From assembly GCA_945907765.1 (NCBI GenBank), contig CAMDTO010000006.1, positions 1 to 47,331 of the forward strand: DNA of 47,331 nt. The letters are read 5' to 3'. The notes beneath the pieces are model-generated. The model saw nothing but the letters and a program-made list of their open reading frames with translations, ran no database searches and was not told where the DNA came from. This DNA comes from Thermoflexus hugenholtzii JAD2 (lineage in GTDB: Bacteria > Chloroflexota > UBA11872 > UBA12225). A program made the position numbers and the translations under genes. Below are positions 1 through 47,331 of the stretch, one piece after another (position 1 is the stretch's first letter; each line of letters opens with the position of its first letter).

Positions 1-555
1 ATGCCCATCGTGGTGCGGTCAAGTTTCCACGAGGCGCCCGGCACCACCATCGTCACAGGAGATGCCATGCCACTCGAAGGGCGGGAACGGGTCCGCGCGA
101 TTGCCCACGACACCGATGTTGCCAGGATCACGATCGTCAGCGTGCCGGATCGGCCCGGCATCGCCCACGGCATCTTCGCACCGATCGAGGAGGCATCGAT
201 CAGCGTTGACGTCATCGTCCAGAATGTCAGCCACCAGAACGTGACGGATATTTCGTTCACTGTTTCGCGCACGGACCTGGCACGGACGCTGCGCATCATT
301 GAGCCGGTTGCCCAAGAGATGCAGGCTCAGGCGGTCACCCATTCGGCATCCCTGGCCAAGATCAGCATTGTCGGTTCAGGCATGGTGGCCAATCCCGGCT
401 ACGCAGCTCGAATGTTCCGGGCGCTCGCGGAGGCCAACTGCAACATCGTGTCCATCACCACCAGTGAGATCCGGATCACCTGCCTCATTGATGAATCACA
501 GGTGCCAGTCGCCGCACGCGCCCTGCATGACGCCTTCCAGCTTGACGTCATCTGA
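1..555 (+). CDS. lysC: Aspartate kinase, C-terminal part (5' end outside window)
   Basis: This is the C-terminal regulatory part of aspartate kinase, which phosphorylates L-aspartate in the first step of lysine, threonine and methionine synthesis. The first residues (PIVVRSSF, then GT-I) match the family segment that joins the kinase domain to the regulatory part. Two ACT-type repeats follow. The first contains VPDRPGIAHGIFAPIEEASISVD (split: VPDRPGIA, then IFAPIEEA). The second begins ISIVGSGMVANPGYAARMF and ends near residue 180. The catalytic domain lies upstream of base 1, so the apparent first ATG is internal. The gene ends at TGA 553-555. The next gene has its own likely promoter, so they need not be cotranscribed. 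The family assignment is confident; feedback specificity (Lys or Thr) cannot be read from this part. Confidence 0.9.
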   Translation: MPIVVRSSFHEAPGTTIVTGDAMPLEGRERVRAIAHDTDVARITIVSVPDRPGIAHGIFAPIEEASISVDVIVQNVSHQNVTDISFTVSRTDLARTLRIIEPVAQEMQAQAVTHSASLAKISIVGSGMVANPGYAARMFRALAEANCNIVSITTSEIRITCLIDESQVPVAARALHDAFQLDVI

Positions 556-618
556 CCGCCTCTCGCCGCAGTTTCGGTCCAAAGTGCGGCGGATGGCGGA
601 TTAGAACCGTACTGGCCG

Positions 619-647
619 TTGCGTTGTGCGGTCGACCGTCCTATATT
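619..647 (+). promoter_or_regulatory. Candidate sigma-70-type promoter for the DUF151 gene
   Basis: TTGCGT at 619-624 and TATATT at 642-647 are separated by 17 bp, close to the housekeeping consensus. The site sits in the 243-bp gap after the aspartate kinase gene. It would give a leader of roughly 145 nt before the ATG at 799. I saw no terminator or riboswitch-like fold in the leader. It was read by eye only. Confidence 0.45.
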
Positions 648-798
648 TACTGCAGGCATGTAGCGGGGCGTCTTGCTGGCGCGGGTTTTGGGCTCGGGAT
701 GGCGCCGATCCATGAGCAGGGCTCCCTTCTACGATGCCGATCGAACCCCGGTGCCCAGACGCAGCGTACTAGGTCACGGGTGACTGGGAGGGGTAAGC

Positions 799-1335
799 AT
801 GATGGCCGTCGAAATGGTTGTGGAAAGCATTCGCCAGAACCTTCTCGCCCCGCACCGCATCGTCGTGCTCAAGGAAACGGGTCGCGAGCGTTACTTGCCC
901 ATCGTCATTGGTGTTGCCGAGGCTGACGCCATTTCCATGCGGCTCCAGAACCTCGAGGTCCCCCGTCCCCTCACGCATGACCTTTTGGCAAGCGTTATCA
1001 CTGCGCTCGGCGGTCGGGTCACCAAGATCATCGTCACCGACCTGACGGGTGAGACCTTCTTCGCACGCATCGTCCTCGATGTCGATGGACGCCATGTCGA
1101 GGTGGACTCCCGTCCGTCCGACGCAATCGCCCTTGCCGTCCGGGTTGGCGTCCCGATCTTTGTCGACGAGGCCGTCCTGCAGCGGGGGGCGGTCGTTCCC
1201 GAGGGCCATGAGCGTCCGGTCGATGGGCAGGAAATGGAGAAGACCGGCGAACGGATAGCCGACGAGCAACTCGCGGTCTTCAAGGACATCATCGACAAGT
1301 TGAACCTCGACGACTTGGGCAAGGGTCGCCACTGA
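799..1335 (+). CDS. Bifunctional nuclease domain (DUF151/BFN) protein
   Basis: This 178-residue protein belongs to the BFN/DUF151 family, small proteins with reported RNase and DNase activity in plants and unclear roles in bacteria. The family core is plain: an N-terminal strand with an LK-family middle (residues about 20-45, including YLPIVIG and EADAISM), then a central part (VTKIIVTDL, TFFARI) and the signature SRPSDAIALAVRVGVPIFV near residues 110-130. The C-terminal tail after residue 140 is acidic and helical, also usual for the family. The start at 799 follows a strong ribosome site (GGGAGGGG, 5 nt spacing); a second ATG comes directly after it. It is transcribed toward the convergent antiporter gene. 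The family is clear but the cellular function is not. Confidence 0.9.
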   Translation: MMAVEMVVESIRQNLLAPHRIVVLKETGRERYLPIVIGVAEADAISMRLQNLEVPRPLTHDLLASVITALGGRVTKIIVTDLTGETFFARIVLDVDGRHVEVDSRPSDAIALAVRVGVPIFVDEAVLQRGAVVPEGHERPVDGQEMEKTGERIADEQLAVFKDIIDKLNLDDLGKGRH

Positions 1336-1419
1336 CCTTCGTTGCACCGGACGGCGTGACGGGAGCAAGATGATGCCCCCCGCGCCCTGCTCCTTCCCCG
1401 TTGCGATGGGGTTTGCGTG

Positions 1420-2727
1420 TCAACGTCGCATCCTGGTCTCATCTCGATGCGACGCCGTGCCGTCCAAGGCCGGGGCAAGCCTCGGGTCGTTTAGGAGGAG
1501 TGCGCGGAGTGCCGGTGGGGCCACCAGAGTGGTCACCAAGGTCATCACGATCAGTGCCGAGAACGTGGTGTCGTCTAGGATCCCCTGGACATGTCCCATG
1601 CCGGCCACCACCAGGCCGACCTCGCCTCGTGGAACCATGCCAATGCCGATGATTGCCTTCGTCCGCCCCGTACCGACTGCGGTGCGCATGCCAACCGCCC
1701 CGACCGCCCCGCCAACGACCTTTCCCACGATCGCAATGACCGTGAGTGCCCCTGCGAGAAGCGCGGTGGACCCGTTGGAAAGGGCCATCGGGTCCATCTG
1801 GGCGCCAGTCGCCACGAAGAAGATCGGGACGAACAATTGCGAGAGGGGCTGGACGTGGGCTTCGAGCTGGTAGCGTTCGCGTGCTTCGGCACGGATCATC
1901 CAGGCCAGGAATGCCCCGACTACCGCAGCCAAGCCAAGCGCGCTTGACAGAACCGCAAGCGCCAGCGCGATCCCGATTGCAAGGGTGAACGGTGCCCCAG
2001 GCGTCTTCAGCGCATCAAGGTGAACGCTATACCGTCCGATCACCCGACGTCCGACCCCCAGCACGAAGGCGATGAATGCGGCTGTCTGGACAAGGACGAC
2101 GCCAATCCGGATGAATGCGTCAGGTGACATCGAGAGGTCCCCGCCCGACCCGGCCATCGCTCCCACGACCGTCAGCACGACCATCCCGAGGACATCGTCG
2201 ATCACCGCCGCGCCCAGGATCACCCGTGATTCCGGCAGTGTGATCGCACCGATGTCGCGCAGGACGCGCGCGGTCACCCCGACGGACGTTGCCACCAGCA
2301 CGGTTGCGGTGAACACCGAGACCAGCGCGCTTTCCTGCACCATCGCCATGAAGGCAAATCCGAGACCGAACGGCACGGCGACCCCGCCGATTGCCACCAG
2401 AACCGCACGCGGCCCCGTCTGGGTCAGGTCTGAAAGGCGCGTCTCGAGACCCACATGGAACAGCAGGATGACGACGCCAAGTTCCGCGACCGTGTGGATC
2501 ACGAGGTCGAATGCATGTGACGCTGCCTTCGCGTCGCCTCCGAACGCGAGTGTGAACGCCGCACTCGGCACACCTATCCAACCGAGCATATGCGGCCCGA
2601 GCATGACCCCAGCAAGGATCTCCCCAATGACTGCCGGCTGCCCGATGCGTTCGCACACCTCGGCGAACAGCTTGGCCGCGACGAACATGAGTAGCAGGTC
2701 AAGCAGGATCCATCCCACCGGGGTCAT
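1420..2727 (-). CDS. Cation:proton antiporter, CPA2/Kef family
   Basis: This 435-residue integral membrane protein exchanges monovalent cations (Na+ or K+) for protons across the cytoplasmic membrane. I count about 11-12 hydrophobic helices. Family marks are the N-terminal GEILAGVMLGPHMLGW (residues 35-50), FHVGLETRLSDL (90-101), and VIDDVLGMVVL with the paired acidic residues D177 and D178 in the transport core. No C-terminal KTN/RCK domain is present, so it is shorter than KefB/C and closer to NapA/GerN-type exchangers. The reading frame is open upstream to 2799, but the ATG at 2727 has GAGG 9 nt before it and starts directly at the first helix, so it is preferred. It lies 145 bp downstream of the SIMPL-domain gene on the same strand. 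Ion specificity is not determinable here. Confidence 0.88.
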   Translation of the reverse strand: MTPVGWILLDLLLMFVAAKLFAEVCERIGQPAVIGEILAGVMLGPHMLGWIGVPSAAFTLAFGGDAKAASHAFDLVIHTVAELGVVILLFHVGLETRLSDLTQTGPRAVLVAIGGVAVPFGLGFAFMAMVQESALVSVFTATVLVATSVGVTARVLRDIGAITLPESRVILGAAVIDDVLGMVVLTVVGAMAGSGGDLSMSPDAFIRIGVVLVQTAAFIAFVLGVGRRVIGRYSVHLDALKTPGAPFTLAIGIALALAVLSSALGLAAVVGAFLAWMIRAEARERYQLEAHVQPLSQLFVPIFFVATGAQMDPMALSNGSTALLAGALTVIAIVGKVVGGAVGAVGMRTAVGTGRTKAIIGIGMVPRGEVGLVVAGMGHVQGILDDTTFSALIVMTLVTTLVAPPALRALLLNDPRLAPALDGTASHRDETRMRR

Positions 2728-2818
2728 CAGTGGTTGCCTCTGGGACGCACCGAAAGCCCGCCCGACCCACCGGCAGTTGGTCGATGCACGTGCATCCACC
2801 CCATTACCCCAGATGCGT

Positions 2819-2845
2819 GCACGCGTCGCACGCGTCGCACGCGTT
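2819..2845. repeat. 9-bp tandem repeat, three copies
   Basis: GCACGCGTC occurs twice in tandem, followed by a third copy differing in the last base (GCACGCGTT). It lies between the stop of the SIMPL-domain gene and the start of the antiporter gene, both on the minus strand. Each unit contains the palindrome ACGCGT. It could be a protein-binding array or simple slippage; nothing more can be said. Confidence 0.6.
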
Positions 2846-2872
2846 GCGGCCCAAGTGCGGGTGGCACGTCGG

Positions 2873-3793
2873 TCAGTTCGATGTTCCGAAGGTCACGCGC
2901 ACGCGTCCACGGAACGTGAGTTCACCGGACTGGACGGGCGTGGGCGGCCCGGCGGACGCTGCCAGGGCGCGCGGTGCGACCATGTCCGAGGTCTCCGGAC
3001 GGACAATCCCGCCGCCATCATCTGACGCCATCGCCACACCGGTCACCTTGATCCCGAGCCCCGAAGCGATTGCGTCTGCCTTGCCTCGCGCATCCGAAGC
3101 TGCCTGTTCAAGGGCCTGTCTGGTCACGTCGCGTTCGTTCCGCACCCCGAAACGCAGGTTCCCCGCGCTGTTGGCACCGGCATTGACGGCGGCGTCGTAG
3201 ATTTCGCCGGCTCGCGTGATGTCATCGATGGTCACCGAGACTTGGTTGATCGCCTCGTAGGATGAGATTGCAGGTGGGCGATTGTCACTTGGGGGTCGGG
3301 GCGTGAAGACCGGGTTGAGTGAAAGTCCCGATGTCCGGATCCCGGCACCCGGCACCCCGGCACGCTTGAGTGCATCGATGACCGCGTTTGCCTGTGTCGC
3401 GTTCAAGTCGGTCGCTTCGCGCGCCGTTCTTGCCTCCGTCCGGATGCCCATCGTCAGGTACGCGACATCCGGTTGGACCGTGACGGCGCTTTCCCCGGTC
3501 ACCGTGATCCCCGATGCCGTGGCGGTCTGGGGCGTGATCGGTGCAGCCGAAGCTACTCCCAACCACGTCGAGGCTTGATGTGGTGGCGCGTTGCTGGGGT
3601 CACCGACGTGCAATGACGCGTACGCGACACACGCCGTGACCGCGACAGTGACCGCGACCGAAAGCCCTCCCAGTCCGCGTGCGATTGGGCGCCACCAAGC
3701 TGGTAGCCCGCCGTATGCGTATCGTCGGGATGGTTCAGCGGAGGTGGTGATCGGTCGGAAATCTTGAGGCAATGTGCGCCGGACGTCTGACAT
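2873..3793 (-). CDS. SIMPL-domain (DUF541) membrane-anchored protein
   Basis: This 306-residue protein has one N-terminal membrane segment (about residues 40-62, LSVAVTVAVTACVAYASL) followed by an extracytoplasmic SIMPL/DUF541 domain (about 90-300). Domain marks are ITVTGESAVTVQPDVAYLTMG near the start, then the alternation of a helical stretch (ANAVIDALKRAGV) and strand (IRTSGLSLNPVF), and the late segment EQAASDARGKADAIASGLGIKV. Related bacterial proteins (for example BP26/OMP28 and YggE) form ring-like oligomers or help with oxidative stress, but most have no known activity. The ATG at 3793 is chosen because GAGGAA lies 7 nt upstream and the open frame before it has no family similarity. 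It is divergent from the kinase gene across a 290-bp region. Confidence 0.88.
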   Translation of the reverse strand: MSDVRRTLPQDFRPITTSAEPSRRYAYGGLPAWWRPIARGLGGLSVAVTVAVTACVAYASLHVGDPSNAPPHQASTWLGVASAAPITPQTATASGITVTGESAVTVQPDVAYLTMGIRTEARTAREATDLNATQANAVIDALKRAGVPGAGIRTSGLSLNPVFTPRPPSDNRPPAISSYEAINQVSVTIDDITRAGEIYDAAVNAGANSAGNLRFGVRNERDVTRQALEQAASDARGKADAIASGLGIKVTGVAMASDDGGGIVRPETSDMVAPRALAASAGPPTPVQSGELTFRGRVRVTFGTSN

Positions 3794-4083
3794 GCTGCGG
3801 TTCCTCGCGGTGGTTGTCGGTGTTCGACCAGTGAAGCGCAACAGGCAGACGGTACCAGTGTGCAACCCGGTTTGCCACATGCCCGGACGTCGCCTCGACG
3901 AAGGGTTCGGGTACCCTTGAGGTCGGGAAGTGCTACCAACGCGTCGCCTTGCGCGTTCTCCCAACCCTTCGTGTGGGTGATCGAAATGGCGGCTCAGACG
4001 GTGTTCCCGGTGGACCATATCCTCGTTCAGTCGTGTCCGGAAGGCGACGGTCGGGGGGTCTGGGAGCCAGGCTGGTTGGCGAG

Positions 4084-6558
4084 ATGACGGGAAGTGCGGC
4101 TCCAAGGCCACGGCCCGCCCGGCGCATCGGTCCGTACGAGATCCTCGAAACGGTCGGACGCGGTGGCAGCGCCGTGGTCTACCGTGCCCGCGACACCCGT
4201 GCCCGCGAAGCGATGGCAATCGGCGGTATCGGAGCGGTAGCGCCCGACAACGATGTCGCCCTCAAGCTGATCGCCGGCGCGTTCGCGGGATCAACCGAGT
4301 TCCGTGCCCGGTTCCGCCAAGAGGTCGACCTCATCCGGCGGTTGCGTCACCCCCACATCCTTTCGGTCTACGACAGTGGCGAGTCAGATGGATCTGACGA
4401 CGTGCCGCTAGGCCCGGATGGATCTATTCCGGGCGAACGTGCCCCCATTGATGCCAGCTTGGCGGGAGGCTACTCGTATCTCGTCACTGAATATTGCAGT
4501 GGTGGCAGCCTCGATGTGGCCATGCGTGCGCCCCGGAAGTTGCGCAACCGGTGCCGGCTTGCCGCTGCCATCGCGACCCAGATTGGCAGCGCCCTGGACG
4601 AGGCCCACGCGTCATCGGTCCTGCACCGGGACATCAAGCCATCCAACATCCTGCTTGCCTCCGGCGGGCGGTACGTCCTTGGGGATTTTGGCCTGGCGCG
4701 CGTCTTTGACACGGGAACCAGCCTGCACCTGACTGTCACCGGGTATGTGACCGGGACTCCGTCCTATATGGCGCCTGAACAGGCAAGTGGAGGTTCGGCT
4801 GACGGCCGGACGGACCTTTACGGTCTTGGTGTCGTGCTGTTCGAGATCATCGTGGGAGCTGTACCTTTCCGGGGCGAACAGGCGATGGCGATCATGCATG
4901 CCCAAGTGCACCAACCGGTGCCCCGGGCAGATGCGGTTGATCCTGCGGTTCCGGAGCGAGTGGCCGACGTTCTCTACCGTGCGCTCGCAAAATCGCGCGA
5001 AGCTCGCTACCCATCCGGACGGGCACTCGCGGCTGCGCTTGTCAAGGGCATCGTCGACTCCGGCATCCCGGTCCCTGAAAAGGCGGTCAATCCTGCAGGT
5101 GTCGCCACTGGCCCGGTCGATGGATCCACCAAGTTGGACGACGATCCATCGTCCCGCAATCCAATTGCTCGCGGATGGTCGCCATCACGCCTGGCACGCG
5201 GAGCCACGACGACGCTTCGCGGAACCCTTGCCCGGTGGTCGGTGCCGTTCCGGGTGGTTGCGGCCACTGCGCTGGTCCTCGCCTTGGCGACCGGAAGTCT
5301 TGCCATCTCCGGGAACGTGGACGGTCCGAACGGCGAAACCATTGCTTCATTGACCACCCGGGCACAGGCAATCCTGGCGGTCTGGCGCAGTGCCGACGAT
5401 GGCCCGAGCATCACCGAGGCGTTGATGCCCAGCGCCAGTCGCCCGGCTCCTTTGCGCCCGACCGTCACGGTGCGGTTCAGCCAACCCATGGACGTGGTCT
5501 CCGTCGAGACCAACCTTCGGTTCATTCCCGACGCCTCGGCGTTGTTTCCGGGCGGGAGCGCGGTCTCGCCGGTCCCGCTGGATTTCGAATGGAACGGCCA
5601 GTTGGTGGTCGTGATCCCGCGGTACGACCTGATGCCCTCCATGACCTATCTCGTCACCCTTGATGGTGGTGCCCGGAGTGTCGAGGGACGCGCACTTGTC
5701 CGCCCCTTGGATCATCGGTTCACCACGCGGTCGCTTTCGGAACCGACCCCGCCCGGCGGGGTAGTCGCGCCTCCGGAGCGGGTTGTCCCCGGGGTGACCG
5801 TTCCCACTGAGACCAGACGCACTCCGGTAGCGACATCTGTCCCGCCACGTCCCACGACAGGCACTGCGCCGACGGTGATCCGCACGACCGTCGCCGTGGC
5901 AACGGTCCCGAGGTCGCCAACGTCGGGGATCGCTGGTGCCGTCACTCCGGCCCAGTCCCCGGCTTCCGGCACCACCGTTCCAGACACTACTCCACGGTCT
6001 TCCACGTCCGATGGCACCACGCCGGCAGTCTCGACGCCCCGTTCGGTTCCAGATAGCCCCGGTGTGATCACCACGGTGACGGCAAGTCCGGATGGTGCGC
6101 GCGTGGAATCGGTGGGGCCCATGGGTACCGGGACCCCGCTCGTGCTTGTGACCACGCCATACGCGCCGGTAACCGGAACCGGGCCGGCCACGGTCACCCC
6201 CGTCCGGTTCCAAGGTTCTCCAACGCCAGTGGGGGCAACGCCGATTGGCGGTGGCACTCCGATCGGGTGGGCAGGCAACGTGTCGCCAACGACTGTCGGG
6301 GCGTCGTCCGGTGGATCACGCTCCCTGATGTCCCCGACACCTGCATCCGTCGGCGTCTACATCACGCCACCACCGACCGTGACAGGCGTTGCGCTCACGA
6401 TCGTCGCGGGAATCCTGCCGTCCCCCACTCTCGCCGGGGGTGGTGTGAACACGATTCCGGCGACCCCGTTGGTTCTGCCATCGCCGACGATTGCGCTGCT
6501 TGGCGCGCGCATCCCGGCCACTCCCACCGTTCCTGCGACACCGACAGGCACACCGTAG
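4084..6558 (+). CDS. Membrane Ser/Thr protein kinase with Ig-like ectodomain
   Basis: This 824-residue Hanks-type kinase has a cytoplasmic N-terminal catalytic domain (about 15-330): glycine loop GRGGSAVV (25-32), ATP lysine K61 in VALKLI, helix-C glutamate E80, catalytic loop HRDIKPSN (181-188), DFG (201-203) and APE (230-232). All catalytic residues are kept. Two inserts are longer than usual, one before K61 and one at about 100-128 before the hinge. One membrane helix follows (about 388-410). Outside the membrane there is a Big_5-like Ig domain (about 452-550; VTVRFSQPMD, then MTYLVTLDGGA) and a 270-residue Thr/Pro/Val-rich tail. No PASTA repeats are seen. The open frame extends back to 3949, but the domain starts best from ATG 4084. 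The ectodomain probably senses or anchors to the cell surface. Confidence 0.9.
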   Translation: MTGSAAPRPRPARRIGPYEILETVGRGGSAVVYRARDTRAREAMAIGGIGAVAPDNDVALKLIAGAFAGSTEFRARFRQEVDLIRRLRHPHILSVYDSGESDGSDDVPLGPDGSIPGERAPIDASLAGGYSYLVTEYCSGGSLDVAMRAPRKLRNRCRLAAAIATQIGSALDEAHASSVLHRDIKPSNILLASGGRYVLGDFGLARVFDTGTSLHLTVTGYVTGTPSYMAPEQASGGSADGRTDLYGLGVVLFEIIVGAVPFRGEQAMAIMHAQVHQPVPRADAVDPAVPERVADVLYRALAKSREARYPSGRALAAALVKGIVDSGIPVPEKAVNPAGVATGPVDGSTKLDDDPSSRNPIARGWSPSRLARGATTTLRGTLARWSVPFRVVAATALVLALATGSLAISGNVDGPNGETIASLTTRAQAILAVWRSADDGPSITEALMPSASRPAPLRPTVTVRFSQPMDVVSVETNLRFIPDASALFPGGSAVSPVPLDFEWNGQLVVVIPRYDLMPSMTYLVTLDGGARSVEGRALVRPLDHRFTTRSLSEPTPPGGVVAPPERVVPGVTVPTETRRTPVATSVPPRPTTGTAPTVIRTTVAVATVPRSPTSGIAGAVTPAQSPASGTTVPDTTPRSSTSDGTTPAVSTPRSVPDSPGVITTVTASPDGARVESVGPMGTGTPLVLVTTPYAPVTGTGPATVTPVRFQGSPTPVGATPIGGGTPIGWAGNVSPTTVGASSGGSRSLMSPTPASVGVYITPPPTVTGVALTIVAGILPSPTLAGGGVNTIPATPLVLPSPTIALLGARIPATPTVPATPTGTP

Positions 6559-6610
6559 AGCGCAGCGCAATCAGGGGGATGCTGGTGGGACCGGGCTCTC
6601 AGGTCTCAGG

Positions 6611-8011
6611 TCAGCGACCGACTGGCGCCACAACCTGCCCCTGCGCGGTATCACGCACATCCCAGCCAAGGGCGACAATTTCACCCCGGATTGCGTCTGA
6701 AGCAGCCCAGTTCTTCGAAGCACGCGCTTCACGACGACGCTCCAGCAGTGCCTCGACCTCAGCGGGTGGTCCGGCGGGCGCCTCTTCCGGCATCACATGC
6801 GCCAGTCCCATCGGCAGGATCGCGTCCATCCTCAGCACCGTCGCCCGGCGAGCTTCCGGGGAGAGCGCCGCCTCGCGGATTGTCTCCCACACGACCGCGA
6901 GTGCCCTTGGGGCATTCAGGTCGTCACGCAACGCGTCGCCAAACCGCATGAGCGCGGCGTCGTCCGCAATCGCGTCAGGGTCAATCGGCAGGGCGGCGAA
7001 CTGTCCGTGCAGGTTGCGCATCGCACTTGATGCCCCGTCCATCCCTTCCTCGGTGAAGGTCAGGTGGCTCCGGTAGTGCGCGCTGTAGGTGAGGTAGCGG
7101 TACGCCATTGGGGAATAGCCCGCGTCGATCAGGGACTGGAGGGTCAGGAAGTTGCCTTCCGACTTGCCCATTCGGCGGTCCTTGAGAACAAGGAACTCAC
7201 CATGCACCCACCAGTCCGCGAGCAGATGGCCCGTGGCGGCGAGTGTCTGCGCAATCTCGTTGGTGTGGTGCACGGGGATGTGATCAACTCCACCCGAATG
7301 GAGGTCGAATGGCACACCCAGATACTCGGCTGCCATCGCTGAACATTCGATGTGCCAACCAGGGAACCCCTTCCCCCACGGACTTTCCCACTCCATCTGC
7401 CGTTGTTCGGCCGGGTCCGAGAATTTCCAGAGTGCGAAGTCCTGGGCGTTGCGTTTCTCATCATTGACGGCAACGCGCGCCCCGGCTTGCTGCCCGGCGA
7501 GGTCGAGGCGTGCCAGCTGCCCATATTCGGGCAGTTTCGAGGTGTCGAAGTAGATGCCGTCTGAGGTCTGATAGGTAAAACCGCGGGCCTCGATCTTTCG
7601 GACGGTCTCGATCATCTGCGCAATGTGGTCGGTCGCGCGGCACCAGATCGTTGGTTCCAGGACTTCGAGCCGCTCGAGATCCTGCTTGAAAGCCGCCGTG
7701 TAGAACTCGGCAATCTCCCACGCGGTGCGACCCTGTTGGCGCGCACCCTTCTCCATCTTGTCCTCGCCGGTGTCGGCATCAGACGTCAGGTGCCCCACAT
7801 CCGTGATGTTCATCACATGCCGGACATCAAATCCCTCCGCCTCAAGGACCCGGCGCATCAGGTCGGCAAAGATGTACGTGCGTAGGTTCCCGATGTGGGC
7901 GTAGTTGTAAACCGTTGGTCCGCACGAGTAGAACCCGACATGACCGGGAGTGCGCGAGGTGAACGGTGCGACCTGTCGGGTCCAGGTGTTATGGAGGCGT
8001 AGGGGCATCAT
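6611..8011 (-). CDS. cysS: Cysteinyl-tRNA synthetase
   Basis: This class I aminoacyl-tRNA synthetase charges tRNA-Cys. It has 466 residues, the normal size for the family. The N-terminal zinc cysteine and nucleotide site are visible in CGPTVYNYAHIGN (30-42), where HIGN stands for the HIGH motif. The zinc-site segment WHIECSAMA and the following HSGG-DHIPVHHTNEIAQ are also present. The KMSKS loop is RMGKS (280-284), in which the usual second-position residues are changed. The C-terminal anticodon-binding helical part is complete. The gene runs convergently to the kinase (52-bp gap) and is 50 bp downstream of the mannonate dehydratase gene on the same strand. Two ATG codons are adjacent at the start; the ribosome site is weak, so the exact first residue is uncertain by one. 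Confidence 0.97.
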   Translation of the reverse strand: MMPLRLHNTWTRQVAPFTSRTPGHVGFYSCGPTVYNYAHIGNLRTYIFADLMRRVLEAEGFDVRHVMNITDVGHLTSDADTGEDKMEKGARQQGRTAWEIAEFYTAAFKQDLERLEVLEPTIWCRATDHIAQMIETVRKIEARGFTYQTSDGIYFDTSKLPEYGQLARLDLAGQQAGARVAVNDEKRNAQDFALWKFSDPAEQRQMEWESPWGKGFPGWHIECSAMAAEYLGVPFDLHSGGVDHIPVHHTNEIAQTLAATGHLLADWWVHGEFLVLKDRRMGKSEGNFLTLQSLIDAGYSPMAYRYLTYSAHYRSHLTFTEEGMDGASSAMRNLHGQFAALPIDPDAIADDAALMRFGDALRDDLNAPRALAVVWETIREAALSPEARRATVLRMDAILPMGLAHVMPEEAPAGPPAEVEALLERRREARASKNWAASDAIRGEIVALGWDVRDTAQGQVVAPVGR

Positions 8012-8061
8012 CTCGGTGCGATTTTACCCCTACCCCATGTTGTCTGGACCGTTACCCCCGG

Positions 8062-9060
8062 CTACCCGCGCCCGTAGACAACCTTGAGGAGGGCCTTGAT
8101 GTATCCGTTCGCATATGCATGACCATGCCAGTGCGTGAACGGTGCCGGCAAGTGCGGGGTGTGGTCCATCATGAATGGCCCGCGGAACCCGACCGCCTTG
8201 TACGCCTGCATTGTCGCAAGCATGTCGTTCTGGCCCTCATCGATGAACACCTCGATGAAGTCGTCCGGTGTCCCGACGATGTCCCTGAAGTGAACCACCC
8301 CGATCTTGTTGCGGGTGCCCACCGAATGGATCGCCTCGGCAACGTCGCCGCCCATCTCGGCCACGCAACCTTGGCAGAAGAGCATTGCGTTCGCCTCCGA
8401 AGGGACCATGTCGAAGATCCGGTGGTATTGCGGGATGCTTGAGGTGATCCGCGCCGCTCCGCCGAGTGGGTCATGCACCGGGGGATCATCAGGGTGCAGG
8501 CAGACCCGAACCCCCGCCTCTTCTGCCACTGGCAGGACACGTTCGTAGAACCACCGGAGGTTGGTCCACATCTCCCCCTCGGTGATTGCATCGTGCGTGC
8601 GGTCGCCGTGTTCGGTGTCGCGCCCACCGTTCGCGTCGAGGTCTGCCTTGCGGTAGGTCGACAGCAGTGCACCACCCCGGCCAACCGCGGACGGCGTCCG
8701 GAAGTGACCGATCCCCTGGAATGTCGTGGCCGTCAGTGGCACACCCGCCTGACCGATCCCACGCACGATCTGCGCCCAGTTATGCGCCTCGGCCTCGCGC
8801 CCATCAAGGCCATAGACCACTGACTTCTTGGGCAGACCGCCGTTGTGCAGGACCGAAAGCTCCAGTCCGTGGGCCTCGACATGCTTGCGAAGCGCGATGA
8901 ACTCCTCGGCGTGGGTGCCACCATCCGCCAGGTGTCCCGGCACCCGGATGATGACCCCCTCGACACCAGTTGCCTTCAGGAAGTCCAGGTTCCCCGCCGT
9001 CGTCTCATCCCATCCGATGCTGTCGATCAGCTGTGCGCGTGCCGGTGCCGGTCTTGACAT
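8062..9060 (-). CDS. uxuA: Mannonate dehydratase
   Basis: This protein has 332 residues and is related to UxuA, a TIM-barrel metal-dependent enzyme that removes water from D-mannonate to give 2-keto-3-deoxygluconate in hexuronate breakdown. Visible family segments are HPDDPPVHDPLGG (near residue 195), CQGCVAEMG (near 230), HFRDIVGTPDDFIEVFIDEGQND (read as HFRDI and FIDEGQND) and DHTPHLP near the end. These supply the His and Cys residues that bind the metal in the family. It is slightly shorter than Escherichia coli UxuA (about 390), as usual for the non-enteric branch. The ATG at 9060 has GGGAG upstream. It lies between an amidohydrolase-like gene and cysS on one strand. A second, unrelated type of mannonate dehydratase fold (ManD-like) is encoded at 26525. 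Confidence 0.88.
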   Translation of the reverse strand: MSRPAPARAQLIDSIGWDETTAGNLDFLKATGVEGVIIRVPGHLADGGTHAEEFIALRKHVEAHGLELSVLHNGGLPKKSVVYGLDGREAEAHNWAQIVRGIGQAGVPLTATTFQGIGHFRTPSAVGRGGALLSTYRKADLDANGGRDTEHGDRTHDAITEGEMWTNLRWFYERVLPVAEEAGVRVCLHPDDPPVHDPLGGAARITSSIPQYHRIFDMVPSEANAMLFCQGCVAEMGGDVAEAIHSVGTRNKIGVVHFRDIVGTPDDFIEVFIDEGQNDMLATMQAYKAVGFRGPFMMDHTPHLPAPFTHWHGHAYANGYIKALLKVVYGRG

Positions 9061-9131
9061 GTTCCATCACTCCCTGGTTTGCCTGATTGGCGCAGCGTAC
9101 TCCAACCACGTGCCCCGTCGCGTGGCGCTAC

Positions 9132-9959
9132 TTACACGCCAAGGAGGTTCGCCGGGTTGGTCCGGCACATCGTGTCAATCGCGGAACCGGTGAAGCCCGC
9201 ACCGTGGAGCCACGCGAGGTATTGGTCAAGGCCATCCGGCCAGACCGGATTCTCCGGTTGTCCGAGGTCTGATGCGATCACGGTGGATGCGACGCCGACC
9301 GCCCGGATTGCATCGGCGTTGACCGCGAAGTTCGGCGCCCATTTCCCGTCAGGGCCCGGTTGCGCGTAGACGCGTTCGAGGAAGGCCCCTTGCGACGCCA
9401 GCACTGCCTGGTCTTCGTGCGTCATCGCCACCATGCGGTTTTCCGGGTGGGTCACGAGGACGCGTCGCACCCCCCTGGCGAATGCCTCCGGGACCGCGAT
9501 GAGGGTTTCGGCCGGACTGGCGTGCCCGGTTGCAAGCAGCAGGCCGTGCGCAGCCACCACCTCGAGCACAGATTGCAGGTCGCGACTGGCCTTGCCCCGC
9601 GCATCAAGGAGCCCGACGCCAGTTGCGCCCGGGTGCGTGTCCTGGCGCACATGGTGGGCCGCCCCGAAGGTGGGCAGCCACACAACCCTCCCTCCGGCCC
9701 GGGCGCACGCCTCGACCGCATCCGGATTCAGCCCTCCCACGCTGGGGTTCAGGACGATCCCGCCGAAGACTGGTGCGCCGGGCACTGCCAGTCGCGCCAC
9801 CGCCGCCCGGTCGGCAGTCGGGGCGAGATGGTTCTTGATCACCACCCCGCCCATCCCTTGTGCCAGTGCGGCCCGGGCTGCGGTCAGGTCGTCGATCGAT
9901 CTGGGACGCACGTCAGGAGCGCTGTGCAAGTGCAGGTCCACGACACCTTGGAGGTTCAT
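9132..9959 (-). CDS. Amidohydrolase-like protein (DUF6282-type)
   Basis: This protein has 275 residues with the TIM-barrel metal-hydrolase pattern. It opens with DLHLHSAPD (H10 and H12 as the HxH metal pair). Later come GHASPAETL, VTHPENR and ASDLGQPENP, which give further His and Asp residues in the order expected for the fold. Related proteins are annotated DUF6282 or as amidohydrolases with unknown substrate; a role near carbohydrate breakdown is only suggested by the neighbouring mannonate dehydratase, 71 bp downstream. The open frame extends upstream to 10136, but the ATG at 9959 has GAGGA 7 nt before it and starts immediately at the barrel's first strand. Substrate cannot be inferred. 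Confidence 0.8.
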   Translation of the reverse strand: MNLQGVVDLHLHSAPDVRPRSIDDLTAARAALAQGMGGVVIKNHLAPTADRAAVARLAVPGAPVFGGIVLNPSVGGLNPDAVEACARAGGRVVWLPTFGAAHHVRQDTHPGATGVGLLDARGKASRDLQSVLEVVAAHGLLLATGHASPAETLIAVPEAFARGVRRVLVTHPENRMVAMTHEDQAVLASQGAFLERVYAQPGPDGKWAPNFAVNADAIRAVGVASTVIASDLGQPENPVWPDGLDQYLAWLHGAGFTGSAIDTMCRTNPANLLGV

Positions 9960-10408
9960 GTGCAGGTCCTCTGTCCACTTCGATGGCTTTGGCCCGGTTG
10001 CGCGTTGCATGCTGCCGAGATGCGGAAACCCTATTTCATTGCCCGCGGCATGGATAGGTGTCCCTGCCCCGTCCATCGGGCAGGTGCGACGGTGCGATGG
10101 AGTGCCGATCACAAGAACGGATGACCCGGACCCCACTACCCGCGCCGTTCCTCGGCACCGGCGTCAACTCGTGTTCGGTCACCGGCAAGCTGGCTGGGGG
10201 CATCTTCGGGATCCTGCGTCCCGTCGTCAGCGCCGCAAGGTCGCTCCTTCACTTTGCGCCGGATGCCCAGTCCCCTCAAGAGGGGTCCCGTCTTCCATAC
10301 TACGGTTACATCGGCGTCTCATTCCTGATGGGTTTACGTGATCTTTACACCCCGTTGGACCCGACGGCTTGATCTCCCTGTTACGTTCGGAGGGAGGCCG
10401 CCGATCTG
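9960..10408. other. 449-bp divergent intergenic region
   Basis: This gap separates the minus-strand amidohydrolase-like gene from the plus-strand esterase gene, so it should hold both promoters. Small open frames cross it, but none has a good ribosome site or recognisable sequence. I found no RNA gene. The only clear structure is the inverted repeat at 10272-10285. No convincing -35/-10 pair was found by eye. Confidence 0.6.
10272..10285. repeat. Inverted repeat, possible operator
   Basis: CCCCTC and GAGGGG form 6-bp arms separated by AA, about 125 bp upstream of the esterase start. The two-base spacer is too short for an RNA hairpin, so a protein-binding site is more likely than a terminator. 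No regulator is encoded next to it. Confidence 0.35.
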
Positions 10409-12367
10409 ATGCGAAAAGGGCTTGCGAAGGACAGGGCGGTCGTGACGAGGCGGTGCCTCGGTGCGCTGACCGTTGGCGCCGTGTCGTTGCTGGGCGGATT
10501 CGGCAAGGCGATGGCGTCTGGCCCGGCGGGATCCATGGTTCTCGCGCCAGCGAATGCGACCCCGTTCGATGCCGAACAGCGGCGCAGTCTCGCCCGGGAT
10601 GCACTGGTGTATTTCCCTCGCCAATCGGGTCCGGTTCTCGGTCGCCCGGTCAACTTCCTGCCGGTCCCCCAATGGCTTCAGGGGACCGAACCTGCCGTCG
10701 CCCGTCGCGATTTCTCACTGGACATCGTCTCTGGCCTGCCGGTCTACCTCGTCGCCGCCGTTGACGATGCCGGTCGTCTGGATGCCTCGCAGGTCTCGGT
10801 CTCTGTCAATGGCGTCACCGTGGCCAAGCCCGGGTCGCTTGATGGAAATGTGATCGGCGGTGTTTCCGCGCCCAGTGCGGGTGGGCAGGTCCGCGACCAT
10901 GCCGTCCTTGACATGGTTTTCGCCCCTCCCGCTCCGGGGCACTACGTTGTCGAGGTGCGTACCCAGTTTCCCGCCGGGACCGATGACCCATCGACGACAA
11001 CGCGCATCCGCAAAGCCCTGGCAACGAGTGGTGCCACGTCCACGACCGTCACCTATGACCTGAACGTCATTCCTCCCGACGCATTCGCTCCGCTCTTCCT
11101 GCGCGACGCCGAGGGCACTTACTGGGCGGTATCCGGAGGCGCGCGCCGTGCCATCCCGGACGAATCGACCTTGCGGATCCTCTCCACACCCGCCCACGTC
11201 ACCTTGCCAGCGTCGCCGGATTTCCTCAGCCTTCTTCCGGTTGGGGAGCGAATCCCCCCGCTGAGTGAAGGCGCCCTGATACGCGGGACAGGAACTGCGC
11301 TCAACTACCGGATCACGGCAGGTGAACGTGTCTGGATATCCGAATCTGACGTTGACGGAACGACCGTCCGGATTGTCGATGTCGAGACGGTCCAGTCAAT
11401 TCCCCTGGCCTTGCGCGATCACTTGCTTGTGCGGACTTCATCTGCCCCCGACGTCTACCACGTTGATGGCATGGCACTCAGGAAGGTTCCCGACTGGAAG
11501 TGGGTGACTGACCACCGCCTCCGACCTGCCGATATCCACACTGTCGCCGAGTGGCTTGTCCCCCTCCTTGCCCAAGGTGCACCGGAATGGCGCTTGCCGG
11601 CCAGTACCTGGCAGGACCGCACGTTCTTCAGTCGCACCCTTGGGCGCACAATGCCCTGCCGGGTTTCCCTTCCGCGTGGCTATTCGGCGGGCTCAAGCGC
11701 GCGGTACCCCGTGATCTACCTCCTGCATGGACTGTCGGGGCGCTATGACGAGTGGAATGGCTACGGCATCGACGAGGTCGCCAGTGGGTTGGAGCATGAC
11801 GGCAAACTTGGCGGCGTGATTCTCGTGGCACCCCAGGGCGGTCTCGGGTACTGGATGGATCAGGATGGTGCCGGGGCGACGCCGTGGGCGACCTATGTCG
11901 CCCGGGACCTGGTGCAACACATTGACGACACGTACCGCACTGTTGCTACCCCAACCGGACGTGCCATTGGCGGTCTTTCGATGGGTGGCCACGGTGCGGT
12001 CCAGATTGCCCTCAATTTCCCGGACGTGTTCACCATTGCCGGGGCACACAGCCCATCGATCAGGTCGCGTGAATCGTCTCCCGCTTTCTTCGGAACTGGT
12101 GGGGCGTTCGAGCGTCGTGACCCGATCTCGCTGGCGAAGTCGGTTGACGTGACCAAACAGCAGTTCTGGATCGATGCCGGCCAGGACGATTCCTGGCGGT
12201 CTGGCGCGGAGGCATTGCGCGATGCCCTGCTGGAACGTGGCCGGTCTGTCGAGTTCCACGTCTTTGACGGTGGACACGATGGGTGGTACTGGGGTGACCA
12301 CCTCTGGGAATATCTGCCCTTCTACGCGAGTGCATTTGCCCGCAACGGGGTCACACGTCCCCGCTGA
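10409..12367 (+). CDS. Exported esterase with N-terminal repeat region
   Basis: This 652-residue protein has a signal sequence with paired arginines before a hydrophobic stretch (RRCLGALTVGAVSLLGG, residues 13-29), suggesting Tat-type export. The middle holds at least three related units of the kind found on cell-surface hydrolases: FLRDAEGTYWAVSGGARRAIP (near 230), LIRGTGTALNYRITAGERVWI (near 290) and LLVRTSSAPDVYHVDGMALRK (near 345); each ends in a basic/aromatic strand. The C-terminal part (about 405-645) is a putative-esterase alpha/beta hydrolase: YLLHGLSGRYDEW for the oxyanion loop, nucleophile S524 in GGLSMGGH, acid D593 or D594, and H623 in DGGHDGW. GGAGG lies 11 nt before the ATG. 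It resembles tributyrin/feruloyl-type esterases; the substrate is unknown. Confidence 0.85.
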   Translation: MRKGLAKDRAVVTRRCLGALTVGAVSLLGGFGKAMASGPAGSMVLAPANATPFDAEQRRSLARDALVYFPRQSGPVLGRPVNFLPVPQWLQGTEPAVARRDFSLDIVSGLPVYLVAAVDDAGRLDASQVSVSVNGVTVAKPGSLDGNVIGGVSAPSAGGQVRDHAVLDMVFAPPAPGHYVVEVRTQFPAGTDDPSTTTRIRKALATSGATSTTVTYDLNVIPPDAFAPLFLRDAEGTYWAVSGGARRAIPDESTLRILSTPAHVTLPASPDFLSLLPVGERIPPLSEGALIRGTGTALNYRITAGERVWISESDVDGTTVRIVDVETVQSIPLALRDHLLVRTSSAPDVYHVDGMALRKVPDWKWVTDHRLRPADIHTVAEWLVPLLAQGAPEWRLPASTWQDRTFFSRTLGRTMPCRVSLPRGYSAGSSARYPVIYLLHGLSGRYDEWNGYGIDEVASGLEHDGKLGGVILVAPQGGLGYWMDQDGAGATPWATYVARDLVQHIDDTYRTVATPTGRAIGGLSMGGHGAVQIALNFPDVFTIAGAHSPSIRSRESSPAFFGTGGAFERRDPISLAKSVDVTKQQFWIDAGQDDSWRSGAEALRDALLERGRSVEFHVFDGGHDGWYWGDHLWEYLPFYASAFARNGVTRPR

Positions 12368-12617
12368 CGTCCTCCGTACGGTGGCAACAGTGGTGCTAGA
12401 CTCCTTGCCGGAGTGTCGTGTGGCGTGGTGTCGACCGTGCCGGTGCGCAAGCGATTGGCGCATTGGCGGTGCACTGCCACGAATCCGATGGGTCTGACTG
12501 GATTTCGGGTCGGATGGTTCGTGCCTGACGTCCCGGAGTGAGACAATGGATCAGCGGTCCGGGTGTGTTGCCCGGACCTGTGTGGGGCCACCCGGGGCGG
12601 GTGTGCTGGAGGCAGCA

Positions 12618-14135
12618 ATGGCTACGAAGGTTGAACACGCGGCGACGGCTGTCGCCGAACACGGTCTCTATATCGATGGCGAGTGGCGCGCTTCCCAGAG
12701 CGGGAAATCGTTCGCGGTGCGCAATCCGGCCACGGGTGAGGTGATCGCCAAGTGCGCCGATGGTGGTCGCGCCGAGACGACCGAAGCCATCGAGGCTGCG
12801 CACCGTGCCTTCCCGGCATGGAGCAAGTTGCCCGCTGAGGTTCGTGCCGGGTACCTCTCGAAGGCAGCCGCCCTGATGATCGAGCGCGTCAATGAACTCG
12901 CCGAGATCCTCACCCTTGAGAACGGCAAGCCGCTCGCCGAAAGCATTGGCGAGACCCGTGGCGCAGCGTCCTTCTTCCAGTGGAACGCTGAAGAGGCGCG
13001 TCGCATCTACGGCGAGGTCGTGCCGTCGGCCCGCACCGACACGCGGATCCTGACGATCAAGCAGCCGGTTGGCGTGGTCGCGGCGATCACCCCCTGGAAC
13101 TTCCCGTGCAGCATGGTCACCCGCAAGCTCGGGCCCGCCTTGGCTGCCGGGTGCACCGCGGTCTTGCGTCCGGCCCGTGCCACCCCGCTGATCGCCATCG
13201 CGATCTACAAGATCCTCGAGGAAGTCGGGATCCCGAAGGGTGTCGTCAACCTCATCACCGGCACCGACTCCGCCGGCATGGGTGACGAACTCGCGACCAA
13301 TCCCAAGGTCCGCAAGCTCACCTTCACCGGATCGACCGAGGTTGGCAAGCAACTCATCGCCAAGTGCGCCACCACCGTCAAGCGCGTCTCGATGGAACTC
13401 GGCGGACATGCGCCGTTCATCGTCTTCGACGATGCCGACATGGACAAGGCTGCCGATGCCGTGGTCCTGAGCCGCTTCCGCAATGCCGGACAGACCTGTA
13501 TCTGCACCAACCGGGTATATGTGCAGAAGTCAGTCGCTGCGTCCTTCGCCCAGAAGGTTGCGTCGCGCGTCTCCGCACTGAAGGTCGGCAACGGTCTCGA
13601 GGCCGGGGTCCAGGTCGGCCCGCTGATCGATGAGCATGGCTTCCGCAAGGTCGAGGAGCATGTCCGTGATGCGGTCGCCCGCGGTGGCACCATCCTCGCC
13701 GGAGGCAAGCCCTTCTCCACCCCGACCAATGGTCATGCGAATGGCCACGCCAACGGCAATGGCAACGGCCACCTGCACGGATGGTTCTTCGAGCCAACCG
13801 TCATCGGCAACGCCCATCCCGAGATGCTTGTCATGCACGAGGAGACCTTCGGTCCCGTCCTCCCGATCATGGAGTTCGAGACGGAGGAAGAGGCCATCTC
13901 CATGGCGAACGACACTCCGTACGGCCTCGCCGCGTACTTCTTCACGCGCGATGTCGGGCGTCTCTTCCGGGTCGCCGAGGGTCTTGAATACGGCATCGTG
14001 GGCGCGAATGACCCGCTGCCAACTGGCCCCCACATCCCGTTCGGCGGGTTCAAGGAGTCAGGCGTCGCCCGCGAGAACGGATCCGACGGCATCAATCACT
14101 TCCTCGAAGTCAAGGCCATCTCCATCGGCCTCTAG
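12618..14135 (+). CDS. NAD(P)-dependent aldehyde dehydrogenase (succinate-semialdehyde type)
   Basis: This 505-residue enzyme oxidises an aldehyde to the acid. Family residues are present: N161 in TPWNFP, the cofactor loop FTGSTEVGK (237-244), general base E260 in MELGGHAP, nucleophile C294 in NAGQTC, and the late EETFGPVLPI. Closest look is to succinate-semialdehyde and glycolaldehyde dehydrogenases. Two oddities: the cofactor-ribose lysine of the KPxxxTP motif is R184 (VLRPARATP), and residues about 370-388 are a low-complexity Asn/Gly/His insert absent from the usual family loop. ATG 12618 is preferred over the upstream in-frame ATG 12546 because GGAGG lies 6 nt before it. The 250-bp region upstream holds TAGACT at 12397 but no matching -35. 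Confidence 0.92.
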   Translation: MATKVEHAATAVAEHGLYIDGEWRASQSGKSFAVRNPATGEVIAKCADGGRAETTEAIEAAHRAFPAWSKLPAEVRAGYLSKAAALMIERVNELAEILTLENGKPLAESIGETRGAASFFQWNAEEARRIYGEVVPSARTDTRILTIKQPVGVVAAITPWNFPCSMVTRKLGPALAAGCTAVLRPARATPLIAIAIYKILEEVGIPKGVVNLITGTDSAGMGDELATNPKVRKLTFTGSTEVGKQLIAKCATTVKRVSMELGGHAPFIVFDDADMDKAADAVVLSRFRNAGQTCICTNRVYVQKSVAASFAQKVASRVSALKVGNGLEAGVQVGPLIDEHGFRKVEEHVRDAVARGGTILAGGKPFSTPTNGHANGHANGNGNGHLHGWFFEPTVIGNAHPEMLVMHEETFGPVLPIMEFETEEEAISMANDTPYGLAAYFFTRDVGRLFRVAEGLEYGIVGANDPLPTGPHIPFGGFKESGVARENGSDGINHFLEVKAISIGL

Positions 14136-14267
14136 GGTTCGGGCATCCGGCGACGTGTACGCTTCGGTCAGTGGTGTGATCGGTGCACGCACGTTCGGTC
14201 CGGCGGCACATCGGTCGTGCGGGGGTCTCGTGGCCTCCGCACACACCTGATCTGGAGTGCCAACGCG

Positions 14268-15161
14268 ATGCCCCGCAAGTCTCCCCGCCCCGTGCCGGTG
14301 ATGGCAGACGCTGATATTGACGCAACTGCCGACGAGGCGTTCCCCGACCCGGCCACCCCTTCCGGGCGCATCCTCGCCACCTTGATCGGTGCACACGTTC
14401 CCGGGACCCCGGCAACATGGGCAACTGCGGATCTGTACCGGAGCGCCGGCCTCGCTGGTGACGCCGCCGAAACCGCCCTCGCCGGTCTTCAAGCGAGGCG
14501 GATTGTCGATGTCCAAGCGACTTCCGATAGCTCATCAAGGCGCCTGACGGTCCTTCTTGCCCCGCCGCTCGACGAGTACGGCGTCGTGCCGTCATGGGGT
14601 CAGGCATCAGACCCTGATCCAGCTGAATCCGACACGCCTACCGGAGACGATTCCTCGGGTCCCGGTTCATCTTCCGAGTGGTCGGTCGTCCGGTCCGGCA
14701 CGTCCGGGCGGGTCAGGCCCGTTGGTGGCGAGGCACGCATGGTTGACAATGGTTCCGACCGGGCCTCCGGCGCCGAGGAGACCGCAGTTGCCCGGCAGTT
14801 CCTTGAGCGGGTCGAGCGTCTGCTGGTCGAATGTGACGAATGGCGCCGGCGCGCCCTGTCAGCCGAGGACCGGGCCGGTGCACTCGAACGTCAGGTGCGG
14901 GCGGTCGAACGTCGCACTGAAGCCATCCAGACCCGTCTTGATGTCGCGACAGATCGCCTGCGCGCCTGGGCCGAACTTTCCAAGCGCATGCAGCAACTCT
15001 CCCGCCAGGCCGACGTCCTCTCCCGTGCCCGGGGGGCGCCGCGCCCGCGTGAAACCGTCGAGACGGTCGCCAAGTCCGGTGGGACGGTCCCTGCAGGTGC
15101 CGACGCTCGCTCCGAAGATGCTTCTGGGACGGTCGAGACGCTGGTCGCTAACGCGTCCTGA
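14268..15161 (+). CDS. Hypothetical protein with winged-helix-like and coiled-coil regions
   Basis: This protein has 297 residues and no recognised family. Residues about 30-105 (PSGRILATLIG, then TWATADLYRSAGLAG, then ALAGLQARRIVDVQ) have the helix-turn-helix-strand rhythm of a winged helix. A Ser/Gly/Asp-rich linker covers about 105-160. A long amphipathic coiled coil covers about 164-250 (ERVERLLVECDEWRRRAL, ALERQVRAVERRTEAIQTRL). The tail is disordered. No membrane segment or signal is visible. The layout suggests a DNA-binding or scaffold protein, which is inference. ATG 14268 is chosen because GGAG lies upstream and the preceding in-frame residues are arginine-rich and unlike a protein start. 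It sits between two unrelated enzymes, with 132 and 116 bp gaps. Confidence 0.7.
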   Translation: MPRKSPRPVPVMADADIDATADEAFPDPATPSGRILATLIGAHVPGTPATWATADLYRSAGLAGDAAETALAGLQARRIVDVQATSDSSSRRLTVLLAPPLDEYGVVPSWGQASDPDPAESDTPTGDDSSGPGSSSEWSVVRSGTSGRVRPVGGEARMVDNGSDRASGAEETAVARQFLERVERLLVECDEWRRRALSAEDRAGALERQVRAVERRTEAIQTRLDVATDRLRAWAELSKRMQQLSRQADVLSRARGAPRPRETVETVAKSGGTVPAGADARSEDASGTVETLVANAS

Positions 15162-15277
15162 GCTACCGCTTCCGGTGCACCAGTTGCCGTGCAGTTGGTG
15201 CGATACTGTCGCCAAACGGCAACCTGTCATCAGGCATCACTCCGTGATGCCCCACCGAATTCGTCAGGGGTGATCAA

Positions 15278-16138
15278 GTGGAATACCGCACATTGGGCCA
15301 GACGGGCCAGAAGTTGTCGGTCATCGGGTTCGGTGGAATCGTCGTCACCGAGACACCTCAGGACGAGGCCAACCGCCTTGTTGCATCCGCGGTTGCGCGC
15401 GGGGTCAACTACTTCGACGTCGCCCCGAGTTACGGCGACGCCGAGGATCGTCTCGGACCGGCGTTGCGCCCCCACCGTGACGGGGTCTTCCTGGCGTGCA
15501 AGACGGGCATGCGGGATGCGGTCGGCGCCCGTGCCGAACTCGAATCGTCACTCGCGAAGATGCACACCGACCACTTCGACCTCTACCAATTGCATGCGAT
15601 GACCAAGATGGAGGATGTCGAGACCGTCCTCGGGCCGGGCGGCGCGATGGAGACTTTCCTGCGTGCGCGTGATGAGGGCAAGGTCAAGTACCTCGGGTTC
15701 AGTGCGCACTCAACCGAGGCGGCCGTTGCCCTTCTCGACCGTTTCCCCTTCGACTCCGTGCTGTTCCCCTTGAACTTCTGCACCTACCTCGAAGGCAACT
15801 TCGGTCCGCAGGTGGTTGAAGCTGCCAAGCGCCGTGGTGCCGGCATCCTCGCCCTCAAGGGCATGGCCAAGACCAAGTGGCCTGAAGGCACGACGCGCGA
15901 GGATCGCAAGTGGCGCAAGGCGTGGTACGAACCCATCGAGGATCGTGACCATGCGGCGCTTGCCCTCCGCTTCACCCTTGGTCTCGGGGTCACGGCCGCA
16001 ATCCCTCCCGGACACGTCGAGTTCTTCGACCTTGCCTTGGAGATCGCGTCTGACCTCCGGCCCCTGAACCCGGCCGAACTCGCCGCCATCGAGACCCTCG
16101 CCCACGCCACCGAACCGTTGTTCCGCACCGCGGCGTAG
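15278..16138 (+). CDS. Aldo/keto reductase
   Basis: This 286-residue NADPH-type (beta/alpha)8 oxidoreductase starts at GTG 15278 with GGGGTGA upstream. It carries the complete catalytic tetrad: D47 in NYFDVAPSYG, Y52, K75 in FLACKTG, and H106 in DLYQLHAMT. The start EYRTLGQTGQKLSVIGFGG is the classic family opening. The C-terminal part is short and there is no 4Fe-4S cysteine set, although relatives in this branch are often annotated as Fe-S-associated. Cofactor binding is suggested by GILALKGMAK and the late ALRFTLGLGVTAAIPPG. The substrate is unknown; nearby sugar-acid genes make an aldose or keto-sugar plausible. Confidence 0.92.
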   Translation: MEYRTLGQTGQKLSVIGFGGIVVTETPQDEANRLVASAVARGVNYFDVAPSYGDAEDRLGPALRPHRDGVFLACKTGMRDAVGARAELESSLAKMHTDHFDLYQLHAMTKMEDVETVLGPGGAMETFLRARDEGKVKYLGFSAHSTEAAVALLDRFPFDSVLFPLNFCTYLEGNFGPQVVEAAKRRGAGILALKGMAKTKWPEGTTREDRKWRKAWYEPIEDRDHAALALRFTLGLGVTAAIPPGHVEFFDLALEIASDLRPLNPAELAAIETLAHATEPLFRTAA

Positions 16139-16232
16139 GCACCGTTCCTGGGCCATGGCGGGACTCGCAATGTCCCAGGGATCCGTCCGTATCGTCAACC
16201 CGCCCCGCACTCCGGTACCTTGTCTCCCCGAC

Positions 16233-17048
16233 ATGAGTACGAGCACGACCACCACATCCTCAGCCATTCCCGTCTGGCCTGATGCGCCACAAGGCACCTC
16301 AGGCGGTGCCGATACCGTCCACCTCACACCGTTCCTGCTTGAACGTGACGGCTCACACCCTCTCCGCGGGGCAGTCATCGTCCTGCCGGGTGGTGGCTAC
16401 CGCATGCGGGCAGAACATGAGGGTGCTCCGATCGCCAGATGGGTCAACAGTCTTGGGTACCACGCCTTCGTGGTCTCGTACCGGGTCGCGCCCCACCGGC
16501 ATCCGGCGCCAATGCAGGACGCCCAGCGCGCGATCCGGATCGTCCGCCACCGTGCATCGGAGTGGGGCATCGACCCGGACGCCGTCGGGATCATCGGCTT
16601 TTCCGCCGGGGGACATCTAGTCGCGACGGTGTCCACGCAGTTTGACACGGGCCTTACCGATGCCACCGATCCGGTCCTTCGCGCCTCCTGCCGGCCGGAC
16701 TTCGCGATCCTGTGCTACCCGGTCATCTCCTTCATTGCAGAGGTGCACCAGGGATGCATCGATAATCTCCTCGGGCCGGATACCGACGAGGCGTCTCGCA
16801 GGGCAATGAGTGCCGAGGCGAATGTCACCGCCGACACGCCCCCGTCCTTCATCTGGCACACGGTGGAAGATCAGTCCGTCCCGGTCAACCACCCCCTTGT
16901 CTATGCGCGTGCCCTCGGCGCATCCGGCGTGCCATACGCCTTGCACGTCTTCCCGAACGGCCGGCACGGTCTTGGACTGGCGGACGGGCACCCCGCCGGT
17001 GCGTGGACGACACTTGCCGCAACCTGGATGGCAGGCCTTCGTGGCTAG
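16233..17048 (+). CDS. Alpha/beta hydrolase, acetyl-esterase-like
   Basis: This 271-residue hydrolase is of the acetyl xylan esterase/BD-FAE group. The oxyanion segment is AVIVLPGGGYRMRAEHEG (47-64) and the strand VVSYRVAP follows. The nucleophile is S124 in GFSAGGH. The acid and base are the Asp in WHTVEDQSVPV and the His in FPNGRHGLGLA. There is no signal peptide from this start, so it is probably cytoplasmic and acts on imported oligosaccharide esters; that is inference. The frame is open back to ATG 16155; ATG 16233 is chosen because the hydrolase fold begins soon after it, but neither has a strong ribosome site. The stop is 30 bp from the convergent SulP gene. Confidence 0.85.
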   Translation: MSTSTTTTSSAIPVWPDAPQGTSGGADTVHLTPFLLERDGSHPLRGAVIVLPGGGYRMRAEHEGAPIARWVNSLGYHAFVVSYRVAPHRHPAPMQDAQRAIRIVRHRASEWGIDPDAVGIIGFSAGGHLVATVSTQFDTGLTDATDPVLRASCRPDFAILCYPVISFIAEVHQGCIDNLLGPDTDEASRRAMSAEANVTADTPPSFIWHTVEDQSVPVNHPLVYARALGASGVPYALHVFPNGRHGLGLADGHPAGAWTTLAATWMAGLRG

Positions 17049-17078
17049 GGATCGCTGTCCAGCCGCACTACGGTTGGC

Positions 17079-18836
17079 TTAGCCCACGTGGCTGGCTGGT
17101 CCGGTGGAGTGTGGCGAAGCGGTGTCGGCTCCGTCGACGTGACGTTCGGTGTCTATCGCCGTGATCGCTCGGTCGGCGCTCCAGTGGACCCGCTCCGCTC
17201 CCACTCGTTCCAGGACGCCGGATCGCTCAAGCCGACGCCTCGCTGCGGGTTGCAACCCGACGAGATGGACTGACCCGCCTCCGTGGTCGTGCCGAAGGAT
17301 CGTCTCCTCGATCGCCTGGACACCGACGGCGTCGAGCGTCGGCATGCCTCGGAGGGACAGGATCAGCGAAGTCGACGTTGGCACATCCTCGAGGGCTTCC
17401 AGAAACGTCGAGATATTCCCGAAGTAGAGTGGGCCAGTCACGTACACGACCTCGACGCCCGGATGGTCACCGCGCAACGGCTGTCCACGATCGCTCATGC
17501 GGGCCGCGTCGAATGGCTGCCGGTTGACGTCGATCACGCTGGCCTGGCGCACGAACCACAGGACCGAGACCACCATCCCTATCACCACGGCCTGGGTCAG
17601 GTTGAACACGTAGGTGGCCACCATGGTGACCAGCATCACTGCCACGGCGTGCCAGAGCCGACGGTGCACGAAAAAGCGCATCGTCGCCCAGTCATTCACG
17701 CGCACTGAGGTCACCAGAAGCACCCCGCCCAGGGCGGCCAATGGGACCCGTTCCAAGGCCGGGCCGATCAGCAATGCCGCCGCCAGAAGCACCAACCCGT
17801 GAATGATCGGAACCAAGCGGGTCCGCCCTCCACTTCGGATCGCGACCGATGTCCGCGCCACGGCGGCTGATGCGGGTACCCCGCCGAGGAACGGAATGAT
17901 CAGGTTGCCTAGGCCAAGCGCAATCAACTCCTGATCGTTGTTCATCTTCACGCCAGTCAGGTTTCCCCCGACCCTTCCGCACAGCAGCGACTTGATCGAC
18001 GCAAGGACCGCGATCGACACTGCCGGCGCGACGAGCATCGCGACCCCGTCCAACGTGATCGACGACAGATCCAGGCGGTCCGGAAGGAGAATGGTGCGCG
18101 GAATATGGCCGATCATGTGGACCGGCCAATCGAGCACGTTCGCCACGATTGTGGCGAGGGTAATCCCGAGGAGCGACGCCGGGATGTTCCGGTTCCACCT
18201 CGGGACGGTCACCATGGTGCCGATCACGATGGCGGTGACGACAATCGCATGCCACTCGATGGATCCCAGATGTTCGATGACCGCGATGAGATGCAGGTAC
18301 TGCTGCGGAAAGTTCCCGATCTCCAAGCCGAGCACGGTGTCCAGTTGTCCTGATGCGATCACGAGGGCGATGCCTGACGTGAACCCGACAATCACTGGAC
18401 TGGGGATGAACTGGATCAGGCGTCCCATCCGGAACAGGCCAAGCCCCATGATGATCAGCCCGGCCATCGCCCCGGCCAGCCACATGCCGGGAAGTCCGTA
18501 GGTCGCCGTGATGCCCACCAGGATGGCGGCCATCGCACCGGTCGGTCCCGATACCTGGAAGGGTGCGCCTCCAAGGAGGCCCATGACGAGACCTGAAATG
18601 ATGGCCGTCACAAGTCCGGCAGCGGCCGTTGCGCCCGATGCGACGCCGAACGCAAGGGCGAGGGGCAGGCTGACCGCGCCGACATTGAGGCCCGCCAGCA
18701 CGTCAGCGGTCAGGTGGACACGGCCATACCCGGTGAACTCGCGTCTCCAGAGGCCTACGAGCGCAAGCGAACTTGCTGGACCCGTCCTTCCGGATCGCCG
18801 TGGCGGCGGAGGTGAGGCCACACTGGCAGACGCCAT
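17079..18836 (-). CDS. SulP-family anion transporter with STAS domain
   Basis: This 585-residue membrane transporter belongs to the SLC26/SulP family, which carries sulfate, bicarbonate or other anions. The N-terminal part has about 12 hydrophobic helices with the family motif PFQVSGPTGAMAAIL near residue 95 and GLGNLIIPFLGGVPASAAVARTS (read as LGNLI-PF-GG) near 310. A C-terminal STAS domain (about 455-560) contains MPTLDAVGVQAIEE, the usual loop with the Asp/Ser-Gly position. ATG 18836 is preferred to an upstream in-frame GTG because GGGGAGAGG lies just before it. It converges on the esterase gene. The substrate cannot be assigned; no sulfate or carbonate genes are adjacent. Confidence 0.92.
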   Translation of the reverse strand: MASASVASPPPPRRSGRTGPASSLALVGLWRREFTGYGRVHLTADVLAGLNVGAVSLPLALAFGVASGATAAAGLVTAIISGLVMGLLGGAPFQVSGPTGAMAAILVGITATYGLPGMWLAGAMAGLIIMGLGLFRMGRLIQFIPSPVIVGFTSGIALVIASGQLDTVLGLEIGNFPQQYLHLIAVIEHLGSIEWHAIVVTAIVIGTMVTVPRWNRNIPASLLGITLATIVANVLDWPVHMIGHIPRTILLPDRLDLSSITLDGVAMLVAPAVSIAVLASIKSLLCGRVGGNLTGVKMNNDQELIALGLGNLIIPFLGGVPASAAVARTSVAIRSGGRTRLVPIIHGLVLLAAALLIGPALERVPLAALGGVLLVTSVRVNDWATMRFFVHRRLWHAVAVMLVTMVATYVFNLTQAVVIGMVVSVLWFVRQASVIDVNRQPFDAARMSDRGQPLRGDHPGVEVVYVTGPLYFGNISTFLEALEDVPTSTSLILSLRGMPTLDAVGVQAIEETILRHDHGGGSVHLVGLQPAARRRLERSGVLERVGAERVHWSADRAITAIDTERHVDGADTASPHSTGPASHVG

Positions 18837-19030
18837 CAGCGCCTCTCCCCCCACAGCCGCCGATGCGCGGGAAGGGCAGGTGGTAGGGGCACTCCGTCGA
18901 GGTCACTTCCCCTCGCCCTCTGGGGTGCCAACGGTCCAGCATTGGTCGTGAGGGCCATCATCGTCCTGTCACTTCCGCCCATGCCTGAGCCGCCCGGCGC
19001 ACCAGAGTTGAGCGATTCCGATGGATTGTC

Positions 19031-20536
19031 CTACGTGGACGAGGACGCCGCTCGAACGGTCACGGTGCGCGGTGGACGCACGATAACCGCAACGATGAAT
19101 GCGGCGGCAGCGCACGCCACACTGACCGCGAAAACCGTCTGGAATCCCAGCATCAGTGCAGCCGACGGCGCCTCGAGCTCGGAGACCCCGGCCGGAGCAT
19201 TCGCGAGCACGACGCCGGTCCAGAGGGCACCGGCGGTTGCCTGTCCGAATGACTGGGCGAGGTTGCGGTTGAGGGCGACCATCCCGCCAACCAGGCCATA
19301 GCGTTCCCGCGGGGCACTCTCGTAGATGGCGCTGTTGTTCGGCACCAGGAAGAGCGACTGCCCAATCCCGATCACCAGCAGACTGATGAGCAGGGGCGTC
19401 GTTGTCCCGGTGTCCGGCAGGAAGACCAGTGAAAGCAGTCCCAGTGCGGTCGTGGTTGCCCCGATGCCCGCAAGGGTCCGTACCCCGATGCGGTCCGACA
19501 GGTAGCCGCTGATCGGGGCAATCGCCGCGCTCGTGGCCGGGATCACGATCAGTCTTGCCCCAATCTGGCTGGCCGGCAGGTGCAGGACAAGAGCCAGGTA
19601 GAAAGGCACGAGCAACCCGACCGGTGCGAGCGTGATGAACAGCAGGAAGGCCGATGCCAAGGCAGCGACAAAACCCTTGCTTTGGAAGAGCACCAGATCG
19701 ATCAGTGGGTGCGCCACCCGCCGTTCGACGACGACCAAGGCAACAATTGCGCCCATCCCGATGGCGATCGCACCGATGGTGAGCGGACTTTCCCATCCCC
19801 AGTGGGACCCTTGGGTCACACCCAGAAGCGTCGCGCCCGCACCAGTCACCAAAAGAATTGCCCCGGCAAGATCGAATGGTTGACCTGCCTGCCGTGGCGA
19901 CTTCCCGAGCAATCGCAATCCCATGAAGATCGCCATCATGCTGATCGGGACAGTCACGTAGAAGGCCCAGCGCCAGCCGATGAACTCGGTGATGAACCCG
20001 CCGATGACCGGCCCGGAGAGTAAACCGATGGAGACGACGGAACTCTGCAACCCCAGGGCCCGCCCACGTTCCTTCGCCGGGAATGCCGACGCCACGAGTG
20101 CCCCGGTGTTGGCCTGGATCAATGCGCCGGCAATGCCCTGGACGACCCGTGCAAGGATCAGCCAGTAGACACCGGGCGCGAGCCCACACAGGATTGACGC
20201 CAGTCCGAATGCACCGAACCCGAAGAGGAAGACGTCACGGCGACCGCGCAGGTCGGCAAGCTTGCCAGCCGGAAGCAGGAACCCGGTAACTGAAAGCACG
20301 TAGCCAAGCGACACCCACTGGGTGATGGTCAGCGCCGCGTCGAACTCCCGGGCCAGGGCCGGCAGCGCCACATTGACCACCCCACTGTCCAGGGTGACCA
20401 TGAAAATGCCACTGCCCGAGACAAACAGCACCTTCCACTTGAAGTAGGGGTCATCAGGTGGCGCAATAGGTGAAGTCGGCGGAGCGGACGTGGGGCGAAC
20501 CTGGTTCGCAAGTGCCTCGGGGGATTTCGAACTCAT
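19031..20536 (-). CDS. MFS efflux transporter, DHA2 (14-TM) family
   Basis: This 501-residue drug:proton antiporter is of the EmrB/QacA type. Family marks: motif C-like and D1 segment LDSGVVNVALPALAREF (near 50), motif A GKLADLRGRRDVFLFG (near 90), the RVVQGIAGALIQANTGALVASAFP segment (read as RVVQGIAGAL), motif C GLLSGPVIGGFI, and WRWAFYVTVPI typical of DHA2. Fourteen hydrophobic helices fit the length. The N-terminal 30 residues are Pro-rich and cytoplasmic. A GTG and an ATG follow each other at 20539 and 20536; the ATG is used here. No regulator gene is adjacent. It lies 103 bp downstream of the glutathione peroxidase gene, same strand, and 194 bp upstream of the SulP gene. Confidence 0.92.
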   Translation of the reverse strand: MSSKSPEALANQVRPTSAPPTSPIAPPDDPYFKWKVLFVSGSGIFMVTLDSGVVNVALPALAREFDAALTITQWVSLGYVLSVTGFLLPAGKLADLRGRRDVFLFGFGAFGLASILCGLAPGVYWLILARVVQGIAGALIQANTGALVASAFPAKERGRALGLQSSVVSIGLLSGPVIGGFITEFIGWRWAFYVTVPISMMAIFMGLRLLGKSPRQAGQPFDLAGAILLVTGAGATLLGVTQGSHWGWESPLTIGAIAIGMGAIVALVVVERRVAHPLIDLVLFQSKGFVAALASAFLLFITLAPVGLLVPFYLALVLHLPASQIGARLIVIPATSAAIAPISGYLSDRIGVRTLAGIGATTTALGLLSLVFLPDTGTTTPLLISLLVIGIGQSLFLVPNNSAIYESAPRERYGLVGGMVALNRNLAQSFGQATAGALWTGVVLANAPAGVSELEAPSAALMLGFQTVFAVSVACAAAAFIVAVIVRPPRTVTVRAASSST

Positions 20537-20639
20537 CACGGGATCCGATGCGTCTGCGGTTGTCAGGTTTCAGCGAGCAACGGCCCCTCTCGCGCCGCAA
20601 CGGCATAGGGGTAGGTCATTGGAAACGCCCCGGGGTGCA

Positions 20640-21155
20640 TCAATCGCGCGGGGCAGCTTCCTTGAGGGCTTGGTCGATGGCGTTCCGTATCAGCCGCGAA
20701 TCCGGGTCAGTTGCCGGCGCCCACCGGCCGACCAGTGTCCCGTCGCGGCCGATCAGGAACTTCGCAAAGTTCCACTCAACCTTTCCCGGCTTCAACGGTT
20801 GCGTGGTCAACCAGTGGTAGACCGGATGGATCTCCCGTCCCACGCAGTGCACCTTGTCGAACAGTCGGTAGGTCGCACCGTACTGTCGCCGACAGAACGC
20901 GGCGATTTCCGGCAGGTCACCCGGTTCCTCGTTGGCGAAGTCATTGCAGGGAAACCCGAGAACGCGGAAGCCCTTTGGCCCGTACCGCTTCTCGAGGACG
21001 GCCAGCACACCGTGCTGGGGAGTGTGGCCTCAATAACTCGCCGTGTTGACGATCATCAGGACATCGCCACGGTACGGCGCGAGGGTCGTGGGGTTGCCTT
21101 CGGCATCATTGACCGTGATGCTGTAGATCGTTTCCGGTGTCTTTGGTGCGGGCAT
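20640..21155 (-). CDS. Selenocysteine-containing glutathione peroxidase (in-frame TGA at active site)
   Basis: This gene encodes a 171-residue thiol peroxidase of the glutathione peroxidase family, which reduces hydrogen peroxide and lipid peroxides. The frame from ATG 21155 (AAGGA 8 nt upstream) reads through one TGA at 21030-21032, codon 42. The context there, NTASY-U-GHTPQH, is exactly the family active site (usual form NVASxCGxTxQ). The rest is complete: FPCNDF (68-73), WNF (128-130), with a normal TGA stop at 20640. A perfect hairpin with GGU loop starts 11 nt after the TGA. The family residue Gln in FPCNQF is Asp here (D72), which is unusual. Gene callers would start at 21008 and lose the active site. 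The alternative is a nonsense pseudogene, but the intact flanks and the hairpin argue against it. Confidence 0.85.
21002..21018 (-). promoter_or_regulatory. Candidate bacterial SECIS hairpin
   Basis: On the minus strand CCAGCAC (21018-21012), GGT (21011-21009) and GTGCTGG (21008-21002) form a perfect 7-bp stem with a three-base GGU loop. The loop starts 18 nt after the in-frame TGA, the same spacing region as the SelB-binding loop of Escherichia coli fdhF, which also has GGU in the loop. It lies inside the coding sequence, as bacterial SECIS elements do. The bulged U seen in the E. coli element is not obvious. Confidence 0.75.
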
Positions 21156-21182
21156 TGTCGGTGTCCTTCATCGGGGAATTCC

Positions 21183-21202
21183 CCTTTCCCGCTTGGGAAA
21201 GG
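21183..21202. repeat. Perfect hairpin, REP-like palindrome
   Basis: CCTTTCCC and GGGAAAGG form an 8-bp stem with loop GCTT, between the sugar isomerase stop and the peroxidase start. It is preceded by the palindrome GGGGAATTCCCC. The core ATTCCCCTTTCCCG resembles ATTCCCCTCTCCCG at 27885, so both may be copies of a dispersed palindromic element. No T-run follows on the minus strand, so a terminator role is doubtful. Confidence 0.55.
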
Positions 21203-21273
21203 AGTGGGGTCATGGAGCGGAGATGGGCTGATAGGGGGTCTTCAATTGGACCGGGTATCGGCAGGCTACGTTC

Positions 21274-22125
21274 TCACGCAACTGGCGCGAACGTGACCCC
21301 ACCCCGCTTGGCTGCATCGGTCAGCGTGCGGTAACTCCGGGCGGCGACCTCTGCGGGATCGTAGCCCGGCCGGTTCTGCACCATCTTGCTGATCTCGACG
21401 GTGATTGCCCCGTCGTAGCCAGCCTTCTCGATCGCTGGCAGGTACGCCGCGTAGTCGAATGTTCCCTCGCCGGGCACAAGGAACTCGAACCCCGGCGCAA
21501 TGCCACGCTGGTCCTTCATGTGGGTATGCACCGCGTATCGGGTCAGCTGGGGGACATATGTATGGAAATCACAGCCCATCACTTCAAAGTGGCTGTTGTC
21601 GAAATTCAAGCGGAAGTTCGGTGAGTCCACGGCGTCCAGGACCCACTGCACGCGGTCCGGCAGGTCTAGTGCCTGCCCGACGTGCGGTTCCAATGCGACG
21701 ATCACGCCAAGGTGCGCCCCGGCACGCGCCAGTTCCGCGAAATTGTCGGCAATCTGTTGCCGGTGGGTACCGAACTGTTCCGGGAGGCCGAATCCCATGG
21801 TCACCACACACGGCGGCCCAGACGGTCCTGCCAGGCGTACGGCGAGTTCCATGCCGGCGATCACCCGGGCGCACGCATGGGCACGCACCGCCGGGTCGGT
21901 CTCAAGCAGGTTCCCGTGGCAGGCGATTGACGGCAATTCCAATCCGGACTCGTCAAGCGCGCGCCTGATATCCCGCACCTCGGTATCCGTCACCGTCATC
22001 GGGTTGAGGGCATCCGTATCCCCGCCGACCAATTCGATCGAGTGATAGCCCAATCCATGCACCAGCGATATCTGGTCCCGAACCGGCATCGTCGACATCG
22101 CCCACGCACTGAATCCCAGACGCAT
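21274..22125 (-). CDS. Sugar phosphate isomerase/epimerase-like TIM-barrel protein
   Basis: This 283-residue protein is of the xylose isomerase-like/AP endonuclease 2 superfamily. The barrel is complete from MRLGFSAWAMSTMPV to the last strand ITVEISKMV. The four usual metal ligands are visible in order: Glu in IVALEPHVG, Asp in LNFDNSHFEV, His in VHTHMKDQRG, and Glu in TVEIS. Relatives include sugar isomerases, epimerases and inosose dehydratase; the reaction is not assignable from the sequence. ATG 22125 is preferred to GTG 22131 because GAGG then has a 6-nt spacing. It is the first gene of a minus-strand run with the peroxidase, MFS and SulP genes, and is divergent from the copper operon. 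Confidence 0.85.
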   Translation of the reverse strand: MRLGFSAWAMSTMPVRDQISLVHGLGYHSIELVGGDTDALNPMTVTDTEVRDIRRALDESGLELPSIACHGNLLETDPAVRAHACARVIAGMELAVRLAGPSGPPCVVTMGFGLPEQFGTHRQQIADNFAELARAGAHLGVIVALEPHVGQALDLPDRVQWVLDAVDSPNFRLNFDNSHFEVMGCDFHTYVPQLTRYAVHTHMKDQRGIAPGFEFLVPGEGTFDYAAYLPAIEKAGYDGAITVEISKMVQNRPGYDPAEVAARSYRTLTDAAKRGGVTFAPVA

Positions 22126-22206
22126 TGTCACCCTCGCTTCATTCGTACGCAGTCACGATACCGCCGCACGGGGTCCCGCGTCGCCCATTCCCCCGATCCG
22201 GGTTTT

Positions 22207-22231
22207 ACCCCTCCCCCAGGGGGGTAGGGGT
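22207..22231 (+). promoter_or_regulatory. GC-rich palindromic operator, probable CsoR box
   Basis: ACCCCT and AGGGGT form outer arms around CCCCCAGGGGGGT, giving a nearly perfect palindrome of 25 bp. Known CsoR operators in Mycobacterium and Bacillus are G-tract inverted repeats of the form TACCCCxxxxGGGGTA. This site lies about 75-95 bp before the csoR start at 22304, as expected for autorepression of the copper operon. The match is by inspection. Confidence 0.65.
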
Positions 22232-22303
22232 TGTGGTACGTTTGCCATGGCGTCGCTTTCCGTCCGGGGTGCTGGCGCAACGCGCCGAGAACGAGAGAAC
22301 ACC

Positions 22304-22702
22304 GTGGCTACACCAAACCGCCGCTCCCATGTCCTGAACCGCTTGAAGAGCATCGACGGTCACCTCCGGGGGGTGATGCGCATGGTTGAGGACGATGCGT
22401 ACTGCATCGATGTCATCCAGCAGTTGCAGGCGGTTCAGGGTGCGGTCGGACGTGTCGCTTCGGTCTTGCTGGAAGACCATCTCCAGACCTGCGTCACCCA
22501 TGCCATCCAGGGAAACGACAGCGACGAGCGGACGCGTGTCATCGGAGAACTCCTTCGATTGTTCGACGCCGGTGCACGTACCACCAGTGACGAAGTGTCG
22601 CCTGGCGCCGACGCCACGATTGCGAACGGGGAGGTTGGTGGCCCCTTCCAGCATGCGTCCGCGTCTCCCGCCGTCCCCGCCGGGGCCCGGATACCGCGAT
22701 GA
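22304..22702 (+). CDS. csoR: Copper-sensing repressor, CsoR/DUF156 family
   Basis: This 132-residue all-helical DNA-binding repressor releases the copper operon when Cu(I) binds. The C-H-C ligand set is complete: C34 in DDAYCIDV, H59 in LLEDHL, and C63 in LQTC. The N-terminal segment [20 protein letters not shown] is the family's basic helix. About 45 residues of Asp/Ala/Gly-rich tail after residue 90 extend beyond the short CsoR core. GTG 22304 is preferred (GAGAG upstream) because the family starts here; an ATG at 22247 would place the start 16 bp from the operator. Its stop overlaps the ATG of the copA gene (ATGA at 22699), so the two are translationally coupled. Confidence 0.93.
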
Positions 22703-25575
22703 CCGTTGACGCACCCCACACCACGCAATCACCCGGTGAGCACGAGTCGCTTCGAGTATCCCCACCGCGCGAAACCCATGAGCTCGCATCAGGCGAAGTG
22801 ATCCTCCAGATCACGGGCATGACCTGCGCGTCGTGCGTACGCCGGGTGGAAAAGGCGACCCTGAAAGTCCCCGGGATCGTTGAAGCGTCCGTCAACCTTG
22901 CCACGGAGCGCGCGCGCATCCGGTTCGCGGACGGCGTTGTCCTTGACGCCGCCGTTCTGCTCGATGCCGTCCGCCGTGCGGGGTACGACGCGCACGTCGT
23001 ACCCGACCACGTGCAGCAAACCGTGGTCGTGCAGGATTCCCCCGACACCGCAATTGAGATTGCCGGTGGGTCCGGCGCGGGCGAACTTGCCTCGCGGGCC
23101 GGCATCGGTCTTGCTGCGTATTCCCTCGTGACCTCTGGCGTCATCATGTCCCTGATGTTCTGGCCGGGAGCTGCTAGGGGGTGGCCCAACCTTCCGGTCT
23201 CCATGCAGGTTCTCCATTGGACCTTGCTCGCGATGGCGACACCGGTCCAGTTCTGGGCGGGTGCCGGTTTCTACCGGAGTGCTTGGAACGCCCTGCGTCA
23301 CGGGTCGGCGAACATGCACTCGCTCGTCGCTGTCGGAACGACGGCGGCGTATGCGTGGAGTGCCGTCGTCACCGTCTTCCCCGACTGGTTTGCGGGATCC
23401 GGTGTCGCCGCTGAAACATGGTTCGATACGTCGACCGTGATCATCGGGCTCATCCTGGCCGGGCGGTACCTCGAGGACCGCGCGCGTCGCCAGACTGGTC
23501 TCGCAATTGGCAAGCTGCTGTCCCTGCAACCACCTGAAGCGATCCTGTTGGATGGTGCGATCGAACGCCGGGTTGCCGTTGCCACCGTCCGGGTAGGGGA
23601 CCTCCTGCGAGTCCGGCCCGGGTCTCGCGTCCCGGTCGATGGCACGGTACTTGAGGGCCGTTCCAGCGTGGACGAATCGATGCTGACTGGCGAAAGCATG
23701 CCGGTCTCCCGCGCGGCGGGCGGTCAGGTGATTGGTGCCACGCTCAATGGGACGGGCAGCTTTGTCATGCAGGCCACTCGCGTCGGGCGCGATACGACGC
23801 TCGCCCAGGTCGTCCGCCTCGTTGAGGACGCCCAAGCCTCCAAGGCACCTGTCCAGCGCCTCGCCGACCGGGTCGCAGAGGTCTTTGTACCGGTCGTGTT
23901 CATCCTCGCCGCGGTGACGTTCGTTCTCTGGTGGTTCCTCGGGCCGGAACCCCGGATCGGGCACGCGCTCTCCTCCCTGATCGCCGTCCTGATCATCGCC
24001 TGTCCGTGTGCGATGGGCCTTGCCACGCCAACAGCCATCATCGTCGCTACTGGCGAAGGGGCCTCGCGAGGTGTCCTGATCCGTGGGGGTGATGCCCTGG
24101 AGCGCGCTGGCCTCGTCAAGACCGTTGTCCTCGACAAGACAGGAACGCTCACGACGGGGCATCCCGCGCTGACCGATCTCTGGCTTGATCCTGCCTTTCC
24201 GGGTGCTGGTGCAAGTGCGACGAGGACCACGATCCTCCGTCTGGTCGCCGGTGCCGAACGCCAATCGGAACATCCGCTTGGCGAGGCGATCGTCCGCGCC
24301 GCCCGGGCCGAGGGCATCGACATTCCGGAACCCGTGCAGTTCTCGTCGGTGCCCGGAAGAGGACTGGAGGCCACGGTAGACGGTCGGCATCTCATCATCG
24401 GATCGGCTGATCACCTTGGGTCGCATGGCATTCCGGTTGGATCGTTGCTTGCGGAAGCGGCGTCGGTCTCCCGGTGTGGACGCACCGCAATCCTTGTCGC
24501 CATCGACGGCCTCCCCGCTGCGGTATTCGGCGTCGCGGACACCTTGAAGCCCACATCGGTCGCGGCGGTTGAGGCATTTCGTTCCCTCGGTCTTGATGTC
24601 TGGATGCTGACCGGAGACAGTGCGGCGACGGCAGCGGCGATTGCCCTCGAGGCCGGGATTGCCATGGACCGTGTCATCTCGGGCGTATTGCCAAGCGGCA
24701 AGGCGGACGCGATTGCCCGGCTTCAGGCCGGTGGCAACATCGTCGCGATGGTCGGGGATGGCGTCAATGACGCACCCGCGCTTGCCCGTGCTGACCTTGG
24801 CGTCGCTGTCGGGACGGGCACCGACGTCGCGATTGCCGCCTCAGACATCACGCTTGTCGGTGGCGATCTCAACGGCGTCGTCGAAGCGATCCGGCTGAGC
24901 CGCCAAACCGTCACGGTCATCAAGCAGAACCTTTTCTGGGCGTTTGCCTACAACCTGATCCTGATCCCCGTGGCGATGGGGGTGCTGTATCCCTTCACCG
25001 GCACGATCCTGAACCCCGGCCTTGCTGCCGGTGCGATGGCGCTGTCAAGCGTCTCGGTGATCACCAACTCGCTTCGGCTCCGTCGCGGGTCTCGCCCAGC
25101 CGATCCGGTCGTCCCTGCAAGGACCCGTCTTCTGGCTACGGCGGGCGCACTCGGTATCGTCATCGGTGGCGCTGGTCTCGGGCTTGCCATCCAGTCAATC
25201 GGATTGAAGGCACCGGCGAAACTTGATCCGGTCGCGATTGCCGTGGTTGCGCGCGACGGGGCCTTTTCACCAACGTCAATGCGCCTGACTGTCGGGCAAC
25301 CGGTCACGATCAGTTTCGAGAACCGTGGAAGCACGGCGCACGACCTCACGGTGCTTGGTGGTATCCGGGTCAGTGACCTGGTGGTGACCGATGCCATGGC
25401 CGGGGCTGCCCATGTGATGGGTGGAACCAATCCGGTCAGGGTCGCTGCAAGTCCGGGAAAGACCGGCACGATTGCGTTCGTCCCCGTCAGTGCCGGTGTC
25501 TACCCCCTGATGTGCACCGAGGCAGGGCAGAAGGAGGCCGGCATGGTCGCCGCCCTCACCGTGGTCGCCAAATGA
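22699..25575 (+). CDS. copA: Cu(I) P1B-ATPase fused to a C-terminal cupredoxin domain
   Basis: This 958-residue copper exporter has an N-terminal HMA domain with CxxC at C43 and C46, a membrane core with the CPC metal site (C435, P436, C437), the phosphorylation motif DKTGT (D479), TGES in the actuator domain, the HP motif in SEHPLGEA, and [10 protein letters not shown]. Unlike CopA from model bacteria, the last ATPase helix is followed by one more hydrophobic helix (about 810-832) and a cupredoxin-like domain (about 843-958): [14 protein letters not shown]881 in TAHDL, C939 in PLMCTEAG, and M949. The extra helix should place this domain outside the membrane, where it could receive exported copper. 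The fourth type-1 ligand is Q944 instead of His. It is co-transcribed with csoR, the cupredoxin gene and copZ. Confidence 0.95.
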
Positions 25576-25640
25576 CCAATCGCCGCGGATTGCGTTGGAA
25601 ACCCCTCTCGTCCGGACGGTGAACTTTGAAAGGTGGAACT

Positions 25641-26105
25641 GTGACACGGAACCTGAAGTTGGCAGTCGGTGGAGCAGTGACGATGATTGTTGGTGGTCTC
25701 ATCGGGGTGGTCGTGCTTGCCACCGGCGGACCCGCCACGGGACCTGCCCAGACGGTGGTGGCGCGAGAAATGGCCTATGCCCCGATTGAGGTGAGAGGGG
25801 TCGTAGGAAGGCCAGTCACCATCCAGTTGAAAAACGAGGGCCTCCTTGAACATGACTTCAACGTTGTTGGCATCCGCGCGAGTGGGGTCAAGGCGGTTGA
25901 TGCCGGTGTCAATTCTGCGCACGGAAGCGCGCACGGAAGCGCGCATGGATCCGCCCCCGAGGCGGTCCACGTGGCAGCCGGTCCCGGCAAGACCGGCACC
26001 CTTACCTTCACGCCACTGGTACCTGGCGTCTTCCCGGTCGCGTGTTCAGTCCCCGGCCACAAGGAGGCGGGCATGGTGGGGACCCTGACGGTCACCGCAG
26101 AGTAG
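25641..26105 (+). CDS. Membrane-anchored cupredoxin
   Basis: This 154-residue protein has an N-terminal hydrophobic segment (about 6-28, LAVGGAVTMIVGGLIGVVVL) that serves as anchor or uncleaved signal. The rest is a cupredoxin fold with a complete type-1 copper ligand set: H71 in LEHDFNV, C135 in PVACSVPG, H140, and M145 in HKEAGM. It is clearly related to the C-terminal domain of the copper ATPase encoded upstream (shared GKTGT, KEAGMV and TL/TVxA segments). Residues 94-103 are a three-fold HGSA repeat. GTG 25641 follows AAAGGTGGA; an upstream in-frame TTG is rejected. It probably buffers or carries copper outside the membrane, which is inference. Confidence 0.9.
   Translation: MTRNLKLAVGGAVTMIVGGLIGVVVLATGGPATGPAQTVVAREMAYAPIEVRGVVGRPVTIQLKNEGLLEHDFNVVGIRASGVKAVDAGVNSAHGSAHGSAHGSAPEAVHVAAGPGKTGTLTFTPLVPGVFPVACSVPGHKEAGMVGTLTVTAE
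25917..25952 (+). repeat. 12-bp tandem repeat coding HGSA x3
   Basis: GCGCACGGAAGC occurs twice exactly and a third time as GCGCATGGATCC. It encodes the Ala-His-Gly-Ser repeat between the first and second copper ligands of the cupredoxin. Length variation by slippage would change the number of histidines. Confidence 0.85.
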
Positions 26106-26181
26106 TTGGCCGTTCCCACCCGAAACTCGTCCGCACGATGCGTCGTGCGAGTGTTGAACCAGTCATGAAAGGCTGAAACTG

Positions 26182-26412
26182 ATGACCAGTGTGCTGCTCA
26201 CCGTTCCGGAGATTTCCTGCGCCCATTGCGCCCAGTCGATCGTGAAGGCGCTCTCGCCTGAGGCAGGCGTCACGCACGTGTCGGTTGACGTGGACCATCA
26301 GCAGGTGCGTCTCGATTTCGATCCATCGACAATCTCTCTCGACCGCGTGCGGGAGATCATGGAGGAAGAGGAATACCCGGTCACGGAGGTTGCGGAGGTC
26401 GCCCAGGCCTGA
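26182..26412 (+). CDS. copZ: Copper chaperone, HMA domain
   Basis: This 76-residue cytoplasmic protein has one heavy-metal-associated ferredoxin-like fold. The metal loop is PEISCAHCAQSI with the CxxC pair at C13 and C16; the usual Met before CxxC (MTCxxC) is Ile-Ser here. The second half (VDHQQVRLDFDPSTISL, then IMEEEEYPV) completes the fold, and the C-terminus is acidic. It should hand Cu(I) to the ATPase encoded in the same operon. A weak ribosome site (AAAGG) lies upstream. It is 76 bp after the cupredoxin gene. Confidence 0.93.
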   Translation: MTSVLLTVPEISCAHCAQSIVKALSPEAGVTHVSVDVDHQQVRLDFDPSTISLDRVREIMEEEEYPVTEVAEVAQA

Positions 26413-26524
26413 CCGCATACCGCAGTCCGGCGGGTGTTCTCCCGTGCTACCCTCCCACTCCGGAAGGGTGCCGGGGGCCGGGTCTTGGCCGGTCCGCCCT
26501 GCACCACCGATGCAAGGAGAGACC

Positions 26525-27868
26525 ATGGCACCACCCGCCGGAAGCGCGCCACCTGAGAGCGTGCACGCCAATCTCACGCCCAACGTCCATGTTCCTTGGG
26601 AACCGACCCGCACGATGCCGCACATCAAGATCACGAATGTGAAAGTGATCTGCACCGCGCCTGAAGGCATCCGTCTCGTCGTGGTGAAGGTCGAAACATC
26701 CGATCCCGGCCTCTACGGGTGGGGATGCGCGACGTTCACCCAGCGCCCGCTCGCGGTTGTCTCGGCCATCGAGGACTACCTGAAGCCGATGGTCATCGGG
26801 AGGGACCCGAACGACATCGAGGACATCTGGCAGACGGCCTTCACCAGTGGCTATTGGCGGTCCGGGCCGATCATGCACAACGCCATGAGCGGCATTGACC
26901 AGGCCCTCTGGGATATCAAGGGCAAGCGCGCCGGGATGCCCCTTTACGAAATCTTCGGTGGCAAGTCCCGTCAGGCGGTGTCCCTGTACGGGCATGCGTC
27001 GGGCCGGGACATCCACGAACTCGAGGACAGCATCCGCGGGTACGTCGAGCGGGGCTACCGCTACGTACGGTGCCAGATGGCCGTGCCAGGCATGTCCATG
27101 TACGGAACCCGGGCGAACCTTCCCGAAGGCGACGGCCACAGCATCGCTGCCGACGGGACCCCTCGCCTCAACCGGTCACTGCCGTCATTCGAGCCGACCC
27201 CGTATTGCCGCATGGTCCCCCGCATGTTCGAGCGCCTGCGGGGCACCTTCGGCGACGAACTCGAGTTCTGCCATGATGTTCACGAGAACATCCCCCCGAT
27301 CCAGGCCGTCCAGTTGGCAAAGGACGTCGAGCCACATCACCTGTTTTTCCTGGAAGACGCCCTCGCACCTGAGGACATCGACTATTTCCGCATCATCCGT
27401 CAGCAAACCAGCACACCCCTTGCGATGGGCGAACTCTTCGTCAACGTCAATGAGTACCTGCCGTTGGTTCGCGATCGACTGATCGACTTCATGCGGGTCC
27501 ATATCTCGGACATCGGGGGTCTCACGCCCGCCAGGAAGTTGGCAGCCCTGTGCGAGTTCTTCGCGGTCCGCAGTGCATGGCATGGGCCGGGAGATGTCTC
27601 CCCGATCGGCCACGCGGCCAATACGCACCTGGACATGTCTATCTGGAACTTCGGGATCCAGGAACAGACCGTTTTCGGCGAACGAACCCGCGACGTCTTC
27701 AAGGGATGTCCCGAGATCCACGATGGCTGCTTCTGGCTGAACGAGGAACCCGGTTTGGGCATGGACGTCGACGAGGAAGCCGCCAGGAAGTATCCGTACC
27801 CCGAGCATCCCCTCAACGGCGCATGGCCGCCGCGACGCCGTCTTGACGGCACCACCATCCGTCCATAG
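26525..27868 (+). CDS. ManD-type sugar-acid dehydratase (enolase superfamily)
   Basis: This protein has 447 residues and is of the ManD/RspA branch of the enolase superfamily, which dehydrates D-mannonate or D-gluconate to 2-keto-3-deoxygluconate. Family segments are strong: ALWDIKGKRAGMPLYEIFGG (about 135-155), YGHASGRD, RYVRCQMAVPG and MYG with the catalytic Arg/Tyr region, metal ligands Asp in FCHDVHENI, Glu in FFLEDALAPED and Glu in LAMGELF, and WHGPGDVSPIGHAAN near the end. About 30 residues are added at the N-terminus. AAGGAGAG lies 5 nt before ATG 26525. It ends at a strong terminator hairpin. Some family members have very low activity, so a role other than mannonate use is possible. 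Confidence 0.9.
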   Translation: MAPPAGSAPPESVHANLTPNVHVPWEPTRTMPHIKITNVKVICTAPEGIRLVVVKVETSDPGLYGWGCATFTQRPLAVVSAIEDYLKPMVIGRDPNDIEDIWQTAFTSGYWRSGPIMHNAMSGIDQALWDIKGKRAGMPLYEIFGGKSRQAVSLYGHASGRDIHELEDSIRGYVERGYRYVRCQMAVPGMSMYGTRANLPEGDGHSIAADGTPRLNRSLPSFEPTPYCRMVPRMFERLRGTFGDELEFCHDVHENIPPIQAVQLAKDVEPHHLFFLEDALAPEDIDYFRIIRQQTSTPLAMGELFVNVNEYLPLVRDRLIDFMRVHISDIGGLTPARKLAALCEFFAVRSAWHGPGDVSPIGHAANTHLDMSIWNFGIQEQTVFGERTRDVFKGCPEIHDGCFWLNEEPGLGMDVDEEAARKYPYPEHPLNGAWPPRRRLDGTTIRP

Positions 27869-27882
27869 GACCGTCCCGAACG

Positions 27883-29100
27883 TTATTCCCCTCTCCCGGT
27901 TGCGGGGGAGGGGCTGTTTCTTTCCAGTGGGAGGCCTCGTGAGGCGTGTTGCACCGCCGTATCGCCTGACGCACCGACTGGTGTGAAACAGTCGCGAAGG
28001 GCAACAAGCGCGCCCAAGCCGAGCAGTGCCCCGATCCACACCGTGCACAGGCGGATGATCAGGGTTGCCGCACCGGCAACGGCGGGCGAGACCGTCCCGG
28101 TCAGGATCCCCGCAATCGTGGCCTCGGCCGCGCCGGCTCCACCCGGCATCAGTGAGACGGCCCCCGCGAGGGTGCCGGCGTTGAGTGCGGCGAGCGCGTA
28201 GCCGAGCAGGTCGAGATCCGCTGGAAGTCCGAACGCATGAAGTGCGTACCAGAGTGCAAGGCTTTCGGCGCCCCACGAGAGCAATCCCAGACCAAACGCC
28301 AACACAAGGCTTCGCACGTCAAAGATCATCGCGGCGCCATCCGCAGTGTCACGGATCCGGGACCCCGCCATCGCCACGACGCGTTGAGCGCGCGGATGGC
28401 TTGAGAGCTGTGTCCAGAGACCGGAGACCACTGTGGGAAGACGTACCCGTGTCCCGCCGAGCAGGGCGAGCAGGGAACATCCCGCCACCGTTCCGGCAAG
28501 CGTGATCGCCACCGGCCACGCGGTGTGCCAGATGATCGACAATCCGGTCCCGGTGAGCACGAAGACCGCAAACCCATCGGTTGCACGTTCGGCGAGGCTT
28601 ATCGGTGCCGCCCGCCACGCGTCCACCCCAGTCCTGCGACTCAGCAAGTAGGCCTTCAGGAATTCTCCGGTCTTCCCTGGGGTGACGGTCAGGGCGAAAC
28701 CGGCGATGAAGATCAGCGCACTTTCGGACAGCGTGGGGTACGCGCCAATCCGGTGGCAGTAGTAGTGCCACTTGCCGAACCGGATCGTCGCATTGACCGC
28801 GGTCAACCCGATCGCGATCGGGATGGCGTCCCACGCGAACGAGTCGAACGCTCCCGCCAACTTGTGCCAGTCACTCCACAAGCCGACGGCCACCGCCACG
28901 GCGATCGCAATCACCCCGCTCCACGCAATCTGTCGTGCGATGGACGCAAGCGATGACGGTGCGAATGAAACGCCAGACCCTCGCGCCGTCTGGTTTTCCA
29001 GGCCGTGCGAGGGTTGGTCCCGGGTTCCACCGGAAGGCGGAGAATCTGGGGGAAGGGGCGTGCCTACAGCGCCCCGTCCTTCGCTTCGATCTGGAGCCAC
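27883..29100 (-). CDS. Flippase-like (lysylphosphatidylglycerol synthase TM/UPF0104) protein
   Basis: This protein has up to 405 residues and is an integral membrane protein with about 8 helices of the UPF0104/GlT-A-like flippase family (the LPG synthase TM region, as in YbhN and AglD). Marks are TPGKTGEFLKAYLLSRRTG near 140 and SLMPGGAGAAEATIAGIL near 315, both family signatures. It may move a lipid or lipid-linked sugar; no catalytic domain is attached. The start is uncertain: GTG 29100 overlaps the end of the voltage-sensor-like gene by 37 bp and lacks a good ribosome site, and the first 45 residues look disordered. The last ten residues are encoded within the terminator-like palindrome at 27888-27913. 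Confidence 0.8.
   Translation of the reverse strand: MAPDRSEGRGAVGTPLPPDSPPSGGTRDQPSHGLENQTARGSGVSFAPSSLASIARQIAWSGVIAIAVAVAVGLWSDWHKLAGAFDSFAWDAIPIAIGLTAVNATIRFGKWHYYCHRIGAYPTLSESALIFIAGFALTVTPGKTGEFLKAYLLSRRTGVDAWRAAPISLAERATDGFAVFVLTGTGLSIIWHTAWPVAITLAGTVAGCSLLALLGGTRVRLPTVVSGLWTQLSSHPRAQRVVAMAGSRIRDTADGAAMIFDVRSLVLAFGLGLLSWGAESLALWYALHAFGLPADLDLLGYALAALNAGTLAGAVSLMPGGAGAAEATIAGILTGTVSPAVAGAATLIIRLCTVWIGALLGLGALVALRDCFTPVGASGDTAVQHASRGLPLERNSPSPATGRGE
27888..27923 (+). terminator. Rho-independent terminator-like hairpin
   Basis: CCCCTCTCCC (27888-27897) and GGGGGAGGGG (27904-27913) pair over 10 bp with one U-G wobble and loop GGTTGC. CTGTTTCTTTCC follows. It comes 20 bp after the ManD-like stop, so it fits termination of that gene; it also lies within the end of the convergent flippase-like gene. 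Confidence 0.7.
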
Positions 29101-30623
29101 GACACGGTCACGAAGATGACGGTATACAGCGCGGTCAATTCTCCGACCGGCGCATCACCGAGGCGGTCTTGCGTCACGGACATCACCGTGCCAGTCAGCA
29201 GCGACACCACAACGAGCAAGGCACTCAGTCCACCACGTTCGCCGTGCATGAGCCATCGGCGGATTGCCACGGTCACTGCCGAAAGGAGACCGATGTACAC
29301 CCAGAACAGGTGTCGATCATTCGTCCATTCGAAGATTTCCATGATGGCTACGGTAGCGAACACCGCAAGGAAGCCGAATAGCATGTCTCGGTGGAACGTG
29401 TTTCCTTCGATGACCTCGCCCAGGGAGTTTTCCGTTCTCGTGTCACTGACCACCCGGAACAGCTTGATTGCCCTCAGGATCCTCAGGCCTTGGACGAATA
29501 CGACCCACTCGGGAAGTTCCCCTTCGCCAAGCAGTCCGACGAAGTCCGCGAGAACCACGAAGAAGGGCAGGATGGCTACCAGGTCGATGATGCCCCAGAT
29601 GCCGAGCAGGTAGTCACGTGATCGCTTCTGGAAAGATGCATTCAACACGTAGTCGATTGCAAAGAGGAGTGCAATCACTCCTTCGAGTGCGACGAAAATG
29701 GTGTGGGGGATGCCCTCAGCTTCCTCAGGAAACGTGAACCATGGCTCTCGCACGATTGCGGTTGCAGCAGCAGCTTCAGCGTCGGTCGGGGTCGGCGATG
29801 GTTCGGGCGTCGGTTGCGGTGTGACCGTCGGCAGTTCCGACACTGTCGTTGGTAGTGTCCGGTTGCGGGAAATTTCTTCCTGAACCACCTGCCGGATCGA
29901 GGTCAACGTGTCTGGTGTCGCGGTCGGTTCGACCGTCGCAGTCGGCTCAGGCAGGTCGGCCGGCACGAACGTCTTGAACTCAGGTGCGCCCTCGAGTACG
30001 AGCAGGAACAGGGAAATGGCTACAAGCCACGAAACCACATACGCATGGTGCGCCGAGTCTGATGTGCCATCGTGATGGTATGCGTGTGTGATGTACTCAC
30101 GGACGCGCGTTGTCCACGGAACATGCGGAACAACTGGCGCCTGGATTGGCACGGCCGCTGCCGGGGCACCTGCTGGATCGTCAACCTCGGCTTCCGCCTC
30201 GGCAGCGGGGCCAGTCTCCGCCTTGGGTTCAACCTTTGCGTCCTCGGTCGCGCTCCCGGTGTTCTGCTCGGGTGGTGCCCCGACTGCGGGACTGGCCGGC
30301 GTTGCCGTGTCGTTGGAAGGCGTCGTGGACTGGGACGACGGATCGCTTGAACTTCCCGATGCTGGGCCCGGTTGCGTTGATGCCATCGCTGGTGTGCCCT
30401 CCTGTGACCCCTGAACAGCCGGACTGGTCACGGTTGTGTCCGTCGAGACGCTGGCCCCCGCAACCGACGGCCGGCCTTCGTCGCCTGTCGCTTGGGGAAC
30501 CACCTCGTGTTCTTGGCCGTCTGGTGCCCCCTTTTGGGGATCAGACGGCTGACCACTCGCGCTTGGATCTGGTTTCTGATCAGGTGCAGACGCGTCCAGG
30601 CGCTGCCAGCGGGGAGGTTCCAC
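29064..30623 (-). CDS. Voltage-sensor-like membrane protein without pore filter
   Basis: This 519-residue protein belongs to the ion-transport (VIC) fold. Residues 1-190 are Pro/Ser/Glu-rich and disordered. S1 is about 195-212; a 95-residue Thr/Pro-rich loop follows. S2 is about 309-328, S3 about 338-363 with D347 in GIIDLVAILPFF, and S4 about 378-392 with the charge ladder R381, R384, K387 and R390 in RILRAIKLFRVV. Four more hydrophobic helices follow (415-511), but there is no GYG-type or other filter segment, so this is not a complete channel. GTG 30623 (GGAAGG upstream) is preferred to an earlier TTG. It starts 19 bp after the free RCK gene, in one operon. It may be a voltage-sensing partner of the channel encoded at 31746; that is inference. 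Confidence 0.8.
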   Translation of the reverse strand: MEPPRWQRLDASAPDQKPDPSASGQPSDPQKGAPDGQEHEVVPQATGDEGRPSVAGASVSTDTTVTSPAVQGSQEGTPAMASTQPGPASGSSSDPSSQSTTPSNDTATPASPAVGAPPEQNTGSATEDAKVEPKAETGPAAEAEAEVDDPAGAPAAAVPIQAPVVPHVPWTTRVREYITHAYHHDGTSDSAHHAYVVSWLVAISLFLLVLEGAPEFKTFVPADLPEPTATVEPTATPDTLTSIRQVVQEEISRNRTLPTTVSELPTVTPQPTPEPSPTPTDAEAAAATAIVREPWFTFPEEAEGIPHTIFVALEGVIALLFAIDYVLNASFQKRSRDYLLGIWGIIDLVAILPFFVVLADFVGLLGEGELPEWVVFVQGLRILRAIKLFRVVSDTRTENSLGEVIEGNTFHRDMLFGFLAVFATVAIMEIFEWTNDRHLFWVYIGLLSAVTVAIRRWLMHGERGGLSALLVVVSLLTGTVMSVTQDRLGDAPVGELTALYTVIFVTVSWLQIEAKDGAL

Positions 30624-30642
30624 GTTCGTCTCGCCTTCCCGT

Positions 30643-31548
30643 CTAGGTCTTCGCTGCGATCTTGCGCCCGGTGGGGATGACGATTGCCGAATCACGGATG
30701 CCAATCACGTAGTCATCAGGCGGATTGATCCGCACCTGACGCTGGCCGCGGGCTTCCGCAAGAACGTCTTGCCCCGACTCCGCCAGCATTCGTTCGATGA
30801 AGCCCTGGACCCACCCGGTACCGGCTCCCATGACGTCATTCACCGACAGGCTTTCAGGGTCGCTGATGATCCCGATCACCAATTCGGCCCGCTCACTGCG
30901 GAACCATGCCCGGCACTCGGCCAAGTTCTTGTTCCAGAGTTCTTGGGGAACCACCTGCTTGCGGATCGCTTGCGCGCTACCGGCACCGAAGAGCTGTCGT
31001 GCCCCGGATCCGAGGCCAGGCGCGCGCGAAACGGCAACAAGGTAGAACGGCTGCCGGGTGTCGCGCACTTCGATTTCGCTCGCACCGGCATTCTTGATGT
31101 ACCCGGTCCGGCCAGGACTGACGACCTCGGCGACAATCGTTGCGTCCTTGTTCAACTCACGGACCGAGATCACGTACCGGAATGTCCGGTCGTCGGCGCC
31201 GGACAGGGCCCCTGCAATTTCGTCGGCGACGATGATGAGGGCCTTCGCCCCGGACGCGCCCGCTGACTGCAGGACTTCCTTCTCCGCCGGGCTTCCCTGT
31301 ATGTGGAGGAACGTTGGAGCCGAAAAGACGTTGCCGAGCGCGTCCTTGACGGAAATTGCGTCCTTGAGATCATCGAGTTGCTTCCCGATGTCTTCCGTAT
31401 CACCGACGTTCACGAAGATGATCGGCGCAGAAATCCCTGCGGTCGCGATCAAGGCCCGCGCAATCGCAGGAACACCCCGGTGCCAGCCGAGGACGAGGAA
31501 ATGTTCAGTCCAGGCCCGTGGTTCGCGTTGAACGTATCGCTGATCCAT
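30643..31548 (-). CDS. Stand-alone RCK (TrkA/CASTOR-like) regulatory protein
   Basis: This 301-residue cytoplasmic protein has no membrane helix. The N-terminal part is a Rossmann-like domain opening HFLVLGWHRGVPAIARAL (the GW-type start of CASTOR/POLLUX RCK units rather than GxGxxG), with the inner strand FLHIQGSPAEKEVL and ALIIVADE. The C-terminal part matches the end of the channel encoded at 31746: here VMGAGTGWVQGFIERML and DDYVIGIRDSAIVI, there LMGPGTGWVSGLIRRLM and DEYIIGTTDAALVI. This shows common origin by duplication. AAGGG lies 9 nt before ATG 31548. It is likely to assemble with the channel gating ring. It is divergent from that channel over 197 bp and cotranscribed with the voltage-sensor-like gene. 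Confidence 0.85.
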   Translation of the reverse strand: MDQRYVQREPRAWTEHFLVLGWHRGVPAIARALIATAGISAPIIFVNVGDTEDIGKQLDDLKDAISVKDALGNVFSAPTFLHIQGSPAEKEVLQSAGASGAKALIIVADEIAGALSGADDRTFRYVISVRELNKDATIVAEVVSPGRTGYIKNAGASEIEVRDTRQPFYLVAVSRAPGLGSGARQLFGAGSAQAIRKQVVPQELWNKNLAECRAWFRSERAELVIGIISDPESLSVNDVMGAGTGWVQGFIERMLAESGQDVLAEARGQRQVRINPPDDYVIGIRDSAIVIPTGRKIAAKT

Positions 31549-31745
31549 ACACCCGACCCTTCAACCGTCGCCGCCTAGTGCCGTGTGACACGTACCGACC
31601 GGCATTGTAATAGAAAGACCTCGGCTGCGGCCCATAGACCACTTGCGTGAATGCCCTGAAGAGATCCTTAAGACATCGTTCGCGTCGGCAGGCTATCATA
31701 GCGGCACGTTGCGTCAGGTGTCGTACCTGACCGTGGAGGGGTTTC

Positions 31746-33122
31746 ATGCGTGTCGCTCAGTCACCTCCCCTGACCCAGGGGCCCTCGTGGGTTCGTGGCT
31801 TCCTTGGCCTGTTTGGTCTCGGAAAGTCCGTAGCCGACGCACCTGCCGAACAGAAGAAGCCGGCCTCCCCACCCGTGCCAGGGGTTGTCGCACGGACGGC
31901 CAAGCAGGCAAGCGACACGCTGACCGGGGTTGGCGAAAGTGTTTCCGCGGTCTGGAACCTGGCCAACGACAACCGCCTGGCCCGCTACGTCATGATGATC
32001 GTGCTCTTCACGGTCGGTCTCGGCGTGGTTGTCTATTACATAGAACACTGGGCCGCACCGACGGGAATCAGCCTTGAGGGGGAATCAATCCAGATCACGA
32101 ACCTCGAACGCGGTCTCTGGTGGTCCATCGTCACGATGACGACCGTCGGCTACGGTGACTTGGTTCCCAAGACCACTCCGGGTCGGATCATCGGGTTCCT
32201 CACCATGCTTTCAGGAATGGGTCTCACCTCTCTTGTTACCGCAGCCTTTTCCAGCCTGTTGGTCGCCCAGGCGCTCGCAGCCGGAAGTGGCCTCGAGGCC
32301 ATCACGTCCGTTGGTCACACGCTCATCACCGGGTGGAATGACCGCGTCGAGGCGGTCATCCAGGGGTTGATCGCGTCGACCCCGGGTGGCAAGCCGGACA
32401 TTGTCCTGGTCAACCTGCTGGATCAGGAAAAATTGGCCGAACTCAAGTACAAGTATCGGCGGATCAACCTCCGGTTTGTCCGTGGTGACAGCACCAGCGA
32501 TCAGGTGCTCGAGCGCGCCGGAGTCGCCAAGGCTACCGGCTGCATTGTCATGGCGGACACCCTTGTTGCCCCAGGAGGCGAGGACCTGCGTTCCACTGTG
32601 ATCGTGCTGACGGCGAGCAAGATGAACTCGGACCTCAAGATCACCGCCGAACTCATGATGTCTGAGAACGAGGCTGACATCCGGCGCGTCGGTGTCAACG
32701 ACATCGTCCTTGCCGGTCAGGATGCCGGGTTCTTCATGTCTGCCGGTGCCCTTGCTCCCGGGCTTGGCAATGCCGCCCGCGAGATGCTCCGCGCGTCCGG
32801 GGAGGCCGAACTCCGTCGCATCGACTTTCCGCGCAACCTCCGGGGTTTGACCTACCTAGAGGTGTTTCAAGCCTACCGCCAGCAGAACATCCTGTTTGTC
32901 GGGCTCATTTCCGAGCGGATCAACGTGTCACTCGATGACCTCATGGGTCCTGGTACCGGATGGGTCTCCGGCCTCATCCGCCGGCTAATGGCGGAGGCGA
33001 GCTCCGAGATCCTTGGTCAGGATCAGGAAAAGATCCAGGTTCTCTGGGACCCGGGAGACGAGTACATCATCGGGACCACTGACGCCGCGCTTGTCATCAC
33101 GCAGCCACTCACGGTCACCTAG
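31746..33122 (+). CDS. Two-TM potassium channel with RCK-like C-terminal region
   Basis: This 458-residue channel has about 80 soluble N-terminal residues, TM1 about 81-98, a pore helix and the K+ selectivity filter TVGYGD (133-138), and TM2 about 148-172. The remaining 285 residues are a gating-ring region opening HTLITGWNDRVEAVIQGL, with the Rossmann segments DIVLVNLLD and LRFVRGDSTSDQVLERAGV, then a second half. It looks like CASTOR-type rather than MthK-type RCK because the GxGxxG is replaced by GWN. It would conduct K+ and respond to a ligand such as Ca2+ or nucleotide, unidentified. It heads a two-gene unit with the cNMP-binding-like gene (80 bp later), ended by a terminator at 33872. 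Confidence 0.92.
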   Translation: MRVAQSPPLTQGPSWVRGFLGLFGLGKSVADAPAEQKKPASPPVPGVVARTAKQASDTLTGVGESVSAVWNLANDNRLARYVMMIVLFTVGLGVVVYYIEHWAAPTGISLEGESIQITNLERGLWWSIVTMTTVGYGDLVPKTTPGRIIGFLTMLSGMGLTSLVTAAFSSLLVAQALAAGSGLEAITSVGHTLITGWNDRVEAVIQGLIASTPGGKPDIVLVNLLDQEKLAELKYKYRRINLRFVRGDSTSDQVLERAGVAKATGCIVMADTLVAPGGEDLRSTVIVLTASKMNSDLKITAELMMSENEADIRRVGVNDIVLAGQDAGFFMSAGALAPGLGNAAREMLRASGEAELRRIDFPRNLRGLTYLEVFQAYRQQNILFVGLISERINVSLDDLMGPGTGWVSGLIRRLMAEASSEILGQDQEKIQVLWDPGDEYIIGTTDAALVITQPLTVT

Positions 33123-33202
33123 CATCGGATATCTTGGACAACACCTGTGTGGGGAGGAACTGACTCCCCACCGTACGGCTCCTCAAGGATCGGGAGGCAG
33201 AC

Positions 33203-33838
33203 ATGACCGCAACTCTTCCAGCAATCGTCACCCACAGGAACGGCCTGCGCATGGGCCCGCACAACTACGAAGAGTTCGACTACGCGAAGCTCGAGGAGTT
33301 CGGCCAGGACCCGGGCGAGCAGATGATGGACTGGGTCAGCCGGGGCAAGAAGGCGAACATGCTTGCCGAATTGACCGATGCCGAGATCGCGATGATCTTC
33401 ATCGGTGGTGAATTCTTCCACTACGAGCCCGGCGACGTCATCATCCCCTGGATGGACACCAAGGACAGCATGTTTGTCCTTCTGGCGGAGGGGCGCGTGA
33501 GGATCATCACGCCGATCATCCTGCCTCCACCGGTTGGAGACTGGCTCTCAGGTGAGAAGAGCCTTCTCGAATTGCCTGCCCCGCAGGTGGTTGGCCACTT
33601 CAACCTTCTTTCGAGTACCGTGCGCTCGGCGACCGTGGAAGCGATCATCCCGATGGACGCCATCGAAGTGCAGAAGAACTACCTTGACAAGTTGACCAAG
33701 ACCAACCAGCACGTCGGCGCGACGCTCTTCAAGAACATCGGACGCGCCCTTCAGGGCCAGTTGCGCTTCACCAACAACGACGTCCAGAACCTCACCGTCG
33801 CCGTCGCCCTTGCCTCGCGAGCCCTACGCAAGGGCTAG
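33203..33838 (+). CDS. Stand-alone cyclic-nucleotide-binding-like protein
   Basis: This protein has 211 residues. Residues about 55-175 fit a cNMP-binding beta-roll: FFHYEPGDVIIPWMD (71-85), SMFVLLAEGRVRIITP (89-104), GHFNLLSSTVRSATVEAI (131-148) and VQKNYLDKL. The phosphate-binding cassette keeps the arginine (R141 in RSATV), but the glutamate before it is replaced by His (G131-H132). There is no helix-turn-helix, kinase or membrane part, so it is not a CRP-type regulator. It may act in trans on the channel encoded just upstream, in the way such domains are fused to other channels. That is inference from position. GGGAGGCAGAC lies before ATG 33203. Confidence 0.8.
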   Translation: MTATLPAIVTHRNGLRMGPHNYEEFDYAKLEEFGQDPGEQMMDWVSRGKKANMLAELTDAEIAMIFIGGEFFHYEPGDVIIPWMDTKDSMFVLLAEGRVRIITPIILPPPVGDWLSGEKSLLELPAPQVVGHFNLLSSTVRSATVEAIIPMDAIEVQKNYLDKLTKTNQHVGATLFKNIGRALQGQLRFTNNDVQNLTVAVALASRALRKG

Positions 33839-33871
33839 GCCGAACGCATTGCCGCGTTGGCATGGACAAGT

Positions 33872-33906
33872 GAACGCCACCCGAAGGGGTGGCGTTCTCG
33901 GTTTCC
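33872..33906 (+). terminator. Rho-independent terminator
   Basis: GAACGCCACCC (33872-33882) and GGGTGGCGTTC (33887-33897) form a perfect 11-bp stem with tetraloop GAAG, followed by TCGGTTTCC. It lies 33 bp after the stop of the cNMP-binding-like gene and 19 bp before the convergent dehydratase stop, so it probably serves both sides. Confidence 0.85.
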
Positions 33907-33916
33907 GGACGGTCCT

Positions 33917-35785
33917 CTAGACCCCAACCGGCCGGCCTGCTGGCAGGCGGAGGAAGTCGAAGTCGCATCCCTCAGGTGCCTGCGTCACGTGCAGTTGGTA
34001 GAGACGACGATACCCCCGTTCAAACGTCAGGGGTGCGGGTTTCCACTCGGCGCGGCGACGAGCGAGTTCGCCGTCCGGGACGTCCAGGTTCAGTCGACGG
34101 CCATCCACGTCAAGGTCGATCCAGTCGCCGTCCCGGACAAGGGCCAGGGGACCGCCAATCGCGCTTTCCGGGGCGATGTGCAGAACGACGGTGCCGTACG
34201 AGGTGCCGCTCATCCTTGCGTCGGAGATCCGCACCATGTCGCGAACCCCTTCCTGCAGGAGTTTCGCTGGAATCGGCATGAACCCCACCTCCGGCATTCC
34301 TGGCGCGCCGACCGGTCCGGCGTTCTGCAGCACCAGGATGCTGTCTGCGGTCACCGGGAGGTCCGGGTCGTCGATCCGTGCACGGAGGTCGTCGATTGAC
34401 CGGAACACGACCGCTTGCCCCCGGTGCTTCTGGAATCTGGGAGACGCGGCGATGTGCTTGATCACCGCGCCGTCCGGACACAGGTTCCCGCGCAGGATTG
34501 CGAGACCACCTTCCGGAGAACGCGGTTCCTCTCGGGAGGCAATCACGTCACGGCGCCGTGCGACACGGAAGCGTTCAAGGTTCTCGCCGACCGTCGACCC
34601 GGTAACGGTCATAGCCTCGTGGCGGAGGAGGGGCGCGAGTTCCTTCATGACCGCTGGCACCCCGCCGGCGTCGAACAGTTCCTCCATCTGGAACTCACCC
34701 GACGGCTTGAGGTTCACCAGCCATGGGGTCTGGCGGGAGAGTTCGTCAAACCGGTCGAGTGGCACCGGAATTCCAAGGCGTCCGGCAATCGCCACGAGAT
34801 GGACGACCGCGTTGGTCGATCCACCAAGGGCCATCAGCACGCGGATGGCGTTCTCGAATGCCGCCTCGGTCATGATGTGTGATGGGCGCAGTCCCGTGCG
34901 TGCGAGGCGCACCGCCTGACGGCCACTCATCTCGGCGAATTGCAACCGGCGGCTGTCCGGTGCCGGTATGGCGGCGTTGCCGGGCAACGCCATGCCAAGC
35001 GCTTCGGCCATGCTTGCCATTGTTGACGCGGTGCCCATCACCATGCATGAGCCCGCCGAACGGCAAATCGCATCTTCAATGGCGGTGTATTCGTCGGCGT
35101 CGATCGTTCCCGCCCGGAGTTCCGCGGTGTACTTCCCGCAGTCCGTGCAGGCCCCCAGGTCCTTGCCGTCGTGACGACCATTGAGCATCGGGCCACCGGA
35201 AATCATGATTGCGGGGACATCCGCCGACGCCGCACCCATCAGCGCCGCCGGCGTCGTCTTGTCGCATCCGGCGAGGAGCACGACCGCGTCCATCGGTTGG
35301 GCGCGGATCATCTCCTCGGTATCCATTGCCATCAAGTTGCGGAATAGCATTGATGTGGGTTGCGTGTGCACCTCGCCGAGCGAAATGGTCGGAAACTCCA
35401 GCGGGAACCCGCCTTCCTGCCACACGCCCCGCTTGACCGCTTCGGCAAGTTGGCGGAAGTGGTTGTTGCAGTTGTTGAACTCCGACCACGTCTGTGCAAT
35501 GCCGATGACAGGTTTGGTCAGGTCCTCCTGGGTAAACCCCATCGCCTTGGTGAAGGCACGCCCGGTGAACCCGGATGGGGTGCCTCGTTCGCCAAAGAAC
35601 CGTGCACTGCGCCCCAGGGCCGGCGCGCCATCCGCCATTGTGTCCGGCGCCGTCCCGGAGTCGGACGCCGTGCGCTTGGGCAATCCCTCCGCGCCAAGTG
35701 GTGCGTCTCCGCGGGCAGGATTGCGAGGGTCGTCATTGCCTTGGGCGTTGCGGTCTGCTGGTGGTGGGCCGTACATGATGCTCAC
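33917..35785 (-). CDS. IlvD/Edd-family dehydratase, sugar-acid type
   Basis: This protein has 622 residues and is an Fe-S dehydratase of the IlvD/Edd family, whose members are dihydroxy-acid dehydratase, phosphogluconate dehydratase and aldonate dehydratases. Cluster cysteines are visible: C174 in LLAGCDKTTPA, C213/C216 in GACTDCGKYTAE and C247 in AGSCMVMGTASTM. The forms GCDKTTPALMGAASADVPA and CMVMGTASTM are closer to L-arabonate/D-xylonate dehydratases than to IlvD of branched-chain synthesis. No ilv gene is nearby, but an SDR follows, which fits sugar-acid use. The N-terminal 60 residues are a disordered extension. GTG 35785 has AGGA 8 nt upstream; a later start near residue 50 is possible. 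Confidence 0.88.
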   Translation of the reverse strand: MSIMYGPPPADRNAQGNDDPRNPARGDAPLGAEGLPKRTASDSGTAPDTMADGAPALGRSARFFGERGTPSGFTGRAFTKAMGFTQEDLTKPVIGIAQTWSEFNNCNNHFRQLAEAVKRGVWQEGGFPLEFPTISLGEVHTQPTSMLFRNLMAMDTEEMIRAQPMDAVVLLAGCDKTTPAALMGAASADVPAIMISGGPMLNGRHDGKDLGACTDCGKYTAELRAGTIDADEYTAIEDAICRSAGSCMVMGTASTMASMAEALGMALPGNAAIPAPDSRRLQFAEMSGRQAVRLARTGLRPSHIMTEAAFENAIRVLMALGGSTNAVVHLVAIAGRLGIPVPLDRFDELSRQTPWLVNLKPSGEFQMEELFDAGGVPAVMKELAPLLRHEAMTVTGSTVGENLERFRVARRRDVIASREEPRSPEGGLAILRGNLCPDGAVIKHIAASPRFQKHRGQAVVFRSIDDLRARIDDPDLPVTADSILVLQNAGPVGAPGMPEVGFMPIPAKLLQEGVRDMVRISDARMSGTSYGTVVLHIAPESAIGGPLALVRDGDWIDLDVDGRRLNLDVPDGELARRRAEWKPAPLTFERGYRRLYQLHVTQAPEGCDFDFLRLPAGRPVGV

Positions 35786-35839
35786 GGTGCGGTTCCTGTC
35801 CTGGCGTGATCTGGGGGATGGTCGGTCGCGGGCTTCTTG

Positions 35840-36679
35840 TCAGGCGTCGGGCGTCAGGTGCACTGCGCCGGACTTCCACCGGCGACGGAACGACGGACGC
35901 ATCACGGCCTCAGGCGATTGGATGGTCAATCCGCCGTCGATCATCATCGTGGTGCCGGTCACCCATTTCGCCTCGTCCGACGCGAGAAAGAGGGCACCGT
36001 TGGCAATGTCCTCGGGGGTCCCGATGACGCCGAGCGGGTAGCAGTCCACGTTCCCCGCCCATTCCGCTTGATCCGCCTGGACGCGCGGGCGGCTGGTGTC
36101 GTTCAGGACCAGGCCAGGACAGATCGCGTTTGCGCGGATACCGTGTGGCCCGTAATCGAGGGCGAGGTTCCGGGTCAATCCAAGGATGCCCGCCTTCCCT
36201 GCCGAATACCCTCCGAAGTGCGGGTTGGTCACCACGCCGTTTGCCGAGGAGATGCTGGTGATTGACGGACCTGCGTCCCTCCCCGCTTCCATGAGATGTG
36301 GCAGCGCATACCGTGCGGTCAGGTACACCGAGGTCAGGCACCCATCGATCGTGCGACGCCACTCTTCCTCGGATATCTCGTGGAGGTACTTCACCGTTGC
36401 CATCGCTGCGCAATTCACGACCGTTGTCAGACGCCCGTAGGTCGTGATCGCCATCCTGACGAGTGACTGGACGTCCTCACTCACGCTTGCATCGACGCGC
36501 AGCGCCACCGCACGGCCACCCGAAGCGGTGATCTCGGCAGCGACGGCCTGTGCCCCGGCTTCATTGACGTCGCTCACCACGACGGCGCACCCTTCGTGGG
36601 CGAACCGGCGTGCGATTGCGTGGCCAATCCCTGCGCCACCGCCGCCGGTGACGATCGCGACCTTGCCTTCCAGACGCAT
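35840..36679 (-). CDS. Short-chain dehydrogenase/reductase
   Basis: This 279-residue classical SDR has cofactor loop TGGGGAGIG (11-19), NAD-type Asp D37 after the second strand (VVVSDVNEAG), the NCAA segment (89-92), catalytic S144/S145, Y158 and K162 (YSAGK), and the usual C-terminal GTTMMIDGG. It should use NAD(H). It is 54 bp upstream of the dehydratase gene on the same strand and may supply or consume its keto-sugar substrate, for example oxidising a sugar to an aldonic acid. About 25 basic residues at the C-terminus after the Gly-Gly motif are extra. ATG 36679 follows GGAGG. The substrate is unknown. Confidence 0.93.
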   Translation of the reverse strand: MRLEGKVAIVTGGGGAGIGHAIARRFAHEGCAVVVSDVNEAGAQAVAAEITASGGRAVALRVDASVSEDVQSLVRMAITTYGRLTTVVNCAAMATVKYLHEISEEEWRRTIDGCLTSVYLTARYALPHLMEAGRDAGPSITSISSANGVVTNPHFGGYSAGKAGILGLTRNLALDYGPHGIRANAICPGLVLNDTSRPRVQADQAEWAGNVDCYPLGVIGTPEDIANGALFLASDEAKWVTGTTMMIDGGLTIQSPEAVMRPSFRRRWKSGAVHLTPDA

Positions 36680-36883
36680 GCGTTTCCTCCCGTATATCTC
36701 CCCACCCTCCCCGATCCCGTATCCCAGAGCGCCCCTGGGTCTTCGGGAGGGGTAGTGGGCGTCGTGTTGCGGTCAGGCTACCGCACCGGTCGCACAGTGC
36801 GCGTCCCATTTGGGCGATGGGTTGTGGGACTACAATCTGGCCAATTCGTGGTCCATCGATCGCACGTGGGTAGGGGAACGCAA

Positions 36884-37687
36884 ATGACGGGTCGGGTAAG
36901 CAACGGCGGGCGTCTCGTTGGCAAGGTGGTCATTGTCACCGGTGCTGGTGCCGGGATTGGTCGCGGTGTGGCTGAACTTTGCGCACACGAGGGAGCCGCG
37001 GTGATCGTTGCTGAACGGTCGGTCGCTGGCGGGGAGGCGACCGCACGGGCCATCGCCGACTCGGGAGGTCGCGGACGCTTCGTGCAGACCGACGTCGCCG
37101 ACGAGGCAAGTGCTGCCAATGCCGTGGCGCAGGCCGTATCGCAATTCGGAGCGCTCACCGGTCTCGTCAACTGTGCCGGCATCTACCCGCGCGCAACCAT
37201 CGACGAGACGACCGTGGAACTCTGGGACCAGATCATGGCGGTCAACCTCCGGGGTCCATTCCTCATGTGCCGGGCCGCGGTTCCAGCTATGCGGGCTGCG
37301 GGTGGTGGATCAATCATCAACGTGACTTCGACCAATGCCTACTCGGGATGGCCGAACCTGTTTGCCTACTCCACTTCGAAGGGTGGATTGCTGGTCATGA
37401 CGCGGAACCTTTCCCGAGGTCTGGCGCGCGACCGGATCAGGGCCAATGCGCTCAACCCAGGCTGGGTCATCAGCGAGAACGAGATTGCGGTTCAGGCAAG
37501 CGACGGGCATGACCTCGCCTGGATCGAGGAGGCTGGAAAGCGCCAGCCATTGGGTCGGACGCAAACCCCGCTGGATTCCGCCTATTCGGCCGTTTTCCTG
37601 CTTTCGGACGAGTCCTCCCAGGTAACCGGGACCGAGATGAACGTCGATGCGGGCCGGTCCATGCCTGGGCAAGGTGGTTCCGCCTAG
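36884..37687 (+). CDS. Short-chain dehydrogenase/reductase
   Basis: This 267-residue classical SDR has the loop TGAGAGIG (19-26), NCAGIYP (97-103), catalytic S149 in NVTSTN, and Y162/K166 in YSTSK, with the NVDAG end motif. After the second strand comes AERS, so cofactor preference is less clear than for the two other SDRs here. ATG 36884 follows AGGGGAA; the open frame reaches back to 36596 but that part reads as the reverse of the divergent SDR gene and is rejected. The two SDR genes share a 204-bp divergent promoter region. Identity between them is only that of the general family. Confidence 0.92.
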   Translation: MTGRVSNGGRLVGKVVIVTGAGAGIGRGVAELCAHEGAAVIVAERSVAGGEATARAIADSGGRGRFVQTDVADEASAANAVAQAVSQFGALTGLVNCAGIYPRATIDETTVELWDQIMAVNLRGPFLMCRAAVPAMRAAGGGSIINVTSTNAYSGWPNLFAYSTSKGGLLVMTRNLSRGLARDRIRANALNPGWVISENEIAVQASDGHDLAWIEEAGKRQPLGRTQTPLDSAYSAVFLLSDESSQVTGTEMNVDAGRSMPGQGGSA

Positions 37688-37800
37688 GTGCAGTGGAACG
37701 CGCTCGCGGCAGGCCCACCCGTTCACATCCCTGAGTACAGGGACATGGCGCTGCCGACGGACTCCCGACGCATCCGGGTCTGCCGTACTTCGAAGCGGGT

Positions 37801-38685
37801 GTGAGAGACTGGGGGATCGTGGACCTTCAGTCTCTCCTCAACCCGCTGGCAATCAATCCCTTCGACCTCTTTCCCACATCGCCAGATGCGGGGACGCTGA
37901 TGGACGCCGCCGAGCGGTTTCCGGGCGGCCCGGTGGCGCTCGTGTTCGTGCTGTTCTGGTCGCCATGGATGGCTGCCATCGGGATCCCGGCGGGACTGAT
38001 CCTTGCGCGTCACGCCGGCATCAATCCGTTCGTGACGTTTGGTCTCTATGCCCTGACGGACATCATGGGAGCGATGATCACGCATCCTCTCTATGCAGTC
38101 ATAAAGAGGTACGGCGGGCGTGTCGGCGTCCTTCGCACGATCGGCCGTTGGTACGTCCGTCTCGCGATGATCGGGGCAAAGCCTCCAAGCATCGAGGATG
38201 TCCGGAATGGCCCCATCTGGCCGGCGCTCTTCCGCATCGGGGTCGTCGCATTCGGTTTCGATATCTACCACGGGGGCATGGTCATTGCCGGGTTGCCGGT
38301 CCCGCGGTTGCTGGGCTGGGCGGCGGCCCTCGCCGGTGACCTGATCTGGTTCGGCGTGCTCTTCGCGACCAGTACCGCAGCCGCCGCAGTCATCGACAAC
38401 GACAAGACCGTGGGCATCATCACGGTCGTCGCGATGATTGCAATCCCCAAGATTGCCGAGTGGATCTTCCCGGCACTTCGAGGAAATGCAGGTCCCGCGA
38501 AGAGTCCCCCACCAACGAGTGATGGCGTGAACGCGACCCCTGCGCTCTTGTTCGCCGGTTCATCCAGCGGGAAGCTGGCGCTTACCGGACCTCATCGGGA
38601 TCCAGTGCCCGCGACCGGCGGAGGCGGCGGTCGGCGTTCTGCGAAGCGCGGATCAGGTGCTCGACCTCGGCCTCGTAGTCATTGA
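37801..38685 (+). CDS. Unknown integral membrane protein
   Basis: This protein has up to 294 residues and no recognised family. I see about five hydrophobic helices between residues 42 and 225 (GPVALVFVLFWSPWMAAIG, AGLILARHAGINPFVTFGLY and later VGIITVVAMIAIPKIAEW). The inner part KRYGGRVGVLRTIGRWYVRL is basic and probably cytoplasmic. From about residue 230 the sequence becomes Gly/Pro/Arg-rich and the last 35 codons overlap the end of the convergent SHOCT-domain gene, so the true protein may be shorter in function though no earlier stop exists. GTG 37801 is used; GTG 37819 is an alternative, and neither has an ideal ribosome site. Confidence 0.65.
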   Translation: MRDWGIVDLQSLLNPLAINPFDLFPTSPDAGTLMDAAERFPGGPVALVFVLFWSPWMAAIGIPAGLILARHAGINPFVTFGLYALTDIMGAMITHPLYAVIKRYGGRVGVLRTIGRWYVRLAMIGAKPPSIEDVRNGPIWPALFRIGVVAFGFDIYHGGMVIAGLPVPRLLGWAAALAGDLIWFGVLFATSTAAAAVIDNDKTVGIITVVAMIAIPKIAEWIFPALRGNAGPAKSPPPTSDGVNATPALLFAGSSSGKLALTGPHRDPVPATGGGGGRRSAKRGSGARPRPRSH

Positions 38686-39097
38686 CGTCAATGTCACCGC
38701 GTGCGAACTGTCCCTTCAGGATCGCGAGCATCTCGTCTCGGTACTCGAGGTGGGTCAGGTTCCCGGCAAGGTAGCGTCGCTTCAGGTTCTCCTCGGGGAG
38801 TTCGGGCGTGCGCTGACGTTCTCGGTTTTCGTCTTTTGGTCTTGACGCCCGCCAGATAAACCAGGCGGGGACGCCGATGATCCCGGCCGCGACCGCACCC
38901 GCGATGGCCAACCCAAGCAACAGGAGTACGAGCGCAAGTACGGCGATGACCACCACGAATGGCAAGGCAATCAAGCCAGCCATGATGCCAACGACTGGGC
39001 CAATGACCGCCGGAATGACTACTCCGAGCAAGATGACCGTCAACACCACGCGCCAAACGAACCGGCGCAGCGGTCGTGACCGACCCTTCCTTTTCAC
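38582..39097 (-). CDS. Membrane protein with two SHOCT-like C-terminal motifs
   Basis: This 171-residue protein has basic N-terminal residues, then two or three hydrophobic helices (about 15-82, including VVLTVILLGVVIPAVIG and LALVLLLLGLAIAGAVAAG). The soluble end holds two SHOCT-type short motifs, RRYLAGNLTHLEYRDEML (108-125) and GQFARGDIDVNDYEAEVEHL (129-148), both with the basic-x-G-x-hydrophobic-x-x-x-[EDY] pattern. SHOCT motifs are short oligomerisation helices of unknown purpose. GTG 39097 is chosen because the upstream open frame (to 39427) reads as the reverse of another gene. The 3' end overlaps the end of the convergent gene by 104 bp. Confidence 0.75.
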   Translation of the reverse strand: MKRKGRSRPLRRFVWRVVLTVILLGVVIPAVIGPVVGIMAGLIALPFVVVIAVLALVLLLLGLAIAGAVAAGIIGVPAWFIWRASRPKDENRERQRTPELPEENLKRRYLAGNLTHLEYRDEMLAILKGQFARGDIDVNDYEAEVEHLIRASQNADRRLRRSRALDPDEVR

Positions 39098-39245
39098 GTC
39101 CCAGTCCGTCCCTGACAGGTGCCATGTGCGGGATTTGACCGGCACGATGGTCCATGATCCACGTCCGAGTCTACGTGTCTGCCGTCGAACGTCGCACCGC
39201 GCGCGTGTGCAGGCGGTACCATGCGACCTGAGGGGTACGAGTGCC

Positions 39246-39473
39246 ATGATGATCCTCGCTGGGCGGACAGTGATCTTTGCGTGGGCCTTGGGCATCGCAT
39301 ATGTCGGGTACCTGCTTGTCAGTGGTGAGATTGGCGTGATGCAAGCAGCCTTGGAAGCCGGCCGGACGCTCGACGTCGTCCTGAACGCCATCTTCACCAT
39401 GTTGGTCGCCGCGATGGTGACCATCACCGTTGGCCTCTTCCTGTTCGTTGGCGTCGCGAACGAAGGCAGCTAG
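39246..39473 (+). CDS. Small two-helix membrane protein
   Basis: This 75-residue protein has two hydrophobic helices (about 7-25 and 48-70) joined by a short acidic loop (SGEIGVMQAALEAGRTLD). It matches no family that I recognise. Two ATGs follow each other at the start, with GAGGGG 13 nt before. It lies between the divergent SHOCT-domain gene and the TSUP gene on the same strand (137-bp gap). Size and composition are typical of small membrane regulators, but no function is claimed. Confidence 0.6.
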   Translation: MMILAGRTVIFAWALGIAYVGYLLVSGEIGVMQAALEAGRTLDVVLNAIFTMLVAAMVTITVGLFLFVGVANEGS

Positions 39474-39610
39474 GGCTGCCCGTCCTGCGCCAAGACCTTT
39501 GTACGGGCACTCTCTGATCGGCAGACCAACGGGTCCGACCAGGTGACATAGGACACCCTTGACCATTCGCAGCCACGATGCAGCTGCCAGTTTGACGGAA
39601 CCCCGACACG

Positions 39611-40411
39611 ATGTCCCCTGATCCCTGGATGGCCGTCGTTGCGGTATCCCTGGGCGGCGCGATCGGTGTGGTCCAGGGAATCCTGGGTGCCGGTGGGGCA
39701 ATCCTGACCCTGCCGGTCCTCGTCTACGTGCTTGGCGCACCAGTGCCAGTCGCAACCGGGACGAGCATTGCCGTGACCTGCCTCAATGCCTCGGTGGGGG
39801 CGTTGCAGGCGTGGCGTTCGCGCCGTGCGCTTCCGAGGGTGAGCGTTGTCCTTGGAACCGGTGGCATCCTTGGCACGCTTGCCGGGGCCTGGATGAACCA
39901 CCGGACCCCCGAAGTCGTGGTCCTCGGACTGTTCGGCCTGATCATGCTCGCTTCGGCGACCAGCATGGTCCGGGGTGGTCCCGGATCCGACGCGGTGGCG
40001 CCGACCCCGGTGATCTTCACTCGCGTGTTCATTGCCAAGGTCGTGATCATCGGTCTCGGTGTCGGGATCCTGACCGGGCTCTTTGGTGTTGGGGGAGGGT
40101 TCTTGCTCGTGCCGGCACTCGTGACCGTGCTCGGTGTGCCGATGCGCATGGCCGCCGGAACCTCGATGATGGCGATCACGCTCAATTCAATCTGGGGACT
40201 CGCGGCCCATACCGGCCTGGGCGGCATCGATTGGCTTCTGGTCGGCTTGCTCGGCGGATCCGGCATTGTCGGGGTCGTCGTCGGTGGCCATGTGGCGGGA
40301 CGCCTGCCCGAGCGGCACCTCCGGCGTGCCTTTGCCTCGCTGGTCTTCTCGCTTGCGGTCTATACGCTTGCGCGCAATGGGGATGCTCTTTTCGCCACGA
40401 TCACTTCGTGA
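39611..40411 (+). CDS. TSUP (TauE/SafE) family membrane transporter
   Basis: This 266-residue permease is of the TauE/SafE family, whose members move sulfite, sulfonates or other organosulfur and organic anions. Two related halves are visible, each starting with the family signature: GVVQGILGAGGAILTLPVLVYVLG (read as GILGAGGAILTLP, near residue 22) and LTGLFGVGGGFLLVPALV (near residue 152). Each is followed by a TS/TSMM segment (ATGTSIAVTCLNA and AGTSMMAITLNS). Eight helices fit. The substrate is not inferable; there is no sulfur gene nearby. It converges on the MFS gene with a 33-bp gap. Confidence 0.9.
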   Translation: MSPDPWMAVVAVSLGGAIGVVQGILGAGGAILTLPVLVYVLGAPVPVATGTSIAVTCLNASVGALQAWRSRRALPRVSVVLGTGGILGTLAGAWMNHRTPEVVVLGLFGLIMLASATSMVRGGPGSDAVAPTPVIFTRVFIAKVVIIGLGVGILTGLFGVGGGFLLVPALVTVLGVPMRMAAGTSMMAITLNSIWGLAAHTGLGGIDWLLVGLLGGSGIVGVVVGGHVAGRLPERHLRRAFASLVFSLAVYTLARNGDALFATITS

Positions 40412-40444
40412 ACCGGTGTTCCCAATGGAGATCCACGCGTCTCC

Positions 40445-41758
40445 CTATGGAGTGACCGGTTGGTGACCTGCGCCGTCGAACGATTGGCGCCACCGATGCG
40501 CAAGAGGAACGATCATCAGCGTGATTGCTCCGAGGACGGCAAATGAGCCGGTCAACCCCACCATGTCGGCAATGGCCCCGTACATGATGGGAGCGGACGC
40601 GGTCGCGAGCAGGGTGCAGGTGTAGAAAAGGCCATACGCGCGCCCCCGTTGATCCGGGTCAACGAACGGTGCCACCAGTCCGTAGAGAACCGACGACGTG
40701 CCATTGAGGGAGAACCCGAACGGCAGGATTGCCCACAGGATCGCGCCCTTTGGCGCGAAGGGGATGAGGATCAGGCCCACCGCCGTCACGACCTCGGTCA
40801 CCATGATCGTCAACGTCGGTCCGGCCCTCGTGGCCAATGGTCCGCACAGGAACTTGCCGGCCGCTCCGGCCCCGAAGAGGACGGCGAAGGCGACACTGAT
40901 CTCCGCCGAGGAGAGCGAGGCGCGGTCGAAGACGAACGGCAGCAGTGCGAGCGCCGCTCCCCGGGCAGCCGCATCGAGCATTCCCGTTGCCGTCAAGGCG
41001 CCGTACGCACCCGGGTTCCGGATCCCCCACGCCCGAAACCTCCATGAATCCCGGTGCCAGATCGAATGGTTCCGGCGTGTCCCCGCATCCGGTGTCGACG
41101 CAGCAACCTGGTCTCGCATGGCCTGCGCCACCGATCCTCGCGTCACGGGCACCGCCAATGCGTAGCCGATCGCGAACACAAGGCCAGTGATCCCCAGGGC
41201 CGTCACTCCCCCGCGCCATCCGTAGTAGTAGGCACCCAGTCCGCCGATGAACGGTGCTGCTATCTTTCCGATATCGCCGGCAAAGTTCAGCGTGCCGATC
41301 GCCTGGTGCCTTCTCCCATCGCCGAAGAGGCGCGAAACCAAGGCGTTCGCCACCGGATGCTGGGTGTTCCCGCCTATCCCCGCCAGGGCCGTCCAGATCA
41401 GGAGCGGGACGAAGGTCGCAGTGGTCGCCATCGCGATCAAGCCAACGCTTACCGCGCCAGTGCCAACGGCCAGCAGCAGGTGTTCCCCGACCGTTTCGGC
41501 GAGCATCCCGGCCGGGACTTGCAGGAGTGCAGAGGCTCCGCCAAGGATTGCCTTGACCGCGCCAACCTGCCCGTAACTCAGTTTCAAGTCGCTGGCAATG
41601 AGCGGCAGCAGTGGGTAGACGCCCGCGAACAGGGCGTCGCTGACCGCGTGCATCGAGGCCACACTGGCAAGGTGCCAGCCTGCGCGGGATCGGAAGCCAC
41701 GCACCCCGGGAGTTCGCCTCAAAGGCTCCGGGGCGGGTGGCGGGGTCAGATCCGACAT
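40445..41758 (-). CDS. MFS transporter
   Basis: This 437-residue 12-helix major facilitator is of the type often annotated as fosmidomycin-resistance or sugar/nitrate-like MFS. The first half contains GVYPLLPLIASDLKLSYGQVG and GMLAETVGEHLLLAVG, and a cytoplasmic middle loop (ASTPDAGTRRNHSIWHRD) separates the halves. The second half has FGAGAAGKFLCGPLATRAGPT (read as GAAGKFLCGPLATRAG). The last helix ends before HRWRQSF. ATG 41758 is used; the GTG 41776 start is possible. It is divergent from the exported ribonuclease-like gene with a 39-bp gap. Substrate unknown. Confidence 0.88.
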   Translation of the reverse strand: MSDLTPPPAPEPLRRTPGVRGFRSRAGWHLASVASMHAVSDALFAGVYPLLPLIASDLKLSYGQVGAVKAILGGASALLQVPAGMLAETVGEHLLLAVGTGAVSVGLIAMATTATFVPLLIWTALAGIGGNTQHPVANALVSRLFGDGRRHQAIGTLNFAGDIGKIAAPFIGGLGAYYYGWRGGVTALGITGLVFAIGYALAVPVTRGSVAQAMRDQVAASTPDAGTRRNHSIWHRDSWRFRAWGIRNPGAYGALTATGMLDAAARGAALALLPFVFDRASLSSAEISVAFAVLFGAGAAGKFLCGPLATRAGPTLTIMVTEVVTAVGLILIPFAPKGAILWAILPFGFSLNGTSSVLYGLVAPFVDPDQRGRAYGLFYTCTLLATASAPIMYGAIADMVGLTGSFAVLGAITLMIVPLAHRWRQSFDGAGHQPVTP

Positions 41759-41797
41759 CCTCGTACCGTAGCGCACCGCGCGACGCTTCTGTCGTCA

Positions 41798-42250
41798 ATG
41801 CCCCCAGTGTCCTTGTTGCGGTGCCTGTTCGCCCTGGTGCTTGTGTGCCTGGGCGGAGCATGTTCACGAGCGGAACCCGGGCCGCCGGTTGCCTCCGTCA
41901 GCGCAAGTCCGACCTCGACTGGCGCGCCGTCCGTTGATGGCACGCGGATTGCACGTGACGCCACGTGGGCACCCGGCGCCCTCGTCGACCACTTCGGGAA
42001 GCATGGAAACGAGGGTCCGTGGGCGGATGCCGGTGCCTACCACCGCAGTGCCCGGGACACGATCCGCACCGGTCGGGATTTCACCTACATTGATCGCACC
42101 GCGAACGTCCGGCGACGCGGTTTCTACGACGCATCGGGAAACCGTTTCACCAGTGTCACCGAAGACCTGCGTCGCATCACCACACACGTTCGCCCAGACA
42201 CTGGTGAGCGCGCTGTCGTCCTCCTGCCTGAAAGCACGTACCGCCGATGA
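41798..42250 (+). CDS. Exported BECR-type ribonuclease-like protein
   Basis: This 150-residue protein has a signal peptide (about 1-21) ending in CLGGAC, a lipobox-like site with an imperfect -3 residue, then a Ser/Thr/Pro linker (30-47). The C-terminal 90 residues resemble the barnase/EndoU-like (BECR) toxin domains found at the ends of polymorphic toxins: LVDHFGKHGNE (62-72), AGAYHRSARDTI (79-90), RRRGFYDASGNRFTSV (105-120) and ITTHVRP (127-133). The typical order HFxKHG, EY, GxxxRYDxxxNxFxV, TxFKP is kept. It may be an exported or surface RNase. The next gene overlaps it by ATGA and could be the inhibitor. The family match is by motif order only and needs a profile search. Confidence 0.6.
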   Translation: MPPVSLLRCLFALVLVCLGGACSRAEPGPPVASVSASPTSTGAPSVDGTRIARDATWAPGALVDHFGKHGNEGPWADAGAYHRSARDTIRTGRDFTYIDRTANVRRRGFYDASGNRFTSVTEDLRRITTHVRPDTGERAVVLLPESTYRR

Positions 42251-42576
42251 CGTTTGACCGCATTCCATCCGGACCGCGTCCCAGCCGCGCGATCATCGGT
42301 CATCTTCTGGATGCTCACGGCGTAGAAAGTTTAGCGTGTGCACTCTTTCTGGTGCAGTCGGAAGGCGTGACGCTCCCGGGGGGCGTAGAGGCTGCGAGTG
42401 GGTACGTCCTCGGACGTGACGGGCGCGTGCACCGGTGGTGGCTATCGTGGTCTGAAACCGCTGACGCCTATCAGCTGTCACCATGGGCCGAGGTGACTGA
42501 CCCGGTCGATGCCTTCGGCGGTGATGCCGATTTTCGCGACGCGTGGTCGGCGGTCTTCGGGAGGGAACGCGACTGA
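42247..42576 (+). CDS. Small acidic protein overlapping the ribonuclease-like gene
   Basis: This 109-residue cytoplasmic protein has no signal and no membrane helix. It begins at ATG 42247, sharing ATGA with the stop of the ribonuclease-like gene, so the two are translationally coupled. The second half is acidic and rich in aromatic residues: GYVLGRDGRVHRWWLSW (residues 52-68), then LSPWAEVTDPVDAFGGDADFRDAWSAVFG. It matches no family known to me. Its position, size and acidity are those expected of an inhibitor (immunity protein) that keeps the cytoplasm safe from the ribonuclease, as barstar does for barnase. That is inference. Confidence 0.65.
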   Translation: MTFDRIPSGPRPSRAIIGHLLDAHGVESLACALFLVQSEGVTLPGGVEAASGYVLGRDGRVHRWWLSWSETADAYQLSPWAEVTDPVDAFGGDADFRDAWSAVFGRERD

Positions 42577-42714
42577 GACCATCCGGCGGGTTTCGCGGTC
42601 GATGGTCGCCGGTATCATCCCCTCGGTAGTCCGAATGTGCCTGCCCGGTTTTGGTCCCTGCCTTGCCTTGGCTCGGGGCCAGTTGGGCGCGATGAGTGAC
42701 GGAGGGGTGCAATT

Positions 42715-43011
42715 GTGAGTTCAGTCTCTAATCACGGGGTCGCAGCTGCGGTATCTGCCGACACGAGCCTGCCGTATCCGGATGACGACGTCCATGGCAC
42801 TGTCATGCGCGCGCGGGGCAATCTCCGAAAGGCGGCCGCCCTCTTCGCCGAGGCCAAGTCACTGCTGGATCATGGTGGCGATCACGCAGAGGCCATCGCA
42901 AGGATGGGGAAGGCGAGCGATGCGATCGGGTCGTCCTCGTACTTCCTGAGCGTGGCCATGGGCAAGCAGGGCGTCGGCTCCGGCCCCAACCTCCGCACCC
43001 TGACCCCGTAG
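42715..43011 (+). CDS. Small hypothetical protein
   Basis: This 98-residue protein starts at GTG 42715 with a strong ribosome site (GGAGGGG, 7 nt spacing). After a Ser/Ala/Asp-rich start it has one helical hairpin-like region (RARGNLRKAAALFAEAKSLLD, read as RARGNLRKAAALF and ALFAEAKSLLD, then HAEAIARMGKASDAIGSS). It looks like a small helical bundle; no signal, membrane segment or family was recognised. The neighbouring genes give no clue. Confidence 0.65.
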   Translation: MSSVSNHGVAAAVSADTSLPYPDDDVHGTVMRARGNLRKAAALFAEAKSLLDHGGDHAEAIARMGKASDAIGSSSYFLSVAMGKQGVGSGPNLRTLTP

Positions 43012-43063
43012 CCCGGTCGGGTACCCATGCCCGCCATACCGGTACCCGTGCGAGAGGCTTGCC

Positions 43064-44254
43064 ATGGCAACCCTGACTGGTCAAGGGAGGACCGGTGTCC
43101 CGGTTTCCGGGACACCTACCGATTCGCCTTTCCGGCCTCGCGTGTTCAGGCTCGTTCTCGATTGTCCGACCACCGCGCAGTCGTGGACGACCGCTTGGTG
43201 GCACGATCTCGTCAGCGTCTTGTTCGGCGCGTGGCTTGCAGTCGGTCTCTTTGTCGATGGGTGGGCGCACAACGCACTCCGGGGCCTCGAGACCTTCTTC
43301 ACACCGTGGCACGCCCTTCTCTACTCCGGTTTCCTGGCGTGCGCAGTCTGGTATCTGGGCCTGACCGTTCGTGCCCGTGTCGCGCACCGCATCCCGTCAA
43401 TCGGGGCAATCCCGGTTGGCTACGGGTGGGGTGTTGCTGGCGTGTTTATCTTCGGTGCCGGTGGCCTTGGCGACATGACGTGGCATCTCTACTTCGGAAT
43501 TGAACAGGGGATAGATGCCCTTTTCAGTCCCACCCACATCCTGCTTGCCATCGGGCTGATCACCATCCTGGCTGCCCCACTGCGCGCAGCCTGGCGAGGT
43601 CCGTCCCCGCGGGCGGGGCACACGATCCGTTCGTTCCTGCCGGTGATCCTTAGCATGACCCTCACGGTCGCGGTCATCGCATTCTTCTTCATGTACCTCT
43701 GGACCCCGCTGCGCCCGTATCACATCGTCAAGTCGATCTATTTCTCCCGATTTGCGAACGGTAGCGACGTGCGTGCCTCCTACATCACCTCGGGCGTCAC
43801 CGGCATGCTGGTCATGACCGCAGTGATGATCGGCGGCGTCCTGTGGCTCCTGCCCCGGTGGCGACCACCGTTCGGCACCGTGACCATCGTGTTCAGTCTG
43901 GTGGCGACGCTCATGAGCGGTATCGGTGCCTTTGAACAGGCATACCTGATCTGGCCCCAGGCGCTTGCCGGACTGTGTGGCGACATCGCGATCCGCCAAT
44001 TCGATCCGACACCCGCCCGCCCTGTGATGTTCAGGGTCTTCGCGGCCTCGCTTGCCCTCGTGCTCTGGATCGGCGTGCTTGGCACCGACGCCGTCTACCG
44101 CGGTCTTGGGTGGTCACCCGAGGTGATCGGAGGAAGCGTCGTCTGGGCGACACTGACCGCGCTCGGCATCGCAATGCTCATGACTATGGGCCCCGTCAGC
44201 GGCGCCGTTGATCCTTCCACGCTCCCGTCTCCCGTCGAACCTGGGACGGGTTAG
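43064..44254 (+). CDS. Unknown polytopic membrane protein
   Basis: This protein has 396 residues and about 8-9 hydrophobic helices (for example LVSVLFGAWLAVGLFVDGW at 49-67, GYGWGVAGVFIFGAGGLG, HILLAIGLITILAAPL, ITSGVTGMLVMTAVMIGGVLW, read in parts). Conserved-looking polar marks within helices are DGWAHN, HALLY, GDMTWH, EQGIDALFSPTH and EQAY. These could form a metal or proton path, because several His and Asp residues sit near membrane faces, but no family is recognised and no function is claimed. GAGG lies 7 nt before ATG 43064. It follows the small helical gene by 52 bp and may be in the same unit. Confidence 0.72.
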   Translation: MATLTGQGRTGVPVSGTPTDSPFRPRVFRLVLDCPTTAQSWTTAWWHDLVSVLFGAWLAVGLFVDGWAHNALRGLETFFTPWHALLYSGFLACAVWYLGLTVRARVAHRIPSIGAIPVGYGWGVAGVFIFGAGGLGDMTWHLYFGIEQGIDALFSPTHILLAIGLITILAAPLRAAWRGPSPRAGHTIRSFLPVILSMTLTVAVIAFFFMYLWTPLRPYHIVKSIYFSRFANGSDVRASYITSGVTGMLVMTAVMIGGVLWLLPRWRPPFGTVTIVFSLVATLMSGIGAFEQAYLIWPQALAGLCGDIAIRQFDPTPARPVMFRVFAASLALVLWIGVLGTDAVYRGLGWSPEVIGGSVVWATLTALGIAMLMTMGPVSGAVDPSTLPSPVEPGTG

Positions 44255-44306
44255 CGGTGGGGCCCCCCAGTCCAGCATTTCGGTTTCCGGGTAGTAGCAT
44301 CTACGG

Positions 44307-45080
44307 ATGATGGATACGTCGGAAACCAGTGCCGGGGAACAGTTGCTGCGCAGTGACGAGGTGGCGCGTCTCGCGGTCGTCATCGCGGGCGATGTCCGAC
44401 TGCATGTCCAGTCCGTCATGCAAGGCCCCTTTGGTATTGCCGGTGCGCAGGCCGTCGTGCCGTCACCCAAAGGGATCGGTAGCATCCCCGGAGGATTTGG
44501 TCCGGAGGCATCGGGTGGTTTGAACGGTGGCGTTCCCCAACGCTTCATCGCCGCCGGCGTCGCCCTGACTGTCGCCTACACCGCCCTGGGCGAGGCCGAT
44601 GGGGCACGGGTTGCCGGTGCCCTTCGCTGTGCCTCCGAGATTCTCTTTCCCGATGATCCGGCCGGTTTTGCGCAGGTCGAACGCGCTGCCGGCTTAGCGG
44701 TCAGGCACCTCGAACCGATCGAGGAACCCATGATCGCCGACGCTGTCCGCGCCACCGAGGCCATGCAGCACCGGGTCTTCGCCGCTGCCCAGTCCCTCGA
44801 CCGTGCCTTCCAGGCGTCCATCGATCACCTCACCACTGCGTCCCTTGACGCCCACTCCTGGCGACAGGTCACGGGCGGCCTCGGCCCCAGTTCGGGTCTC
44901 ATCACCACCGCCTTCGGCCCGTTCCTGCCCGGTCTCGTGCGTTGGGCGTTCTATACCGCAGTCGCCCTACGGTTCATCCGGATGGACGACTGGGCGTGGG
45001 TCGGCGCGTGCCTGATCGGTGCCCGGACGGACGTCCAGCGTGGTGCCGATGGCATGAACGTCGTCCCACCAGTCATGTAG
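44307..45080 (+). CDS. Hypothetical protein
   Basis: This 257-residue protein is not recognised. It is mostly helical and soluble: a short Gly/Pro-rich part (residues 40-75, VPSPKGIGSIPGGFGPEASG), a helical core (ALTVAYTALGEADGARVAGAL, read as LTVAYTALGEADGARV), then AVRATEAMQHRVFAAAQSLDRAF. No signal or clear membrane helix is present, though LITTAFGPFLPGLVRWAFYTAV is moderately hydrophobic. It lies alone between the membrane protein and the glycosyltransferase on the same strand. Two ATG codons are adjacent at the start. Confidence 0.65.
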   Translation: MMDTSETSAGEQLLRSDEVARLAVVIAGDVRLHVQSVMQGPFGIAGAQAVVPSPKGIGSIPGGFGPEASGGLNGGVPQRFIAAGVALTVAYTALGEADGARVAGALRCASEILFPDDPAGFAQVERAAGLAVRHLEPIEEPMIADAVRATEAMQHRVFAAAQSLDRAFQASIDHLTTASLDAHSWRQVTGGLGPSSGLITTAFGPFLPGLVRWAFYTAVALRFIRMDDWAWVGACLIGARTDVQRGADGMNVVPPVM

Positions 45081-45142
45081 GCACATCATGCGCGGAGCTG
45101 GTGCGACCCCGCCCACGAAGGCGCGTCCCGAAGTGGGCCATC

Positions 45143-46453
45143 ATGCCTGAGGTCACGCCATCCACCCCCGATCCCAACCGGCGCGCCAGCACGGACAGGT
45201 CCCCGGGAACCCCTGCCCGCCCAGTACATCACGCGCTCCCTGGCGCCTACTGGCGTCAACTGCCGTTCCTTGCCACCGCGATGCTGCTCTCGCTCTTCTG
45301 GTTCCTGAGCGATGCGCCACTGTCCGCCCGTCAACTCACCGTGTTCGCGGTTGCCACCCTCATCTGTGCCGTCGCCAGCATCGCGATCCTGCAAGCCGGG
45401 CAAGGATCCCCGGACCCTGAACCCTCGATTACGCCGGGCACGCACGACAAACCCCTGTTGATGACCGCCCCGGCTCTTTCGTCACCCGGGGAGGGAGCCT
45501 CCGACCAAAGGCTCTCCGTAAGTGTTGTCATCCCGACCTACCTGGGACGCGAGTATCTCGTGCCGTGCCTTGACGCGGTTGCATCCCAGACCAGGCCGGC
45601 CGACCAGGTCATCGTGGTGGACGATGCCTCCCCCGATGACACCGCCCAGTGGGTCCGCGAAACCTATCCGTGGGTCGACGTCGTCGCACTCCCGACAAAC
45701 CGCAAGTTCGCCGGAGCTGCGAACGAGGGGATCCGGAGTAGTACTGGGGACATCGTGGTCCTCCTCAACAACGATACCGAGGCCGAACCAGGGTGGCTCG
45801 CGGCCCTGGTTGCCCCATTTGAGGCCGACCCGGAGGTCGGGTTCTGCGCGAGCAAACTGCTCCTGTTTGACCGTCGCGACCACCTCCACGCTGCCGGCGA
45901 CGGCTACACCGTCGGCGGGATCCCGGTGAACCGCGGTGCCTTTACCAAGGACGACAGCAGGTTCGACGCCGAACCATGGGTATTCGGCGCGTGCGCCGCC
46001 GCATCGGCCTACCGGCGGGAACTGCTCCTGGAGACCGGTGGCTTCGACGAATGGCTGGTGTCCTATCTCGAGGACATCGACCTGAGTTGGCGCGCCCAGT
46101 TGCGTGGATACCGGTGCCGGTTCGTGCCGGAGGCGCGGGTCTACCACCATGTCAGCGCAACCGGCGGGCAGGTGCGACCGAGTTACTGGTGTGGTCGTAA
46201 CTTCCTGCTGGTCCTCGCGCGGGACATGCCCGCACCGCTCCTGCGTCGGCACTGGCGCGCAATCATCGCGTCACAGGGGCGTATCGTGCGTGACGCCGTC
46301 CGGCACTGGCGCGGCGCGGCGGCTCGTGCCCGCCTGCGGGGTGTCGTTGCCGGACTGTGGCACCTGCCGGGAGCAATCGCCCAGCGCCGTGCCCTCCATA
46401 CCGGGGCACAGATCGACATCGAAGCCCTGGACCGCCTGCTCGACCGTTCCTGA
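45143..46453 (+). CDS. Glycosyltransferase family 2 with N-terminal membrane helices
   Basis: This 436-residue protein has two hydrophobic helices near the N-terminus (about 40-56, FLATAMLLSLFWFLS, and 65-84, LTVFAVATLICAVASIAI), then a GT-A domain from about 125. GT2 marks are VSVVIPTYLGREYLVPCLDAV, IVVDDASPDDT with the nucleotide-sugar Asp, LNNDTEAEPGW as the DxD-like metal loop, and ETGGFDEWLVSYLEDIDLSWR with the ED acid/base region. It probably makes a surface polysaccharide at the membrane, with donor unknown. The frame is open back to 44942, but ATG 45143 is where plausible coding begins. Ribosome site is weak. Confidence 0.88.
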   Translation: MPEVTPSTPDPNRRASTDRSPGTPARPVHHALPGAYWRQLPFLATAMLLSLFWFLSDAPLSARQLTVFAVATLICAVASIAILQAGQGSPDPEPSITPGTHDKPLLMTAPALSSPGEGASDQRLSVSVVIPTYLGREYLVPCLDAVASQTRPADQVIVVDDASPDDTAQWVRETYPWVDVVALPTNRKFAGAANEGIRSSTGDIVVLLNNDTEAEPGWLAALVAPFEADPEVGFCASKLLLFDRRDHLHAAGDGYTVGGIPVNRGAFTKDDSRFDAEPWVFGACAAASAYRRELLLETGGFDEWLVSYLEDIDLSWRAQLRGYRCRFVPEARVYHHVSATGGQVRPSYWCGRNFLLVLARDMPAPLLRRHWRAIIASQGRIVRDAVRHWRGAAARARLRGVVAGLWHLPGAIAQRRALHTGAQIDIEALDRLLDRS

Positions 46454-46500
46454 ACGTCGCGTGCCGGTGAGGCTCCCCATCCCTGCCCGCTTCTTTAGAG

Positions 46501-47292
46501 TCAGAACATCACGACGCCGTTGTCGACATTGATCGATTGTCCCGTAATGGCGCGACTGCCGTCCGACACCAGGAAACTCACCAGTGGCGGAATGTCGCCG
46601 GGCACCTGTGTTCGGCCAAGCGGGGACCGCGACGCGACTTCCTTGAAGAGTTCACCCGGCGCCTTGCCCATGCGTCCGCCACGCTCACGGTCGATCAGCT
46701 CCCACATTGGCGTATCGACGTTTCCGGGGCAGAAGCAGTTGACCGTAATCCCGTGTGGCCCGAACTCCCACGCCGCGCTACGGACAAGCCCCAGGATTGC
46801 CGACTTGCTCGACTGGTAGTGCGCCTGGTAGGGCGACCCGATCTTCGCTGCGATCGACGCGGTCGCGATCAGCCGGCCTCCCTGGTCCTGCTTGACCAGA
46901 TGGCGGGCCGCCGCCTGGAAGCAGAGGAAGACCCCGCGGGTGTTGACGGAAAAGGTGCGGTCCCATTCAGCCACCGGCATGTCGAGAATCGGGTTGATTG
47001 TCAGGATCCCGGCATTTGCGATCATGGCATCAAGGCGTCCGAAGTGGCCGACGACCGCGTCCACCATCGTCGACGGCCCATCGTCCTTCGTCACATCAAC
47101 CGAAGCCGCCCACGCATCGCCGCCAGCAGCGCGGATGTCGGTGGCAACGGCCTCGGCCGCGTCCACGCGAAGGTCGGCAACTGCGACACGCGCACCATCC
47201 AATGCGAGGTGCATCGCAATCGCCTTGCCGATCGAACCGGCTGCCCCGGTCACGATCACCACCTTGCCCGAAAGCATCTGGGTCGGTTCCAT
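46501..47292 (-). CDS. Short-chain dehydrogenase/reductase
   Basis: This 263-residue classical SDR has loop TGAAGSIG (15-22), NAD-type Asp D40 (VAVADLRVD), NAGI (93-96), catalytic S146 in ATASIAAK, Y159 and K163 (YQSSK), and the C-terminal ITGQSINVDNG. The region FCPGNVDTPMWELID matches hydroxy-acid and sorbitol-type SDRs, so a polyol or hydroxy-acid substrate is plausible but unproved. It is convergent with the glycosyltransferase (47-bp gap). The ATG at 47292 is close to the window edge; upstream context is unseen. Confidence 0.93.
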   Translation of the reverse strand: MEPTQMLSGKVVIVTGAAGSIGKAIAMHLALDGARVAVADLRVDAAEAVATDIRAAGGDAWAASVDVTKDDGPSTMVDAVVGHFGRLDAMIANAGILTINPILDMPVAEWDRTFSVNTRGVFLCFQAAARHLVKQDQGGRLIATASIAAKIGSPYQAHYQSSKSAILGLVRSAAWEFGPHGITVNCFCPGNVDTPMWELIDRERGGRMGKAPGELFKEVASRSPLGRTQVPGDIPPLVSFLVSDGSRAITGQSINVDNGVVMF

Positions 47293-47331
47293 AAAGATCC
47301 CTTCTGGCTCACGCGTCCGCCCACCGTCGGC

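Follow-up and report, generated by a model that had tools for sequence, protein, structure and literature searches.

Gene and reading frame

The window, the whole stretch of DNA that was analysed (47,331 nucleotides), is contig 6 of a 3.3-Mb assembly with 270 contigs, which is 87% complete. On its minus strand it carries a frame of the glutathione peroxidase (GPx) family, which runs from ATG 21155 to the terminal TGA at 20642-20640 and is interrupted by a sole internal stop, a TGA at 21032-21030. The features of the locus are the following:

20640..21155, minus strand: predicted selenocysteine (Sec)-containing glutathione peroxidase-like gene, 171 aa, read through one TGA
21030..21032, minus strand: TGA Sec codon at the catalytic position, residue 42 (TGA in 7/7 intact Sec sequences, Cys codon in paralogues)
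21002..21018, minus strand: bacterial SECIS-type hairpin CCAGCAC-GGU-GUGCUGG, 7 bp, loop GGU (apical loop 21011-21009)
20940..20942, minus strand: codon 72, Asp instead of the tetrad Gln (FPCN-D-F, against FPCD-Q-F in the Cys paralogue; alignments, residue list)
20769..20774, minus strand: Trp128-Asn129 of the WNF motif, two further tetrad residues (alignments)
21163..21168, minus strand: probable ribosome-binding site AAGGAC, 5' of ATG 21155 (read from the sequence)
21274..22131, minus strand: upstream gene, xylose-isomerase-like TIM barrel (PF01261), which adjoins GPx in genomes G034 and G029 too
19031..20539, minus strand: downstream gene, MFS transporter (PF07690), which adjoins GPx in G034 and G030 too

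The read-through translation is MPAPKTPETIYSITVNDAEGNPTTLAPYRGDVLMIVNTASYUGHTPQHGVLAVLEKRYGPKGFRVLGFPCNDFANEEPGDLPEIAAFCRRQYGATYRLFDKVHCVGREIHPVYHWLTTQPLKPGKVEWNFAKFLIGRDGTLVGRWAPATDPDSRLIRNAIDQALKEAAPRD, with the motif NTASY-U-GHTPQ around codon 42. It belongs to Pfam GSHPx (PF00255) by a full-length match well above the cut-off (107 bits, cut-off 27, profile positions 1-107 of 108). Its best solved relatives are glutathione peroxidases, among them 6vpd, with which 161 residues could be aligned (E 5e-37). The AlphaFold2 model has a pLDDT of 82, with a poor loop at 73-76, and reaches a TM of 0.85 to GPx structures. An earlier note on this DNA had described the same frame with its one in-frame TGA and a full glutathione peroxidase on both flanks of the TGA; the coordinates were found again on the minus strand, and the profile match and the 6vpd alignment bear out the second claim. 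The note had also predicted that a gene caller would begin at 21008 and drop the active site. Indeed, the standard-code open reading frame covers 20640-21008, starts with GTG and encodes 122 aa from which the catalytic residue is lost.

All three genes keep their order (TIM barrel - GPx - MFS) in G034; G029 retains the pair TIM barrel - GPx, and G030 the pair GPx - MFS. In the leader 5' of the GPx start a perfect inverted repeat, CCTTTCCC-AAGC-GGGAAAGG, occupies 21183-21202 on the minus strand; it is kept in both close relatives and is followed by no T-run. Further along, at 22699-25572 on the plus strand, a heavy-metal P-type ATPase (HMA, E1-E2 ATPase) is encoded, with a cupredoxin-like domain at its C-terminus (residues 842-940). 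A coding-potential scan of the window for more TGA-interrupted genes gave weak candidates only and is uninformative, because the scan missed the GPx itself.

A SECIS-type hairpin downstream of the TGA

The hairpin sequence was compared with the published bSECIS constraints, which ask for a loop of 3-9 nt with G in the first two places, an upper stem of 4-16 bp and a spacing of 16-37 nt (PMC13188914). With 18 nt between UGA and loop the window hairpin lies within these constraints, so that the search for a SECIS near 20990-21040, which the earlier note had proposed, yielded a SECIS-like hairpin at the right place. GTG 21008, the start of the standard-code frame, is the first codon of the hairpin 3' arm.

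This position bears on the possibility that the locus encodes two separate proteins, a 41-aa leader and a 122-aa protein from GTG 21008. The standard-code frame does exist. However, neither the catalytic strand nor the catalytic residue would be contained in the 122-aa part, the GTG is accounted for by the hairpin, and by eye no ribosome-binding site precedes it, the hairpin 5' arm occupying that place. We regard two proteins as very improbable.

The stem reads GCAGCAC/GUGCUGC in G027 and GCAGUA-CGUGC-UACUGC in G021 and G022, always at the same place. Two of the seven pairs are compensatory across the orthologues, both sides having changed while the position stayed constant. In the alignment of the hairpin 95.9% of cells are paired and the covariation score is 0.299, with two pairs and about four independent lineages as its basis; none of 500 shuffles and no slid version matched it. 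Among the Cys paralogues tested no comparable hairpin was found at the SECIS position; in one paralogue a strong hairpin lies farther 3'.

Tests on single sequences were less telling. The window hairpin shows no excess stability over shuffles (z -0.31), and synonymous recoding equals the hairpin score in 1-18% of trials (P 0.01-0.18), because the amino acids already favour the hairpin. Synonymous codons are kept at 5/9 positions in the element versus 19/52 in the rest of the gene, which is only moderately above. Neither the MFE z-score nor the recoding of individual sequences was decisive for the hairpin. The QHGVL codons (CAG CAC GGT GTG CTG) form an inverted repeat in themselves, so the protein sequence that follows Sec may have been shaped by the RNA.

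Conservation of the TGA codon

The Sec form occurs in seven further genomes of the class, in six of them intact and in one partial (G030). The class placement of the host rests on its nearest named records by GPx, Chloroflexi bacterium UBA2235 and Chloroflexi MAG CH-Oct18-156 (95-96% identical), and on the kinship labels of the genome set. UBA2235 itself has been proposed as a class-level lineage of Chloroflexota (PMC10608941). Identity to the window GPx is 96 and 95% in two genomes of the same genus, 66% in G029, 56% in G027 and 41-42% in G021 and G022, which belong to another family of the class than the window genome. Codon 42 is TGA in 8/8 genomes, i.e., three assemblies of the genus and five others of the class, from two families. 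Relatives show either Sec or Cys at this column, with TGA in every orthologue, as the alignment suggested in the earlier note was to reveal for a selenoprotein.

Could the TGA be a mutated or misread Cys codon in a pseudogene or a faulty sequence, the downstream half being no longer made? A TGA does break the gene, and the G030 copy (L037, minus strand, 1426-1734) ends early: after residue 74, past FPCND, unrelated sequence takes over and the MFS gene comes next. Yet the same codon in eight genomes of two families rules out chance or sequencing error, and the downstream frame is intact in seven of the eight, the window included. In the same-genus pairs dN/dS against the window is 0.05-0.11 upstream of the TGA and 0.06-0.08 downstream, so that both sides of the TGA are under purifying selection; for distant pairs dN/dS says little because dS is near saturation. 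We give this explanation hardly any weight.

Decay of the downstream part, which the earlier note had named as evidence against a selenoprotein, is thus absent from six of the seven orthologues and seen in the truncated seventh. The missing part in G030 may be a real loss or one made by the assembly. The G030 hairpin has an A-C mismatch and the genome still has tRNA-Sec; the gene may be undergoing decay.

In a survey of 400 Chloroflexota GPx matches were obtained in 49 genomes. Outside the class every match that was read has Cys, and no internal TGA is flagged in the remaining, unread matches. Some hits were flagged '1 TAG', and Sec as UAG in other Chloroflexota was considered; on reading, the TAGs proved to be normal terminal stops, with Cys at the catalytic codon, so the idea was dropped. 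Apart from this survey, a GPx match on a Microbacterium plasmid (L083, NZ_CP072877.1) comes in two pieces with 48% identity and no annotated gene, and is possibly a broken or unannotated gene. In the best tree the Sec forms arise once, a result with weak support (62/27; 70% of bootstraps) and long branches.

Selenium machinery of the host

The earlier note had advised searching the genome for selA, selB, selD and tRNA-Sec, and all four were found in the same assembly: SelA with 479 bits, SelB with 337 bits including its C-terminal part, SelD with 349 bits and tRNA-Sec with 72.5 bits and anticodon TCA (UCA in the RNA). The genome thus holds selA, selB, selC and selD, the set by which a bacterial selenoprotein gene is judged. 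Across the class SelA is present in 39/41 genomes and tRNA-Sec in 34/41. The SelD gene (L022, contig C72) is interrupted by its own in-frame TGA (LTTLASCAG-U-ASK), which makes it a second gene that needs Sec decoding and brings the genome to at least two predicted selenoproteins. A hairpin scan of the SelD gene gave 7 bp stems at 32 and 39 nt, none clearly comparable to the GPx element.

There is next to no chance that TGA has been reassigned to a standard amino acid such as Trp or Gly, or is read through without Sec: the frame is open when TGA is taken as a residue, but the gene has TGA as its own terminal stop, the long frames in the window end in TGA more often than in any other stop (23/44), and the internal TGA lies exactly at the Sec/Cys catalytic column in a genome with a complete Sec apparatus. 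The terminal stops of the seven intact Sec genes are TGA, TGA, TGA, TAG, TAA, TAA and TAA.

Active site and probable reductant

U42, W128 and N129 are invariant in the alignments, so the Sec/Cys, Trp and Asn of the GPx tetrad are in place. The tetrad Gln, which is usual and not required for membership in PF00255, is replaced in the window GPx. Asp72 is found in 7/7 intact Sec forms. Gln is present in the genome's own Cys paralogue, and also in Hyr1 and most Cys forms (FPCNQF). As Asp also stands at this column in some Cys forms (L044, L053, L060, L065), it is neither a bar to family membership nor a marker of Sec, and Asp as a Sec-exclusive trait was ruled out on these grounds. The exchange could alter the activity. 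Among the Cys forms branching nearest the Sec forms, L044 (G240) has FPANDF and L048 (G149) FPANNF, i.e., Asp or Asn for the tetrad Gln.

A Cys of the resolving type (Cys88) is present in the genus and in G027, and absent in G029, G021 and G022. No match to glutathione synthetase (PF02955) was found in the 87%-complete assembly, hence glutathione is probably not the reductant. Thioredoxin or another thiol appears more likely, the absence of PF02955 being suggestive only.

Relation to known glutathione peroxidases

That Sec-containing peroxidases occur in some bacteria, as stated in the earlier note, agrees with the literature. A survey of 2006 listed one bacterial Sec-GPx case, in Treponema denticola, and Chloroflexi with three selenoproteins in three families (PMC1794560). 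Five Sec-GPx sequences came from the Sargasso Sea (PMC1088965) and 40 from the Global Ocean Sampling set (PMC2398784), and a review of 2026 lists a bacterial Sec GPX-like family with PF00255, the motif UxxT and the example WP_010957027.1 (PMC13188914). Among open-licence literature no paper on Sec-GPx in UBA2235-related Chloroflexota was found. The window gene has in common with the bacterial Sec GPX-like proteins the family, the catalytic in-frame UGA, the UGxT motif (UGHT in this case) and a SECIS-type hairpin directly after it, and differs in phylum (Chloroflexota). It is almost certainly a true selenoprotein gene that joins an already known bacterial Sec-GPx family, which is not surprising. 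Its Asp is a departure from the usual GPx tetrad.

With mammalian GPX4 the window GPx shares the fold (TM about 0.83), Sec at the same place and the WNF motif, at about 33% identity, whereas the GPX4 tetrad is Sec-Gln-Trp-Asn and that of the window GPx has Asp for Gln. The human GPX4 row of the alignment serves as illustration only. In eukaryotes the SECIS is located in the 3'UTR, unlike the hairpin of the window gene.

The Cys GPx paralogue of the same genome (L001/L038, contig C224, NTASKCGLTPQY) is of the same family with 42% identity and coexists with the Sec form, but has a TGC Cys codon, keeps the tetrad Gln and lacks a hairpin at the SECIS position; it branches elsewhere in the tree. 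Yeast Hyr1/Gpx3, a thioredoxin-dependent Cys GPx, also has a Cys at the resolving position (FCQLNYG, in the window FCRRQYG). The Sec orthologues do not all share this Cys: L033, L035 and L036 have Met or Ala there.

Interpretation

An in-frame UGA at the Cys/Sec column that is conserved among orthologues, the Sec machinery and the SECIS-like hairpin all support the reading as a selenoprotein GPx, which had been put forward in the earlier note. We consider it almost certain that the gene encodes a Sec-containing enzyme of the GPx family. In the genomic sequences the decoding apparatus and the conservation of codon and hairpin are evident; Sec incorporation, peroxidase activity and the reductant are predicted from established knowledge of these families. 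UGA codon 42 would be decoded by Sec-tRNA-Sec, delivered by SelB, which would recognise the hairpin just downstream of the UGA, and a terminal UGA would end translation because the hairpin element is absent there. Sec42 would then reduce a hydroperoxide to its alcohol, itself being oxidised to the selenenic acid, and would be regenerated by a thiol.

More tentatively, and with rather less than even chances, the Sec forms of the UBA2235-related Chloroflexota might represent a distinct Sec-GPx subfamily with a Sec-Asp-Trp-Asn centre and a reductant other than glutathione, in which an acid is tolerated or needed in place of Gln and the residues after Sec (QHGVL/QYVLL) are set by the RNA hairpin and not by the enzyme.

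For annotation, the gene is a well-supported case of the loss of an active site by standard gene callers, the wrong start sitting on the SECIS element itself. For enzymology, it is a naturally occurring example of a GPx tetrad with Asp for Gln. Finally, it puts Sec-dependent peroxidase chemistry in an uncultured lineage of Chloroflexota in which nearly all sampled genomes have the Sec apparatus.
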